A DNA stretch of 64,000 nt from Ideonella benzenivorans (lineage in GTDB: Bacteria; Pseudomonadota; Gammaproteobacteria; Burkholderiales; Burkholderiaceae_C): positions 139,690 to 203,689 of the forward strand of contig NZ_JAGWCB010000008.1 in assembly GCF_020387415.1 (NCBI RefSeq), read 5' to 3'. The notes under the pieces were generated by a model. It did no database searches. It was not told the origin of the DNA and was given only the letters and a program-made list of their open reading frames with translations. A program made the translations under genes and the position numbers. This document shows positions 1-64,000 of the stretch, in pieces (the stretch's first letter is position 1; the number at the start of each line of letters is the position of its first letter).

Positions 1-127
1 ACCTGGGTGAGCATCGCCAAGCGCGATGCCGCCGAAGTCGGCACCACTGCGGAGTGGTAGTTCAGTTGGTTAGAATACCGGCCTGTCACGCCGGGGGTCG
101 CGGGTTCGAGTCCCGTCCACTCCGCCA
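1..127. repeat. Direct repeat, copy 1 (spacer plus tRNA-Asp)
   Basis: These 127 bases are identical to 356-482. The repeat holds a 50-bp spacer and a complete tRNA-Asp and stops exactly at the tRNA 3' CCA, where the two flanks diverge. The left edge may lie outside the window, so the true repeat may be longer. The copies are offset by 355 bp with tRNA-Ala and tRNA-Glu between them. This looks like a segmental tandem duplication or gene conversion of the tRNA-Asp unit. Confidence 0.93.
51..127 (+). tRNA. tRNA-Asp (GTC), copy 1
   Basis: A 77-nt cloverleaf begins GGAGTGG and ends in an encoded CCA. The anticodon loop CTGTCAC gives GTC (Asp). The T-arm contains GGTTCGAGTCC and the acceptor strands GGAGTGG and CCACTCC pair fully. 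It is the first gene of the Asp-Ala-Glu-Asp cluster and identical to the copy at 406-482. Confidence 0.97.
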
Positions 128-154
128 CAGATTCGATGTTGTCATCGACCCGTT

Positions 155-230
<76 letters not shown>

Positions 231-255
231 TCGGCGATGACGGCAACGGAACCTT

Positions 256-331
256 GCGCCCTTCGTCTAGAGGCCTAGGACACAACCCTTTCACGGTTGG
301 TACAGGGGTTCGAATCCCCTAGGGCGTACCA
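256..331 (+). tRNA. tRNA-Glu (TTC)
   Basis: A 76-nt tRNA whose anticodon loop CTTTCAC gives TTC (Glu). The D-arm and anticodon region resemble bacterial tRNA-Glu. The acceptor strands GCGCCCT and AGGGCGT pair with a G-T pair at position 1-72, and the discriminator base is A, followed by encoded CCA. It sits between tRNA-Ala and the second tRNA-Asp. Confidence 0.94.
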
Positions 332-355
332 GTTTGGACTGGTCAGGTGGCTGAC

Positions 356-482
356 ACCTGGGTGAGCATCGCCAAGCGCGATGCCGCCGAAGTCGGCACC
401 ACTGCGGAGTGGTAGTTCAGTTGGTTAGAATACCGGCCTGTCACGCCGGGGGTCGCGGGTTCGAGTCCCGTCCACTCCGCCA
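356..482. repeat. Direct repeat, copy 2 (spacer plus tRNA-Asp)
   Basis: Exact 127-base copy of 1-127, including 50 bp of non-tRNA spacer. Perfect identity outside the mature tRNA argues for a recent duplication or ongoing gene conversion rather than selection on the tRNA alone. Confidence 0.93.
406..482 (+). tRNA. tRNA-Asp (GTC), copy 2
   Basis: Identical 77-nt copy of the tRNA-Asp at 51-127, with anticodon GTC and encoded CCA. It is the last gene of the cluster and is followed 39 bp later by an intrinsic terminator. Confidence 0.97.
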
Positions 483-521
483 AATCTCCGGTCCATGGAC
501 TTGCTTCATGGGCCACACAAG

Positions 522-556
522 CCGCCGAAACCTGTCACCAGGTTCGGCGGTTTTTT
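522..556 (+). terminator. Rho-independent terminator of the tRNA cluster
   Basis: The arms CCGCCGAAACCT and AGGTTCGGCGG form a GC-rich hairpin with a single bulged A, and TTTTTT follows directly. It closes the Asp-Ala-Glu-Asp transcription unit. The converging EamA gene ends at 561, but on that strand no good T-run follows the stem. Confidence 0.88.
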
Positions 557-560
557 GTTT

Positions 561-1448
561 TCAGGCGGGCTGTCGCCGTGGCCAGAGGCCGGTCACCAGC
601 GCGGTGCCGGCCAGGATGACCCCGCAGGCGCCGACCATGGTCGGGCTGATCGATTCGCCCAGAAACAGCGCGCCCCACAGGACCGCAAAGGCCGGGATCA
701 GGAAGGTGACCGTCATCGCATTGGCGGCGCCCACGCGGGCGATGAGCCGGAAATAGAGCACATAGGCCAGGCCGGTGCACAGCACGGCCAGCAGAATGGC
801 GGCCCACCAGGCTGACACCGCCGGCGGCTGGGTGGGCCAGTGCGTGAGCATCAGGGGCACGAGCAGCAGGCTGGCGGACAGTTGGCTGCCTGCGGCCAGC
901 GCCATGGAGGGAATGCCCTGCAGATGGCGCCGGGTGAAGTTCGCCGAGAAGCCGTAGAGCAGTGTGGCCGCCAGGCAGGCGCCGATGGCCAGCACGGGGC
1001 TCACGCCTTCGGCCCCCGGGTGGACGCTGGCCCGGTCCCAGGCCAGCCAGAACACACCGGCAAACCCCAGCAGCAGGCCCAGCCCGCGGGTGCGGGAGGG
1101 GCGTTCCCCCAACCACAGCCAGGCCAGCAGCGCGCCCCACAACGGGGTGGTGGCGTTGAAGATGGCTGAAAGCCCGCCGCTGATGGCCAAGGCGGCCAGG
1201 CCAAAGCAGATGAAGGGCAGGGCCGAGTTGGTCAGTCCCACCAGCAGAATGGGACGCCAGTGCCGGCGCAGGGCGGCCGCCTCGCCGCGCCACACCAGCA
1301 GGGGCAGCAGGCAGACCACGGCGCCCGTCACCCGCAGGCCTGCCAGGGCCAGGGGACCGAAGGCGGCGGCGCCCATGCGGATGAACAGGAACGAGGCGCC
1401 CCAGATGGCGGCCAGCAGGGCCAGTTCGAGCAGATCCCGGAGCTTCAT
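561..1448 (-). CDS. EamA/DMT family transporter
   Basis: A 295-residue hydrophobic protein with about ten predicted membrane segments in two EamA-like halves (roughly residues 5-135 and 145-285). It starts MKLRDLLELALLAAIWGASF, and the WGxxF motif in helix 1 is typical of drug/metabolite exporters. I chose the ATG at 1448 because it overlaps the upstream methyltransferase stop as ATGA and has GGAAGGGG upstream; a GTG at 1457 is the alternative. It is the last gene of the alkA-ogt-eamA run. The substrate is unknown. Export of a small metabolite by the inner membrane is inferred from the family only. Confidence 0.88.
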   Translation of the reverse strand: MKLRDLLELALLAAIWGASFLFIRMGAAAFGPLALAGLRVTGAVVCLLPLLVWRGEAAALRRHWRPILLVGLTNSALPFICFGLAALAISGGLSAIFNATTPLWGALLAWLWLGERPSRTRGLGLLLGFAGVFWLAWDRASVHPGAEGVSPVLAIGACLAATLLYGFSANFTRRHLQGIPSMALAAGSQLSASLLLVPLMLTHWPTQPPAVSAWWAAILLAVLCTGLAYVLYFRLIARVGAANAMTVTFLIPAFAVLWGALFLGESISPTMVGACGVILAGTALVTGLWPRRQPA

Positions 1449-1954
1449 CGTGGCCACGCCCCTTCCTGGCGCAGCAGGGCCGTCTTGCGATCCAGCCCGC
1501 CCGCGTAGCCGGTCAACTGGCCGCCCGTCCCCAGCACGCGGTGACAGGGAATGAAAAGGCTCAGCGGATTGCGCCCAACTGCCGCCCCCACGGCGCGGAC
1601 AGCCTGCGGGCGGCCCAGTTCGCGGGCCAGTGCACCGTAGGTGGTGGTGCTTCCGGCTGGCAGGTGCTGCAACTGCGTCCAGACCGCCTGCTGAAATGCG
1701 GTGCCCACCGGGGCCAGCGGCAGGTTAAAACGGGCCCGTACGGGGGCCTGCCAGTAGTCCGCCAGTTGTTGAATGGCCTGTCTCAGCACCGGATGGGTGG
1801 GCGCCAGGGGCGCATCCAGCGGGCCGGGGTGGTGGCGCTGCCCCTCGAACCAGGCCCCTCCCAGACCGTCGGCCGTGGCGGCCAGTCGCATGGGGCCCAG
1901 GGGCGTGTCGATGAGGGCCTGGGCTTGCCAGGGCGGGCGTGTGGTGGTGCTCAT
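1445..1954 (-). CDS. ogt: Methylated-DNA-[protein]-cysteine S-methyltransferase
   Basis: This 169-residue protein removes O6-alkyl groups from guanine in DNA by transfer to its own cysteine. The active-site motif PCHRVLG places the acceptor Cys at residue 137. The preceding GxxxGxNPLSLFIPCHR segment and the C-terminal GYAGGLDRKxxLL are family hallmarks. The N-terminal Ada regulatory domain is absent here but present in the upstream gene. The start at 1954 overlaps the alkA/ada stop as ATGA, implying translational coupling. An in-frame extension upstream would run inside alkA and is unlikely. Confidence 0.95.
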   Translation of the reverse strand: MSTTTRPPWQAQALIDTPLGPMRLAATADGLGGAWFEGQRHHPGPLDAPLAPTHPVLRQAIQQLADYWQAPVRARFNLPLAPVGTAFQQAVWTQLQHLPAGSTTTYGALARELGRPQAVRAVGAAVGRNPLSLFIPCHRVLGTGGQLTGYAGGLDRKTALLRQEGAWPR

Positions 1955-3498
1955 GCGGGATCGGGGAGAAGCGGGTCGGCGGCGGGCGAGGGGGCGAATG
2001 TGGTGCTGCGGGCAGGGTCCAGGCCTTGCCACAGGTGCATCACGGCATACGAGCGCCAGGGGCGCCAGGCGTCGGCATGGCTCTGCGTGGCCTGGGGGGC
2101 GTGGCTGGCCAGGGCCCGCAAGACGCCCGCATCCCGGGCAGGGAAGGCGTCGGGCCAGGCCAGTACCCGCAGGGCGACCATCTCGCAGGTCCAGTCTCCC
2201 ACACCAGGCAGGGCGCGCAGGCGGGCCAGCGTGGTGTCCATGATCGCGTCGGGGGAGAGCTCCAGCCCCTCATCGGTCACCGCGCGGGCCAGGGCCTGCA
2301 GGGCAGCCACCCGGGTGCGGACCAGCCCCAGGCCGCCCAGCCGCTCGGGGGCCGCATCGCGCAGGGCCTGCGGGCTGGGAAAGTGGCGGCCCAGGCCGGG
2401 CACCGGTGTGCTGCATGGCGTGCCCAGGGTCTGGACCAGACGGGCGGCCAGGGTGGTTGCAGCGGCCACGCTCACCTGCTGGCCCAGGATGATGCGCACC
2501 GTGGTCTCGAAGCCATCCAGACAACCCGGCACCCGCAGCCCGGGGCGCGGCGCGGCCAGTGGGCCCAGGGCCTGGGCGATGTCCAGTGGCTGGGCATCCA
2601 GATCCAGCAGATGTCGGACCCGCCGCAACACCTGGGGCAGGGCAGGCAGCAGACCGCTGGACAGCACCAGCCAGGCACCTTCGCGCCGTGCGTCCAGTTG
2701 CAGCCCCAGCCAGCCGGTGGCACCGTTGGCAAGGGTCAGGGTGTGCCACCAGTGATCGTCGTGCCAGGCCTCGACGCCGCCCAGCAGCCGCGCCCGCAGG
2801 AATCTGTTCATGCCCGCCCGGTCATACGGCGGGCGCCAGGGCAGGAACAGCCGGAGGGTGTCGCTGGCGGGGCGCGCAGGGGTGGGGCCCCGCAGCGCCT
2901 GGGGCGCCATCCGGTAATGGTCGCGAAACGCGGTGTTGAAGCGCCGCAGGCTGCTGAAGCCCGCGGCCAGGGCCACCTGGGCGATTGGCAGGGGCGTGTC
3001 GGTCAGCAATTGCTTGGCCCGCAACAGGCGGCGGGTGCCGAGCCACTGGATCGGGCTGACACCGTGCTCGGCCTGGAAGATGCGCCGGAAGTGGCGTTCG
3101 GTCACCCCCAGGCGGGCCGCCACGGCGGGCAGCTGCACCGCTTCACCACGGTCCAGCGCCAGCTCCAGCAAGCGCGTGCCCGCCTGGGTCAGGGCGCGGG
3201 ATGAGTCGACCAATGCAACCCGGGCCAACCCCGGCGCCAGTTCCGGGCGGCAGCGCAGGCAGGGCCGAAAGCCGGCGGCTTCGGCCCGGGCGGGCGTGAG
3301 AAAGAAGCGGCAGTTCTCCCGCTTGGGCAGCCGCACCCGGCAGATGGGGCGGCAGTAGATGCCGGTGGAGGTGACGCCCACATAAAGCCGTCCGTCGAAG
3401 CGGGCGTCGTGGGTCTGCAGGGCCCGGTAGGCCGCCTCTTTGTCCAGTGCCGGTGCGAGGGGCGGCGGCAGAGTCGGGTTGGCGGACCGGGTGGGCAT
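1951..3498 (-). CDS. alkA: Ada-type regulator fused to AlkA DNA glycosylase
   Basis: A 515-residue fusion. Residues about 20-95 form the Ada Zn-binding methylphosphotriester domain with Cys49, Cys53, Cys80 and Cys83 as presumed ligands. Residues about 100-205 hold an AraC-type helix-turn-helix. Residues about 225-500 are AlkA: an N-terminal domain and the HhH-GPD fold (LPGVGDWT), with the likely catalytic Asp at 456. It should sense DNA methylation, activate its own operon and excise alkylated bases. It heads an alkA-ogt-eamA operon joined by ATGA overlaps. The ATG at 3498 leaves a 164-bp divergent region before the phosphomannomutase gene. Confidence 0.94.
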   Translation of the reverse strand: MPTRSANPTLPPPLAPALDKEAAYRALQTHDARFDGRLYVGVTSTGIYCRPICRVRLPKRENCRFFLTPARAEAAGFRPCLRCRPELAPGLARVALVDSSRALTQAGTRLLELALDRGEAVQLPAVAARLGVTERHFRRIFQAEHGVSPIQWLGTRRLLRAKQLLTDTPLPIAQVALAAGFSSLRRFNTAFRDHYRMAPQALRGPTPARPASDTLRLFLPWRPPYDRAGMNRFLRARLLGGVEAWHDDHWWHTLTLANGATGWLGLQLDARREGAWLVLSSGLLPALPQVLRRVRHLLDLDAQPLDIAQALGPLAAPRPGLRVPGCLDGFETTVRIILGQQVSVAAATTLAARLVQTLGTPCSTPVPGLGRHFPSPQALRDAAPERLGGLGLVRTRVAALQALARAVTDEGLELSPDAIMDTTLARLRALPGVGDWTCEMVALRVLAWPDAFPARDAGVLRALASHAPQATQSHADAWRPWRSYAVMHLWQGLDPARSTTFAPSPAADPLLPDPA

Positions 3499-3597
3499 GG
3501 CCGCGATGATAGAGACCGGCCTCGGCTTGTCCCGCCGTTTTCGGACATCTGCTTGCGGCGGGCGACGATCTCCCCCGGCATCCCGGCGTGGCGTCTC

Positions 3598-3603
3598 TAC
3601 AAT
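3598..3603 (+). promoter_or_regulatory. Candidate -10 box (TACAAT) for the phosphomannomutase gene
   Basis: TACAAT matches the sigma-70 -10 consensus at five of six positions and lies in the divergent region, 59 bp before the gene start at 3663. No convincing -35 hexamer is visible. It is supported only by sequence resemblance. Confidence 0.4.
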
Positions 3604-3662
3604 CCACGCGCAGTCGTCGGTGTTTTCCCCATCCTCTTCTTCAGCTCCAACATCCAATTCCC

Positions 3663-5051
3663 ATGAAAGTCGATGCATCCATCTTCAAGGCCTATGACAT
3701 CCGCGGCATCGTGGGCAAGACCTTGAACGACAGCGTGGCCGAACATCTTGGCAAGGCCTTTGGCACGGAAGCCCTGAAGGCGGGGCAGAAGGCTGTGGTG
3801 GTGGGGCGCGACGGGCGTCTGTCCGGACCGGGTCTGGTGGAGGCGCTCAAGCGGGGTCTGGCCTCGACCGGGCTGGACGTGGTGGATCTGGGCGCGGTCA
3901 CCACCCCGATGGTCTATTACGTCGCGGCCACGCGCGGCAAGTTCGGCTGTACCAGCGGCATCCAGGTGACCGGCAGCCACAATCCCAAGGACTACAACGG
4001 CTTCAAGATGGTGCTGGCCGGCCGCGCCATCTATGGCGACGAGATCCTCGGCCTGCAGCGACGCATCGAAGCCGAGGACTATGCGCAGGGCCAGGGCCGC
4101 ATCGGGACGATGGACATCCTGTCCGAATACACCCACCGGATCGTCCGCGACTGCCAGCTGGCCCGGCCGATGAAGATCGTGGTGGACTCGGGCAACGGCA
4201 TCCCCGGGGCCAGCGCGCCGGGCATCCTGAAGGCCCTGGGCTGCGAGGTGATCGACCTGTACTCCAAGGTCGATGGCGACTTCCCCAACCACCACCCGGA
4301 CCCCTCCAAGCCCGCCAACCTGGCCGACCTGATCAAGGTGGTGCACGCGACCGATGCCGAACTGGGCCTGGCCTTCGACGGCGATGGCGACCGCCTGGGC
4401 GTGGTGACCAAGGACGGCCAGATCATCTACCCGGACCGCCAACTGATCCTGTTCGCGCGCGACATCCTGACCCGGGTGAAGGGCGGCACCATCATCTACG
4501 ACGTCAAGTGCACCCAACGTCTGGCTCCGGAGATCAAGGCGGCCGGTGGTGTGCCGCTGATGTGGAAGACTGGCCACTCGCTGGTCAAGGCCAAGCTCAA
4601 GGAAACCGGCGCCCCGATCGCCGGCGAGATGAGCGGCCACATCTTCTTCTCGGAGCGCTGGTACGGCTTCGACGATGCGATGTACACCGCTGGCCGGCTG
4701 CTGGAGATCCTGTCGCGTTCGGACGATCCGAGCGCGGTGCTGAACGCGCTGCCGACCAGCTTCAACACGCCGGAACTGAACGTGCCCTGCGCCGAGGGGG
4801 AGCCGGCCCAGGTGATTGCCAAGATCCTGGCGACCGCGAAGTTCCCCGGCGCCGAGATCATCACCACCGACGGTTTGCGCGCGGAATACCCGGACGGCTT
4901 CGGCCTGGTGCGGGCGTCCAACACCACGCCCGTGCTGGTGATGCGCTTTGAAGGGCATACGCCGGAGGCCATGCACCGCATCGAGCATGACTTCATGGCC
5001 GCGCTGCGGGCGGTGAAGCCGGACGCCGAGTTTGCCGCTGCGGCGCACTGA
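3663..5051 (+). CDS. Phosphomannomutase/phosphoglucomutase
   Basis: A 462-residue alpha-D-phosphohexomutase of the AlgC/ManB type. It interconverts hexose 6- and 1-phosphates to supply nucleotide sugars for surface polysaccharides. The phosphoserine loop TGSHNP puts the catalytic Ser at 105. The metal loop DGDGDR is at 239-244, and a sugar-binding GEMSGH motif follows near 325. The length matches AlgC (about 460). The start MKVDASIFKAYDIRG is canonical. The stop overlaps the possible upstream start of waaA, consistent with co-transcription of envelope genes. Confidence 0.95.
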   Translation: MKVDASIFKAYDIRGIVGKTLNDSVAEHLGKAFGTEALKAGQKAVVVGRDGRLSGPGLVEALKRGLASTGLDVVDLGAVTTPMVYYVAATRGKFGCTSGIQVTGSHNPKDYNGFKMVLAGRAIYGDEILGLQRRIEAEDYAQGQGRIGTMDILSEYTHRIVRDCQLARPMKIVVDSGNGIPGASAPGILKALGCEVIDLYSKVDGDFPNHHPDPSKPANLADLIKVVHATDAELGLAFDGDGDRLGVVTKDGQIIYPDRQLILFARDILTRVKGGTIIYDVKCTQRLAPEIKAAGGVPLMWKTGHSLVKAKLKETGAPIAGEMSGHIFFSERWYGFDDAMYTAGRLLEILSRSDDPSAVLNALPTSFNTPELNVPCAEGEPAQVIAKILATAKFPGAEIITTDGLRAEYPDGFGLVRASNTTPVLVMRFEGHTPEAMHRIEHDFMAALRAVKPDAEFAAAAH

Positions 5052-6384
5052 CGTTCCGCCGTCCCCCTTGAACCGCGATGACGTGTCGCCGCTGCGGGCG
5101 GCGCTGGCCCGGGGGGCCTACTCCTGGGCGCTGCGGCTCGGGGCGCCCGCCTACCTGGCCAAGCTGTGGCAGCGTGGTCGGCGTGAGCCGCTGTACCGGC
5201 AAGCCTGGGGCGAGCGCTTCGGCCTGAACCTGCCGCCGGTGCTCCCCGGGGCGCTGTGGCTGCACGCGGTGTCACTGGGGGAGACCCGGGCCGCGGCGGC
5301 GCTGGTGGCCGCGCTGCGGGCGCGCCAGCCGGGCCTGCGACTGGTGCTGACCCACGGCACGGCCACCGGGCGGGAGGCCGGGCAGGCCTTGCTGGTGCCG
5401 GGCGACCAGCAGCTCTGGCTGCCTTTTGACACCCCCGGGGCCGTGCGCCGCTTCCTGCAGCATGTGCGCCCCCGCGTGGGGGTGCTGATGGAAACCGAGA
5501 TCTGGCCCAACCTGCTGCACGAGGCGCAGCAGCAGGGGGTGCCGATGGTGTTGGCCAACGCGCGGCTGAGCGAGAAGAGTGCCCACCAGGGCGAGCGTTT
5601 GGCGGCTTTGATGCGGCCGGCCGCGGATGCCCTGCAGCTGGTGCTGGCCCAGACCGAGGCCGACGCCAGCCGCCTGCGGGCCGCCGGGGCGGCCCGGGTC
5701 GAGGTGTGCGGCAACCTGAAGTACGACCTGCACCCCGACCCAGGCCAATTGCAGCGTGGGCACGACTGGCGCGCCAGACTGAACCGGCCGGTGGTGGCGG
5801 CCGTCAACACCCGCGAAGGCGAGGAGGCGGCCCTGTTGCCGCGGTGGGCGGCCCTGCCGGCGCCGCGCCCCTTGCTGCTGCTCGTGCCACGCCATCCCCA
5901 GCGCTTTGACGCCGTGGCCGCACTGGTCCGGCAACAGGGCCTGACGCTGTCGCGCCGTTCCGACTGGCCGGCGGGCGGTCCGGGCGCTGCGGAGACGCTG
6001 GCAGAGGTCTGGCTGGGTGACAGCCTGGGCGAGATGCCGCTCTACTATGGCCTGGCCGATCTGGCCTTGCTGGGGGGGAGCTTTGCGCCGCTGGGGGGGC
6101 ACAACCTGATCGAGTCGGCAGCCTGTGGCTGTCCGATCATCCTGGGGCCCTCCACCTTCAACTTCGCCCAGGCGGCCGAGGGGGCTTTGGCCGCGGGGGC
6201 CGCCTGGCGGGTGGCGGATTGGGCCGCGGGCCTGGACCTGGTCCAGGCCCTGTTGGCCGATCCGCCGCGCCTGGCTGCGGCGGCCACGCAGGCCACTGGC
6301 TTTGCCGGTGCCCACCGGGGCGCGGCCGACCGGATGGCCCAGGCCATCCTTGAACTCTCGTTCAGCGGGCCAGCAGCCCGTTGA
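5032..6384 (+). CDS. waaA: 3-deoxy-D-manno-octulosonic acid (Kdo) transferase
   Basis: This protein adds Kdo to lipid A at the inner membrane. The N-terminal region has the typical ALRLGAPAYL anchor, LWLHAVSLGETRAA and the ETEIWPN motif. The C-terminal GT-B half has LGGSFAPLGGHNLIE. From the ATG at 5032 it has 450 residues, about 20 more than usual, and overlaps the mutase gene by 20 bp. A TTG at 5068 or GTG at 5083 would give a more typical length, so the start is uncertain. The 3' end overlaps the convergent TolC gene by 23 bp. Confidence 0.93.
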   Translation: MPLRRTDVPPSPLNRDDVSPLRAALARGAYSWALRLGAPAYLAKLWQRGRREPLYRQAWGERFGLNLPPVLPGALWLHAVSLGETRAAAALVAALRARQPGLRLVLTHGTATGREAGQALLVPGDQQLWLPFDTPGAVRRFLQHVRPRVGVLMETEIWPNLLHEAQQQGVPMVLANARLSEKSAHQGERLAALMRPAADALQLVLAQTEADASRLRAAGAARVEVCGNLKYDLHPDPGQLQRGHDWRARLNRPVVAAVNTREGEEAALLPRWAALPAPRPLLLLVPRHPQRFDAVAALVRQQGLTLSRRSDWPAGGPGAAETLAEVWLGDSLGEMPLYYGLADLALLGGSFAPLGGHNLIESAACGCPIILGPSTFNFAQAAEGALAAGAAWRVADWAAGLDLVQALLADPPRLAAAATQATGFAGAHRGAADRMAQAILELSFSGPAAR

Positions 6385-7714
6385 CCCGCTGCACGTCGGC
6401 GTCGCTCAGTTGGCCAGTCACCTGGCGCAGCTTGAGATCGCCCATGATCACGTCATAACGCGCCTTGGAGAGTTGCTGCTCGGTGTTGTAGAGCTGGGTC
6501 TGGGCGTTGAGCACGTCCAGGTTCACCCGCACGCCCACCTTGTAGCCCAGCTGGGTGGCTTCCAGAGACAGCTTGCTGGAGGTCTCGGCGGCCTCGTAGG
6601 CCTTGACCTGGGCCAGGCCGGTTTGCACGCCCAGGAACGCCGAGCGGGTCGACTGGGCCACGCTGCGGCGAGTGCCTTCCAGGTCATTGACCGCCTTGTC
6701 TTCCAGCTTCAGGGTTTCCTGGATCCGGTTCTGGGTGGCAAAGCCGCTGAACAAGGGGATCGACAGCGTCACGCCGATCGATTTGTTGGTGTTGGTTCCA
6801 GCCTGGTGAGCCGCAGGGTCCGTGTCGATGTCGACATGGCCCTTGGTGTAGCTGCCGGTCAGGGCCAGCGTGGGCAGGTGGCCGGCACGGGCTTTTTCGG
6901 TCTCCAGCTTGGCAATGTCCAGTGCCAGTCGGGCCTGGGCCACGCTCGGGCTGCGATCGTCTGCCGTGCCCAGCCAGTCGTTCAGATTGGCCGGCGCGAG
7001 CGGGGGCAGGGCCGTCGGCTTGGCCAGCGGCCAGGGCTGGAGGCCGGTGCGGCCGACCAACTGCTCCAGGGCCAGCTGCTTCACATGCAGGTCGTTGGCC
7101 GCCGCCAGTTCCTGGGCGATGACCAGGTCATAGCTGGCCTGGGCCTCGCGGGTGTCGGTGATGGTGGCCGTGCCCACCTCGAAGTTGCGCTTGGCCGAGG
7201 CCAATTGCTCGGCGATGGCCTTCTTGTTGGCCTGGACCGTGGCCAGGGTGTCGGTGGCCGCCAGCACGTCGAAGTAGGCCTGGGACAGGCGAACGATCAG
7301 GTCCTGCTCGGCCGCCTGCAACTTGGCCTTGGCCACATCCACCGTCTTGTCGGCCTGGTCGATGGTCAGGCCGTTGGCGCGATTGAACAGGCTTTGCTGG
7401 GCGGTCACGGTGACCGGTGTGCTGGTGCTGCTAGTCCGCGTGGTCGAGGGGGTGTAGGGCGTGTCGCTGATCGTGCGGTCCGCCGAGGCCGTCAGGGCCA
7501 CGCTGGGGCGCTGCAGCGCATAGGTCTGCGCCGCCTGGTACTGAGCCGACTCGGCTTCGGCCCGGGCGCCGAGGTAGGTGGCATCGTAGGCCCGGGCCGC
7601 CTCGTAGAGCTCCTGCAGGCTCTGGGCCCGGGCGGTTCCCCCGAGGCAGAGAGCGGCCAGGGCCAGGGGCACAAGGCGGGCACTCGGGATGAACAGGGAG
7701 CGCGGAGACAGCAT
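6362..7714 (-). CDS. tolC: TolC family outer-membrane efflux protein
   Basis: A 450-residue TolC-like outer-membrane channel. Residues 1 to about 30 form a signal peptide ending ARA-QS. The rest shows the duplicated coiled-coil/beta architecture with long Ala/Gln-rich helices and motifs such as GVRVNLDVLNAQTQLY near the end. The ATG at 7714 has AGAGGAAA upstream; an upstream in-frame ATG lacks one. It is the last gene of a tetR, PCMT, rhodanese, tolC run. No periplasmic adaptor or inner-membrane pump gene is adjacent, so it probably serves systems encoded elsewhere. Confidence 0.93.
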   Translation of the reverse strand: MLSPRSLFIPSARLVPLALAALCLGGTARAQSLQELYEAARAYDATYLGARAEAESAQYQAAQTYALQRPSVALTASADRTISDTPYTPSTTRTSSTSTPVTVTAQQSLFNRANGLTIDQADKTVDVAKAKLQAAEQDLIVRLSQAYFDVLAATDTLATVQANKKAIAEQLASAKRNFEVGTATITDTREAQASYDLVIAQELAAANDLHVKQLALEQLVGRTGLQPWPLAKPTALPPLAPANLNDWLGTADDRSPSVAQARLALDIAKLETEKARAGHLPTLALTGSYTKGHVDIDTDPAAHQAGTNTNKSIGVTLSIPLFSGFATQNRIQETLKLEDKAVNDLEGTRRSVAQSTRSAFLGVQTGLAQVKAYEAAETSSKLSLEATQLGYKVGVRVNLDVLNAQTQLYNTEQQLSKARYDVIMGDLKLRQVTGQLSDADVQRVNGLLAR

Positions 7715-7777
7715 GGTGTTTTCCTCTGGAGACGATGGATGAAAGCAGGGCACGGACGCGGTGAGGCGGCTCCGGAC

Positions 7778-8107
7778 TCAGTAACGCGGCATGTCCGGGG
7801 CGACCTGGCGAGCCCACGCATCGGTGCCGCCCTCCAGGTTGTACACAGCCTCCAGACCGTGCTGCATCAGGAATGCGACGACCTGCGCGCTGCGCATCCC
7901 GTGATGACAAAAACAGACGACAGCTTGCTGCGTAGGCAGCTCTGGATAGCGTTCGGGAACTTCGCGCATCGGGATGGCCGTCGTCGTCACGCCTTCCAAC
8001 ACCAGAGGGGCCAGAGCCACCTCCCACGGCTCCCGCACGTCCAGCAGCACCAGGCCGGGATGGGCCTGGGCAAAGCTGAGCAGATCCTGGACGTGCAGCC
8101 GGTTCAT
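7778..8107 (-). CDS. Rhodanese-like domain protein
   Basis: A 109-residue single rhodanese domain, probably cytoplasmic and carrying sulfane sulfur. LLDVREPWEV is the N-terminal signature. The active loop CHHGMRS has the persulfide Cys at 67, and the C-terminal NLEGGTDAW is typical. The start ATG at 8107 lies 4 bp after the PCMT-like stop, so the two are co-transcribed. The physiological acceptor cannot be told from sequence. Confidence 0.92.
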   Translation of the reverse strand: MNRLHVQDLLSFAQAHPGLVLLDVREPWEVALAPLVLEGVTTTAIPMREVPERYPELPTQQAVVCFCHHGMRSAQVVAFLMQHGLEAVYNLEGGTDAWARQVAPDMPRY

Positions 8108-8111
8108 GGGG

Positions 8112-8765
8112 TCAGAAGTGGAAGCGCGTGGGCTCGGAGAAACCATCCAGCCTCGGAGCCACGGTGTCGAACAGGTCGACCTTGGACAGCGCGCGGTCGG
8201 ATTGCCGGGTGTAGAGCACACCGCGCATCACCGGTTCCGAACCTTCGATGGTGACCAGGCGGCCGCCCACCTTCAGTTGGTCGAAGATGACCTGCGGCAC
8301 CTGCGCCACCGAGCCCGAAAGCACGATCACGTCGAAGGGGCCTTCGGCAGCCAGACCTTCGCGGCCATCGGCCTCGCGCACGGAGACATTGGACAGACCG
8401 GCGCGACGCAGGTTCTCGGTGGCCAGGCGGACGAGCGTCGGGCGGTTCTCCAGCGTGATGACGCGCTGGGCACGGTGGCCGAGCAGTGCGGCCATGAAAC
8501 CCGAGCCCGCACCGACCTCCAGCACCGATTCATGGCGCTGGACCTTGGCTTCCTGCAACAGGCGGGCTTCCACACGCGGGGCCAGCATCACCTGTCCGTC
8601 CGGCAGCGGCACTTCGGTGTCGACGAAGGCCAGCGCACGGTAGGCGGTGGGCACGAAGTCCTCGCGCTTGACAGTGGCCAGCAGGGAAAGCACGGCGGGG
8701 TCCAGCACATCCCAGGGGCGGATCTGCTGTTCAATCATGTTGAAGCGGGCTTGTTCGATGTTCAT
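8112..8765 (-). CDS. Protein-L-isoaspartate O-methyltransferase family protein
   Basis: A 217-residue SAM-dependent methyltransferase of the PCMT family, with SAM motif I VLEVGAGSGF at 81-90. The N-terminal MNIEQARFNMIEQQIRPWDV is characteristic of the betaproteobacterial form linked to rhodanese and tolC. Whether it repairs isoaspartyl residues is not certain, since this subgroup is divergent from classical Pcm. The ATG at 8765 has GAGGA upstream. It lies 49 bp downstream of tetR on the same strand. Confidence 0.88.
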   Translation of the reverse strand: MNIEQARFNMIEQQIRPWDVLDPAVLSLLATVKREDFVPTAYRALAFVDTEVPLPDGQVMLAPRVEARLLQEAKVQRHESVLEVGAGSGFMAALLGHRAQRVITLENRPTLVRLATENLRRAGLSNVSVREADGREGLAAEGPFDVIVLSGSVAQVPQVIFDQLKVGGRLVTIEGSEPVMRGVLYTRQSDRALSKVDLFDTVAPRLDGFSEPTRFHF

Positions 8766-8814
8766 CACGGCGTCCTCGATGAAAGGGTCCGGCAGGGGAA
8801 GGCCGGTCAACTTT

Positions 8815-9471
8815 TCATTCTAGGTGGCTTGGGGGCGCTGCCGACGCACCGTCCGCACGGATGCCATTGAGCAGCAACTGCAGGTGTTCCCGCATGAAGG
8901 CCTCGGGTTGCACATCCTTGAAGCCGCAGGCCCCCAGGGAGTGCTTGTTGACGCAGAGCATCACCATGGGCATGGTGATGGAGCGCACCGCCATGTCGAC
9001 GTTCACCGGGCGGAACTCGCCCCGTGTGATGCCCTGCCGAAGCAGGTCGGCCATGATGGCTTCACCCGGCTCGATGACCTCCCGCGTGTAGAACTCGGCC
9101 AGCTCCGGAAAATTGCACATCTCTGTCAGCAGCAGCTTGAAGACACCCGAGGCCGGGCTGTTGTAGACGCGGACCCACCAGGCCAGCAAGCTGTCCTGCA
9201 GCGCTTCGGTGCTGCTGCCGGCATGGGTCGCCAGTTGCTGGGCGCCCGCAGCGACTTCCTTCGCCAGGGTTGAGCGCACCACTGCCTTCAGCAACTCTTC
9301 CTTGCTGGGGTAATAGAGGTAGAGGGTGCCCTTGGAGACGCCGGCCAGGCTGGCCACCTCTTCGGACCGGGTGGCCGCAAAGCCCTTCTCCACGAAGAGC
9401 GCGAGGGCGGCATCCAGCAACTCCTGGGGACGGGCATCCTTGCGCCGCTGGCGAGGCTGATGTTCAGACAT
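8815..9471 (-). CDS. TetR/AcrR family transcriptional regulator
   Basis: A 218-residue repressor. The N-terminal helix-turn-helix (about residues 15-65: LLDAALALFVEKGFAATRSE, then AGVSKGTLYLYYPSKEELL) is classic TetR, and the C-terminal ligand-binding half is variable. The ATG at 9471 was chosen because the domain begins shortly after it. A perfect 20-bp palindrome starts 6 bp upstream, predicting autorepression and possibly control of the downstream PCMT-rhodanese-tolC genes. Envelope stress or an efflux substrate is a plausible inducer, but this is inference. Confidence 0.93.
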   Translation of the reverse strand: MSEHQPRQRRKDARPQELLDAALALFVEKGFAATRSEEVASLAGVSKGTLYLYYPSKEELLKAVVRSTLAKEVAAGAQQLATHAGSSTEALQDSLLAWWVRVYNSPASGVFKLLLTEMCNFPELAEFYTREVIEPGEAIMADLLRQGITRGEFRPVNVDMAVRSITMPMVMLCVNKHSLGACGFKDVQPEAFMREHLQLLLNGIRADGASAAPPSHLE

Positions 9472-9476
9472 CTCAC

Positions 9477-9496
9477 TAATGACCAATTGGTCATTA
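9477..9496. promoter_or_regulatory. Perfect 20-bp palindrome, likely TetR operator
   Basis: TAATGACCAATTGGTCATTA reads the same on both strands. It lies immediately upstream of the tetR start codon and in the tetR-uppP divergent region. Size, symmetry and position are those of a TetR-family operator, probably for autoregulation. Confidence 0.75.
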
Positions 9497-9522
9497 ATGC
9501 TAGCAGCGGTGGGGGTGACGTC

Positions 9523-9540
9523 AATACCCATTGGGGTATT
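9523..9540. repeat. Inverted repeat in the tetR-uppP intergenic region
   Basis: AATACCC and GGGTATT form perfect 7-bp arms around the 4-nt centre ATTG. It lies 26 bp from the TetR-type palindrome and differs from it in sequence. It could be a second protein-binding site or a small hairpin in a 5' leader. Its function is unknown. Confidence 0.55.
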
Positions 9541-9623
9541 TTGACGGAAAGCCTCTCGCTCGTGAAGAGGGGGGGGGCCCTCGCCGGCTCAGATGCCCGT
9601 CAGTTCAGGGGAAAACCCGCGGG

Positions 9624-9629
9624 TATGAT
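9624..9629 (+). promoter_or_regulatory. Candidate -10 box (TATGAT) for uppP
   Basis: TATGAT fits the sigma-70 -10 consensus at five of six positions and lies 44 bp before the uppP start. No clear -35 is seen at the right spacing, so this is tentative. Confidence 0.35.
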
Positions 9630-9673
9630 CGCCCGGCTGTTCTGAATCAATCTCAATCCGAGGAGCGCCCGCT

Positions 9674-10495
9674 TTGGACTTTCTGCTGCTCAAGGCCGCC
9701 ATCATGGGGGTGGTCGAAGGCCTGACCGAATTCCTGCCCATTTCGTCCACGGGGCACCTGATTCTGGCGGGTTCCCTGCTGAACTTCGCGGATGCCAAGG
9801 CCAAGGTGTTCGAGATCGCCATCCAGTCGGGTGCGATTCTCGCCGTGGTGCTGGTGTACTGGCATCGACTGCGGGATGCGGTGATGGGTATCGCCACCCA
9901 GGCCGCTGCCAGGCGCTTCGTGTTCAATGTGCTGATCGGCTTTCTGCCGGCGGCGGTGCTGGGCCTGCTGGTTTACAAGACCATCAAGGCCCATCTGTTC
10001 AATGCGCCTGTGGTGGCCGCGTCCTTCATCGTCGGCGGGCTCATCATCCTGTGGGCGGAGCGGCGGCCGACGGCGCAAGTGCGCATCCAGTCGGTGGATG
10101 ACATGACCTGGCTGGATGCCCTCAAGGTGGGCTTGGTCCAGTGCCTGGGCATGGTGCCTGGCACCAGCCGCTCGGGTTCCACCATCATTGGCGGCATGCT
10201 GCTGGGGCTGTCGCGGCAGGCCGCCACCGATTTCAGCTTCTTCCTGGCCATTCCCACCCTGGTCGGCGCCGGGGCCTACAGCCTGTGGAAGGAGCGGGCC
10301 TTGCTGAGCATGGCCGATGTGCCGCTGTTCGCCGTCGGGTTCTTTGTCTCCTTTCTCAGCGCCTGGGTCTGCGTGCGCTGGCTGCTGCACTATGTGGCCA
10401 GCCACACCTTCATCCCCTTCGCCTGGTACCGCATCGCCTTTGGCGTGGTGGTGCTGCTGACGGCCTGGACGGGCTGGGTGAGCTGGGCAGACTGA
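9674..10495 (+). CDS. uppP: Undecaprenyl-diphosphatase
   Basis: A 273-residue polytopic membrane enzyme that dephosphorylates undecaprenyl pyrophosphate to recycle the lipid carrier for peptidoglycan and other envelope polymers. Both signature motifs are present: [13 protein letters not shown] near residue 20 and [12 protein letters not shown] near 165. The start is a TTG at 9674, chosen because AGGAG lies 9 bp upstream at 9660-9664 and because the protein then begins [20 protein letters not shown], as in the family. Transcribed away from tetR. Confidence 0.95.
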
Positions 10496-10522
10496 TTCGG
10501 TTCGCGGGCGCGGGGGCTCAGG

Positions 10523-10528
10523 CACAAT
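10523..10528 (+). promoter_or_regulatory. Candidate -10 box (CACAAT) for trmB
   Basis: CACAAT lies 26 bp before the preferred trmB start. An in-frame ATG at 10527 overlaps this hexamer. If the box is real, that ATG is not transcribed and the start must be 10554. Confidence 0.35.
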
Positions 10529-10553
10529 GCCGGCCCCGTCCCGTTTTGACGCC

Positions 10554-11306
10554 ATGACCAACGTGAGCTCCCTGCCGCCTGCCGAAGACACCCCGCCTGA
10601 CGCGCACGACGACGACCGTCTGGCGGGTGGCGCCCCGCGTCGCATCCGCAGCTACGTGCTGCGCGCCGGGCGCATGGGCACAGGCCAGCAGCGCGCGCTC
10701 GAGGAGCTTGGCCCTCGCTATGTGCTGCCCTTCGACGGGCAGCCGTTGAACGCCGCCCAGGTGTTTGGGCGCGAGGCGCCGCTGGTGGTCGAGATTGGTT
10801 TTGGCATGGGCAGCGCCACTGCGCAGATCGCCCAGACCCGGCCAGACACCGACTTCATCGGCATCGAAGTCCACACGCCCGGCGTGGGGGCCCTGCTCAA
10901 GCGCATCGGCGAGGAGGGGCTGGGGAACCTGCGCATCATCCAGCACGATGCCGTCGAGGTGCTGGAGACGATGATCGCCCCGGGGTCTCTGGCTGGCGTG
11001 CATGTGTTCTTCCCCGATCCCTGGCACAAGAAAAAACACAACAAGCGGCGTCTGATCCAGCCGCCGTTCGTGGCCTTGCTGGCCTCGCGCCTGAGGCCGG
11101 GCGGTGTCTTGCACTGCGCAACCGACTGGCAACCGTATGCCGAGCAGATGCTGGAAGTGCTGTCGGCCGAGCCCCTGCTGCGCAACACGGCCGAGGGCTA
11201 CGCGCCGCGTCCAGACTACCGTCCGCTGACCAAATTTGAGAGCCGAGGCATCCGTCTGGGGCACGGCGTGTGGGATCTCCTCTTCGAGAGGCGAGGAATC
11301 GCGTAA
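10554..11306 (+). CDS. trmB: tRNA (guanine-N7-)-methyltransferase
   Basis: A 250-residue SAM enzyme that makes m7G46 in tRNA. Motif I is [11 protein letters not shown]. The catalytic/tRNA-binding region [19 protein letters not shown] is diagnostic of TrmB, and the C-terminal TKFESRG motif is present. I chose the ATG at 10554 over the in-frame ATG at 10527, which sits within a probable -10 box; neither has a strong Shine-Dalgarno. tRNA-Gly follows 21 bp downstream. Confidence 0.95.
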
Positions 11307-11327
11307 ACTACGCGCTCTCGTTTTCCT

Positions 11328-11401
11328 GCGGGCGTCGTTCAATGGCAGGACCTGAGCTTCCCAAGCTCAAGACGTGGGTTCGATTCCCATCGCCCGCTCC
11401 A
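11328..11401 (+). tRNA. tRNA-Gly (CCC)
   Basis: A 74-nt tRNA starting GCGGGCG and ending CGCCCGC-TCCA with encoded CCA. The anticodon stem TGAGC/GCTCA encloses the loop TTCCCAA, giving anticodon CCC (Gly). It lies 21 bp after trmB and may be co-transcribed with it. Confidence 0.96.
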
Positions 11402-11830
11402 CTTCTCGGCAAGTGGTTCATGCGACACAGCCTTCAGCGCTGATGTCGTTCCGCCGCAGAGACCTCCTACACATCGGAGTTCCTGTGGCCCGCATTCCCA
11501 ACACCGGTCTTGTCCCTCGGGGGCTGTGTCGTTCGCACGAGCGTTCTGTCCTTCTGCGGGTGTGCAGCAACGGCAGAGTGTGACCGGGCTGCAGACGGAA
11601 TGCCTGATCTCGACCCCATCGCCAATCCATCTGGGCGCCGTCAGGGATGAGGTCTTCATCCCTTGCACCGTGGGGCCGGCCGCCCAGGTCCGGGTTTTTC
11701 CGTGTCTGATCTGCGCTTCCTCGCGGGTTAGTCCCGAGACGGAAAAGGGACCTCGCCAGCTTAAAGTTTCTTATCCAGAAGTGAACGACCGTTCGCTTTT
11801 GAAAACACGATGATATTGAAGGAGTCCTGG
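11402..11830. other. 429-bp intergenic region, no gene recognised
   Basis: No credible coding frame, tRNA or intrinsic terminator is visible. Open frames here contain the antisense of tRNA-Gly or lack family resemblance. A 10-bp inverted repeat (11423-11432 with 11522-11531, CGACACAGCC/GGCTGTGTCG) is separated by 89 nt. The last 70 bp are AT-rich for this genome and contain a 20-bp imperfect palindrome (11779-11798), suggesting promoter or operator sequence for the lipase gene. Confidence 0.5.
11779..11798. promoter_or_regulatory. Imperfect 20-bp palindrome upstream of the lipase gene
   Basis: The arms AAGTGAACG and CGTTCGCTT flank a central AC; all pairs match except one T/G. It lies about 32 bp before the lipase-like start in an AT-rich stretch. 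Position and symmetry suggest an operator or activator site, but no regulator gene is adjacent. Confidence 0.45.
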
Positions 11831-13243
11831 ATGCGTTTCCTGCGCCCATTGTCTTTGTTGCCGCTGGCTGCGGCACTTGTGTTGGCCGGTTGTGGTGGTG
11901 GCAGTGAAGATGCCCCGCCGGCTCGCGGAACGATCGTGTCGGCGCTGGAGGACGCTGAGTTGAATCCCAGCCAGACCTGGCCCATTCCCACCACCCAGAT
12001 CGATGCGGGGACGGCGGCCACGGGCGTGCAGGCGCTGACCGGCAAGGCCACCTGCGATGTCCACATCGCCTACGTGCTCTACATGACGCGCGATCCGCAA
12101 GGTGAGGCTGCGACGGCCTCGACCGCGGTGTTCATCCCCTCGGGCGATGCGAGCGTGTGCTCGGGCTCCCGCCCCGTGGTGTTGTATGCCCACGGCACGA
12201 CGACCGAGAAGGGCTTCAACATGGCCGACATCGCGAACAACGATGAGGGCAGTCTGGCGGCCGCGATGTTCGCCGCGCAGGGCTACATCGTCGTGGCGCC
12301 GAACTTCCTGGGCTATGACCTGTCCAGCCTGAGCTATCACCCCTACCTGAACGCCGAGGCCCAGGCCGTGGACATGGTGGATGGCCTGCGGGCGGCGTCG
12401 ACCTTCCTGAAGGCGCACAGCAGCGTCCAGCCCTCGTCGCAGCTGTTCGTGACGGGCTACTCCGAAGGCGGTCACGTGGCCATGGCCACCCAGAAGGTGA
12501 TCGAGCGCGATTACACCAGTGAGTTCACCGTGACTGCCGCCGCGCCGATGTCCGGGCCGTACAACCTGACCCGCTTCGTGGGGCAGATCCTGGCCAGCCC
12601 GGACTACTGCACGGGGGTGGGTTCCAGCGACCCGAACTGTGCGGTCAGCGTGGGCGGAACGCTCTTCGCCCCGCTGCTGATGACCAGCTGGCAGAAGGCC
12701 TACGGCGACGTCTACGCCTCACCGGCGGATGCCTACCAGGCGCCGTACAGCGACTTCATGGAGAGCCTGCTGCCGAGCAACAGTTCGGTGGAGGATCTGA
12801 TGGCGGCAGGCAAGCTGCCGGCGGATGCCACCTTCCGCAAGCTGTTCGGCACCGGTGGCCTGTACACCGAGAGCTTCCGCACCACGTCGCTGGCGAACAC
12901 CGGCAGTGGCCTGCTGGGCGCGGCCGCCAAGAACACGCTGCTGGGCTGGACGCCGAAGGCGCACATGGCGCTGTGCTATTCCTCGGCTGATCCGACGGTC
13001 TTTGGCTACAACACCACCGATGCCCAGGCCGACTTCGCGTCCCGCAACGTGACCGTTCCTGCGCTGAACCTGCGTGGCAGCACCACGACGATCGCATCCA
13101 CGCTGGGGACGCAGGCGGCAACGCTGGCGGGTGCCTTCCAGGCAACCTATGCCCTGCCGGCCAACCAAGGCAACGAACACAGCAACGCGGCACCGTTCTG
13201 CGCAGCCTTCGTCAAGGGCTTCTTCCAGAACTTCGTGCAGTGA
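11831..13243 (+). CDS. Secreted lipase/esterase-like alpha/beta-hydrolase lipoprotein
   Basis: A 470-residue protein. Residues 1-21 are a lipoprotein signal ending in lipobox VLAGC (Cys21). The nucleophile elbow GYSEGG gives Ser211 as the likely catalytic residue, and VVLYAHGT near residue 120 is the oxyanion-region motif. The layout resembles bacterial secretory lipases. A C-terminal His probably completes the triad in NEHSNAAPFC. The ATG at 11831 has AAGGAG 7-8 bp upstream and leaves a proper signal peptide; an ATG at 11810 would lengthen it needlessly. The substrate is unknown. It lies 23 bp before the OmpW gene, so the two may be co-transcribed. Confidence 0.85.
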   Translation: MRFLRPLSLLPLAAALVLAGCGGGSEDAPPARGTIVSALEDAELNPSQTWPIPTTQIDAGTAATGVQALTGKATCDVHIAYVLYMTRDPQGEAATASTAVFIPSGDASVCSGSRPVVLYAHGTTTEKGFNMADIANNDEGSLAAAMFAAQGYIVVAPNFLGYDLSSLSYHPYLNAEAQAVDMVDGLRAASTFLKAHSSVQPSSQLFVTGYSEGGHVAMATQKVIERDYTSEFTVTAAAPMSGPYNLTRFVGQILASPDYCTGVGSSDPNCAVSVGGTLFAPLLMTSWQKAYGDVYASPADAYQAPYSDFMESLLPSNSSVEDLMAAGKLPADATFRKLFGTGGLYTESFRTTSLANTGSGLLGAAAKNTLLGWTPKAHMALCYSSADPTVFGYNTTDAQADFASRNVTVPALNLRGSTTTIASTLGTQAATLAGAFQATYALPANQGNEHSNAAPFCAAFVKGFFQNFVQ

Positions 13244-13266
13244 CCTCTTCAGCAAGGATGTTTTTC

Positions 13267-14028
13267 ATGCGCCACTCTCACAACAAATCCTCGCACGTTC
13301 TGCGTCTGGCGGCCGTGGCGGCCACGCTGGGGCTGACCGGGCTGGCTGCCCATGCCGAAGAGACCCCCAGCTGGCTCAAGGGCTGGAGCGTGTACCTGGG
13401 CGGGGCCTACATCGACGTCAACGTCGCCCCCAACCACTTCACCACCGACACTCCGACGGCCGTGGACAACGCCCAGACCGCACACGGCATCACCGCCGGC
13501 CTGGAAGTGGAAGACAAGGCGACCATCGGTTTCGGTATCGTCTATGCCTTCAGCCCGAAGTGGAGTGCCGAGCTGGCGCTGGGGATCCCGCCCGAGCACA
13601 GCGTGAAGGGCACCGATGCGATCCAGTCCTTCGGACAGGTGGCGCTGGTCAAGCAGGCCCCGCCTTCGGCCTTTTTGAACTACCACTTCGATGAGCTGCT
13701 GCCGGGTTTCTATCCGTTCGTGGGCCTGGGGGTGAACTACACCAAGTTCGTGCGTACCCGCAGCACCCAGGCCGGCAATGCGGCCAGCGGCGGTCCGACG
13801 AAGATCAAGCTGTCGCCCTCCTGGGGGCTGACCGGCCACGTGGGCGGCACCTACAAGATCGATGACCACTGGTCGATCGTCGGTACCGTGGCCTACGCGG
13901 ATGTGAAGAGCACGGTGACCAACACCACCGAGGTCAATAACGGCGACGGCATCCAAACCGTGATCCGCAAGGACCGCCTGAACTTCCGTCCGGTCGTCTA
14001 CACCCTGTCGGTCGGCTACGCCTTCTGA
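13267..14028 (+). CDS. OmpW family outer-membrane protein
   Basis: A 253-residue eight-stranded beta-barrel of the OmpW family. It has an N-terminal signal ending around AAHA-EE. Alternating strands include FYPFVGLGVNYT, and the chain ends in an aromatic residue (VGYAF), typical for BamA-dependent insertion. OmpW proteins form narrow channels for small hydrophobic molecules. The ATG at 13267 has AAGGA at good spacing; an ATG at 13258 directly abuts that sequence. It follows the lipase gene closely, so hydrolysis and uptake of a lipid-like substrate is a possible theme (inference). Confidence 0.9.
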   Translation: MRHSHNKSSHVLRLAAVAATLGLTGLAAHAEETPSWLKGWSVYLGGAYIDVNVAPNHFTTDTPTAVDNAQTAHGITAGLEVEDKATIGFGIVYAFSPKWSAELALGIPPEHSVKGTDAIQSFGQVALVKQAPPSAFLNYHFDELLPGFYPFVGLGVNYTKFVRTRSTQAGNAASGGPTKIKLSPSWGLTGHVGGTYKIDDHWSIVGTVAYADVKSTVTNTTEVNNGDGIQTVIRKDRLNFRPVVYTLSVGYAF

Positions 14029-14131
14029 TCCGACGCTCACCAGCCCCGGGTGACGGGTCCGCCTCGCCACCCGGGTGCATGGTCACACGGCGTGCCATGC
14101 GGCATCATGTCGGGACGACACGAGCAGCCCC

Positions 14132-15037
14132 ATGAGCACGCCCCACCAAGTCCTCATCCTCAGCCCGGCTTCACCGGACCTCGCGACCTCGGCCTTTGGT
14201 CCCTTCGTGCTGCATGCCTGCCGCACCTTGGAGGAAGCTGCCCAGGCGCTCGCGGCGCAGACCTATGACGCCGTGCTGCTGGACCTGCCATCACCAGACG
14301 GGGCCTCGGTCTTGTCGGGCTGGCCTGGCTTGTCACGCGCGGCGCTGGACTGCGCCGTGCTGGCGGTCCTGGCGGACCCCACTCCCGCCCAGTGCGTGAA
14401 GTTGCTGCAGCGCGGGGTGCGGGACATTCTGTCGCCGGTCGATCTTCAGCCCGAGGTGCTGGGACGTTGCCTGCGGCTGGCCATTGAGCGCAAGAAGCTT
14501 GATGACACCGCCCGACGCGCTTACAGCATCGACCTGTCCACCGGCCTGCCGAACCGGCAGCAGCTGCAGGAACACATGACCCATCTGCTGGCGCTGCGCG
14601 AGCGGGAGCCCGCCGCGATGGCGCTGATCGTGCTGCAGCTGGAGGGGGTGCAGGCGGTGGAGACCTCGTTGGGCAGCGAGGCCGCCAACGTGCTGCGGCG
14701 CAAGCTGGCCGTGCGCCTGCGGGCCTCGCTGCGGGCCAGCGATGTGGTGGCCTCGCTGGGCGACGACCTGTTCGCCGTGCTGTTGGCCTGGATTGATGCG
14801 CAGGAAGATGCCGAGCGGGTGGCCCGCAAGCTGCTGCAGGCCGTCAGCCAGCCCTATCTGGTGGCAGGGCAGGCGCTGCCCTTGTCGGCCCGTCTGGGGG
14901 TGGCCCAGTACCCGGCCCACGGCCGGGAAGCGCGGGCTCTGCTCAGCCGGGCGCTGGGGCAGGCCGCAGGAGACGGCATGGCCCGTCAGCTGAGGGGGGC
15001 GGCGGCGAACGACGATCTGCCGCCGGCCGCCGACTGA
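14132..15037 (+). CDS. Receiver-like plus degenerate GGDEF protein
   Basis: A 301-residue protein. Residues 1 to about 120 look like a receiver fold (DAVLLDLPSPDG), but the usual acidic pair at the end of the first strand is replaced by SPASPD. Residues about 135-295 are a diguanylate-cyclase fold beginning DLSTGLPNRQQL. The GGDEF signature reads LGDDLF, so catalysis is doubtful. Either half may act as a binding or scaffold domain in c-di-GMP signalling. Its stop codon directly abuts that of the convergent gabD. Confidence 0.82.
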   Translation: MSTPHQVLILSPASPDLATSAFGPFVLHACRTLEEAAQALAAQTYDAVLLDLPSPDGASVLSGWPGLSRAALDCAVLAVLADPTPAQCVKLLQRGVRDILSPVDLQPEVLGRCLRLAIERKKLDDTARRAYSIDLSTGLPNRQQLQEHMTHLLALREREPAAMALIVLQLEGVQAVETSLGSEAANVLRRKLAVRLRASLRASDVVASLGDDLFAVLLAWIDAQEDAERVARKLLQAVSQPYLVAGQALPLSARLGVAQYPAHGREARALLSRALGQAAGDGMARQLRGAAANDDLPPAAD

Positions 15038-16516
15038 TCACTTCTGGATGTCGCCCAGGCAGAGGTACTTGACCTCGATGTAGTCGTCCATGCCCTGGTG
15101 TGCACCTTCACGGCCCAGGCCGGACTGCTTGACGCCACCGAACGGCACCTCGGCGGTGGAGATCAGCCCGGTGTTGATGCCCACCATGCCGTACTCCAGC
15201 GCCTCGCCGACACGGAAGATGCGGCCGATGTCGCGGCTGTAGAAGTAGCTCGCCAGACCGAACTCGGTGGCGTTGGCCAGCTCGACGACCTCGGCTTCCG
15301 TCTGGAAGCGGAAGACCGGGGCCACCGGGCCGAAGGTCTCTTCCTTCACGCAGAGCATGTCGCTGTTCACATTGGCCAGCACGGTGGGGGTGTAGAAGCG
15401 ATCGCCCAGGCGTTCGCCACCCGCCACCAGCGTGGCGCCCTTGTCCAGTGCGTCGGCCACATGGCGTTCCACCTTGCCCACGGCCGCGTCGTCGATCAGC
15501 GGGCCCTGGGTCACGCCGGAGTCGAAGCCGTTGCCGATCTTCATCGCGCGGGCCTTCTCGGCCAGCCTTTCGACGAACTGGTCGTACACGCCGTCCTGCA
15601 CGTAGAAGCGGTTGGCGCAGACACAGGTCTGGCCGGCATTGCGGTACTTGCTGACCATCGCGCCTTCCACGGCGCTGTCCAGGTCGGCATCGTTGAACAC
15701 GATGAAGGGCGCGTTGCCGCCCAGTTCCAACGAGACCTTCTTGACCGTCGGCGCGCACTGGGCGGCCAGGATGCGGCCGACCTCGGTGGAGCCGGTGAAC
15801 GACAGATGGCGCACCACATCGCTGCTGCACAGCACCTTGCCCACTTCGATCGAGTTGGCGCCATCGGCCGTGACGATGTTGAGCACGCCAGCGGGCATGC
15901 CGGCGCGCTGGGCCAGCTCGGCCACCGCCAGGGCGGACAGCGGGGTCTGCTCGGCTGGCTTGATCACCACCGGGCAGCCGGCGGCCAGGGCCGGGGCCAC
16001 CTTGCGGGTGATCATCGCGATCGGGAAGTTCCAGGGCGTGATGGCCGCGCACACGCCGATCGGCTGCTTGATGACCAGGTAGCGCTTGTTGTTGTCGGTG
16101 GTCGGGATGGTCTCGCCGTAGACGCGCTTGCCTTCTTCGGCGAACCACTCCAGGAAGCTGGCACCGTAGCCCACCTCGCCCTTGGCCTCGGCCAGCGGCT
16201 TGCCCTGTTCGGCCGTCATCAGCCGGGCCAGGTCATCGGCGTTGGCGTGCATCAGCTGGAACCACTTCATCAGGATCGCGGCGCGTTCCTTGGCGGTCTT
16301 GGCGCGCCAGGCCGGCCAGGCCTTGTGGGCGGCCACGATGGCATGGTGGGCGGATTCGGGGCCGTGGTTGGCCACCTCGGCCAGCTTCTGGCCGGTGGCG
16401 GGGTCGATGACGTCAAAGCGGCTGTTGGCCGCCACCCACTCGCCGTTGATCAGCGCGTCGGTCTTGAGCAGGCTGGCATCCTTCAGCTGGGCCAGTGGGG
16501 AGGTGGACACGTCCAT
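15038..16516 (-). CDS. gabD: Succinate-semialdehyde dehydrogenase
   Basis: This 492-residue aldehyde dehydrogenase oxidises succinate semialdehyde to succinate in the last step of GABA catabolism. Visible motifs are PWNFPIAMITRK, the cofactor-binding FTGSTEVGR, the catalytic Glu motif ELGGNAPFIVF and the Cys motif GQTCVCANR. The length matches GabD. The ATG at 16516 has AGGAG upstream. It is the distal gene of the gabT, ABC transporter, gabD run. Family and context agree, though NAD/NADP preference is not readable. Confidence 0.94.
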   Translation of the reverse strand: MDVSTSPLAQLKDASLLKTDALINGEWVAANSRFDVIDPATGQKLAEVANHGPESAHHAIVAAHKAWPAWRAKTAKERAAILMKWFQLMHANADDLARLMTAEQGKPLAEAKGEVGYGASFLEWFAEEGKRVYGETIPTTDNNKRYLVIKQPIGVCAAITPWNFPIAMITRKVAPALAAGCPVVIKPAEQTPLSALAVAELAQRAGMPAGVLNIVTADGANSIEVGKVLCSSDVVRHLSFTGSTEVGRILAAQCAPTVKKVSLELGGNAPFIVFNDADLDSAVEGAMVSKYRNAGQTCVCANRFYVQDGVYDQFVERLAEKARAMKIGNGFDSGVTQGPLIDDAAVGKVERHVADALDKGATLVAGGERLGDRFYTPTVLANVNSDMLCVKEETFGPVAPVFRFQTEAEVVELANATEFGLASYFYSRDIGRIFRVGEALEYGMVGINTGLISTAEVPFGGVKQSGLGREGAHQGMDDYIEVKYLCLGDIQK

Positions 16517-16595
16517 GGGATTCTCCTGAGCAAGGCTCCCGCCGTCGGGCGGAAGCGGTTGAAACCACACTCTATCGCGGGGCAGGGCCCGCTTC

Positions 16596-17426
16596 TCAGC
16601 GACGACGGCCTCGGATCCATTCCAGCACCAGCATCAGCCCGGTGGTGAAGAGGATCAGCAGTGTCGCCACGGCGGCGATGGTCGGGTTGATGTTTTCGCG
16701 GATGCCGGTGAACATCTGGCGCGGCAGCGTCACCTGGTCCGGGCCGGCAATGAAGAGCGTCACGACCACCTCGTCGAAGGAGGTGGCAAACGCGAACAGC
16801 GCACCGGAGATCACACCCGGTGCGATCACCGGCAGCGTCACGCGGAAGAAGGTCTGCACCGGGCCGGCCCCCAGGCTGAGCGAGGCCCGCACCAGGTTGT
16901 GGTTGAACCCCTGCAGCGTGGCCAGCACGGTCGTCACCACAAAGGGGGCGCCCAGCGCCGCGTGCACGACGATCAGACCGGTGTAGGTGTCGGCCAGGCC
17001 CAGCCGGGCGAAGAACAGGTAGCAGGCCACGCCCACCACCACGATGGGCACCACCATCGGGGCGATCAGCACGCTCATCAGCAGGCCCTTGCCCGGGAAG
17101 TTCACCCGGGCCAGACCCACCGCGGTCAGCGTGCCCAGCGTGGTGGCCAGCAGGGTGGCCGCCGGCGCGACGATGAAGGAGTTTTTCGTCGCGCGGCCCC
17201 ATTCCTCGGAGGTGAAGAGGTTGTGGTACCACTGCAGCGACCAGCCCGGCATCGGGTAGGCCAGGAAGGAGCTGGCCGAGAAGGACAGCGGCATGATGAC
17301 CAGGATGGGCAGCAGCAGGTACAGCAGCACGCCCAGGCTGAACAGCCGCAGCAGCCACCAGCCCGCCTTGTCGATTGGCGTGGCATAGGCCGGAAACTGG
17401 GGGCGCAGGAAGGAAAAGAAGCTCAT
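16596..17426 (-). CDS. ABC transporter permease (PotC-like)
   Basis: A 276-residue inner-membrane permease with six predicted helices. The coupling motif LGAGPVQTFFRVTLPVIAPG, carrying the EAA-loop pattern, is at about residues 185-205. It resembles the PotC/YdcV group that transports polyamines and related amines. It starts 4 bp after the preceding permease stop. With the adjacent ATPase, binding protein and second permease, and the flanking gabT and gabD, GABA or a related amino acid is the likely substrate (inference). Confidence 0.9.
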   Translation of the reverse strand: MSFFSFLRPQFPAYATPIDKAGWWLLRLFSLGVLLYLLLPILVIMPLSFSASSFLAYPMPGWSLQWYHNLFTSEEWGRATKNSFIVAPAATLLATTLGTLTAVGLARVNFPGKGLLMSVLIAPMVVPIVVVGVACYLFFARLGLADTYTGLIVVHAALGAPFVVTTVLATLQGFNHNLVRASLSLGAGPVQTFFRVTLPVIAPGVISGALFAFATSFDEVVVTLFIAGPDQVTLPRQMFTGIRENINPTIAAVATLLILFTTGLMLVLEWIRGRRR

Positions 17427-17430
17427 CGGA

Positions 17431-18696
17431 TCACCCCAGGCTCAGTTCGGACTTCACCACGCGGCGGTAGAGGCCGTAAAGCACCAGCGTGGCGGCCAGC
17501 AGGATGGCGCCCAGCGCACAGGCCATGCCCCAGTTGATGTCCACGTTGGTGTACTGGGCGATGTAGTAGCTCAGCATCTGGTCATCGGCGCCGCCCAGCA
17601 GCGCGGGCGTCACGTAGTAGCCGATGGACAGGATGAACACCAGCAGGCCACCCGCACCCACGCCTGGCCAGGTCTGCGGCACATAGACGCGGAAGAAGGC
17701 CGCCAGCGGAGAGCTGCCCAGCGACACCGCGGCACGTTGATAGGTGCCGGGCACCGACTTCATCACGCTGTAGAGCGGCAGGATCATGAAGGGCAGCAGG
17801 ATGTGCACCATCGCCACGATCACGCCGACACGGTTGAACAGCAGGCTGAGGGGCTCGTTGATCACGCCGATGCCCATCAGGGCGCTGTTCACCAGGCCTT
17901 CGCGCTGCAGCAGCACGATCCACGCTGCCACCCGCACCAGGATGGAGGTCCAGAACGGCACCAGCACCAGGATCATCAGCACATTGGCCTGGCGCGGCGT
18001 CAGCGTGGAGAGCCAGTAGGCCAGCGGGTACCCCAGCACCAGGCACCAGACGGTGACCACGGCGCTGATCTCGAAGGTGCGCAGCAGGATGTCGACGAAC
18101 ACCCGTTGATCGGGCGCGACCTGCTCGATGCCGCCCTCGGGCTTGCGGTGCAGGTCCACGGCCGTCAGCAGGTAGTCCGGTGTCCAGCGGGAAGCGTTCT
18201 TGCCGATGGCCTGCCAGTACGGCAGTTCACCCCAGCGCGGGTCCAGGGCGAGCATCCGTTCCTTGACGGCCTCGGGGCTGAGCTGTTCCCCCAGGGGCAG
18301 GGCGCGGTAGGTGCCCATGATGAGGGAGCGCGAGCCGGGCAGCTCGGTGTTGAGCCGGCGGGCCAGGCCGCCGGCTTCCGAGCTGTCGCCCAGATGGCTC
18401 AGATCCTCGGCCAGCGCCGCATAGGCCGCTGCGGGCGGCAGATCCTGGCGTTTCCAGCCGGACAGGGCCTGGCCGGTGCGCGGCAGGGCGTCGGCCACCT
18501 CCGGGTTTTCGATCGCGCGCACCAGCAGCGCCCCGATGGGGACCAGCAAGGTCACCAGCAGGAACAGCAGCAGCGGCAGGGTGAGGGCGATGGCCGTCAC
18601 GCGGCGACGCCGCTCTGATCGGGCCAGGGCGCGGGTCAGTGCAGCTGCTCCCGCGGGCGGGAGTGCAGCAGCACTGGTCGAGGCTGTGACGGTCAT
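17431..18696 (-). CDS. ABC transporter permease (PotB-like) with a periplasmic insert
   Basis: A 421-residue permease with a first helix at about residues 33-62, then a hydrophilic segment of some 130 residues, then the usual permease core. The EAA-type loop is SLGSSPLAAFFRVYVPQTWPG. Classical PotB has about 285 residues, so the insert after helix 1 is the main difference; longer forms are common in this permease subfamily. It pairs with the permease at 16596-17426 as a heterodimer. The ATG at 18696 follows the binding-protein gene by 23 bp. Confidence 0.9.
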   Translation of the reverse strand: MTVTASTSAAALPPAGAAALTRALARSERRRRVTAIALTLPLLLFLLVTLLVPIGALLVRAIENPEVADALPRTGQALSGWKRQDLPPAAAYAALAEDLSHLGDSSEAGGLARRLNTELPGSRSLIMGTYRALPLGEQLSPEAVKERMLALDPRWGELPYWQAIGKNASRWTPDYLLTAVDLHRKPEGGIEQVAPDQRVFVDILLRTFEISAVVTVWCLVLGYPLAYWLSTLTPRQANVLMILVLVPFWTSILVRVAAWIVLLQREGLVNSALMGIGVINEPLSLLFNRVGVIVAMVHILLPFMILPLYSVMKSVPGTYQRAAVSLGSSPLAAFFRVYVPQTWPGVGAGGLLVFILSIGYYVTPALLGGADDQMLSYYIAQYTNVDINWGMACALGAILLAATLVLYGLYRRVVKSELSLG

Positions 18697-18719
18697 CGTG
18701 AACTCACCTCAGCGGCTGA

Positions 18720-19751
18720 TCATTGCGCGGCCCAGGAGGCGAAGCGCTTCTCCAGTGCCTCACCCTGGTCGGCCCAGAATGCGATGTCGAACTTCAGCGA
18801 GTCCTTGGCGTTGGCCGGCGAGGTCGGCAGCAGGGCCTGCACCTTGGCGTCCAGCTTGGCCAGGGCCTTGTTGTTGGTCGGGCCGTAGGAGATGTTGCGG
18901 GCGTACTCGGCCTGGGCATCCGGCGAAGCCGCCAGGGCGATGTACTTCATCGCCAGGTCCTTGTTGGGCGTGCCCTTCGGGATCACCCAGTAGTCCAGGT
19001 CGTAGATGCCGCCGGTCCAGGTGATCTTCAGGTTCTTGCCCTCGCGCTGCGCGGCGTCGATGCGGCCGTTGAAGGCCGTGGCCATCACCACGTCGCCGGC
19101 GACCAGGAACTGCGGCGGCTGGGCACCGGCTTCCCACCACTGGATGTTCGGCTTGAGCTCGGACAGCTTCTTGAAGGCGCGGTCCGCACCGGCCTTGGTG
19201 GCCAGCACCTTGTAGACGTCGGCCGGCTTCACGCCGTCGGCCATCAGCGCGAATTCCAGGTTGTAGCGGGCGCCCTTGCGCATCGCACGCTTGCCCGGGA
19301 ATTTCTTGACGTCCCAGAAGTCGGCCCAGGTCTTGGGCGGATGCTTGAGCTTGTCGCCGTCGTAGGCCATCACGGTGGACCAGACGAAGGCGCCCACGGC
19401 GCATTCACTGACCGCGGCCGGGACGAAGTCGGCCTTGTTGCCGACCTTGCTCCAGTCCATCTTCTCGAACAGGCCTTCATCGCAGCCGCGGGCAGCGTCC
19501 GGGCTCTCCACCTCAACCACGTCCCAGCTCACCTTCTTGGTTTCCACCATGGCCTTGATCTTGGCCTGCTCGCCGTTGTATTCGACCGAGACGATCTTCG
19601 TGCCGGTCTTCTTCTCGAACGGCTCGACATAGGCCTTCTTCTGGGCCGCGCCATTGGCACCGCCGAAGTTCACCACGGTGAGCTGGCTTTCGGCCAGTGC
19701 CGGCAGGGTGGCCAGCAGGGCGGCCGCAGCGGCCACGGAAATCTTGAACAT
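18720..19751 (-). CDS. ABC transporter substrate-binding protein (PotD-like)
   Basis: A 343-residue periplasmic binding protein with a signal peptide MFKISVAAAAALLATLPALA. It belongs to the spermidine/putrescine (PotD/PotF) type, with LTVVNFGGANGAAQKKAYVEPFEKKTG at the mature N-terminus region. I prefer the ATG at 19751 over 19757 because GGAG lies 8 bp before it but only 2 bp before the earlier ATG. Operon context favours GABA or a similar omega-amino acid as ligand. Confidence 0.91.
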   Translation of the reverse strand: MFKISVAAAAALLATLPALAESQLTVVNFGGANGAAQKKAYVEPFEKKTGTKIVSVEYNGEQAKIKAMVETKKVSWDVVEVESPDAARGCDEGLFEKMDWSKVGNKADFVPAAVSECAVGAFVWSTVMAYDGDKLKHPPKTWADFWDVKKFPGKRAMRKGARYNLEFALMADGVKPADVYKVLATKAGADRAFKKLSELKPNIQWWEAGAQPPQFLVAGDVVMATAFNGRIDAAQREGKNLKITWTGGIYDLDYWVIPKGTPNKDLAMKYIALAASPDAQAEYARNISYGPTNNKALAKLDAKVQALLPTSPANAKDSLKFDIAFWADQGEALEKRFASWAAQ

Positions 19752-19838
19752 ACGCATGTCTCCTGACAGGAGGGGTTGGGGAACTCAGGGAAGGTCGAGC
19801 GGAGAGTTCGTTTTTTCTTATGGATTCACGCTGCGCGT

Positions 19839-20921
19839 TCAGGCATAGACGCGCAGGTAGGGTGTGGCAATGTGCAGCCACACCGATTGCCCGGTCACGG
19901 GCTGCTCACCGCTGGAGAGCGGCAGCTTGACCGTGGCCTGGGCCTGGCCGGCGATGGCACATCGCAGGCGCAGGTGGTCACCGAAGTAGATGACATCGGT
20001 GATCGCGGCCTTGATCGTGTTGCCCTCATGCTCGGGGGGCGTGAACAAGGCCGTGATGCGTTCGGGGCGGACGGACGCCACCACCGAGGTGCCGGGGGGC
20101 ACATGGTTGACGTTGATGCCGCTCAGGCGTTCGCCGGTGGGCAGCACCATCTCGCAGGCATCGTGGGCGGAGGTGGCGGTGGTGCCGGTCAGCAGGGTGC
20201 TGTCGCCCACGAAGCCGGCGACGAAGCGGTTGGACGGGGTCTCGTAGAGGCGCTCGACCGCGTCGATCTGCTGGATCTCGCCGTCGTTGAACACCGCCAC
20301 GCGGTCGCTCATGGTCAGAGCCTCGCCCTGGTCGTGGGTGACGTAGACGAAGGTGATGCCCAACTGGCGGTGCAGCTCCTTGAGTTCGAGCTGCATGTGC
20401 TCGCGCAGCTGCTTGTCCAGTGCGCCCAGCGGCTCGTCCATCAGCACCAGCTGGGGCTGGAACACCAGGGCGCGGGCCAGCGCCACGCGCTGCTGCTGGC
20501 CGCCGGACAGCTGGGCGGGGTAGCGATCGCCCTTGCCGCCCAGCTGCACCATGTCCAGGGCCTTGGCCACACGCTGGGCGAGCTCGGCCTTGGGCAGCTT
20601 GCGCACCGTCAGCGGGTAGCCCACGTTGTCCGCCACGGTCATGTGGGGGAACAGCGCGTAGTTCTGGAACACCATCCCGAAGTTGCGCTTGTGCGGCGGG
20701 GTGCGGGTGATAGGCGCGCCATCCAACAGGATCTCGCCGGCCGTCGGGGATTCAAATCCCGCCAGCATCATCAGCGTGGTGGTCTTGCCGGAGCCGGACG
20801 GCCCCAGCAGGGACAGAAACTCGCCGCGCTGGATCTCGAGATCCAGGGAGCGGACCACCAGGCTCTGACCGTCATAGGTCTTCTGAACGCCGGCGAAACG
20901 GACCAGGGGGGGCGGACTCAT
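19839..20921 (-). CDS. ABC transporter ATP-binding protein (PotA-like)
   Basis: A 360-residue ATPase that powers the adjacent permeases. It has Walker [11 protein letters not shown] near residue 40, signature [14 protein letters not shown], Walker [13 protein letters not shown] and an H-loop (VTHDQ). A C-terminal TOBE-type regulatory domain (about 270-360) is present, as in PotA. It lies between gabT and the binding protein on the same strand, 87 bp upstream of the latter. Confidence 0.93.
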
Positions 20922-21053
20922 GGTGTGCGGAACCCTCGAGCAGACTCGGTTGCAATGCCGTGGAAGGGGAGTGGCTCCCCGATCGGCGGACGGGGGCCCG
21001 AAACGGAGGCCGGGCCGGCCGCATCCCGCGGCCGGGCCCGGTGAATGCAGGTT

Positions 21054-22364
21054 TTAGGCCTGGCTGGCGGCCACGAGGGACTCTTCCAGCAGCTTCAGGC
21101 CTTCCTGCAGCAGGGCATCCGACGCGGTCAGCGGCACCAGCACGCGGATCACGTTGGCGTACACACCGCAGGACAGCAGCACCAGACCGCGCTGGATCGC
21201 CTCGGCGCAGACGCGCTTGGTCAGCTCGGCATCGGGCTGGTGCGGGTCGCCGTTCTTGCACAGCTCGATGGCCAGCATCGCGCCCAGACCGCGCACGTCG
21301 GCGATGCTCTTGTGGCGCTGGGCCATGGCCTTGAAGCCGGTGGTCAGCAGTTCGCCGATGGCCTTGGAGCGGTCCAGCAGCTTCTCTTCCTCGAACACGT
21401 CCAGCACGGCCAGCGCGGCGGCGCAGGCGATCGGGCTGCCGGCGTAGGTGCCGCCCAGGCCGCCGGGTTGCGGCTTGTCCATGATCTCGGCCTTGCCGAT
21501 CACCGCGGAGATGGGGAAGCCGCCACCGATGGACTTGGCCATGGTGATCAGGTCCGGCACCACCGGCCACTGTTCGCAGGCCAGCCAGGTGCCGGTGCGG
21601 CCGGCACCGGCCTGCACCTCGTCAGCGATCATCACGATGCCGTGCTGGTCACACAGCGCGCGCACCGCCTTCACGAATTCGAGCGGCGCCGCATAGAAGC
21701 CGCCTTCACCCTGGACCGGTTCCAGGATGATGGCCGCCACGCGCTCGGCCTCGACGTCGTACTTGAAGATGGCTTCGATCGAGGCGATGGCGTCGGCCAC
21801 GCTGACGCCATGCATCGCGTTGGGGTACTTGGCGTGGTAGATCTCGGCCGGGAAGGGACCGAAGCCGATCTTGTACGGGGCGACCTTGCCGGTCAGGCCC
21901 ATGGTCAGCAGGGTGCGGCCATGGAAGCCGCCGCCAAAGGCGATCACGGCCTGGCGCTTGGTGGCCGAGCGGGCGATCTTGATCGCGTTTTCCACGGCTT
22001 CGGCGCCGGTGGTCAGCAGGAAGGCCTTCTTGGCGAAGTTGCCGGGGGCCAGCGCCACCAGGCGCTCGCACAGTTCCACATAGGGCTCATAGGCCAGCAC
22101 CTGGAAGCAGGTGTGGTGGACCTTGTCGATCTGGGCTTTGACGGCGGCGGCCACCTTCGGGTGTTGGTGGCCGGTGTTCAGCACGGCGATGCCGCCCGAG
22201 AAATCGACATAGCGCTTGCCTTCCACGTCCCAGACTTCGGCGTTTTCGGCACGGTCGACAAACACGTTGTAGGTCTGTCCGACGCCGGCGGGCAGGATCG
22301 CCTGGCGGCGGGCCATCAGTTCGGCATTGGTCTGGGAAGATGTCTTGGACGAGTCGCGGGGCAT
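21054..22364 (-). CDS. gabT: 4-aminobutyrate aminotransferase
   Basis: This 436-residue class III PLP aminotransferase converts GABA and 2-oxoglutarate to succinate semialdehyde and glutamate. Key motifs are the PLP-contact FGGGFHGRTLLTMGL, the Asp motif IADEVQAGAGRTGTW and the Schiff-base Lys in TMAKSIGGG. The length fits GabT. The ATG at 22364 has AGGAGAG upstream. It is the first gene of the GABA operon, divergent from a MocR/GabR-like regulator across a 148-bp region. Confidence 0.95.
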   Translation of the reverse strand: MPRDSSKTSSQTNAELMARRQAILPAGVGQTYNVFVDRAENAEVWDVEGKRYVDFSGGIAVLNTGHQHPKVAAAVKAQIDKVHHTCFQVLAYEPYVELCERLVALAPGNFAKKAFLLTTGAEAVENAIKIARSATKRQAVIAFGGGFHGRTLLTMGLTGKVAPYKIGFGPFPAEIYHAKYPNAMHGVSVADAIASIEAIFKYDVEAERVAAIILEPVQGEGGFYAAPLEFVKAVRALCDQHGIVMIADEVQAGAGRTGTWLACEQWPVVPDLITMAKSIGGGFPISAVIGKAEIMDKPQPGGLGGTYAGSPIACAAALAVLDVFEEEKLLDRSKAIGELLTTGFKAMAQRHKSIADVRGLGAMLAIELCKNGDPHQPDAELTKRVCAEAIQRGLVLLSCGVYANVIRVLVPLTASDALLQEGLKLLEESLVAASQA

Positions 22365-22446
22365 GAAGAGTCTCTCCTGATCGGGCGGCGGGCACGGTGT
22401 CGGCCGCTGGAGGTCGATTCTGAGAGGCATGCCGTCGGCGCTACCA

Positions 22447-22501
22447 TGTACAGATCACGGCAAGACAGCTCAGTACTGTGCAGGTCCGTGAACCGGTACA
22501 C
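22447..22501. promoter_or_regulatory. Candidate MocR/GabR-type operator region
   Basis: Three GTAC-centred words (22448, 22473 and 22496) are spaced by 25 and 23 bp between gabT and its divergent regulator. GabR-family proteins bind spaced direct repeats in such intergenic regions. The words here are short and not identical beyond GTAC, so this is a hypothesis. Confidence 0.35.
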
Positions 22502-22512
22502 CTCTGCTGTCC

Positions 22513-23916
22513 ATGTTGTTGCAACTCAAGCCTTCTTCCACCACACCACTGGTCGCACAGATCGTGGACGGGGTGCGCACCCTCATTGCCGATGGGGAGT
22601 TGCGGCCAGGCACCAAACTACCCTCGATCCGGCAGTTTGCCCAGGTCCATGGCGTCAGTGTTTTCACTGTCGTCGAAGCGTATGACCGTTTGGTGGCAGT
22701 CGGCTTGCTGGTGTCGCGCCCGCACAGCGGTTTCTTCGTCAAGCGGCGCCAGGTGGGCGGGGCGGATGCCGGGGGAATCGAGCGGGTCGCCGGGGCGGAC
22801 TTTGACGCCAAGTGGTACCTCAGCCGCATCTTCGAGCATCGCCACCTCAACATGAAGGTGGGCTGCGGCTGGCTGCCCGGCGACTGGCTGTTCGAAGACG
22901 GCCTGCGCAAGGCCCTGCGGGCCATGGCGGCGGAGGAGGGCGAACTGGGCGGCTACGGCGATCCCAAGGGCTTTCGTCCCCTGCGGCAGCTGATCTGTGA
23001 ATCGATGGTGGAGCGTCAGGTCCAGGTGTGGCCGGAACATGTGCTGCTCACGCAGGGGTCCAGCCAGGGCCTGGACCTGGCCTTGCGGCGCCTGGTGCGG
23101 GCCGGCGACCCGGTGCTGGTGGACGATCCGGGCTACTCCAACCTGCTGTTTTCGCTGCGCTACCAGGGGGCCCAACTGCTGGGCGTGCCGCGCCTGCCGC
23201 GCGGCTATGACCTGGTCACGCTGGAGCGCCTGATCATCGAGCACAAGCCCAAGGTTTTCTTCACCCAGCCCCGGCTGCACAGCCCCACGGGCTCCGTGGC
23301 ACCGTTGGCCCATCTGCACCGGGTGCTGCAGCTGGCCGAGGCGCACGACCTGATCATTGTCGAGAACGACATCTATGCCGACCTGGACCCCGAGCCGCGC
23401 CCGTCGCTGGCCAGTCTGGATGAACTGCATCGCGTGATCACGGTGGGCAGCTATTCCAAGACCATCTCGCCGAACCTGCGTGTGGGCTACCTGATGGCCC
23501 ATCCGGACATGGTGGAGGACCTGGCCCAGCTGAAGATGGTGTCGGGCCTGACGAGCTCGGAACTGGGGGAGCGCCTGACCCACGGCGCCCTCACCGAGGG
23601 CCGCTGGCGCAAGCACCTGAAGAGCCTGCGCGAACGCCTTGCGGCCGCGCACGAACTGACGGCGGGCCGCCTGGTCGACCTGGGTTTCGAGCTCTTTAGC
23701 GAGCCCAAGGCCGGCATGTTCCTGTGGGCGCGCCATCCGGCGCTGCCCGACACGGTGGCCCTGTCCAACCAGGCGGCCGAGCAGGACATCATGCTTGGCC
23801 CGGGGCACCTGTTCACCTGTGACCTCACGCCCAACAACCCCTGGTTGCGCTTCAACGTGGCGTTCAGCCTGGAAGACCGGCTCTACAGCTTCCTGCGGGA
23901 ACAGCTGAAACGCTGA
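22513..23916 (+). CDS. MocR/GabR family transcriptional regulator
   Basis: A 467-residue protein. Residues about 10-75 are a GntR-type winged helix (GELRPGTKLPSIRQFAQVHG). Residues about 100-460 are a type I aminotransferase-like domain used as a PLP-dependent sensor, with the lysine in GSYSKTISPNLRVGY. In B. subtilis, GabR senses GABA and PLP to control gabT-gabD, and the divergent gabT operon here matches that arrangement. Start MLLQLKPSSTTPL at 22513. Confidence 0.92.
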   Translation: MLLQLKPSSTTPLVAQIVDGVRTLIADGELRPGTKLPSIRQFAQVHGVSVFTVVEAYDRLVAVGLLVSRPHSGFFVKRRQVGGADAGGIERVAGADFDAKWYLSRIFEHRHLNMKVGCGWLPGDWLFEDGLRKALRAMAAEEGELGGYGDPKGFRPLRQLICESMVERQVQVWPEHVLLTQGSSQGLDLALRRLVRAGDPVLVDDPGYSNLLFSLRYQGAQLLGVPRLPRGYDLVTLERLIIEHKPKVFFTQPRLHSPTGSVAPLAHLHRVLQLAEAHDLIIVENDIYADLDPEPRPSLASLDELHRVITVGSYSKTISPNLRVGYLMAHPDMVEDLAQLKMVSGLTSSELGERLTHGALTEGRWRKHLKSLRERLAAAHELTAGRLVDLGFELFSEPKAGMFLWARHPALPDTVALSNQAAEQDIMLGPGHLFTCDLTPNNPWLRFNVAFSLEDRLYSFLREQLKR

Positions 23917-24056
23917 TTGCTTACACCAAGTTGGTGGCGTGCGCCACCGGTTGGCGCAATGTCCCGCATAGTCGAGCACTGCACTTGGCGCCCAGAGTGC
24001 GCAAGATCGCGCCTGTCCCTTATCCCTTGTCAATGGATCACTGGAAGGAGCCCACC

Positions 24057-24305
24057 ATGCGTGAACACGTGTTGCAGCAAGTCCGTGCCGATGTCGCCAC
24101 CCTGACGGCCCAGCCCACCGAGGCGCTGGATGCCGATCAACTGCTGACGATGATCCAGCAGGGCATTGCCCATGAGCACGAACTGCGAACCCAGACGGCT
24201 GGCGGCGCCAGCACCCTGACGCTCAACGGCCTGCTCAATGCCGAGCTGAGCCTGCGGACCGGCGTCTTCGGCGAGAAGCGGCCCGCCTTCAAGGCCGAGT
24301 TCTGA
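24057..24305 (+). CDS. Hypothetical small protein (82 aa)
   Basis: A small acidic/neutral soluble protein that I do not recognise. It has no signal peptide or membrane helix. Residues about 1-45 look helical, followed by a Thr/Gly-rich stretch (TQTAGGASTLTLNGLLNAEL). The ATG at 24057 is preceded by AAGGAG with 6-bp spacing, which strongly supports translation. The last 17 bp overlap the convergent gene at 24289. It lies 140 bp after the MocR gene, probably with its own promoter. Confidence 0.65.
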   Translation: MREHVLQQVRADVATLTAQPTEALDADQLLTMIQQGIAHEHELRTQTAGGASTLTLNGLLNAELSLRTGVFGEKRPAFKAEF

Positions 24306-24774
24306 TCGCGGCCAGCGCGGCCAGGCCTGCGCGCGCATCGCCCACCACCAGGTGGGCCGCGCAGGCCAGCATCAGGTTGCGCGGCAGACCGAAATCCTCG
24401 ACGGCGCAGCCGGCGGCGTCCGTGGCGCCACCCATCTGCACCCGCAACGGGCGGCCATCGTCCAGGTAGCCCACCACCGGCTTGCCCAGCGCGGCGGCAA
24501 AGCCCACCTCGAAGGCCGTGCCTGAATCCGGCTCTGCGCCGCGGAAGTTGTTCAGGTTGGCCAGCACCGCGTCGGCTTGGCGGATCAGGCCCAGGTTGGC
24601 CTCGTAGATCCAGCGTGCGGCGGCAGCGCCCGCCAGCCCCGCCGGCAGGGCGTTGTCCAGCGGGTACAGCCCCGCCCAGCCTTGTTCGGCACACAGCGCT
24701 CTCAGGCGCTCGCCCCGGGCCAGGGCATCCGGGCGAAACACATCGAAGCCGGCGAGGTAGACCGTGGGCGTCAT
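24289..24774 (-). CDS. Nucleoside 2-deoxyribosyltransferase family protein
   Basis: A 161-residue protein of the nucleoside deoxyribosyltransferase fold. The N-terminal [13 protein letters not shown] and the central [21 protein letters not shown] are typical, with the Glu in FEVGFA the likely nucleophile. It may exchange bases on deoxynucleosides or hydrolyse a nucleotide for salvage. The ATG at 24774 begins the recognisable domain. It ends convergently, overlapping the small hypothetical gene by 17 bp, and is divergent from alaS. Confidence 0.85.
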
Positions 24775-24869
24775 GCGCAGGGAGCCTGAGGTGGCGTGGT
24801 GAAGCGATCGCCGATTTTCGGCACCGCCGCATGCGCGGTCCACGCAGGCGCTGGCCCGGGGGCGGCTCC

Positions 24870-24875
24870 TATAAT
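24870..24875 (+). promoter_or_regulatory. Candidate -10 box (TATAAT) for alaS
   Basis: A perfect TATAAT lies 66 bp before alaS in the divergent region. No strong -35 hexamer is seen. It predicts a leader of about 60 nt. Confidence 0.5.
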
Positions 24876-24941
24876 GAAAGGTTCCATTTCTCCCCCGTCC
24901 GGGTTCTGAGCCGGGCGGGCTCACTTTCTCGAAAGTTCCGG

Positions 24942-27581
<2,640 letters not shown>

Positions 27582-27672
27582 TCACCGCGGGGGCAAAAGC
27601 CCCTGCGCCGGGTGGCCTCGGTGGGGGCGGCTTAGCATGCCGCCCGCCAACCACAACCTCCTGGAGACCGAG

Positions 27673-28191
27673 ATGTCGATCACCCTGGGCGCCACCGCGC
27701 TGCCCGTCTTCACCACCGCGCTGACCAACCTGGGCCATCTGCTGGACAAGGCCCGGGCCCACGCCGAGGCCCGTCAGTTCAGCCCCGACGTGTTCTGCAC
27801 GATGCGTTTCGCGCCGGACATGCTGCCCTTCACGGCCCAGATCCGCATCGCCTGCGACGCCGCCAAGAACGGCAGCGCGCGGCTGGCGGGCATCGAGGCG
27901 CCGAAGTTCGAGGACAAGGAAACCACCTTCGCCGAGCTGCGCGAGCGGGTGGCCAAGACCCTGGCCTGGCTGGCCACGCTGCAGCCGGCACCGATCGACG
28001 GCCGGGAGGCCGCCGAGATCACCTTTCCGGTGGGGCGCGAGGCCACCCGTACCCTGAGCGGCCAGGCCTATCTGCTGCACTGGGCCATTCCCAACCTGTT
28101 CTTCCACGTCACCACCGCCTACGACCTGCTGCGCCAGGCCGGCGTGCCGCTGGGCAAGGCTGACTATCTGGTCGGCCCCAACGCGGGCTGA
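27673..28191 (+). CDS. DUF1993 domain protein
   Basis: A 172-residue soluble protein of the DUF1993 family, which I recognise from FCTMRFAPDMLPFTAQIRIACD and the C-terminal LLHWAIPNLFFHVTTAYDLLR. The fold is probably a helical bundle related to DinB-like proteins. No enzymatic function is established. The ATG at 27673 has GGAG 8 bp upstream. It follows alaS by 91 bp, with a GC-rich imperfect hairpin but no T-run between. Confidence 0.85.
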   Translation: MSITLGATALPVFTTALTNLGHLLDKARAHAEARQFSPDVFCTMRFAPDMLPFTAQIRIACDAAKNGSARLAGIEAPKFEDKETTFAELRERVAKTLAWLATLQPAPIDGREAAEITFPVGREATRTLSGQAYLLHWAIPNLFFHVTTAYDLLRQAGVPLGKADYLVGPNAG

Positions 28192-28199
28192 GTCTGGGC

Positions 28200-29432
28200 T
28201 CAGTGCAGCTTGAGGCGGCCCGAGACGCGCCGCTGAAGCAGCCGCACCAGGGCCAGCACCATGGTGTCGACGGTGCCGATGATGGCGCGGTGGTGGTTCA
28301 GGTGCAGGGACATGTACATCCACTTCGCGATCAGCCCCTCGACGAAGAAGTTGCGACCTGAGAGCCCGCCCATCAGGTTGCCCACGCCCTTGTTCTCGCC
28401 CAGCGAGACCAGCGAGCCAAAGTCGCGGTATTGGAAGGGCGCGCTGACCGGACGTTCCTTCAGCAGGCCCAGCAGCACCTGCTTCAGGTAGCTGGCCTGC
28501 TGGTGGGCGGCCTGGGCCCGGGCCGGCACCAGGCGGCCGCTTTCCCATTCGCAGGCGGCGCAGTCGCCCATGGCGTAGACGCCCTCGGCCGAGCTGCGCA
28601 GCTGCGCATCCACCACGAACTGGTGGGCGCGGTTGGTGGTCAGCCCGAGGCGCTCGTTGCTGTCGGCCGCCTTGATGCCGGCCGCCCAGACGATCAGGTC
28701 GGCAGGGATGCGGCCTTTGTCTGTCACCAGCGCATCGGCCTCGATGGCTTGCACCCGGGTGCCGGTCAGCACCTTGACCTGCTTGCGCTGCAGGGCCACC
28801 TGGGCTTGCTGGGAGATCTTCTCGGGCAGGCCGGCCAGGATGCGCGGCGCGGCTTCGACGATGGTGATGTCCAGGCGGAAGCGCTGCTCTTTGCTCAGGC
28901 CCTCGGTCAGCTCCTGGTGGGCCTCGATCAGCTCGGCTGACAGCTCCACCCCGGTGGCGCCAGCGCCGACGATGGCCAGCGAGAGCAGCTTGTCCTCGGA
29001 AAACGCCGTGCGCACGAAGGCGGTGAGCAGGCGCTGGTGGAAGCGCTCGGCGTCCAGCGTCTGCTCCAGCACATAGGCATGCTCGGCGCCCGGGGTGCCG
29101 AAGAAGTTGGAGCCGCTGCCGATGGCCAGCACCAGCCAGCGGTAGCTGATGTGTCGTTCCGGCACCAGCACCTGTCCCTGGGCGTCCAGCACTGGTGCCA
29201 GCGTGATCTGGCGTTTCTGGGGGTCCAGGCCGCCCAGCTCACCCAGCGTGAAGCTGAAGTGGTTGCGCCGGGCCAGGGTGGTGTAGGACAGGCCCTCCTG
29301 ATGGGCATCGAGCGTGCCGGCGGCCACCTCGTGCAGGGTGGGCTTCCAGATGTGGAAGGAGGCGCGGTCGATCAGCAGGACCTTTTCCTGGCCGCCGGCG
29401 CCGCCGCCGACGATGACGATGTCGTAATGCAT
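28200..29432 (-). CDS. ndh: Type II NADH dehydrogenase with N-terminal internal deletion
   Basis: A 410-residue single-subunit NADH:quinone oxidoreductase. Recognisable parts are the FAD motif GGGAGG (9-14), IWKPTLHEVAAG, the NADH motif IVGAGATGVELSAEL, the second FAD contact VYAMGDCA and a C-terminal membrane-associating region ending GRLKLH as in E. coli Ndh. After GGGAGG only four residues (QEKV) precede LLIDR, where E. coli has about 19. The first Rossmann helix is therefore missing in frame. The rest of the frame is intact, so this is a short variant, a damaged gene or an assembly artefact. No good ribosome-binding site precedes the ATG at 29432. Confidence 0.85.
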   Translation of the reverse strand: MHYDIVIVGGGAGGQEKVLLIDRASFHIWKPTLHEVAAGTLDAHQEGLSYTTLARRNHFSFTLGELGGLDPQKRQITLAPVLDAQGQVLVPERHISYRWLVLAIGSGSNFFGTPGAEHAYVLEQTLDAERFHQRLLTAFVRTAFSEDKLLSLAIVGAGATGVELSAELIEAHQELTEGLSKEQRFRLDITIVEAAPRILAGLPEKISQQAQVALQRKQVKVLTGTRVQAIEADALVTDKGRIPADLIVWAAGIKAADSNERLGLTTNRAHQFVVDAQLRSSAEGVYAMGDCAACEWESGRLVPARAQAAHQQASYLKQVLLGLLKERPVSAPFQYRDFGSLVSLGENKGVGNLMGGLSGRNFFVEGLIAKWMYMSLHLNHHRAIIGTVDTMVLALVRLLQRRVSGRLKLH

Positions 29433-29494
29433 GGGGTGCGTGGGGAGTGCCAAGCGAAGGTTGGCAAGTCTCGCACCATGTCGGGCCCGCCGGA

Positions 29495-30592
29495 TCAGCG
29501 GTTCGGCGGGGTGGGCGCGGTCATGTGCCGGTCCAGGCCCTGGGCGCGCCACTGCGGCAGGTACTGCGGGTAGTCGCGCTGGATGAAGTCGATCAGGGCC
29601 TCGCGCACCGCGCAGCGCAGGTCCCAGGCGGCCGAGGAGTTGGCGGCCGTCACCAGGGCACGCAACTGCAGGGCCTGTTCACCTGCTTCGGTGACCTGCA
29701 GCAGGGCCAGGCGCTTGTCCCACAGCGGCGAGGCCTCGCAGGCCCGCTGCAGCGCATCTCGCAGCGGCGCGAGCGGCATGCGGTAGTCCACCCACAGGAA
29801 GACGGAGCCGATCAACTCGGCGTTCTCGCGCGTCCAGTTCTGGAACGGGTGTTCGATCCACCACTGCAGGGGCACGATCAGGCAACGCTGGTCCCAGATG
29901 CGCACGACGACGTAGGCACTGCTGATTTCCTCGACCACGCCCCATTCGCCCTCGACGATCACCACATCGTCCAGCCGGATCGGCTGGGTCAGGCCGATCT
30001 GCAGGCCGGCAATCAGGTTGCCCAGCACCGGCCGTGCCGCGAAGCCGGCGATGATGCCCATCATGCCGGCCGAGGCCAGCAGGCTGGTGCCGATCTGCCG
30101 CACCGTCGGGAAGGTCATCAGCGCCAGGGCCGTCCCCACCAGGCTGACCACGCCCACCAGCGTGCGCGAGAGCACCCGGGTCTGGGTGTAGAGGCGGCGG
30201 GCCTGCAGGTTGTCGGCCTGCGTCAGAGGCAGGCGGCTCAGGTAGGCGGCCGTGTAGTGGTTGATGCTGCGCACGATCAGCCAGGTGACGCAGGCCATCA
30301 CGCCCAGCGCGGTGAGGCGCTGCAGGCCCTGCACGCCGTGCAGGTCGTCTGGCGCACCGTGCCAGACCAGGCTGAGCGCGATCAGCGGCAGCAGCCAGCG
30401 CGCCGGCAGATGGGCCCCCGTCACCACAGCGGCCGCCTGGGCATGACCGCGCGTGGCGTGGTCCAGGAGGCGGCGCCCCACCCGGTAGATCACCGCGGAG
30501 GCGATCAGGGCCACCAGGGCGGCCCCCAGCAGGGTCAACCATTCGGCCATGGGGTCGGGCAGGTCGTGGAACCAGGCGAGCAGAGGTGTCAT
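29495..30592 (-). CDS. MscS family mechanosensitive channel
   Basis: A 365-residue inner-membrane protein with about four hydrophobic segments (near residues 12-35, 60-80, 95-115 and 145-200). The pore-lining helix and beta domain appear as [20 protein letters not shown] and [19 protein letters not shown], followed by a cytosolic alpha/beta domain. It should release solutes on osmotic downshift, although its pore helix differs from E. coli MscS. The ATG at 30592 was chosen because the first helix begins just after it. Confidence 0.91.
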
Positions 30593-30738
30593 GCAGAAGG
30601 GGGGGCGTGGAGGAGAAGCGTGGTTATGCTTGTGCAAATGTAATTGATCGGGATTCCACGGTGGCGGGGGGCGCGGGGTTCGCATCGGGGCAGGGGACGT
30701 GCGACACTGGCAGGCCCCGTGTTTTCCTGGAGACCCCG

Positions 30739-31512
<774 letters not shown>

Positions 31513-31543
31513 AGACCGCGGTGCGCGGGGCAAGGCCAATTCG

Positions 31544-32761
31544 ATGAAGGAACGACAGGATCTGACAGGCAAGCACATCGTGCTGGGCCTGTCCGGGGGC
31601 GTGGCCTGCTACAAGGCGGCCGAGCTGACCCGGGAGCTGACGAAGGCCGGCGCCACGGTGCAGGTGGTGATGACCGAGGGCGCCGAGGCCTTCATCACGC
31701 CGGTGACGATGCAGGCCCTGTCGGGCCGGCCGGTCTACACCAGCCAATGGGATGCGCGCCCGGACAACAACATGGCGCACATCCAGCTCTCGCGCGAGGC
31801 CGATGCGATCCTGATCGCGCCGGCCAGCGCGGACTTCATCGCCCGGCTGGTGCAGGGCCGGGCCGACGAGTTGCTCTCGCTGCTGTGCCTGGCGCGGCCG
31901 ATCGAACGGGTGCCGCTGCTGGTGGCCCCGGCGATGAACCGCGAGATGTGGGCCCACCCGGCCACCCAGCGCAACGTGGCGCAGCTGCAGGCCGATGGCG
32001 CCACCGTGCTGGGCCCGGCCGCGGGCGACCAGGCCTGTGGCGAGGTGGGCGATGGGCGCATGCTGGAGCCGGCCGAGCTGCGCGACGAGCTGATCGCCTT
32101 CTTCCAGCCCAAGCGGCTGGCTGGCCGCAGGCTGCTGATCACCGCCGGCCCCACCTTCGAGGCCATCGATCCAGTGCGTGGCATCACCAACCACTCCAGC
32201 GGCAAGATGGGCTTTGCCATCGCCCGCGCCGCGCAGGAGGCGGGCGCCGAGGTGACGCTGGTGGCTGGCCCGGTGCACCTGCCCACGCCACGCCATGTGC
32301 GCCGCATCGACGTGCAGAGCGCGCAGCAGATGTACGACGTGGTGCTGCCGGCGGCTGCACGGCATGAGGTGTTCATTGCGACCGCTGCGGTGGCCGACTG
32401 GCGCCCGGCGCAGATGAACGCCCAGAAGATCAAGAAGGACGGCAAGAAGCAGGCCCCGGTTTTCGAGCTGACCGAGAACCCGGACATCCTGGCCGCGGTG
32501 GCGGCACTGCCGCAGCCACCGTACTGCGTGGGGTTTGCCGCCGAGAGCGAGCACCTGTTGCAGCATGCCCGCGAGAAGCTGCTGCGCAAGAAGGTGCCGT
32601 TGATCGTGGGCAACCTGGGGCCGGCCACCTTCGGGCGCGACGACAACACCCTGGTGCTGGTGGATGTCGACGGCCACCGCGAGCTGCCCACAGCCGACAA
32701 GCTGACCCTGGCCCGCGCCCTGGTGCGCGACCTGGCCGAACGACTGAAGACCTCTGCCTGA
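31544..32761 (+). CDS. coaBC: Bifunctional phosphopantothenoylcysteine decarboxylase/synthetase
   Basis: A 405-residue CoA-biosynthesis enzyme. The N-terminal CoaC flavoprotein domain (about 8-185) begins [19 protein letters not shown] and carries [12 protein letters not shown]. The C-terminal CoaB domain starts near 190 ([24 protein letters not shown]) and includes the lysine-rich KIKKDGKK. It couples cysteine to 4'-phosphopantothenate and then decarboxylates. The stop overlaps the dut start by one base (TGATG), the usual dfp-dut pairing. Confidence 0.96.
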
Positions 32762-33210
32762 TGACGACGATCGACGTGAAAGTGCTGGACCCGCGCATGG
32801 CGGACCAGCTGCCCGCCTACGCCACCCCCGGCAGCGCCGGCCTGGACCTGCGCGCCTGCCTGGACCAGCCGCTGGTGCTGGCGCCGGGGCAGACCGCGCT
32901 GATTCCCACCGGCTTGGCGGTGCACATCGGAGACCCCGGGCTGGCGGCGCTGATCCTGCCGCGCTCGGGCCTGGGCCACAAGCATGGCATCGTGCTGGGC
33001 AACCTGGTCGGGCTGATCGACTCCGATTACCAGGGGCCGCTGATGGTGAGCTGCTGGAACCGCAGCGACGCGGCCTTCACGGTGCAGCCGCTGGAGCGCA
33101 TCGCCCAGATGATCATCGTGCCCGTGGTGCAGGCGGCGTTCCGTCGGGTGGACACGTTCGAGAGCAGCCACCGCGGCGAGGGCGGTTTCGGCTCCACCGG
33201 CCGCGGCTGA
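32761..33210 (+). CDS. dut: dUTP diphosphatase
   Basis: A 149-residue trimeric dUTPase that hydrolyses dUTP to dUMP, keeping uracil out of DNA. All five motifs are visible: [42 protein letters not shown] and the C-terminal [11 protein letters not shown]. It is translationally coupled to coaBC. Confidence 0.97.
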
Positions 33211-33237
33211 CACCGCGGGCCGGCGGTCTGTCGGCGT

Positions 33238-33759
33238 TCAGTGCAGCGCGGCGCCGGGCGGCGGGCTGCTGATCACGGTCAGCGTCGATTCGCTCACCGA
33301 ACCGGCCTCGATCTCCTCGGTCGTGGCCGGGCGCACATCCATCACCTTCAGCGCAATACGCAGGGCCATGCCGGCCAGCGGGTGGTTGGCGTCCAGCACC
33401 ACATGCTCGGGGTAGACCTCGGTCACCGTGTAGACGAGATCCCCCGGCATGTCCGGCGTGGCCGCGCCCTTGGGCAGGCCTTCAAAGCGCATGCCGGGCT
33501 CGGTGTTCTCGGGGAACAGCGCGCGGGCTTCGTAGCAGACCAGGTCGGCGTCGTAGTCGCCAAAGGCATGCTCGGGTTCCAGGTGCAAGTCGGTCTCGTA
33601 GCCGACGCCCTGGCCCGCCAGGGCCTCCTCGACCTTGGGCAGCAGGTCATCGCCACCGTAGAAGAACTCCACGGGGTCGGTCAGTTCGTCAATGCGCTCA
33701 CCTTGACCATCCGACAGGGTCCAGGTCAACGTCACGACACAAGGGGAAGTGATGTCCAT
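33238..33759 (-). CDS. FKBP-type peptidyl-prolyl isomerase (SlpA/SlyD-like)
   Basis: A 173-residue cytosolic prolyl isomerase/chaperone. It has FKBP elements DPVEFFYGGDDLLPKVEEAL and the IF-domain stretch LEPEHAFGDYD, with the C-terminal ANHPLAGMAL motif typical of SlyD/SlpA. It lacks the His-rich SlyD tail. The ATG at 33759 begins a proper domain but lacks a clear Shine-Dalgarno. It is divergent from roxA across only 39 bp and convergent with dut. Confidence 0.9.
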   Translation of the reverse strand: MDITSPCVVTLTWTLSDGQGERIDELTDPVEFFYGGDDLLPKVEEALAGQGVGYETDLHLEPEHAFGDYDADLVCYEARALFPENTEPGMRFEGLPKGAATPDMPGDLVYTVTEVYPEHVVLDANHPLAGMALRIALKVMDVRPATTEEIEAGSVSESTLTVISSPPPGAALH

Positions 33760-33784
33760 CAGGAGATGATCGCACAAGGGCCGC

Positions 33785-33790
33785 CACAAT
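33785..33790 (+). promoter_or_regulatory. Candidate -10 box (CACAAT) directly before roxA
   Basis: CACAAT ends 8 bp before the roxA ATG, and no Shine-Dalgarno lies between. If used, transcription would start within a base or two of the start codon, giving a leaderless mRNA. Confidence 0.35.
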
Positions 33791-33798
33791 CCGGGCCC

Positions 33799-34926
33799 AT
33801 GACCGTGAACCCCTTGCAGAAACTCCCCTTGCTGGGTGGCCTCTCGCCCGCCCAGTTCATGCGCCGCTACTGGCAGAAAAAACCGTGTCTGATCCGGCAG
33901 GCCGTGCCTGGCGTGGTGCCGCCCGTGGACCGCGCCGAGTTGCTGGCGCTGGCGGCGCGCGATGACGTCGAATCCCGGCTGGTGCAGCAGGCCAAGGGCG
34001 GTTGGCAACTGCGCCACGGGCCCTTCAGCCGCCGGCAGATCCCGCCGTTCAGCCGCCCGGGCTGGACCCTGCTGGTTCAGGGGCTGGATCTGCATGTGCA
34101 GGCCGCCCACGAGATGCTCAGCCAGTTCCGTTTTGTGCCCGAGGCCCGGCTGGACGACCTGATGATCAGCTACGCCAGCGACGGGGGCGGGGTCGGTCCG
34201 CACCTGGACTCCTACGACGTGTTCCTGCTACAGGTGTCCGGCCGGCGCCGCTGGCGGGTGGGGCCGGTCCGTGACAGCGCCCTGGTCGAGGACATGCCGG
34301 TGAAACTGCTGGCCCATTTCGAGCCGACCGAAGAATGGGTGCTGGAGCCGGGCGACATGCTCTATCTGCCACCGCGCTGGGGGCACGACGGCATTGCCGA
34401 GGGCCACGACTGCATGACCTGTTCGGTGGGGTTTCGCACGCCCACCCCCACCGAAACCGCCCGGGATGTGCTGCAGCGGATGATCGATGCCCTGGAGGCG
34501 CCGGAACACGAGCCGCATTACCGTGATCCGGCCCAGTCCGCGACCGATACGCCCGGACGGATCCCGCCCGCTCTGCAGGAATTTGCCCAGCAGGCCGTGA
34601 TCTCGGCACTCAACGACGCCCACAGCCTGGCCTGTGCCTTGGGCGAATCGTTGACGGAGCCCAAGGCCATCGTCTGGTTCGAGGGGGGCGAGCCGCTGCA
34701 GGAGGGGCAGGGCCTGCGCCTGGACCGCCGTACCCGCATGATGTACGACGAACGGCACGTCTTCATCAACGGCGAGTCGTTTCGCGCGGCGGGGCGGGAC
34801 GCACGGCTGATGCAGCAACTGGCGGACCAGCACACGCTGGGGCCCCGGGAGGTGCGGCAATTGAGTGCTGGCGCCCGTGAACTGGTGGACGATTGGGCCG
34901 AGGCGGGCTGGTTGCACGGCGTCTGA
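33799..34926 (+). CDS. roxA: JmjC/cupin ribosomal oxygenase (uL16 arginine hydroxylase type)
   Basis: A 375-residue Fe(II)/2-oxoglutarate dioxygenase of the YcfD/RoxA type, which in E. coli hydroxylates an arginine of ribosomal protein L16. The metal triad is H135-x-D137 in GPHLDSYD and H196 in PPRWGHDG. A C-terminal helical/winged domain (about 260-375) is present. Fe(II) residues are intact. It sits divergently from the FKBP gene. Confidence 0.9.
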   Translation: MTVNPLQKLPLLGGLSPAQFMRRYWQKKPCLIRQAVPGVVPPVDRAELLALAARDDVESRLVQQAKGGWQLRHGPFSRRQIPPFSRPGWTLLVQGLDLHVQAAHEMLSQFRFVPEARLDDLMISYASDGGGVGPHLDSYDVFLLQVSGRRRWRVGPVRDSALVEDMPVKLLAHFEPTEEWVLEPGDMLYLPPRWGHDGIAEGHDCMTCSVGFRTPTPTETARDVLQRMIDALEAPEHEPHYRDPAQSATDTPGRIPPALQEFAQQAVISALNDAHSLACALGESLTEPKAIVWFEGGEPLQEGQGLRLDRRTRMMYDERHVFINGESFRAAGRDARLMQQLADQHTLGPREVRQLSAGARELVDDWAEAGWLHGV

Positions 34927-35059
34927 CAGCACTCCCTTGGTGCAAACCGGCCTCTGATCAGTGCATCTGGGCCGCCACAAAGTGATGCGCCAAGGCAACG
35001 AATCCAGGAGCTTGGAATTCGAGACATGGAATGTCCAGGGCACTTTCCCTGAGGCTGCG

Positions 35060-35065
35060 TATAAT
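35060..35065 (+). promoter_or_regulatory. Candidate -10 box (TATAAT) for the Ala-rich lipoprotein
   Basis: A consensus TATAAT lies in the otherwise empty 285-bp gap after roxA, 147 bp before the lipoprotein start. The -35 is not obvious. The gap (34927-35211) is AT-richer than its surroundings and has no other credible gene. Confidence 0.5.
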
Positions 35066-35211
35066 GTAAGTCTAGGCTCAGAAAAAGTTCATGGAGTTGC
35101 GTATTGCCCTCTGAACATTTCTGGTCCTCGCGAGGAGGAGGCGCGCACGAACAGCGAGCTTCCAGAATGACCGGTATTTTTTGTTCGACTCTTTTCGATT
35201 CGAGGATTTTC

Positions 35212-35412
35212 ATGAACAAGTCGCTCCTGCTGGCTTCCCTGATCGCTGCTGCTGCCCTGACCGCTTGCGGCAAGAAGGACGAAGCTCCTGCTCCCGTGGA
35301 CGCCGCTCCTTCGGCTGCTGAAGCCGCTTCGGACGTTGCTCCGGCCGCTTCGGAAGCCGCTCCGGCCGCTTCGGACGCTGCTGCTCCCGCTTCGGAAGCC
35401 GCTTCGAACTAA
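35212..35412 (+). CDS. Small Ala-rich lipoprotein
   Basis: A 66-residue protein. Residues 1-18 form a lipoprotein signal with lipobox LTAC (Cys19). The mature 48 residues are almost only Ala, Pro, Ser, Glu and Asp in repeats of the form APAASEA/APAASDA after a short GKKDE linker. It is probably an extended tether anchored in the membrane. Codons are notably GCT- and TCG-rich compared with neighbours, which use GCC and GCG. A consensus -10 upstream and a strong terminator downstream suggest a monocistronic, well-expressed gene. I do not recognise a specific family. Confidence 0.85.
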   Translation: MNKSLLLASLIAAAALTACGKKDEAPAPVDAAPSAAEAASDVAPAASEAAPAASDAAAPASEAASN

Positions 35413-35450
35413 GAAGACACAGGTTCAGCCCCTCGGGCTGCCTGCGACAA

Positions 35451-35473
35451 AGCCGCCTTCGGGCGGCTTTTTT
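35451..35473 (+). terminator. Rho-independent terminator after the small lipoprotein
   Basis: AGCCGCC and GGCGGCT form a perfect 7-bp stem around a TTCG tetraloop, followed by a T-run. It lies 39 bp after the lipoprotein stop. Confidence 0.92.
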
Positions 35474-35511
35474 CATGCCCTCGGCGCGGGGCAGCATGGC
35501 GGTGCACCCAT

Positions 35512-35536
35512 GAAAAACGGCAGCCGAAGCTGCCGT
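35512..35536 (-). terminator. Rho-independent terminator after bamC
   Basis: Read on the minus strand, ACGGCAGC and GCTGCCGT form a perfect 8-bp stem with a TTCG loop, followed by TTTTTC. It ends the minus-strand run that finishes with bamC and stands back to back with the lipoprotein terminator. Confidence 0.88.
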
Positions 35537-35556
35537 CCTGAGGGAGCGGAGGGTGC

Positions 35557-36714
35557 TCAGTACTTGAGCTCGTCCACCAGCTGCTGGACGATGCGCTGTG
35601 CGCTGGCGCTGTTGTCCGGCTCGCCATTGGGTTTCTGCACCGTGACCTGGGTGAGGTTGCCCTGGGCCTTGAGCACGATGCGGTAGCGTCCCAGCGCCAG
35701 TTCGGCTGGCTCCCTGGCACCAAACAGTTTCGAGATGAAGTTGGGCGAATCCTGTGCGGCAATCTTCGGGTCCACATAGCGGACCGCGTAGGTGACCAGG
35801 GCATGGTCGCGGTCTTCGACGGTGAAGCCGGTGCGGTCCAGGGCCAGACCGACGCGACGCCAGGTGCGTTCCAGCCCGTCGTCCACTTCCAGCGTGGCCC
35901 CCGGTTGACCGGCGACCACACGGGCCTTGGCGGCCACTTGCACAACCTGACCTGGTGCCGCAGAAGCGGCACCGCTGGCGGCGCTGGCCGCGGTGGCGAC
36001 GGGCGAGATGGCCTGCATCAAGCGGGTCAGCAGTTCCGTTTCCAGTGCGGGATCGACCGGGCGGTTGGTCCAGGTGGTGTTGCCGTCGCGGCCGGTGTAG
36101 ACCTCTTCCAGCCCGTGGTGGGTCACGTAGACCTCGCTGCCGGCGCCATCGGCGCTGCGGACCACCCGGATCGTGAAGCGGTCACGCAGGCCGCTGTCGT
36201 ACAGGCGATCCAGCACCTGGCCGATCGTCGAACGGATCAGGTCCTTGGGCAGGTTGGCGCGGTTTTCGACCCAGTCGGTTTCCAGGACACCGGAGGCGGC
36301 ATCCTCCTTCGTGAACTTGAAGTTCCGGTCCAGCAGGTACTCCCGCACCGCCGGCCAGACCTCCTCAGGGCTGCGGCGGGTGACCAACCATTGCTGCTGG
36401 CCCATGCGGGCGATGTGGGTGTCGCCGGCCGAGGTGATGGCCACGGTGGGCACCGCGCTGGCGGCATCGCCCGGCCGGGCCGGGTTGCGCAGATCGGAGG
36501 CCGACACCGCGCCGGCCTGCGGCGCATAGCGGTTGTCGCGGGCCAACTGGCTCAGGTCGGGAGGCACATCCAGCGGCTTGACCTTGCGGGCGGCCGTGCC
36601 GTAGTCGATCTTGTCATCGGGCAGCACGCTGCTGATCATGCCGCAGCCGGCCAGGCTTGCGGCCAGGGCCAAGGTGGCGGCGCGCACGGCCGTGATCGAG
36701 AAGGCTTGTTTCAC
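35557..36714 (-). CDS. bamC: Outer-membrane protein assembly factor BamC
   Basis: A 385-residue lipoprotein of the BAM complex, which inserts beta-barrel proteins. The signal peptide ends in lipobox SLAGC (Cys24). The N-terminal unstructured BamD-binding segment (KIDYGTAARKVKPLDVPPDL, about 35-55) is followed by two helix-grip domains (about 90-220 and 270-385). The start is a GTG at 36714, supported by GGAG upstream and a proper signal peptide. It follows dapA by 91 bp, the dapA-bamC order common in proteobacteria. Confidence 0.93.
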   Translation of the reverse strand: MKQAFSITAVRAATLALAASLAGCGMISSVLPDDKIDYGTAARKVKPLDVPPDLSQLARDNRYAPQAGAVSASDLRNPARPGDAASAVPTVAITSAGDTHIARMGQQQWLVTRRSPEEVWPAVREYLLDRNFKFTKEDAASGVLETDWVENRANLPKDLIRSTIGQVLDRLYDSGLRDRFTIRVVRSADGAGSEVYVTHHGLEEVYTGRDGNTTWTNRPVDPALETELLTRLMQAISPVATAASAASGAASAAPGQVVQVAAKARVVAGQPGATLEVDDGLERTWRRVGLALDRTGFTVEDRDHALVTYAVRYVDPKIAAQDSPNFISKLFGAREPAELALGRYRIVLKAQGNLTQVTVQKPNGEPDNSASAQRIVQQLVDELKY

Positions 36715-36805
36715 TTGGGGGATCTCCGGAGGGCGCCGGGGTGCCGGACCGCCGCAGGGACAGGGAACAGCGGGTGCCCGATCAAGGGCACCGCAGCGGG
36801 TCAGA

Positions 36806-37687
36806 TCAGAGGATGCCGCTTTCGCGCAGGGCAGCGCGCACGGTGGCCTGGCCGGCTGGCGTCAGCTCGACGATCGGCAGGCGCACGACATTGCGGCAGC
36901 GGCCCATTTGCGACAGCGCCCACTTGGTCGGCGCCGGGCTGGATTCGCAGAACAGCTGCTTGTGCAGCGGCAGCAGGCGGAAGTGGATTTCACGGGCCTT
37001 GGCCACGTCGCCAGCGATGGCGGCCATGCACAGCTCATGCATCAGCTTGGGCGCGATGTTGGCGGTCACGCTGACATTGCCCTTGCCGCCCAGCAGCATG
37101 GTGGCGATGGCACTGCTGTCGTCGCCGGAATACACGGCGAAGTTCGACGGCACATGCTTGATCAGCCAGGCGGCACGCTCGATGTTGCCGGTGGCCTCCT
37201 TGATGCCGAAGATGCCGGGCACTTCGGTCAGACGCAGCACGGTCTCGGGCTGCATGTCCGCCACGGTGCGGCCCGGCACGTTGTAGAGCATCACCGGGAT
37301 GTCCACCGCCTCGGCGATCGCGCGGAAATGGCGGTAGATGCCTTCCTGCGAGGGCTTGTTGTAGTAGGGCACGACCTGCAGCGTGCAGTCGGCGCCGACA
37401 TCCTTGGCGTACTTCGACAGCGTGATCGCCTCGGCGGTGCTGTTGGCGCCCGCGCCGGCCAGGATGGGCACCCGGCCTTTGGCGTGCTCGACCGCCACGC
37501 GGATGATCTCGCAGTGTTCTTCCACGTTCACCGTGGCCGATTCGCCCGTGGTACCGACCACGCCGATGCAGTCGGTACCCTCGGCGATGTGCCAGTCGAT
37601 GAGTGCCTTGAGCGCGTCGTAATCGACGCTGCCGTCCTCGTGCATCGGCGTCACCAGAGCGACGATGCTGCCAACAATCGGTGTCAT
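36806..37687 (-). CDS. dapA: 4-hydroxy-tetrahydrodipicolinate synthase
   Basis: A 293-residue class I aldolase that condenses pyruvate with aspartate semialdehyde, the first committed step to lysine and diaminopimelate. Visible features are the N-terminal [19 protein letters not shown], the Tyr motif LYNVPGRT and the Schiff-base Lys in FGIKEATGN. The length is typical. It lies 28 bp after a methyltransferase gene and upstream of bamC on the same strand. Confidence 0.97.
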
Positions 37688-37715
37688 CAGGAATTCCTTC
37701 GGGGAAGCGGTGATT

Positions 37716-38288
37716 CTAGCCCTGGCTCAGCTGAGAAAAGGGCAGGGGATGGCGGGCTGGCACCCCGGGGGCGGGCCCACCCGGCCGGACCGCGGCAATG
37801 CGCTGCACGAAGCGGTCGGGTTGCGCCAGGAAGCCATCCTCGTAGGCGACGATCTGCCAGCCCAGACAACGCGCGAGCAGCTCGCCCGGTTGAAGCAGAA
37901 AGTCGGGGCGGGAGGGCTTGCCGATGAGGGCCTGGTGGCAGGAAAAGGTTTCGTAAAGCAGCCAGCCCCCGGGCGCCACGCAGGCCATCAGTTCGGCCCA
38001 GCGGGGCCGCCACAGGTAGTGGGTGACGACCACGGCCTCGAATTGGCGCCCGGCCAGCGGCCAGGGGCCCGCCTCCAGATCGCCTTGTAGGATCTCCGCC
38101 TGGCCGGCCAGGTCCGTGAGGGCCGTGGTGTCGCGGTCGATGCCGGTCGCCTGAAAGCCGTGCGCCGCCAGCCAGCGCAGGTGCCGGCCGTTGCCGCAGG
38201 CCAAGTCCAGCACCCGGGCCCCGGGGGGGAGCTGTCCGGCCCAGCGGGTGATCCAGTTGGAAGGGGTGGGCCGTCCGGGCAAGGGCAT
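37716..38288 (-). CDS. SAM-dependent methyltransferase (class I)
   Basis: A 190-residue protein with SAM motif [20 protein letters not shown] near residue 25 and motif ATGIDRD, followed by a [12 protein letters not shown]-like segment. It resembles TehB/UbiG-like small-molecule methyltransferases, but the substrate is unknown. I chose the ATG at 38288: longer in-frame sequence upstream overlaps a different small gene and has no methyltransferase character. It sits between that small gene and dapA. Confidence 0.85.
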
Positions 38289-38301
38289 GCGTCGCCTGGG
38301 G

Positions 38302-38457
38302 TCAGAAGCAGGCCCAGAGCCGGCCGGCCAGGTCCAGCGCCAGTTCGGGGCGCAGATAGGCCGCGAACACCAGGGCCAGCACGACCAGTGCCAGGGTCCA
38401 GCCAAGCAGGCGCCAGGTCCGGGCGGCGCGCACTGCGCGCGCTGCAGCATTCTTCAC
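38302..38457 (-). CDS. Small single-helix membrane protein (51 aa)
   Basis: A short frame from GTG at 38457 encodes an arginine-rich N-terminus (KNAAARAVRAARTWR), one membrane helix (LLGWTLALVVLALVFAAYL) and a tail RPELALDLAGRLWACF. The positive-inside pattern, the position 33 bp after the MFS stop and 13 bp before the methyltransferase start, and the shared strand support a real gene. A GTG seven codons upstream (38478) is an alternative start. The function is unknown. Confidence 0.65.
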   Translation of the reverse strand: MKNAAARAVRAARTWRLLGWTLALVVLALVFAAYLRPELALDLAGRLWACF

Positions 38458-38490
38458 GGGTGGCTGGGCGCTGGCCACGGCAGGGAGGAC

Positions 38491-39714
38491 TCAGGCTGCA
38501 GCCGGCACCGGGCGGGCGACGGGGGTTTCACGCACCGGCTGGTTGGCCAGGCCCGCAAACACGCCCAGCGCGACGGCGATCCACCACACCAGATCGTAGC
38601 TGCCGGTCAGGTCATAGAGCTTGCCACCCAGCCAGACCCCCAGGAAAGAGCCGACCTGGTGGCTGAGGAAGACGATGCCGCCCAGCATGGACATGTACCG
38701 CACACCGAAGACCTGGGCCACGATGGCGTTGGTGGGTGGCACGGTGGACAGCCACAGAAAGCCCATCACGGCGGCGAACAGGTAGACGCTCAGCGGCGTC
38801 AGCGGCGCCCACAGGAACAGCACGATGACCAGCGAGCGCAGCAGGTAGATGCCCGACAGGATGTGGCGCTTGGCCATGCGCTGCCCCAGGACGCCGGCGG
38901 TGTAGGTGCCGAAGACATTGAACAGGCCGATCAGCGCCAGGGCGGTGGTGGCCACCTGCGGGTCCAGGCCATGGTCCTTCAGGTAGCTGGGCATGTGCAC
39001 CCCGATGAACACCACCTGGAAGCCGCAGACGAAATAGCCGGCCGTCAGCCAGCGGAAGCTGCTGGAGCCAAAGGCCTCGCGCAGGGCGTCGCCCACGCTC
39101 TGGTGGGGCTCGTCCGCGGCCCGGGTGTGCGTCTGGGCGGGTTCCTTCAGGCCCCAGGCCAGCGGGGCGATGGCCAGCGCGGCGCAGCCCAGCACGAACA
39201 GCGCGTTCTGCCAGCCCCAGTGGCCGATCAACCAACTCTCCACCGGCACCATCAGGAACTGGCCGAACGAGCCGGCGGCGGCGGCCACACCCATGGCCCA
39301 GGAACGCTTCTCGGGCGCCACGTTGCGCCCGATCACGCCGTAGACCACCGCATAGGTGGTGCCCGACTGCGCCATGCCCAGCAGCAGGCCCGCGCTGCCG
39401 GTGAAGGCCAGGCCGGAGCTGGCCAGGGCCATCAGCACCAGGCCGCCGGCGTAGAGCAGTGCACCGGCCACCAGCACCCGGAAGGCGCCGAAACGGTCGG
39501 CCAGCATGCCGGCGAACGGCCCTGCCAGGCCCCAGGCGATGTTCTGGATGGCCATCGCGAAGGCGAAGGTCTCGCGGGTCCAGCCTCGGTCCATCGTGAT
39601 CGGGGCCAGCCAGAGGCCGAAGCCGTGGCGGATGCCCATCGACAGGGTCACGATGGCGGCGCCGCAGGCCAGAACCTGGGTCATCGACAGGGGGCGGTGG
39701 GATGAGGAGGGCAT
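38491..39714 (-). CDS. MFS transporter
   Basis: A 407-residue major facilitator with 12 predicted helices. The loop 2-3 motif GMLADRFGAFRVLVAG is typical, and the sequence resembles oxalate/formate-type or monocarboxylate MFS proteins (WTRETFAFAMAIQNIAWGL). The substrate is unknown. The ATG at 39714 is chosen over one at 39762, which would add a Pro-rich stretch lacking family similarity. It heads the minus-strand run toward dapA-bamC and is divergent from parE. Confidence 0.9.
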   Translation of the reverse strand: MPSSSHRPLSMTQVLACGAAIVTLSMGIRHGFGLWLAPITMDRGWTRETFAFAMAIQNIAWGLAGPFAGMLADRFGAFRVLVAGALLYAGGLVLMALASSGLAFTGSAGLLLGMAQSGTTYAVVYGVIGRNVAPEKRSWAMGVAAAAGSFGQFLMVPVESWLIGHWGWQNALFVLGCAALAIAPLAWGLKEPAQTHTRAADEPHQSVGDALREAFGSSSFRWLTAGYFVCGFQVVFIGVHMPSYLKDHGLDPQVATTALALIGLFNVFGTYTAGVLGQRMAKRHILSGIYLLRSLVIVLFLWAPLTPLSVYLFAAVMGFLWLSTVPPTNAIVAQVFGVRYMSMLGGIVFLSHQVGSFLGVWLGGKLYDLTGSYDLVWWIAVALGVFAGLANQPVRETPVARPVPAAA

Positions 39715-39727
39715 CCGGGCACTGTAG

Positions 39728-41797
<2,070 letters not shown>

Positions 41798-41896
41798 ACC
41801 GGGACCTTGGGGGCATGCCCCTGCTTTTCCGGCGCTTGGCGGCCCCGACGCTTCCTAGAATCGTTGACGCCTGTACTGATGCTGGAAGGTTCCGTC

Positions 41897-42631
41897 ATGT
41901 CCGCCGTCTCGCTGTCTCGTGTGGCCTGCCAGGCCGCGCTCTGCCTGTCCCTGTGGCCGGCCGGGCCCGCGGCGGCGCAGCAGCTCTGGGGCTATGTGGA
42001 CGGCGCGGGCGTGGCCCACTTCGCGGACCAGGCGCTGGACTCACGCTACCTGCCGGTGCTGCCGGAGCCCGGTCAGCTGCAGATCCGGGTGCCAGGCAAG
42101 ACCATGTCGGGCAGCCGGCTGTTGACCTGGCTGGATTTCGCACCCGAGGTCAAGCGGGTGCAGCCCTGGCTGAAGGAAGCCGAGCGCGTGACCGGCGTGG
42201 ATGCGGAGTTGCTCAAGGCGATCATCACGGTCGAATCCGGCTTCCGCAACGACCTGGTCTCGTCGCGCGGGGCCATCGGCCTGATGCAGATGATGCCGGA
42301 TGCGGCCGACCGCTATGCCACCCGCGCCGAGGCGCAGGCCCCGGCGGAGGAGCGTCTGCGCAACCCGCGGCTCAACATCCTGACGGGCGCGCGCATGCTG
42401 GCGGACCTGAGTCGGCGCTATGGGGGCGTGGACGTGGCGCTGGCGGCCTGGAATGCCGGTGAGGGCAGCGTGCGCCGTGCCGGTGGCAAGATGCCGCCCT
42501 TTGAAGAAACCCGGGCCCATGTGCACATGGTGCTCGAGCTGTACTGGACCTTGCTGCAACAGCGGCTGCAAGGCGGTGTCCGCCAGATGACGCTGGTGGG
42601 CTGGAACGAAGGGGCGCAGCCGCTGCGCTGA
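41897..42631 (+). CDS. Lytic transglycosylase (SLT domain)
   Basis: A 244-residue periplasmic protein with a signal peptide (about 1-27, ending AAA-QQ). It has a short DUF4124-like strand region (LWGYVDGAGVAHFAD), then a family 1 SLT domain. ITVESGFRN gives the catalytic Glu113, and GLMQMMPDAA and AAWNAGEGSV complete the fold. It cleaves peptidoglycan to 1,6-anhydromuropeptides. The ATG at 41897 has GGAAGG upstream; an ATG at 41879 is less favoured. It lies between parE and parC. Confidence 0.92.
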   Translation: MSAVSLSRVACQAALCLSLWPAGPAAAQQLWGYVDGAGVAHFADQALDSRYLPVLPEPGQLQIRVPGKTMSGSRLLTWLDFAPEVKRVQPWLKEAERVTGVDAELLKAIITVESGFRNDLVSSRGAIGLMQMMPDAADRYATRAEAQAPAEERLRNPRLNILTGARMLADLSRRYGGVDVALAAWNAGEGSVRRAGGKMPPFEETRAHVHMVLELYWTLLQQRLQGGVRQMTLVGWNEGAQPLR

Positions 42632-42646
42632 GCCCGACCTGGATCG

Positions 42647-44965
<2,319 letters not shown>

Positions 44966-44968
44966 GGC

Positions 44969-46264
44969 TCAGGCCGAGCGGCGGGTCGCCCAGCGAGTGG
45001 CCCAGCCTGGCACCGGGGGCAGGGGTGGCAGTGGCGGCAGCAAGGCCTGCCAGAGCGGCTGCGTGGTGTCGCCGGTGAGCTGGCGGGTGATGGCGCGCTG
45101 CACCGGGGGCAGCCAGTTGGTGGCGCGCACGATGGCCTCGCGGGCCAGCTTGGCCGGCCGGCTGTCGTTGGTGAACAGCTTCACCACCGTGTTGGTGCCC
45201 AGGTAGATCGGCAGCGTGACGCGGCGGTGCTCCTCCGCGTAGCGGGCCAGGGGCGGCGTCGCGCCCAGGTCGCGTCCCTCGGCATGGGCCTGGGCCAGTT
45301 CGCGGGCCAGCACCTCGACCCCATAGAGGCCAAAGTTGTAGCCATGCGCGGTGACCGGGTGCATGCCCACGGCCGCATCGCCCACCAGCACGAAGCGCGG
45401 CGCGAAGAAGCGTTCGGCATAGACCGCGACCAGCGGGTAGCTGTGGCGCTCGCCGGCCGGGCTCAGCGTGCCCAGCCGGTGGCCGAAGGCCTCGTCGACC
45501 CGGGCGGCGAAGTCGGCCTCGGGCAGCGCCATCAGCTCGGCCGCGCCGTCGCTGGTGACGGTCCAGACGGCCGAGGACTGCTGCCCGGCCATCGGCAGCA
45601 TCGCCAGCGTGTGGCCGTGCAGGAAGCACTCGTGCGCGGTGCCGTCGTGGGGCAGGCTGTGCTGCATGCGGCAGACGATGGCGGTGCGCCCGAAATCGAG
45701 CATGCGCGCGCCAATGCCGGCCAGGCGCCGCAGCGTGGAGAAGCGGCTGTCGGCTGCCACCACCAGCGGTGCGCGCAGCACGCGGCCGTCGGCCAGCGTG
45801 ACCTGGGCACCTTGGGCGTCGTGGGACAGGGCGGTGACCTGGGCATCGCCGGTCAGCGTGACCGCCGCGGTGCGCGCCACCGCGCCGGCGTAGCAGGCCT
45901 GGCGGATGCGGTGGTTGGGCACCAGCCAGCCGAGCTGCGCGTGGCCGTCGGCTCGGCCGCTGAAGGGCAGCACGAACGGCGAGTCGCCGTTGGTGACCTG
46001 GGCGGTCTTCAGCGGGGCGATTTCATCGGTCGGCAGGCGCTCCCACAGGCCCAGCCGGGTCAGGATGCGGCGGGCGCGGTGGGTCAGGGCGATGTCCCGG
46101 CCGTCTTCGGCCGGCGCTTCTAGCGCGGCGAGCGGGGCCTGTTCCAGCACCTGGCAGCGCAGGCCGGCATCGGCCAGGGCGCAGGCCAGTGCCAAGCCGG
46201 CAGGCCCGGCGCCCACGATCAGGACATCGGTGGTGGGAACAGGCGGGGTGGTCGGCTCGGTCAT
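44969..46264 (-). CDS. FAD-dependent ubiquinone-biosynthesis hydroxylase (UbiH/UbiM family)
   Basis: A 431-residue class A flavin monooxygenase. It has the N-terminal ADP-binding motif VLIVGAGPAGLALACALADAG (GAGPAG at 18-23), the DG-type motif APLVVAADSRFSTLR and the second FAD motif FVLVGDAAVGMHPVTAHGYNFGL. The PVTAHGYNFG variant of the usual GQGFNLG suggests UbiM, a relaxed-specificity hydroxylase in ubiquinone synthesis, but I cannot separate it firmly from UbiH/UbiF. It lies downstream of dsbB and ridA on the same strand. Confidence 0.85.
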   Translation of the reverse strand: MTEPTTPPVPTTDVLIVGAGPAGLALACALADAGLRCQVLEQAPLAALEAPAEDGRDIALTHRARRILTRLGLWERLPTDEIAPLKTAQVTNGDSPFVLPFSGRADGHAQLGWLVPNHRIRQACYAGAVARTAAVTLTGDAQVTALSHDAQGAQVTLADGRVLRAPLVVAADSRFSTLRRLAGIGARMLDFGRTAIVCRMQHSLPHDGTAHECFLHGHTLAMLPMAGQQSSAVWTVTSDGAAELMALPEADFAARVDEAFGHRLGTLSPAGERHSYPLVAVYAERFFAPRFVLVGDAAVGMHPVTAHGYNFGLYGVEVLARELAQAHAEGRDLGATPPLARYAEEHRRVTLPIYLGTNTVVKLFTNDSRPAKLAREAIVRATNWLPPVQRAITRQLTGDTTQPLWQALLPPLPPLPPVPGWATRWATRRSA

Positions 46265-46361
46265 GGGAACAGTCCTGCGGGCGCGGCCCGCTGAAATGGC
46301 AAGCCGGCATCATCGCCAGGCCCGCAGGAAACTGTCTTGACCGGGGTCAGTCTCGCCGGGT

Positions 46362-46850
46362 TCAGCGGCCGCGGCGGGCGGCCAGCGCGCAGGCCACGCC
46401 GCAGAGTGCGAACAAGGCCATGCTCCAGAGGGCGAAGGGCACGCCCAGCAGGTTGACGGCCGCGTCGGCGCAGGAGGCCTGCGGCGCGAACAGGTCGGGG
46501 GCCAGGTCGTACAGGCCCAGCGCCTGCATGATGCGGTCGGCCAGGGTCAGGGCGCAGCTGGCGCTGGCGGCGGCCACGAAGTGCTGCCACAGGGCCACAC
46601 CCACGCCGCCCAGGCACAACAACAGGCCCAGCCCGGCCAGGCCGCGACGCGCTGCGGGCCACAGGGCCCCCAGGACGGCCACCCCGGCCAGCAGCAGGTA
46701 GATCAACCGCTGGAAGGTGCACCAGGGGCAGGGCAGCATGTCGAAGCGGTACTGCCCGATCAGCGCCCCGGCCACGCTGACCAGGCTGGCCAGCGCCACC
46801 CCGGCCAGCAGCAGGCGGGGCGAACCCGTCACGCGGGTGAGCAGGCTCAT
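46362..46850 (-). CDS. dsbB: Disulfide bond formation protein B
   Basis: A 162-residue inner-membrane protein with four helices that re-oxidises DsbA and passes electrons to quinones. Both redox pairs are present: Cys41 and Cys44 in PCPWCTFQR, and Cys99 with Cys127 in the second periplasmic loop. The ATG overlaps the ridA stop as ATGA. No dsbA is adjacent. Confidence 0.95.
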   Translation of the reverse strand: MSLLTRVTGSPRLLLAGVALASLVSVAGALIGQYRFDMLPCPWCTFQRLIYLLLAGVAVLGALWPAARRGLAGLGLLLCLGGVGVALWQHFVAAASASCALTLADRIMQALGLYDLAPDLFAPQASCADAAVNLLGVPFALWSMALFALCGVACALAARRGR

Positions 46851-47308
46851 GGCTTGAGTTCGGCCACCAGTTCGATCTCGACGCAGGCGCCCATCGGCAG
46901 CTGGGCCACGCCGAAGGCGCTGCGCGCATGCGAGCCGATGTCGGCGCCGAACACCTCGACCAGCAACTCGGAGCAGCCGTTGGTCACCAGATGCTGTTCG
47001 GTGTAGGTGGGGGCGGAGTTGACCAGGCTCACCACCTTGACGATGCGGGCCACGCGTTCCAGGTCACCGGCGGCGGCTTGCAGCGTGCCCAACAGGTCGA
47101 TGGCGATGGCGCGGGCGGCCTGCTGGCCTTCTTCGGTGCCCATGGTGGCGCCCAACTGGCCGATCCAGACCTTGCCATCCCGCTTGGCGATGTGGCCCGA
47201 GATGAAGACTTGGTGACCGGTCTGGACAAAGGGAACGTAGGCAGCGGCAGGAACGGCCAGGGGCGGCAGCTCGATGCCCAGGGCCTGCAGGCGCGCAGCG
47301 ACGGACAT
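46847..47308 (-). CDS. RidA family protein
   Basis: A 153-residue member of the RidA/YjgF family, which deaminates reactive enamine/imine intermediates. Features include the N-terminal VPFVQTGHQVFISGHIAKRDG and the central VKVVSLVNSAPTYTEQHLVTNGCSELLVEVFG, with a family-typical variant of the usual Arg-binding loop (HARSAFGVAQLPMGACVEIE). The length is slightly above the 130-residue norm because of an N-terminal helix. It is coupled to dsbB by ATGA and divergent from comEC. Confidence 0.9.
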   Translation of the reverse strand: MSVAARLQALGIELPPLAVPAAAYVPFVQTGHQVFISGHIAKRDGKVWIGQLGATMGTEEGQQAARAIAIDLLGTLQAAAGDLERVARIVKVVSLVNSAPTYTEQHLVTNGCSELLVEVFGADIGSHARSAFGVAQLPMGACVEIELVAELKP

Positions 47309-47353
47309 GTCAACGTACTCCGAAGGAATGAGGGGTGGAAACGGCGCCGATCC

Positions 47354-47359
47354 TACACT
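47354..47359 (+). promoter_or_regulatory. Candidate -10 box (TACACT) directly before comEC
   Basis: TACACT ends 7 bp before the comEC ATG, with no Shine-Dalgarno between. It fits the leaderless pattern seen before parE and roxA. Confidence 0.3.
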
Positions 47360-47366
47360 GCGCCGC

Positions 47367-49883
47367 ATGCTGTCAGGGGTGGGCGGTGTTTGGACACTGA
47401 GCGTGCTGGCCTGGGTGTGCGGTGTGGCGCTGCAGCTGGCCCAAGCCGCCGTGTGGCCCACTGGGGTGGATGCCACCTTGGTCGGTCTGGCCGCCGGGCT
47501 GGTGGCGCTGGCCTGGCGCTGGCGGGGGCGCCGTCGGGGGGCCGGGGTCTGGGCGCTTGCCCTGCTGATGGCCGGGGCTGGCAGCACCGACTGGCGGGCG
47601 GCCGAGCGGCTGTCGCACCGCCTGCCGGCCGCGCTGGAGGGGCAGGACCTGCTGCTGGAAGGCCGTGTGCGCGGTCTGCCGCAGCTGAGTCCGCAAGGGC
47701 AGGTCTTCCTGCTGGACACCGAGCGGGCCTGGACCCAGGATGCGGCGGCGCAGGCCCGTGGCCTGGCGCGGCCGGATCGGCCCCTGGCGTTTCGGGCGCG
47801 GGTGCGGCTGGTCTGGTCGACGCCACAGGCGCCGGGTGAACCGGACCCGCCAGGCCTGGCCCGCACCCTGCCGCGCGCCGGGGAGGCCTGGCGGCTGCCG
47901 GTGCGTCTGCGCCGACCCCACGGGTTGGCGAACCCCGGTGGGTTTGATGCGGAGCTGTGGCTGTTCGAGCAGGACATCGGCGCCACCGGCAGCGTGCGGG
48001 CCGCCCAGCCGGGGCAGGCGGTGCGTCTGGCGGGGCCGCGTCCCTGGCACCCGCTGGAAGAACTGGACCACGCCCGTCAGGCCTGGCGGGACCGCATCCT
48101 GCTGGCCAGTCCCGAGGCGCGCTCGGCCGGCCTGCTGGCCGCCCTGGCGGTGGGGGACCAGGCCGCGATCGATGCGCAGGACTGGGACCTTTACCGCCGC
48201 ACCGGCATCGCCCACCTGGTCAGCATCAGCGGCAGCCACATCACGATGTTTGCCGCGCTGGCCATGGCCCTGGTGGCGCGCCTGTGGCGGCTGCGGCCCG
48301 GCTGGGCGCTGGCGGTGCCCGCACCCCAGGTGGGGCGCTGGGGCGGCCTGCTGCTGGCCACGCTGTATGCCTTGCTGTCCGGCTGGGGCGTGCCCGCGCA
48401 GCGCACCGTCTGGATGCTGGGGACGATGGTGGTGCTGCGCAGCGTGGGCCTGCCCTGGCCGGGCTGGGCCGTGGGCGCGGTGGCCGCGGCAGGCACGGTG
48501 GCCTGGGACCCCTGGGCCCTGCTGCAACCGGGGTTCTGGCTGTCCTTCCTGGCAGTGGCGCTGCTGATGATGCAGACGGAGGCCGGCAGTCGGTCGGACC
48601 CGGTGGACCCGCCTTCCGTTCCGAGGCGCTGGTGGCGCAGCCTGGCCGCCGCCTGGCGCACGCAATGGGCGGTCACGCTGGGGTTGGCGCCGTTGACCTT
48701 GCTGTTCTTCGGACAGCTGTCCCTGGTGGGGTTGCCCGCCAACCTGCTGGCGGTGCCCTGGGTGACCTGGGTCATCACGCCGCTGGCCCTGCTGGGCGTC
48801 GTCTGGCCGCCGCTGTGGGGGCTGGCCGGCCTGGCCTTGGTGCCGCTGCACGGGGCCCTGGCCTGGTTGTCGTCACTGCCTTGGGCGACCTGGTCGGTGC
48901 CGCCGGCGGGGCCTTGGGCCACCGGCCTGGCGCTGGTGGGTGGGGGGCTGGCCGTGGCACGCCTGCCGCTGGCCGTCCGGACGCTGGCGGTGCCGATGGT
49001 CCTGCCGCTGCTGGTGCTGGTGCCACCGCGGCCCGCACCCGGGCAGTTCGAGTTGCTGGCCGCGGACGTGGGGCAGGGCAGTGCGGTGCTGATCCGGACC
49101 GCGCACCATCTGCTGCTCCACGACGCCGGCCCCCGCTACGGCGGCGAGGCCGATGCCGGCCAGCGCGTCTTGGGGCCCCTGCTGCAGACCCTGGGCGAGC
49201 ACCAGATCGACGAACTGGTGCTCAGCCACCGCGACACCGACCATGTGGGGGGTGCCGAGTCCTTGATCGAGGCGGTGTCGGTGCACCGGCTGCGGGCCAG
49301 CCTGGTGGCGGGGCATCCTCTGCTGGGGCGGGTGCCCGACACGGTGCCGTGCCAGGCCGGGCAGCAGTGGTCCTGGGATGGGGTGGACTTCCAGGTGCTG
49401 CATCCCTTCACCCCGGCCCGGGAGGGTGAGGCCTCCAACGCCCAGAGCTGTGTGCTGCGGGTGCGGGATGCGGCCGGGCGCCAGGCCCTGCTGACCGGTG
49501 ACATCGAACTGGCCCAGGAGGAGGCGCTGGTGCGTCGTTGGGGCACCGAGCTGCGCAGCGAGGTGCTGGTGGTGCCCCACCATGGCAGCCACACCTCCTC
49601 GGGCGCCGAATTCCTGGCGGCGGTGGCCCCTCAAACGGCCGTCATGCAGCAGGGCTACCTGAACCGGTTCGGGCATCCCCATGCCGAGGTGCTGGCGCGT
49701 TATCGCCAATTTGGCATCAAAGTAGTGCGAACGGACGACTGTGGTGCGTGGACGTGGAATGATGGTGGTGCGGAATGCACGCGAGACGTGCATCCACACT
49801 ATTGGCAGTGGGGCGACCGGAAGCCACCGCCCGAGGCTGGTGCGGTTGTTGCTAGCTCACCCAAGGTAGGAGAGCGCGAATGA
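47367..49883 (+). CDS. comEC: ComEC/Rec2 DNA uptake channel
   Basis: An 838-residue inner-membrane protein for single-stranded DNA import during transformation. Residues about 35-200 contain the N-terminal DUF4131 region. Residues about 230-520 are the multi-helix Competence domain (HLVSISGSHITMFAALAMAL). Residues about 550-830 form a metallo-beta-lactamase domain with LSHRDTDHVGGAESL and VPHHGSHTSSG, probably a nuclease for the non-transported strand. The stop overlaps the following ATP-grasp start as ATGA. The natural-competence role is inferred from the family. Confidence 0.92.
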   Translation: MLSGVGGVWTLSVLAWVCGVALQLAQAAVWPTGVDATLVGLAAGLVALAWRWRGRRRGAGVWALALLMAGAGSTDWRAAERLSHRLPAALEGQDLLLEGRVRGLPQLSPQGQVFLLDTERAWTQDAAAQARGLARPDRPLAFRARVRLVWSTPQAPGEPDPPGLARTLPRAGEAWRLPVRLRRPHGLANPGGFDAELWLFEQDIGATGSVRAAQPGQAVRLAGPRPWHPLEELDHARQAWRDRILLASPEARSAGLLAALAVGDQAAIDAQDWDLYRRTGIAHLVSISGSHITMFAALAMALVARLWRLRPGWALAVPAPQVGRWGGLLLATLYALLSGWGVPAQRTVWMLGTMVVLRSVGLPWPGWAVGAVAAAGTVAWDPWALLQPGFWLSFLAVALLMMQTEAGSRSDPVDPPSVPRRWWRSLAAAWRTQWAVTLGLAPLTLLFFGQLSLVGLPANLLAVPWVTWVITPLALLGVVWPPLWGLAGLALVPLHGALAWLSSLPWATWSVPPAGPWATGLALVGGGLAVARLPLAVRTLAVPMVLPLLVLVPPRPAPGQFELLAADVGQGSAVLIRTAHHLLLHDAGPRYGGEADAGQRVLGPLLQTLGEHQIDELVLSHRDTDHVGGAESLIEAVSVHRLRASLVAGHPLLGRVPDTVPCQAGQQWSWDGVDFQVLHPFTPAREGEASNAQSCVLRVRDAAGRQALLTGDIELAQEEALVRRWGTELRSEVLVVPHHGSHTSSGAEFLAAVAPQTAVMQQGYLNRFGHPHAEVLARYRQFGIKVVRTDDCGAWTWNDGGAECTRDVHPHYWQWGDRKPPPEAGAVVASSPKVGERE

Positions 49884-51313
49884 GACCCAGCTTCGACGAG
49901 ATGCATCTGAACAGCGCCACCGTGCGCGAGCATTACAAAACCTACGACCGCTGGCTCGCCCAGCAGCCGCGCGACGTGATGAAAGCGCGTCGTGAGGAGG
50001 CGGAGATGATCTTCCGCCGCGTGGGCATCACCTTTGCCGTCTATGGCGACAAGGATGGCGGGGAGGGCACCGAGCGCCTGATCCCGTTCGACCTGATCCC
50101 CCGCGTGATTCCTGCCGGCGAGTGGCGGGAGATGGAGAAGGGCCTGAGCCAGCGGGTCACCGCGCTCAACCGCTTCATCCACGACATCTACCATGACCAG
50201 GAGATCCTGAAGGCGGGGCTGATCCCGACCGATCAGATCACCCACAACGCGCAGTTCCGCCCCGAGATGATGGGCGTGGACGTGCCGCGCAACCTGTACT
50301 CGCAGATCGCCGGCATCGACATCGTCCGGGCGGCCAACCCGGATGGCAGCGGCTCCTACTACGTGCTGGAGGACAACCTGCGGGTGCCCAGCGGCGTGAG
50401 CTACATGCTCGAGAACCGCAAGATGATGATGCGCCTGTTCCCGGAGCTGTTCTCCGAGCACCGGGTGGCGCCGGTGGCCCACTACCCGGACCTGCTGCTG
50501 GAGACGCTGCGCAGCGTGGCGCCCAACGGCGTGAACGACCCGACCGTGGTGGTGCTGACCCCCGGCATGTACAACTCGGCCTACTTCGAGCACGCCTTCC
50601 TGGCCCAGCAGATGGGGGTGGAGCTGGTGGAGGGACAGGACCTGTTCGTCAAGGACAAGTTCGTCTTCATGCGCACCACCCAAGGCCCCAAGCGGGTGGA
50701 CGTGATCTACCGCCGGCTGGACGATGACTTTCTCGATCCGCTGGTCTTCCGCAAGGATTCGACCCTGGGTTGCGCCGGCCTGGTCGAGGCCTACAAGGCC
50801 GGCAACGTGACCTTGTCCAACGCCATCGGCACCGGGATCGCGGACGACAAGTCCATCTACCCCTACGTGCCCAAGATGATCGAGTTCTACCTGGGCGAGA
50901 AGCCGATCCTCAACAACGTGCCCACCTACCTGTGCCGGGTCGAGGAGGACCTGAAGTACGTGCTGGACCACCTGGGCGAGCTGGTGGTCAAGGAGGTGCA
51001 CGGTGCCGGTGGCTACGGCATGCTGGTCGGCCCGGCGGCGACGAAGGCCGAGATCGAGGATTTCCGCGCCCACTTGGTCACCAACCCCAGCAACTACATC
51101 GCCCAGCCCACGCTGAGCCTGTCCACCTGCCCGACCTTCGTCGAATCGGGCATCGCGCCGCGCCACATCGACCTGCGGCCTTTCGTGCTGTCGGGGGCCG
51201 AGGTGCAGATGGTGCCGGGCGGCCTGACCCGCGTCGCCCTGAAGGAGGGCTCGCTGGTGGTCAACTCCAGCCAGGGGGGCGGCACCAAGGACACCTGGGT
51301 GCTGGAAGACTGA
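49880..51313 (+). CDS. Circularly permuted ATP-grasp protein (copy 1)
   Basis: A 477-residue stand-alone protein of the circularly permuted type 2 ATP-grasp family (DUF404/DUF407). It keeps YYVLEDNLRVPSGVSYMLENR near 155-175, the glycine-rich KEVHGAGGYGMLVG near 375 and the C-terminal VPGGLTRVA with NSSQGGGTKDTWVL. These are the likely nucleotide and metal contacts, so it looks active. The family is predicted to be an amide-bond ligase with unknown substrate. AGGAGAG lies upstream, the start overlaps comEC by 4 nt, and the alpha-E gene follows by 23 bp. Confidence 0.92.
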   Translation: MRPSFDEMHLNSATVREHYKTYDRWLAQQPRDVMKARREEAEMIFRRVGITFAVYGDKDGGEGTERLIPFDLIPRVIPAGEWREMEKGLSQRVTALNRFIHDIYHDQEILKAGLIPTDQITHNAQFRPEMMGVDVPRNLYSQIAGIDIVRAANPDGSGSYYVLEDNLRVPSGVSYMLENRKMMMRLFPELFSEHRVAPVAHYPDLLLETLRSVAPNGVNDPTVVVLTPGMYNSAYFEHAFLAQQMGVELVEGQDLFVKDKFVFMRTTQGPKRVDVIYRRLDDDFLDPLVFRKDSTLGCAGLVEAYKAGNVTLSNAIGTGIADDKSIYPYVPKMIEFYLGEKPILNNVPTYLCRVEEDLKYVLDHLGELVVKEVHGAGGYGMLVGPAATKAEIEDFRAHLVTNPSNYIAQPTLSLSTCPTFVESGIAPRHIDLRPFVLSGAEVQMVPGGLTRVALKEGSLVVNSSQGGGTKDTWVLED

Positions 51314-51336
51314 TTCGATCGGGGAAAGCCAAGAAC

Positions 51337-52293
51337 ATGCTGTCAAGAACCGCCGACCATCTGTTCTGGATGTCGCGCTACATGGAGCGCGCGGAAAACA
51401 CCGCCCGCATGCTGGATGTCACCTACCAGACCGCGTTGCTGCCGCAGTCGGCTGCGGTGGCCGAGCAGGGCTGGCGCGGCCTGCTGAGCATCTCCGAGCT
51501 CATCTTCGACTACCAGAACCGCTATGGTGCGATCGACGCCAAGCAGGTGATGGACTTCATGGTGCGCGACGAGCGCAACCCCTCGTCCATCCTGTGCTGC
51601 CTGCGCGCGGCGCGCGAGAACGCCCGCGCGGTGCGGGGCTCGCTGACCACCGAGGTCTGGGAGACCACCAACCAGACCTGGCTGGAGTTCAACCGCCTGG
51701 TGGCGGATGGCCTGCTTGCACGCGATCCGGCCGCCATCTTCGAATGGGTCAAGTTCCGCTCGCACCTGTCGCGCGGCGTGTCCGTGGGCACCATGCTGCA
51801 GGACGAGGCCTTCCACTTCCTGCGCATCGGCTCCTTCCTGGAGCGGGCTGACAACACGGCCCGCCTGCTGGACGTGAAGTTCCATGCGGTGGAAAGCGAC
51901 TTCTACGGCAGCGCCGACGAGCGCGACGGCGACTACGACTTCTACCACTGGTCAGCGATCCTGCGTTCGGTGTCCGCGTTCGAGATCTACCGCAAGGTCT
52001 ACCGCAACGTGATCCTGCCGGAGAAGGTGGCCGAGCTGCTGATCGTCCGGCCGGACATGCCGCGTTCGCTGGCGCACTGCATGAACGAGGTCGTGACCAA
52101 CCTGAAGCTGGTGGCCAATGCGCAGTCGGGCGAGACCCTGCGCCGGGCCGGGCGGCTGCGCTGCGACCTGGAGTACGCCCGCATCGACGAGATCCTCTCC
52201 ACCGGCTTGCACGCCTATCTGTCGCAATTCCTCGACCGCGTGGGCGACCTGGGCGCAGGCATCGCCCGCGACTTCCTGGTGGCCTGCGACTGA
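51337..52293 (+). CDS. Alpha-E domain protein (DUF403)
   Basis: A 318-residue helical protein of the alpha-E family, recognised from MLSRTADHLFWMSRYMERAENTARMLDV and FHFLRIGSFLERADNTARLLDVKF. The repeated RAxNTARxLD motif suggests an internal duplication of helical hairpins. The family nearly always sits next to or fused with circularly permuted ATP-grasp proteins, as here on both sides, and may be a partner or substrate-carrying subunit. Its biochemical function is not established. Confidence 0.93.
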   Translation: MLSRTADHLFWMSRYMERAENTARMLDVTYQTALLPQSAAVAEQGWRGLLSISELIFDYQNRYGAIDAKQVMDFMVRDERNPSSILCCLRAARENARAVRGSLTTEVWETTNQTWLEFNRLVADGLLARDPAAIFEWVKFRSHLSRGVSVGTMLQDEAFHFLRIGSFLERADNTARLLDVKFHAVESDFYGSADERDGDYDFYHWSAILRSVSAFEIYRKVYRNVILPEKVAELLIVRPDMPRSLAHCMNEVVTNLKLVANAQSGETLRRAGRLRCDLEYARIDEILSTGLHAYLSQFLDRVGDLGAGIARDFLVACD

Positions 52294-52300
52294 GTTCGGT

Positions 52301-52328
52301 CCGGCTTTGTCACAAGGGCCGGTGTTTT
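52301..52328 (+). terminator. Weak hairpin after the first ATP-grasp/alpha-E pair
   Basis: CCGGC and GCCGG arms with a 12-nt loop are followed by TGTTTT in the 107-bp gap before the next gene. This may partly terminate or attenuate transcription and split the cluster into two units. Confidence 0.3.
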
Positions 52329-52400
52329 CCTGTGGGAGCATCGCCGGCCCTGTCCCATTGATCCGATTCATGCGCCCTGCGGGGTGCCGAGGTAAGGCCC

Positions 52401-55400
52401 GTGTCCATCCACGTCGCGCTCAAGCACGTCACCCATTACCGCTATGACCGGCTGGTGAACCTGTCGCCGCAGGTCGTTCGCCTGCGTCCGGCACCGCACT
52501 GCCGCACGCCAATCCTGTCCTACTCGCTGCGGGTGGAGCCCACCAAGCACTTCACCAACTGGCAGCAGGACCCGTTCTCCAACTACCTGGCGCGTCTGGT
52601 GTTTCCGGAGCCCACCACCGAGTTCAAGGTCACGGTGGACCTGGTGGCCGAGATGTCGGTCTACAACCCCTTCGACTTCTTCCTGGAGCCGGGGGCCGAG
52701 ACCTATCCGTTCACCTATGAGCCTGGCCTGGCGGCCGAGCTGGCGCCGTACTTGGTGGCCGAAACCCCCACGCCGGCCTTTGCCGCCTTCCTGGCGACCA
52801 TCGACCGCAGCGAGGCCCGCACCATCGACTTCCTGGTCGGCCTGAACCAGCGCCTGCAACACGACATCTCCTACCTGATCCGCATGGAGCCGGGCGTGCA
52901 GACGCCCGAGGAGACGCTGACCAATGCCTCCGGTTCCTGCCGCGACACCGGCTGGCTGCTGGTTGAGACGCTGCGCCACCTGGGGCTGGCGGCGCGCTTC
53001 GTGTCGGGCTACCTGATCCAGCTGAAGCCGGATGTGAAGTCGCTGGACGGCCCGAGCGGGACCGAGGTGGACTTCACCGACCTGCATGCCTGGTGCGAGG
53101 TGTACCTGCCCGGCGCGGGCTGGATCGGCCTGGACCCGACCTCGGGCCTGATGGCCGGGGAAGGGCACATCCCCCTGGCCTGCACGCCGGCACCGTCCAG
53201 CGCGGCGCCCATCACCGGGGCCGTGGACGAGTGCGAGGTCGAGTTCAGCCATGAGATGGGGGTCACCCGCATCTACGAATCGCCGCGCGTCACCAAGCCC
53301 TACAACGAGGACCAGTGGGCCGGTGTGCAGCAACTGGGCGAGCGCGTGGATGCCCAGCTGCTGGCCGACGATGTGCGGCTCACCATGGGCGGCGAGCCGA
53401 CCTTTGTCTCGGTGGACGACCGCGACGGCGCCGAATGGAACACCGATGCCCTGGGCCCCACCAAGCGCATCTTTGCCCAGGATCTGGTGCAGCGGCTGCG
53501 CGACGAATACGGCCGTGGCGGTTTCCTGCACTTCGGCCAGGGCAAGTGGTACCCGGGTGAGCAGTTGCCGCGCTGGGCGCTGTCGATCTATTGGCGCACC
53601 GATGGCCAGCCGTGCTGGAGCGACCCCTCGCTGTTCGCCGACGAGCGCGACATGCACCAGTACACCAGCGAGGATGCCAAGCGCTTCCTCGCCACGCTGA
53701 CCCGTCACCTGGGCCTGGACGACAAATTCATCCAGACCGGTTTCGAGGACACCTGGTACTACCTGTGGCGCGAGCGCCGCCTGCCGGTCAATGTCGACCC
53801 CTTCGATTCACGCCTGGACGACGAACTGGAGCGTGGACGCCTGCGCCGTGTGTTCGACCAGGGCCTGGACCAGGAAGTGGGCTATGTGCTGCCCCTCAAG
53901 CGCGCCGAAGGGCCGACGCTCAATGGCAGCAGGTGGGAGACTGGCCCCTGGTTCTTCCGCGACGAGCGCATGTACCTGATCCCAGGCGACTCGCCGATGG
54001 GCTACCGCCTGCCGCTGGATTCGCTGCCCTGGGTGAAGGACAGCGAGTACCCGTACCTGGTCGACTACGATCCCTTTGCGCCCCGGGGCGAGCTGCCGCC
54101 CGCGGCCGAGCTGCGCCGGCAGATGCTGGGCCTGGGAGGTGGTGCGCCCACGGGCGAGGCCTATGCCGCCCGGCAGGCCGGCAGCGGCTTTGCCGAAGGC
54201 GGCACCGTGGCCCTGCAGAACAGCCCGCAGGGCGGGGCCGCCGCCGGCGTCGGGGGTTTGCCGGCGGCGGGGTCGGTGGCCTCGGAGGCCTACCCGGAGC
54301 GCTTCCAGTCCGCCCACTGGATCACCCGCACCGCGCTCTGCGTGGAGGTGCGCGACCCGCGCCGCGCCAATGGGCCCAAGGCGGAGAAGGTGGGGCAGGT
54401 CAGTGGCGTGCTCTATGTCTTCATGCCGCCGCTGGCGCACCTGGAGGACTACCTGGAGCTGTTGACCTCGGTCGAGGCGACGGCGGCTGAACTGGGCATC
54501 AAGGTGGTGCTGGAAGGCTACCCGCCGCCGCGCGACCCGCGCCTGAAGCTGCTGCAGGTCACGCCCGATCCCGGCGTCATCGAGGTCAACATCCACCCGG
54601 CCCACAGCTGGAAGGAGCTGGTGCAGCACACCGAGTTCCTCTACGACGCGGCCTGGCGTTCACGCCTGTCGACCGAGAAGTTCATGCTCGACGGCCGCCA
54701 CACTGGCACCGGTGGAGGCAACCACTTCGTGCTGGGGGGGGCGACGCCGTCCGATTCGCCCTTCCTGCGCCGGCCGGACCTGCTGGCCTCGCTGCTGGCC
54801 TACTGGCACAACCACCCCGCGCTCAGCTACCTGTTCTCGGGCCTGTTCATCGGCCCGACCAGCCAGGCTCCGCGGGTGGACGAGGCGCGCAACGACCAGC
54901 TGCGGGAGATGGAGATCGCGCTGGGCGAGATCGAGCGCAACAAGGGCGTCTATGGGCAGGACATGCCGCCCTGGCTGGTGGACCGCACGCTGCGCAATGT
55001 GCTGGTCGATGTCACCGGCAACACCCACCGCAGCGAGTTCTGCATCGACAAGCTCTACTCGCCGGACTCGTCCAGCGGCCGCCTGGGCCTGCTGGAACTG
55101 CGGGCCTTCGAGATGCCGCCGCATGCCCGCATGAGCATCGTGCAGCAACTGCTGCTGCGCGCGCTGGTGGCCCGCTTCTGGAAGGATCCCTACCGGGCGC
55201 CGCTGGTGCGCTGGGGCACCGAGCTGCACGACCGCTTCCTGCTGCCCACCTTCATCCAGATGGACTTCGAGGATGTGATCGAGGACATGCAGCGGGCGGG
55301 GTACGCCTTCGACAGCGCCTGGTTCGCGCCGCACTTCGAGTTCCGCTTCCCGAAGATCGGCGAGATCGCCGCGCGTGGCGTGCACATGGTGTTGCGCAAC

Positions 55401-55892
55401 GCGCTGGAGCCCTGGCATGTGATGGGCGAGGAGGGGTCGGCCGGCGGCACGGTGCGCTTCGTCGATTCCTCGCTGGAGCGCATCGAGGTCAAGGTCAGCG
55501 GCCTGGTCGATCCGCGCCACCGCGTCACGGTCAATGGCGTCACGCTGCCGCTGCAGCCCACCGGCCGGGTGGGCGAGTACGTGGCGGGCGTGCGCTTCCG
55601 TGCCTGGCAGCCGCCCTCGGCCCTGCACCCGACCATCGGCGTGCATGCGCCGCTGACGGTGGACCTGGTGGACACCTGGGCCCAGCGCTCTCTGGGCGGG
55701 GGGCGCTACCACGTGGCCCACCCGGGCGGGCGCAACTACAGCACCTTCCCGGTCAACGCCTTCGAGGCCGAGAGCCGCCGCCTGGCGCGCTTCTTCCCCT
55801 TCGGCCACACGCCGGGCAAGATGGTGGTGGCCGAGGCCGAGCGCAGTCTGGAATTTCCGTTCACGCTGGACCTGCGCAAGGTCGGGCGCTGA
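52401..55892 (+). CDS. Transglutaminase-like plus DUF2126 protein
   Basis: A 1163-residue protein. Residues 1-85 are a transglutaminase N-terminal beta domain. The transglutaminase-like core at about 130-260 has the intact triad Cys180 (NASGSCRDTG), His229 (DLHAWCEV) and Asp245 (GLDPTSG). Residues about 310-1150 are DUF2126, of unknown function, with TMGGEPTFVSVDD and FLLPTFIQMDFEDV. The start is a GTG at 52401 after GAGGTAAGG; its first residues SIHVALKHVTHYRYDR fit the family. Cys-protease or transpeptidase chemistry on an amide bond is plausible. Confidence 0.93.
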   Translation: MSIHVALKHVTHYRYDRLVNLSPQVVRLRPAPHCRTPILSYSLRVEPTKHFTNWQQDPFSNYLARLVFPEPTTEFKVTVDLVAEMSVYNPFDFFLEPGAETYPFTYEPGLAAELAPYLVAETPTPAFAAFLATIDRSEARTIDFLVGLNQRLQHDISYLIRMEPGVQTPEETLTNASGSCRDTGWLLVETLRHLGLAARFVSGYLIQLKPDVKSLDGPSGTEVDFTDLHAWCEVYLPGAGWIGLDPTSGLMAGEGHIPLACTPAPSSAAPITGAVDECEVEFSHEMGVTRIYESPRVTKPYNEDQWAGVQQLGERVDAQLLADDVRLTMGGEPTFVSVDDRDGAEWNTDALGPTKRIFAQDLVQRLRDEYGRGGFLHFGQGKWYPGEQLPRWALSIYWRTDGQPCWSDPSLFADERDMHQYTSEDAKRFLATLTRHLGLDDKFIQTGFEDTWYYLWRERRLPVNVDPFDSRLDDELERGRLRRVFDQGLDQEVGYVLPLKRAEGPTLNGSRWETGPWFFRDERMYLIPGDSPMGYRLPLDSLPWVKDSEYPYLVDYDPFAPRGELPPAAELRRQMLGLGGGAPTGEAYAARQAGSGFAEGGTVALQNSPQGGAAAGVGGLPAAGSVASEAYPERFQSAHWITRTALCVEVRDPRRANGPKAEKVGQVSGVLYVFMPPLAHLEDYLELLTSVEATAAELGIKVVLEGYPPPRDPRLKLLQVTPDPGVIEVNIHPAHSWKELVQHTEFLYDAAWRSRLSTEKFMLDGRHTGTGGGNHFVLGGATPSDSPFLRRPDLLASLLAYWHNHPALSYLFSGLFIGPTSQAPRVDEARNDQLREMEIALGEIERNKGVYGQDMPPWLVDRTLRNVLVDVTGNTHRSEFCIDKLYSPDSSSGRLGLLELRAFEMPPHARMSIVQQLLLRALVARFWKDPYRAPLVRWGTELHDRFLLPTFIQMDFEDVIEDMQRAGYAFDSAWFAPHFEFRFPKIGEIAARGVHMVLRNALEPWHVMGEEGSAGGTVRFVDSSLERIEVKVSGLVDPRHRVTVNGVTLPLQPTGRVGEYVAGVRFRAWQPPSALHPTIGVHAPLTVDLVDTWAQRSLGGGRYHVAHPGGRNYSTFPVNAFEAESRRLARFFPFGHTPGKMVVAEAERSLEFPFTLDLRKVGR

Positions 55893-55983
55893 CGGGCCGG
55901 ACATGATGTTTCCGTGACACATGACCCGTCAGGCTGGGCCCCCCCCGAACCCGGGCGCTGGTCCGACAAGGCATGATCACGGG

Positions 55984-58617
55984 ATGTCTTCCGGTGTTCC
56001 CCAGATCGTCCCGTTGCCGCCCCAGCAGTCCAGCCTGCTGTCCGACGAGGCACTCGACCCCCTGGCCTTGGCCCAGGGGGCGATGCAGCGTGGCGACGAA
56101 GGCCACTATGACGAACTGACGGGGCGGGTCAACACGTCCGGCGCCGGTTCGGCCGAGCTGGCGCCCGCCTGGCAGCAGTTCTTCCAGTCCTCCGGGGTCG
56201 AGGGCTGGATGGACCTGCCCAACCGGGTCGAGCGCCTGCGCCACCGCGTGCGCGAGGACGGCGCCACCTACAACGTCTACGATGACCCCGACCAGCCCAC
56301 GCGGCCCTGGCCGCTGGAACTGCTGCCGATGCTCATCGGCGCGGAGGAATGGCCGGCGATCGAGCGCGGCGTGGCCCAGCGGGCCCGGCTGCTGAACGCG
56401 GCCATGGCCGACATCTATGGCGAGCGGGTGCTGCTCGACCGCGGGCTGCTGCCGCCCTCGCTGGTGCTGGGGCATCCGCAGTACCTGCGGCCCCTGCATG
56501 GGGCCGAGCCGTTGGGCGGCGTGCACCTGCACGTGGTGGCCTTCGACCTGTCGCGTAACCCCGATGGCGGCTGGCGGGTGCTGTCGCAGCGCACCCAGGC
56601 CCCTTCCGGGCTGGGTTACCTGATCGAGAACCGGCTGATCGTCTCGCAGCAGTTCCCGGAGGCCTTCCGCGACCTGCATGTGCAGCGCCTGGCGGCCAGC
56701 TTCCAGATGCTGATGGAGGGGCTGATGCGGCTGTCGCCGGCGGGGGCGACCTCGCGCGCGGTGCTGCTCACCCCGGGGCCCCACAACGAGACCTACTTCG
56801 AGCATGTCTTCCTGGCCCGCTACCTGGGTCTGACACTGGTCGAGGGCGGTGACCTGACCGTGCGTGCCAACCGGCTCTACCTGAAGACCCTGCGCGGCTT
56901 GGAGCGGGTCCACATCGTGCTGCGCCGGGTGGATGACGAGTACCTGGACCCGCTGGAGCTGCGACCCGATTCGGCGCTGGGCGTGCCCGGCCTGGTGCAG
57001 GCCATCCGGGCCGGCGAGGTGGTGGTGGCCAACGCCCCCGGGGCGGGCTGGCTGGAAAGCCCGGGCCTGGCCGCCTTCTGGCCAGGCGTGGCCCGCCACC
57101 TGCTGGGCGAGGAGCTGCTGCTGCCCGGGGCCACAAGCTGGTGGTGTGGCGAGAAGACCGTCTGGGACAGGCACAAGAGCCGGCTGGAGGAGTTCGTCGT
57201 GGCGCCGACCTTCCCGGCCAGCGACACCACCCGCAGCTTCGCGCCCGTGCTGGCCGCGACCCAGGCGCCCAGCGCCCGGGCCGGGTTGGCAGCGCGCATC
57301 GAGGCCGAGCCGGCCGCGCACACGCTGCAGTCCCGCACCCGGCCGTCGGAGATGCCGGTCTGGCACGAGGGGCGGCTGGAGCCGCGCCCGGCTGTGGTCC
57401 GCGTGTTCGCCATTTCGGACGGGCAGGGCGGCTGGTCGGTGCTGCCGGGCGGCATGACCCGGGTGGCCACCCGGCGCGAGGCCATGCACGACCCCTGGCT
57501 GTCCATGCAGCGCGGCAGCGCCAGCGCCGACACCTGGGTGCTGACCCATGGCCCGGTGGACCCGACCTCGCTGCTGCCCAAGCCGCTCAGTGCGGCCGAT
57601 CTGGCGCAGATGCACCGCAGCGTCACCAGCCGCTCGGCCGAGAACCTGTTCTGGCTCGGCCGCTACACCGAACGGGCCGAGAACTCGGTGCGCCTGGCGC
57701 GGCTGGCGCTGGAGTCGCTGTCCGGCGCCGCCCTGCATGAAGCCTCGCCGGCCGTGCTGACGGTGCTGGACCTGCTGACCCGCCGACACGGGCTGGTGGG
57801 CGGCAGCGTGCCCTCGCCGCTGCAGTCGCAGCGGGTGTTCGAGCGTTCGCTGGTGCATGCGCTGGGCGATGCCCGCGGCAGCGCCAGCGTGGCCTTCAAC
57901 CTGCAGGCGCTGGCGGGCTGCGCCCAGGCCCTGCGCGAGCGCCTGTCCCAGGACCACTGGCAGCTCATCCGCGAGGCCAGTGAACAGTTCCAGGCCCAGC
58001 TCTCGGCGGTGTTCGAGTCCGGCTCGGCCGATCCACTCACCGAGGTCATTGGCGTGCTGACCCAGGCTGACAATGCGCTGGCCGCGATCACCGGTGGTCA
58101 GACCGACCGGATGACCCGGGACGACGGCTGGCGCCTGCTCAGCGTGGGCCGCCAGATCGAACGTTTGGACTTCCTCTCCCATGCACTGGCCTGCTGTTTC
58201 GAACACGGGTTGCAGGAGCGCGACGACGGTTTCGCGCTGATGCTGGGTCTGTTCGATTCCACCATCACCTACCGGGCCCATTTTCAGGCCCGGCGCGAGG
58301 CGGCCCCTCTGCTGCACCTGCTGGTGTTCGACACCGACAACCCCCGCTCGCTGGCCTGGGTGGGGCGCACGCTGCGCGACCGGCTGGTCAAGCTGGCCCG
58401 GCACCAGCAGGCCTGGGCGCAGGAGGTGGTGGCCGGCCTGCCGCGGCCGGAGCAGTGGTCGCTGGAACAGCTGTCGGCCGAAGGCACGGACTCCGGGCAC
58501 CCGCTGCTGATCGCCTCGCTGCAGGCCTGCAGCGTCCAGGCCCAGGCCGTGTCGGATGCGATCGGCCGCAAGCTGTTCTCGCACGTGGGGGCGACCGACC
58601 GGATGGTGTGGCAATGA
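55984..58617 (+). CDS. Circularly permuted ATP-grasp fused to alpha-E (copy 2)
   Basis: An 877-residue fusion. Residues about 70-530 are a second ATP-grasp-like domain and about 545-860 an alpha-E domain (SRSAENLFWLGRYTERAEN). Compared with copy 1, the EDNLRVPSG motif is SQRTQAPSG, no glycine-rich GAGGYG segment is present, and the C-terminal NSSQGGGTKDTWVL is MQRGSASADTWVL. It may therefore be catalytically reduced and have a structural or different role; some changes may be normal for the fused subfamily. The ATG at 55984 is preferred, and an earlier one at 55921 adds a Pro/Gly-rich leader. Confidence 0.9.
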   Translation: MSSGVPQIVPLPPQQSSLLSDEALDPLALAQGAMQRGDEGHYDELTGRVNTSGAGSAELAPAWQQFFQSSGVEGWMDLPNRVERLRHRVREDGATYNVYDDPDQPTRPWPLELLPMLIGAEEWPAIERGVAQRARLLNAAMADIYGERVLLDRGLLPPSLVLGHPQYLRPLHGAEPLGGVHLHVVAFDLSRNPDGGWRVLSQRTQAPSGLGYLIENRLIVSQQFPEAFRDLHVQRLAASFQMLMEGLMRLSPAGATSRAVLLTPGPHNETYFEHVFLARYLGLTLVEGGDLTVRANRLYLKTLRGLERVHIVLRRVDDEYLDPLELRPDSALGVPGLVQAIRAGEVVVANAPGAGWLESPGLAAFWPGVARHLLGEELLLPGATSWWCGEKTVWDRHKSRLEEFVVAPTFPASDTTRSFAPVLAATQAPSARAGLAARIEAEPAAHTLQSRTRPSEMPVWHEGRLEPRPAVVRVFAISDGQGGWSVLPGGMTRVATRREAMHDPWLSMQRGSASADTWVLTHGPVDPTSLLPKPLSAADLAQMHRSVTSRSAENLFWLGRYTERAENSVRLARLALESLSGAALHEASPAVLTVLDLLTRRHGLVGGSVPSPLQSQRVFERSLVHALGDARGSASVAFNLQALAGCAQALRERLSQDHWQLIREASEQFQAQLSAVFESGSADPLTEVIGVLTQADNALAAITGGQTDRMTRDDGWRLLSVGRQIERLDFLSHALACCFEHGLQERDDGFALMLGLFDSTITYRAHFQARREAAPLLHLLVFDTDNPRSLAWVGRTLRDRLVKLARHQQAWAQEVVAGLPRPEQWSLEQLSAEGTDSGHPLLIASLQACSVQAQAVSDAIGRKLFSHVGATDRMVWQ

Positions 58618-59606
58618 CGACCCTGCGCTGGCTGCGCGTGCAGCATGAAACCCGCTACGACTACGACGCACCGGTCGAGCTGGCCCACCACGTGGCCTAC
58701 CTGAGTCCGCGTGCCACCGATTCCCAGCGGGTGCGCGACTGGACGCTGACCATCGACCCCACGCCGGACGAATGGCTGGAACTGCACGACGGCGTGTCCG
58801 GCCCCGACCTGGCAGCCTCCGCGCTGGTGGTGCCGACGGCCCAGTCCAGCGTCGACAGCTGGGGCAACCGGCGCATGGCCTTCAGCCATTCCCGGGTGCA
58901 CGAGCAGCTGACGGTCATCTCCACCTTCGAGGCAGGACTGACCACGCCCGAGCTGCCCGATGTCTCGCGCAGCCCGGCCTGGGAGGACGTGGCGGAATCG
59001 CTGCGCTACCACGCGGGGGCGGTGCATTCGGAGGCGGTCGAGTTCACGTTGCCGTCGCCTTTCGTGCCGCACTCGCCGCAGCTGGCGGCCTTTGGCCGGC
59101 TGGCCTTCACGCCCGGGCGCAGCGTGGTGGACGGTGCGCTGGCGCTGATGTCGCTGGTGCACGAGCGCTTCGAGTACCAACCGCTGGCCACCTCGGTCAA
59201 CACCCGCGCCACCGAGGCCCTGAGCCTGTCGCGGGGGGTCTGCCAGGATTTCGCCCATGTGATGATCGGCGCCTGCCGCTCGCTGGGCTTGGCGGCGCGC
59301 TATGTCAGCGGTTACCTGTTGACCCAGCCCCCGCCCGGTCAAGCGCGCCTGGTGGGCGCTGACGCCTCCCATGCCTGGGCCGTGGTCTGGTGCCCGGAGA
59401 ACGGCTGGCTGGCGCTGGACCCGACCAATGATGTGCCGGTGGGGCTGGACCATGTCACCCTGGCCTGGGGGCGCGATTATGGGGATGTGGCGCCGCTGCG
59501 CGGCGTGATCCGCGGGGGCGGCCGGGCCGTGCCGCGCGTGGCCGTGACCGTGGAGCCGCTGGAGGAGCCGCCCGCGGTCCGGCCGGTGGTGAAGGGGAAG
59601 TCATGA
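58614..59606 (+). CDS. Transglutaminase-like cysteine protease/transpeptidase
   Basis: A 330-residue protein with an N-terminal transglutaminase N domain (about 1-90, RVQHETRYDYDAPVEL) and a core with intact Cys210 (RGVCQDFAH), His253 (ASHAWAVVW) and Asp269 (ALDPTND). No signal peptide is seen, so it is probably cytosolic. The start overlaps the fusion gene stop as ATGA, and its own stop overlaps the next start as ATGA, giving three coupled genes. It may cleave or transfer the product made by the ATP-grasp ligases (inference). Confidence 0.92.
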   Translation: MTTLRWLRVQHETRYDYDAPVELAHHVAYLSPRATDSQRVRDWTLTIDPTPDEWLELHDGVSGPDLAASALVVPTAQSSVDSWGNRRMAFSHSRVHEQLTVISTFEAGLTTPELPDVSRSPAWEDVAESLRYHAGAVHSEAVEFTLPSPFVPHSPQLAAFGRLAFTPGRSVVDGALALMSLVHERFEYQPLATSVNTRATEALSLSRGVCQDFAHVMIGACRSLGLAARYVSGYLLTQPPPGQARLVGADASHAWAVVWCPENGWLALDPTNDVPVGLDHVTLAWGRDYGDVAPLRGVIRGGGRAVPRVAVTVEPLEEPPAVRPVVKGKS

Positions 59607-60247
59607 GACAGAACAGCGCGCGGCGCAGCTGGTTGAAGCAGGTCAGCGGCTGGAGTCTGGCCTGGTGTGCCAAGGCGGCCACCGCCGGCACGGCCCCGGC
59701 TGGTCTGAAGCCGCTGGGCCAATGGGATTTCGCGCAACCGCAGGCCGGTCGCGCTTGGCGTTTCACCGCCAAGCCAGCGGCCGCCACCAAGGCCGGCGTG
59801 CTGCAGGCCCAGCTGGCGCTGGATGCGCAGCTCTACGAGCCCACGCCGGGGCACCCGGCCTGTCCGCTGGCGGCGGCCGAGCTGCCGCTGACGGACGCCC
59901 GTTGGCGCCAAGGGCGGTTCCAGCGGCTGCTGATCGAGCTGGACGTGAGCCGCTGGGCCCTGGGCCTGGGCCGTTTCGACGACGACGTGCCCCGGCTGGA
60001 GCTGGTCTACCGCGGCCAGCGCCATCAGCTGGGCCTGTCCGGCTTCAAGAAGATGCCCGGCACGGTGCAGGTGAGCTGGACGGCGGCCGACGGTCTGCAG
60101 GCCCGTTATGACGGCGTGGCCAGTGGACGGCGCTCGCGCAGCACGGCCGATGCGGGAGCTCCGTCGCTGCGGCTGTGGATCGATGGCTGCTCCGAGGCTG
60201 GCGCCCAGTCGCTGCGCATCGACCGGCTGACGCTCTGGGGGGCCTGA
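59603..60247 (+). CDS. Hypothetical protein with possible Tat signal, coupled to the transglutaminase gene
   Basis: A 214-residue protein that I do not recognise. The N-terminus MRQNSARRSWLKQVSGWSL contains a twin-arginine-like RRSWLK followed by a short hydrophobic stretch, so Tat export is possible. The rest is beta-rich with DFAQPQAGRAWRFTAKP, ELDVSRWALGLGRFDDDVPRLELVY and a C-terminal LRIDRLTLWG, perhaps a beta-sandwich. Two cysteines (near residues 87 and 194) lie outside the signal. Its ATG overlaps the transglutaminase stop by 4 nt, so it is a likely functional partner of the ATP-grasp cluster. Confidence 0.75.
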   Translation: MRQNSARRSWLKQVSGWSLAWCAKAATAGTAPAGLKPLGQWDFAQPQAGRAWRFTAKPAAATKAGVLQAQLALDAQLYEPTPGHPACPLAAAELPLTDARWRQGRFQRLLIELDVSRWALGLGRFDDDVPRLELVYRGQRHQLGLSGFKKMPGTVQVSWTAADGLQARYDGVASGRRSRSTADAGAPSLRLWIDGCSEAGAQSLRIDRLTLWGA

Positions 60248-60263
60248 GCCGCTCGGCGGGGCG

Positions 60264-61250
60264 TCAGTGCAGCGCCGGGCCGTGCAGGCGGCGCCAGGTC
60301 AGCGAGGGCAGCTCACCATAAAGCTCGCGGTAATCCTGGGCGAACAGGCTCAGGTGCCAGAAGCCCCATTGGGTGGCGGCCTCGGCCACCGAGCGGGCCT
60401 CGCGCAGCGCGCGGCGCGCGCCGGCCAGCCGCACGGTACGCAAAAAGGCGGCCGGCGCCAGCCCCGTCACCTGTTGGAAGGCGGCCTGCAGGGTGCGCCG
60501 GCTGACGCCCAGGGCCTGGCACAGCGTGGCCACCGTGTGCGGGGTTTCCGGGTCGGCCCGCACGAAGGCCTGGGCCTGGGCCACCAACTGGGCGGCCCGG
60601 TGCGGCGCCGGTGACGCCGGATGGGCGTCGCTGCCCGGCAGCAGCGCCAGCACGTTGGACATCAGGGCCTGTTGCAGCCGTTCGCAGGCGGCACCATCGG
60701 CCAGCCGGCCGGGCAGGGCGTTCATCAGCTGCAGTGCCTGGGCCAGTTGTTCGCGCAAGGCGTTCAGCCGGGCGGGATCGGCCTGGTGCAGGCCGGCCTG
60801 ACCGGCCAGACGCCGCAGGGCCGGGCGCTCGTCCTCATCCGCCAGGGCCAGCAACGGGGCCAGCGGCAGGTCCACCCCGGCCATGGACAGGCCCTCGGGG
60901 GTCATGAACTCGAAGCCATCGCGGCCGCTGAAGCAGCAGAACAGGGCGTCACGCATCGGCCCTTGCCAATCGGTGCGGCCGCAGAAGCTCACCGCGCCCT
61001 GGCCCAGCGACATCGGCACGCCCAGGGCCAGCCGCTCGGCCGGCCGTGCACCACGCTGCAGCAGGCGCCGGCTGGTGTCTTCCACAAACAGGTGCATCGA
61101 CGCCGAGCGTGCCTCGATCACCTGGCCGCAGAACGGCCCGGCGGACAGCTGCACATAGTCTTGTTGCCAGCCCTGCAGCAAGGTCGCCTGCTCGTCCACA
61201 TCCGAGGACGAACGGTGATGCACCAGGGGGGCGGCGGAGGGCAGGCTCAT
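60264..61250 (-). CDS. AraC family transcriptional regulator (EutR-like)
   Basis: A 328-residue regulator. The variable N-terminal sensing domain (about 1-220) is followed by an AraC-type double helix-turn-helix (about 228-325: VATLCQALGVSRRTLQAAFQQVTGLAPAAFLR, WGFWHLSLFAQDYRELYGELP). Divergent placement before an ethanolamine permease and eutB makes it the likely activator of that operon. The ATG at 61250 is preferred; upstream in-frame sequence is low-complexity. It is convergent with the hypothetical gene ending at 60247. Confidence 0.9.
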   Translation of the reverse strand: MSLPSAAPLVHHRSSSDVDEQATLLQGWQQDYVQLSAGPFCGQVIEARSASMHLFVEDTSRRLLQRGARPAERLALGVPMSLGQGAVSFCGRTDWQGPMRDALFCCFSGRDGFEFMTPEGLSMAGVDLPLAPLLALADEDERPALRRLAGQAGLHQADPARLNALREQLAQALQLMNALPGRLADGAACERLQQALMSNVLALLPGSDAHPASPAPHRAAQLVAQAQAFVRADPETPHTVATLCQALGVSRRTLQAAFQQVTGLAPAAFLRTVRLAGARRALREARSVAEAATQWGFWHLSLFAQDYRELYGELPSLTWRRLHGPALH

Positions 61251-61338
61251 GGCATGAGGCTTGGGGGAATGCCGTGTCCACGCAAACCACGTGCCATGCC
61301 TGGCGCCGGCGCGCCCCAAGGGCCCGACAGAACCCTGG

Positions 61339-61350
61339 TTGCCAATTTGC
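61339..61350. promoter_or_regulatory. Candidate direct-repeat site in the ethanolamine divergent region
   Basis: Two TTGC words (61339-61342 and 61347-61350) lie in the 163-bp region between the AraC-type gene and the permease. AraC-family activators often bind direct repeats. The repeat is very short, so this is only a candidate. Confidence 0.2.
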
Positions 61351-61413
61351 GATAGACCCCGACCGCCGCGGTGCGGACCATCACGCCATTGCATCGAGCG
61401 AGGAGTGAACGCA

Positions 61414-62808
61414 ATGAGTCAACCTGGGCAACTGAAGCCGGCGCTCAACGCCTGGCACCTGTGGGGCCTGGCCGTCGGCCTGGTCATCTCCGGCGAGTAC
61501 TTCGGCTGGAGCTACGGCTGGGCCAGCGCCGGCACGCTGGGCTTCCTGGTGGCCACCATCCTGGTGGCGGCCATGTACACGACCTTCATCTTCAGCTTCA
61601 CCGAGCTGACCACCGCCATCCCGCACGCGGGCGGCCCGTTCGCCTATGCGCAGCGCGCCTTCGGCCCCACCGGCGGCTTCATCGCCGGCTTTGCCACGCT
61701 GGTGGAATTCGTCTTCGCGCCGCCGGCCATCGCGCTGGCCATCGGCGCCTACCTGAACGTGCAGTTCCCGGCGCTGGACCCGAAGTGGGTGGCGGTGGGG
61801 GCCTACCTGGTCTTCATGGCGCTCAACATCGTCGGCGTGAAGACGGCGGCCACCTTCGAGCTCTTCGTCACCATCCTGGCCATCTTCGAGCTGCTGGTCT
61901 TCATGGGCGTGGTGTCGCCGGGCTTTTCGATGGCCAACTTCGTGGCCAAGGGCTGGGCCGGTTCGGACACCTTCAGCCCCGCCGCCTGGTCGGGCATTTT
62001 CGCGGCCATCCCGTTTGCGATCTGGTTCTTCCTGGCCATCGAAGGCGTGGCCATGGCCGCCGAGGAGGCCAAGGACCCGCACCGCACCATTCCCCGCGCC
62101 TACATCGGCGGCATCCTGACCCTGCTGGTGCTGGCCCTGGGCGTGATGTTCCTGGCCGGCGGTGCCGGCGACTGGACCAAGCTCTCCAACATCAACGACC
62201 CGCTGCCCCAGGCCATGAAGATGATCGTGGGCGAGCACAGTGGCTGGCTGCACATGCTGGTCTGGATCGGCCTGTTCGGCCTGATCGCTTCCTTCCACGG
62301 CATCATCCTGGGCTACTCGCGTCAGATCTTCGCGCTGGCCCGTTCGGGCTACCTGCCGGGCTTCCTGGCGGCGGTGCACCCGCGCTTTGGCACGCCCTGG
62401 GTGGGCGTGCTGGCCGGCGGCGTCGTGGGCATCCTGGCCATCTTCAGCGACCAGTGGATCGTCATCGGCGGCCAGCCGCTGACGGCCAACATCGTCACCA
62501 TGTCGGTGCTGGGGGCCATCGTCATGTACATCATGTCCATGGCCAGCCTGTTCGCGCTGCGCCGCAAGGAGCCGGGCCTGGCCCGTCCCTTCCCGGCCAT
62601 CGGCTACCCGGTGCTGCCGGCCATCGCCCTGGTGCTGGCGGTGGGCTGCCTGATCACCATGGTCTGGTTCAACACGCTGCTGAGCGCCATCTTCCTGGGT
62701 GCCATGGCCGTGGCCTGGGTGTACTTCCACTTCTTCACCGCCCAGCGGCGCGCCGCAGTGGCCGAGCTGACCGTGGTCAGCGTCGAGGTGGTGCAGACCC
62801 AGGGCTGA
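61414..62808 (+). CDS. eat: Ethanolamine permease
   Basis: A 464-residue amino acid/polyamine/organocation permease with 12 predicted helices. It has GLAVGLVISGEYFGWSYGW near the N-terminus, diagnostic of ethanolamine permeases, and EGVAMAAEEAKDPHRTIPRA in the middle loop. It should import ethanolamine across the inner membrane. GAGGAG lies 8 bp before the ATG at 61414. eutB follows 16 bp downstream. Confidence 0.93.
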   Translation: MSQPGQLKPALNAWHLWGLAVGLVISGEYFGWSYGWASAGTLGFLVATILVAAMYTTFIFSFTELTTAIPHAGGPFAYAQRAFGPTGGFIAGFATLVEFVFAPPAIALAIGAYLNVQFPALDPKWVAVGAYLVFMALNIVGVKTAATFELFVTILAIFELLVFMGVVSPGFSMANFVAKGWAGSDTFSPAAWSGIFAAIPFAIWFFLAIEGVAMAAEEAKDPHRTIPRAYIGGILTLLVLALGVMFLAGGAGDWTKLSNINDPLPQAMKMIVGEHSGWLHMLVWIGLFGLIASFHGIILGYSRQIFALARSGYLPGFLAAVHPRFGTPWVGVLAGGVVGILAIFSDQWIVIGGQPLTANIVTMSVLGAIVMYIMSMASLFALRRKEPGLARPFPAIGYPVLPAIALVLAVGCLITMVWFNTLLSAIFLGAMAVAWVYFHFFTAQRRAAVAELTVVSVEVVQTQG

Positions 62809-62824
62809 GTGGATACTGGCTGGC

Positions 62825-64000
62825 ATGGCATACACCCACACCCTGGGCGGGCAGGTCTGGTCCTTTGCGGATCTGAAAACCCTGCTCGCCAAGGCCAGCC
62901 CACTGCGCTCGGGCGATGTGCTGGCCGGCCTGGCGGCCAGCAGCGCGGCCGAGCGCATGGCGGCCCGCATGGCGCTGGCGGATCTGCCGCTGCGCACCTT
63001 TCTGAACGAGGCGCTGATCCCCTACGAGGCCGATGAGGTCACGCGCCTGATCCTGGACCGCCACGACGAGGCCGCCTTCGCCGAGATCGCCCACCTCACC
63101 GTGGGCGACTTCCGCGACTGGCTGCTGATCCAGGCGGTGGCGCCGGACGGCGAAGCGGCGCTGACCCGGGTGCGGGCCGGCATCACGCCCGAGATGGCGG
63201 CGGCCGTCAGCAAGCTGATGCGCAACCAGGACCTGATCCTGGTCGCTCAACGCTGCCGGGTCATCACCCGCTTTCGCAACACCCTGGGCCTGCCGGGCCG
63301 CATGGCCATGCGCCTGCAGCCCAACCACCCGACCGACGACGCCCGCGGCATCGCCATCTCCACGCTGGATGGGCTGCTCTACGGCGTGGGCGATGCGGTC
63401 ATCGGCATCAACCCGGCCGGCGACGGCCTGGGCCCCTTGACCGGGCTGATGCAGCTGATGGACGAGGTGATCCAGCGCTTCGAGATCCCGACCCAGTCCT
63501 GTGTGCTGACCCACGTCACCAACCAGATCCAGGCCATGGAGCAGGGCGCGCCCGTGGACCTGGTGTTCCAGTCCATCGCCGGCACCGAAGCGGCCAACCG
63601 CAGCTTTGGCATCGACCTGGCGGTGCTGCGCGAGGCGCGCGAGGCGGCGCTGAGTCTGAAGCGCGGCACGCTGGGCGACAACGTCATGTACTTCGAGACG
63701 GGGCAGGGCTCAGCCCTGTCCGCCAATGCCCACCATGGCGTGGACCAGCAGACCTGCGAGGCCCGCGCCTACGGCGTGGCCCGCGCCTTCGAGCCGATGA
63801 TCTGCAACACCGTGGTCGGCTTCATCGGGCCGGAGTACCTCTACGACGGCAAGCAGATCATCCGCGCCGGGCTGGAGGACCATTTCTGCGGCAAGCTGCT
63901 GGGCCTGCCGATTGGCTGCGACGTTTGCTACACCAACCACGCCGAGGCCGACTCGGACGACATGGACACGCTGATGACCCTGCTGGGCGCGGCGGGCGTG
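62825..64000 (+). CDS. eutB: Ethanolamine ammonia-lyase large subunit (partial, cut by window end)
   Basis: 392 codons are visible of the usual 450-460. EutB with EutC uses adenosylcobalamin to convert ethanolamine to acetaldehyde and ammonia. It starts MAYTHTLGGQVWSFADLKTL and continues through NQDLILVAQRCRVITRFRNTLGLPG, GINPAGDGLGPL, ETGQGSALSANAHHGVDQQT and YTNHAEADSDDMDTL without a stop. The reading frame is open to the edge. eutC is expected just outside the window. It is the second gene of the permease-eutB unit. Confidence 0.96.
   Translation, partial: MAYTHTLGGQVWSFADLKTLLAKASPLRSGDVLAGLAASSAAERMAARMALADLPLRTFLNEALIPYEADEVTRLILDRHDEAAFAEIAHLTVGDFRDWLLIQAVAPDGEAALTRVRAGITPEMAAAVSKLMRNQDLILVAQRCRVITRFRNTLGLPGRMAMRLQPNHPTDDARGIAISTLDGLLYGVGDAVIGINPAGDGLGPLTGLMQLMDEVIQRFEIPTQSCVLTHVTNQIQAMEQGAPVDLVFQSIAGTEAANRSFGIDLAVLREAREAALSLKRGTLGDNVMYFETGQGSALSANAHHGVDQQTCEARAYGVARAFEPMICNTVVGFIGPEYLYDGKQIIRAGLEDHFCGKLLGLPIGCDVCYTNHAEADSDDMDTLMTLLGAAGV

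Follow-up and report, generated by a model that had tools for sequence, protein, structure and literature searches.

In Rossmann folds, the helix which follows the first GxGxxG motif is needed to bind the pyrophosphate of FAD. In NDH-2s (type II NADH:quinone oxidoreductases), the GxGxxG of the first domain belongs to the FAD site, according to PMC5299459. Solved structures include the enzymes of C. thermarum (4NWZ) and S. aureus (5NA1), a mycobacterial one (9MQY) and YjlD (9PXK). A literature search for type II NADH dehydrogenase and Ideonella, both terms being searched together, returned nothing. In vitro work has established that replication can slip where a hairpin lies between direct repeats: the polymerase pauses and re-pairs at the next repeat, and the PCR enzymes Taq and Pfu, among others, can also slip on hairpin templates (PMC4134008).

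The window, i.e., the whole stretch of 64,000 nucleotides from Ideonella benzenivorans that was analysed, contains a gene of this family (Table 1). Its product (410 residues, minus-strand frame 29432-28200) begins with MHYDIVIVGGGAGGQEKVLLIDR. Pfam detects Pyr_redox_2 (PF07992) with an E-value of 2.3e-44; the two dinucleotide-binding domains expected of an NDH-2 are present, and NDH-2s are the top PDB matches, both by sequence and by fold. Among the 25 NCBIfam models listed, of 32, none reaches its curated cut-off. The second GxGxxGxE (GAGATGVE at residue 156) and the AQxAxQ motif of the quinone site (AQAAHQ at residue 306) are found in the protein, which also has the first glycine motif but not the FAD-binding helix after it.

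Over most of its length the window protein is like the solved NDH-2s in sequence and in fold, and it has in common with them both GxGxxG motifs, AQxAxQ and a GD pair (motifs as given in PMC5299459). Unlike them, it is short of 16 residues, those of the helix that comes after the first GxGxxG. Sequence alignments with YjlD and with the S. aureus NDH-2 start only past the gap, at window residues 15-16; some weaker matches that are not NDH-2s (FSP1) start at residue 5. The gene is therefore an NDH-2 deletion allele and not a demonstrated working NDH-2. The upstream neighbour, on the minus strand at 29495-30685, adjoins it, and we take it, from its translation, to resemble an MscS-type mechanosensitive channel.

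Table 1. Features of the NDH-2 gene in the window.
Feature	Position	Strand	Basis
Coding sequence of NDH-2 (type II NADH:quinone oxidoreductase), 48 bp deleted, 410 residues and stop	28200..29432	-	Open reading frame, Pfam, PDB matches
First GxGxxG (FAD-binding fold), GGGAGG, codons 9-14, retained	29391..29408	-	Motif reading
Second GxGxxG (NADH domain), GAGATG, codons 156-161, intact	28950..28967	-	Motif reading
AQAAHQ, codons 306-311, fits the AQxAxQ quinone-site motif, intact	28500..28517	-	Motif reading; motif as in PMC5299459
Deletion junction, one remaining copy of GCGGCC	29390..29395	-	Alignment to relatives, repeat scan

An earlier note on this DNA, which used E. coli Ndh as a reference, had proposed that the first FAD-binding helix is absent from this NADH dehydrogenase after an in-frame loss of about 45 bp. 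The comparison was made here with closer relatives instead. The closest ones, G010, G008 and G004, are three genomes from within the genus and encode proteins that are 97-98% identical to the window protein (matched over 1278 bp), all of full length, with 426 residues compared to 410. Alignment of the DNA to these three shows that the loss is indeed in frame, after codon 14, but that its size is exactly 48 bp (16 codons). The gap falls between residues 14 and 15 of the window protein, and the frame reads MHYDIVIVGGGAGG up to the junction and QEKVLLIDRASFHIWKPTLHEV beyond it. In the relatives, the lost segment encodes the helix with which the FAD-binding Rossmann fold begins, and it includes residues that do not vary among the aligned relatives (21 of 21).

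The helix sequence after GGGAGG is kept in all 57 homologues that were fetched from named genomes, both isolates and MAGs (a set which overlaps the G-numbered genomes, several genomes being identical), which confirms the observation that the window gene lacks it. The spacing from GGGAGG to WKP is 20 residues in the window, compared to 36 in 54 of these homologues; three others have 32, 35 and 41, respectively. A survey of 250 genomes of the family, that of the window included, gave 15 genomes with a match at the orthologue threshold (E <= 1e-100), 14 besides the window's own; at most seven first-look candidates were scored per genome, so the absence of an orthologue from a given genome is uncertain. 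In eight of these 14 orthologues, the match exceeds the query by exactly 16 codons, as judged by length and not by place. The sequences of the remaining six were retrieved, and all carry the helix sequence, with a spacing of 36 in two and of 32 in four. The short form occurs in none of the 57 named-genome loci and in none of the 14 family orthologues; among these relatives, this rules out that it is the norm of the family.

The AlphaFold model of the I. oryzae protein (mean pLDDT 76.5, pTM 0.73) shows a strand at residues 2-8, a helix at 12-33 and a strand at 34-38, with block pLDDT values of 86-94 over residues 11-40. The model of the window protein (mean pLDDT 65.9, pTM 0.59) keeps the strands, at 2-8 and 18-22, but the helix that should separate them is missing, and pLDDT drops under 50 at residues 10-16 and 25-57. 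Both models rest on shallow alignments (22 and 21 sequences). The C-terminus of the window protein, far from the deletion, is also weak (pLDDT below 50 at residues 338-410, compared to 355-388 and 406-426 in the I. oryzae relative), and the drop in confidence is therefore not entirely local. From the relative to the window protein, the TM-score against the solved NDH-2 5kmq_A (on query length) decreases from 0.71 to 0.63 and the rmsd increases from 2.9 to 4.5 Å; against 9a63_B, an integrative model of YjlD and the top match, these values change from 0.72 to 0.64 and from 3.1 to 4.8 Å. With the first helix of the FAD fold gone, the window protein has most likely lost both FAD binding and activity.

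The endpoints of the deletion suggest how it could have occurred. In G004 and G010, two copies of GCGGCC located 48 bp apart bound the missing segment, and the window keeps one of them; in G008, the repeat shared at the endpoints is only 4 bp long. The GCGGCC pair is the only repeat of at least 6 bp with a 48-bp spacing in the gene of G004 and G010, where it accounts by itself for the 0.6% of the 1233 possible positions of a 48-bp deletion that have that much homology; in G008, 4.4% of the positions match its 4-bp homology. Direct repeats of at least 6 bp within 21-120 bp are common in the gene (64-77 pairs per relative), and the match of the endpoints to a repeat is therefore suggestive, not a proof.

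The missing segment is GC-rich. That of G004, taken with its flanks as a 121-nt single-stranded DNA, folds into two adjacent hairpins (-38 kcal/mol, z -3.64), and none of 200 shuffled sequences is as stable. Within the gene, the stability of a 60-mer of the segment ranks in the top 0.2% in G004, 2.2% in G010 and 12% in G008, where it is unremarkable; these ranks are relative only, and the ancestral sequence may differ. The deletion resembles hairpin-promoted replication slippage in that a short direct repeat, of which one copy is left, marks its limits, with inverted repeats inside; it differs in scale, the template described in PMC4134008 having 27-bp repeats and 300-bp arms, compared to a repeat of 4-6 bp and short hairpins here. 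Endpoints in short repeats beside hairpins would be a signature of polymerase slippage, which makes replication slippage the suggested cause.

We consider it probable that the window carries a recent, in-frame and probably inactivating slippage deletion of NDH-2, which is tolerated in the presence of complex I. The ancestor would have had a normal NDH-2 of 426 residues. During DNA replication, hairpins in the early part of the gene would have made the polymerase pause, and the new strand would have re-paired between the copies of a direct repeat of 4-6 bp located 48 bp apart, so that the segment in the loop dropped out. The reading frame would have been kept and the first Rossmann helix of the FAD fold lost, leading to an inactive protein unable to bind FAD, and this recent loss would be tolerated through the oxidation of NADH by complex I. 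The recent deletion is the best reading because the helix is present in all the relatives examined, the endpoints lie in a short repeat beside hairpins, and the rest of the gene has not decayed.

No second intact NDH-2 was detected in the organism's own genome at E <= 0.001, all 22 candidates having been scored; besides the gene itself, the search gave a single weak match (E 6.6e-5), which covers residues 187-305 at 30% identity. Complex I, the main enzyme to which NDH-2 is a backup, is general in the genus as judged from NuoD alone, NuoD being above the family cut-off in all 16 genomes, the window's own included. An NDH-2 orthologue (E below 1e-100) is found in nine of these 16 genomes, again including the window's own, and in none of the other seven, of which two are less complete (80 and 91%). 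Loss of NDH-2 is plausibly tolerated in the genus. Complex I probably makes up for the lost enzyme by oxidising NADH, and the loss is therefore probably tolerated.

Codon changes that are private to the window (the three closest relatives agree and the window differs) amount to 31 synonymous and 5 nonsynonymous ones, with a dN/dS of about 0.07; for the three relatives taken jointly, the corresponding counts are 38 and 6 (Fisher p = 1). The neutral share of the window branch is at most about 6.5%, a rough Poisson bound obtained for the window against the three relatives and not strictly polarised, and this bound rules out an old pseudogene. The remainder of the protein, with its later motifs intact and no decay in its codon changes, is thus well preserved, as the earlier note had stated. 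There is no relaxed selection in the rest of the gene, and therefore the deletion is very recent, or it is an artefact, or the protein is still constrained and used. Codons without decay would be expected just as much from an artefact or from a function that has been retained, which counts against a null allele produced by slippage. Of the three readings that had been offered at first, a recent inactivating deletion fits best, an unusual variant is weakened since no relative examined has the short form, and an assembly collapse or another artefact is less probable.

The alternative that survives best is that the deletion was produced during sequencing or library preparation, either because a PCR polymerase slipped at the hairpin or because the assembler bridged the short repeat, and that the strain has the full gene. 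The slippage of Taq and Pfu on hairpin templates, seen with the long arms and repeats described above (PMC4134008), makes this conceivable, as do the GC-richness of the segment and its strong folding in G004, and an intact codon pattern is what an artefact would leave. Such an origin is nevertheless rather unlikely: a repeat of 4-6 bp is far below the usual assembly k-mers, which would disfavour a collapse, and a deletion of random length would keep the frame one time in three. Moreover, the genome is 99.04% complete in 21 contigs, the contig of the window being 545 kb long, and poor assembly across the window has no support in the stretches aligned to relatives. In these stretches no clearly broken gene was seen by eye (genes were called by a codon-position GC rule, and multi-frame flags were taken by eye as non-coding or antisense ORFs), and no gene other than that of NDH-2 has a shared private indel of at least 6 bp where both G004 and G008 align.

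Three private deletions of at least 6 bp, i.e., with the same place and length against G004 and G008, were counted in the stretches of the window aligned to both, and the one in NDH-2 alone is intragenic; deletions seen against one relative only, or unequal in length, were left out of this count. The comparison covered the window from 16.6 kb onwards, against G004 with the exception of 23.9-24.2 and 29.8-30.7 kb. The other two deletions, of 10 bp at 44965 and of 13 bp at 52298, are located at or just past gene ends, and no reading frame is seen to be broken. Private insertions of at least 6 bp are absent from the stretches aligned to both relatives; private indels under 6 bp exist in the window.

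At positions 24768-24917 of the window, gene blocks are adjacent which are about 17.5 kb apart in G004 and G008. The intervening stretch of G004 presumably encodes TPR-rich and TonB-like proteins, as read by eye. A 3-kb piece of this stretch gave only matches of 26-84 bases in the window's own genome (40 of 870 candidates scored). This stretch was either lost from the window's genome or gained by the relatives.

It is improbable that the short protein is a folded and functional variant, perhaps with altered properties, its frame having been kept by selection. The in-frame deletion, the intact later motifs and the conservation of the rest of the gene (the low dN/dS on private changes) are consistent with such a variant, but the short form was met in none of the named-genome loci or family orthologues, the lost segment holds residues that are invariant in all the aligned relatives, and the AlphaFold confidence is low at residues 10-16 and 25-57. 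That a short NDH-2-like protein is made and selected, with an unusual flavin pocket or in a role that needs only the NADH domain and the membrane helices, is more improbable still.

The finding does not define a new enzyme class, and the deletion is ordinary in kind. If the short form works, the indispensability of the helix would be challenged, the only arguments on that side being the intact frame and the conserved remainder. If the deletion is real, it would be a clean case of a recent, in-frame, probable null allele produced by slippage in a GC-rich genome. It would then also be a warning that such a gene may pass as a normal NADH dehydrogenase, since its length and its frame look fine.
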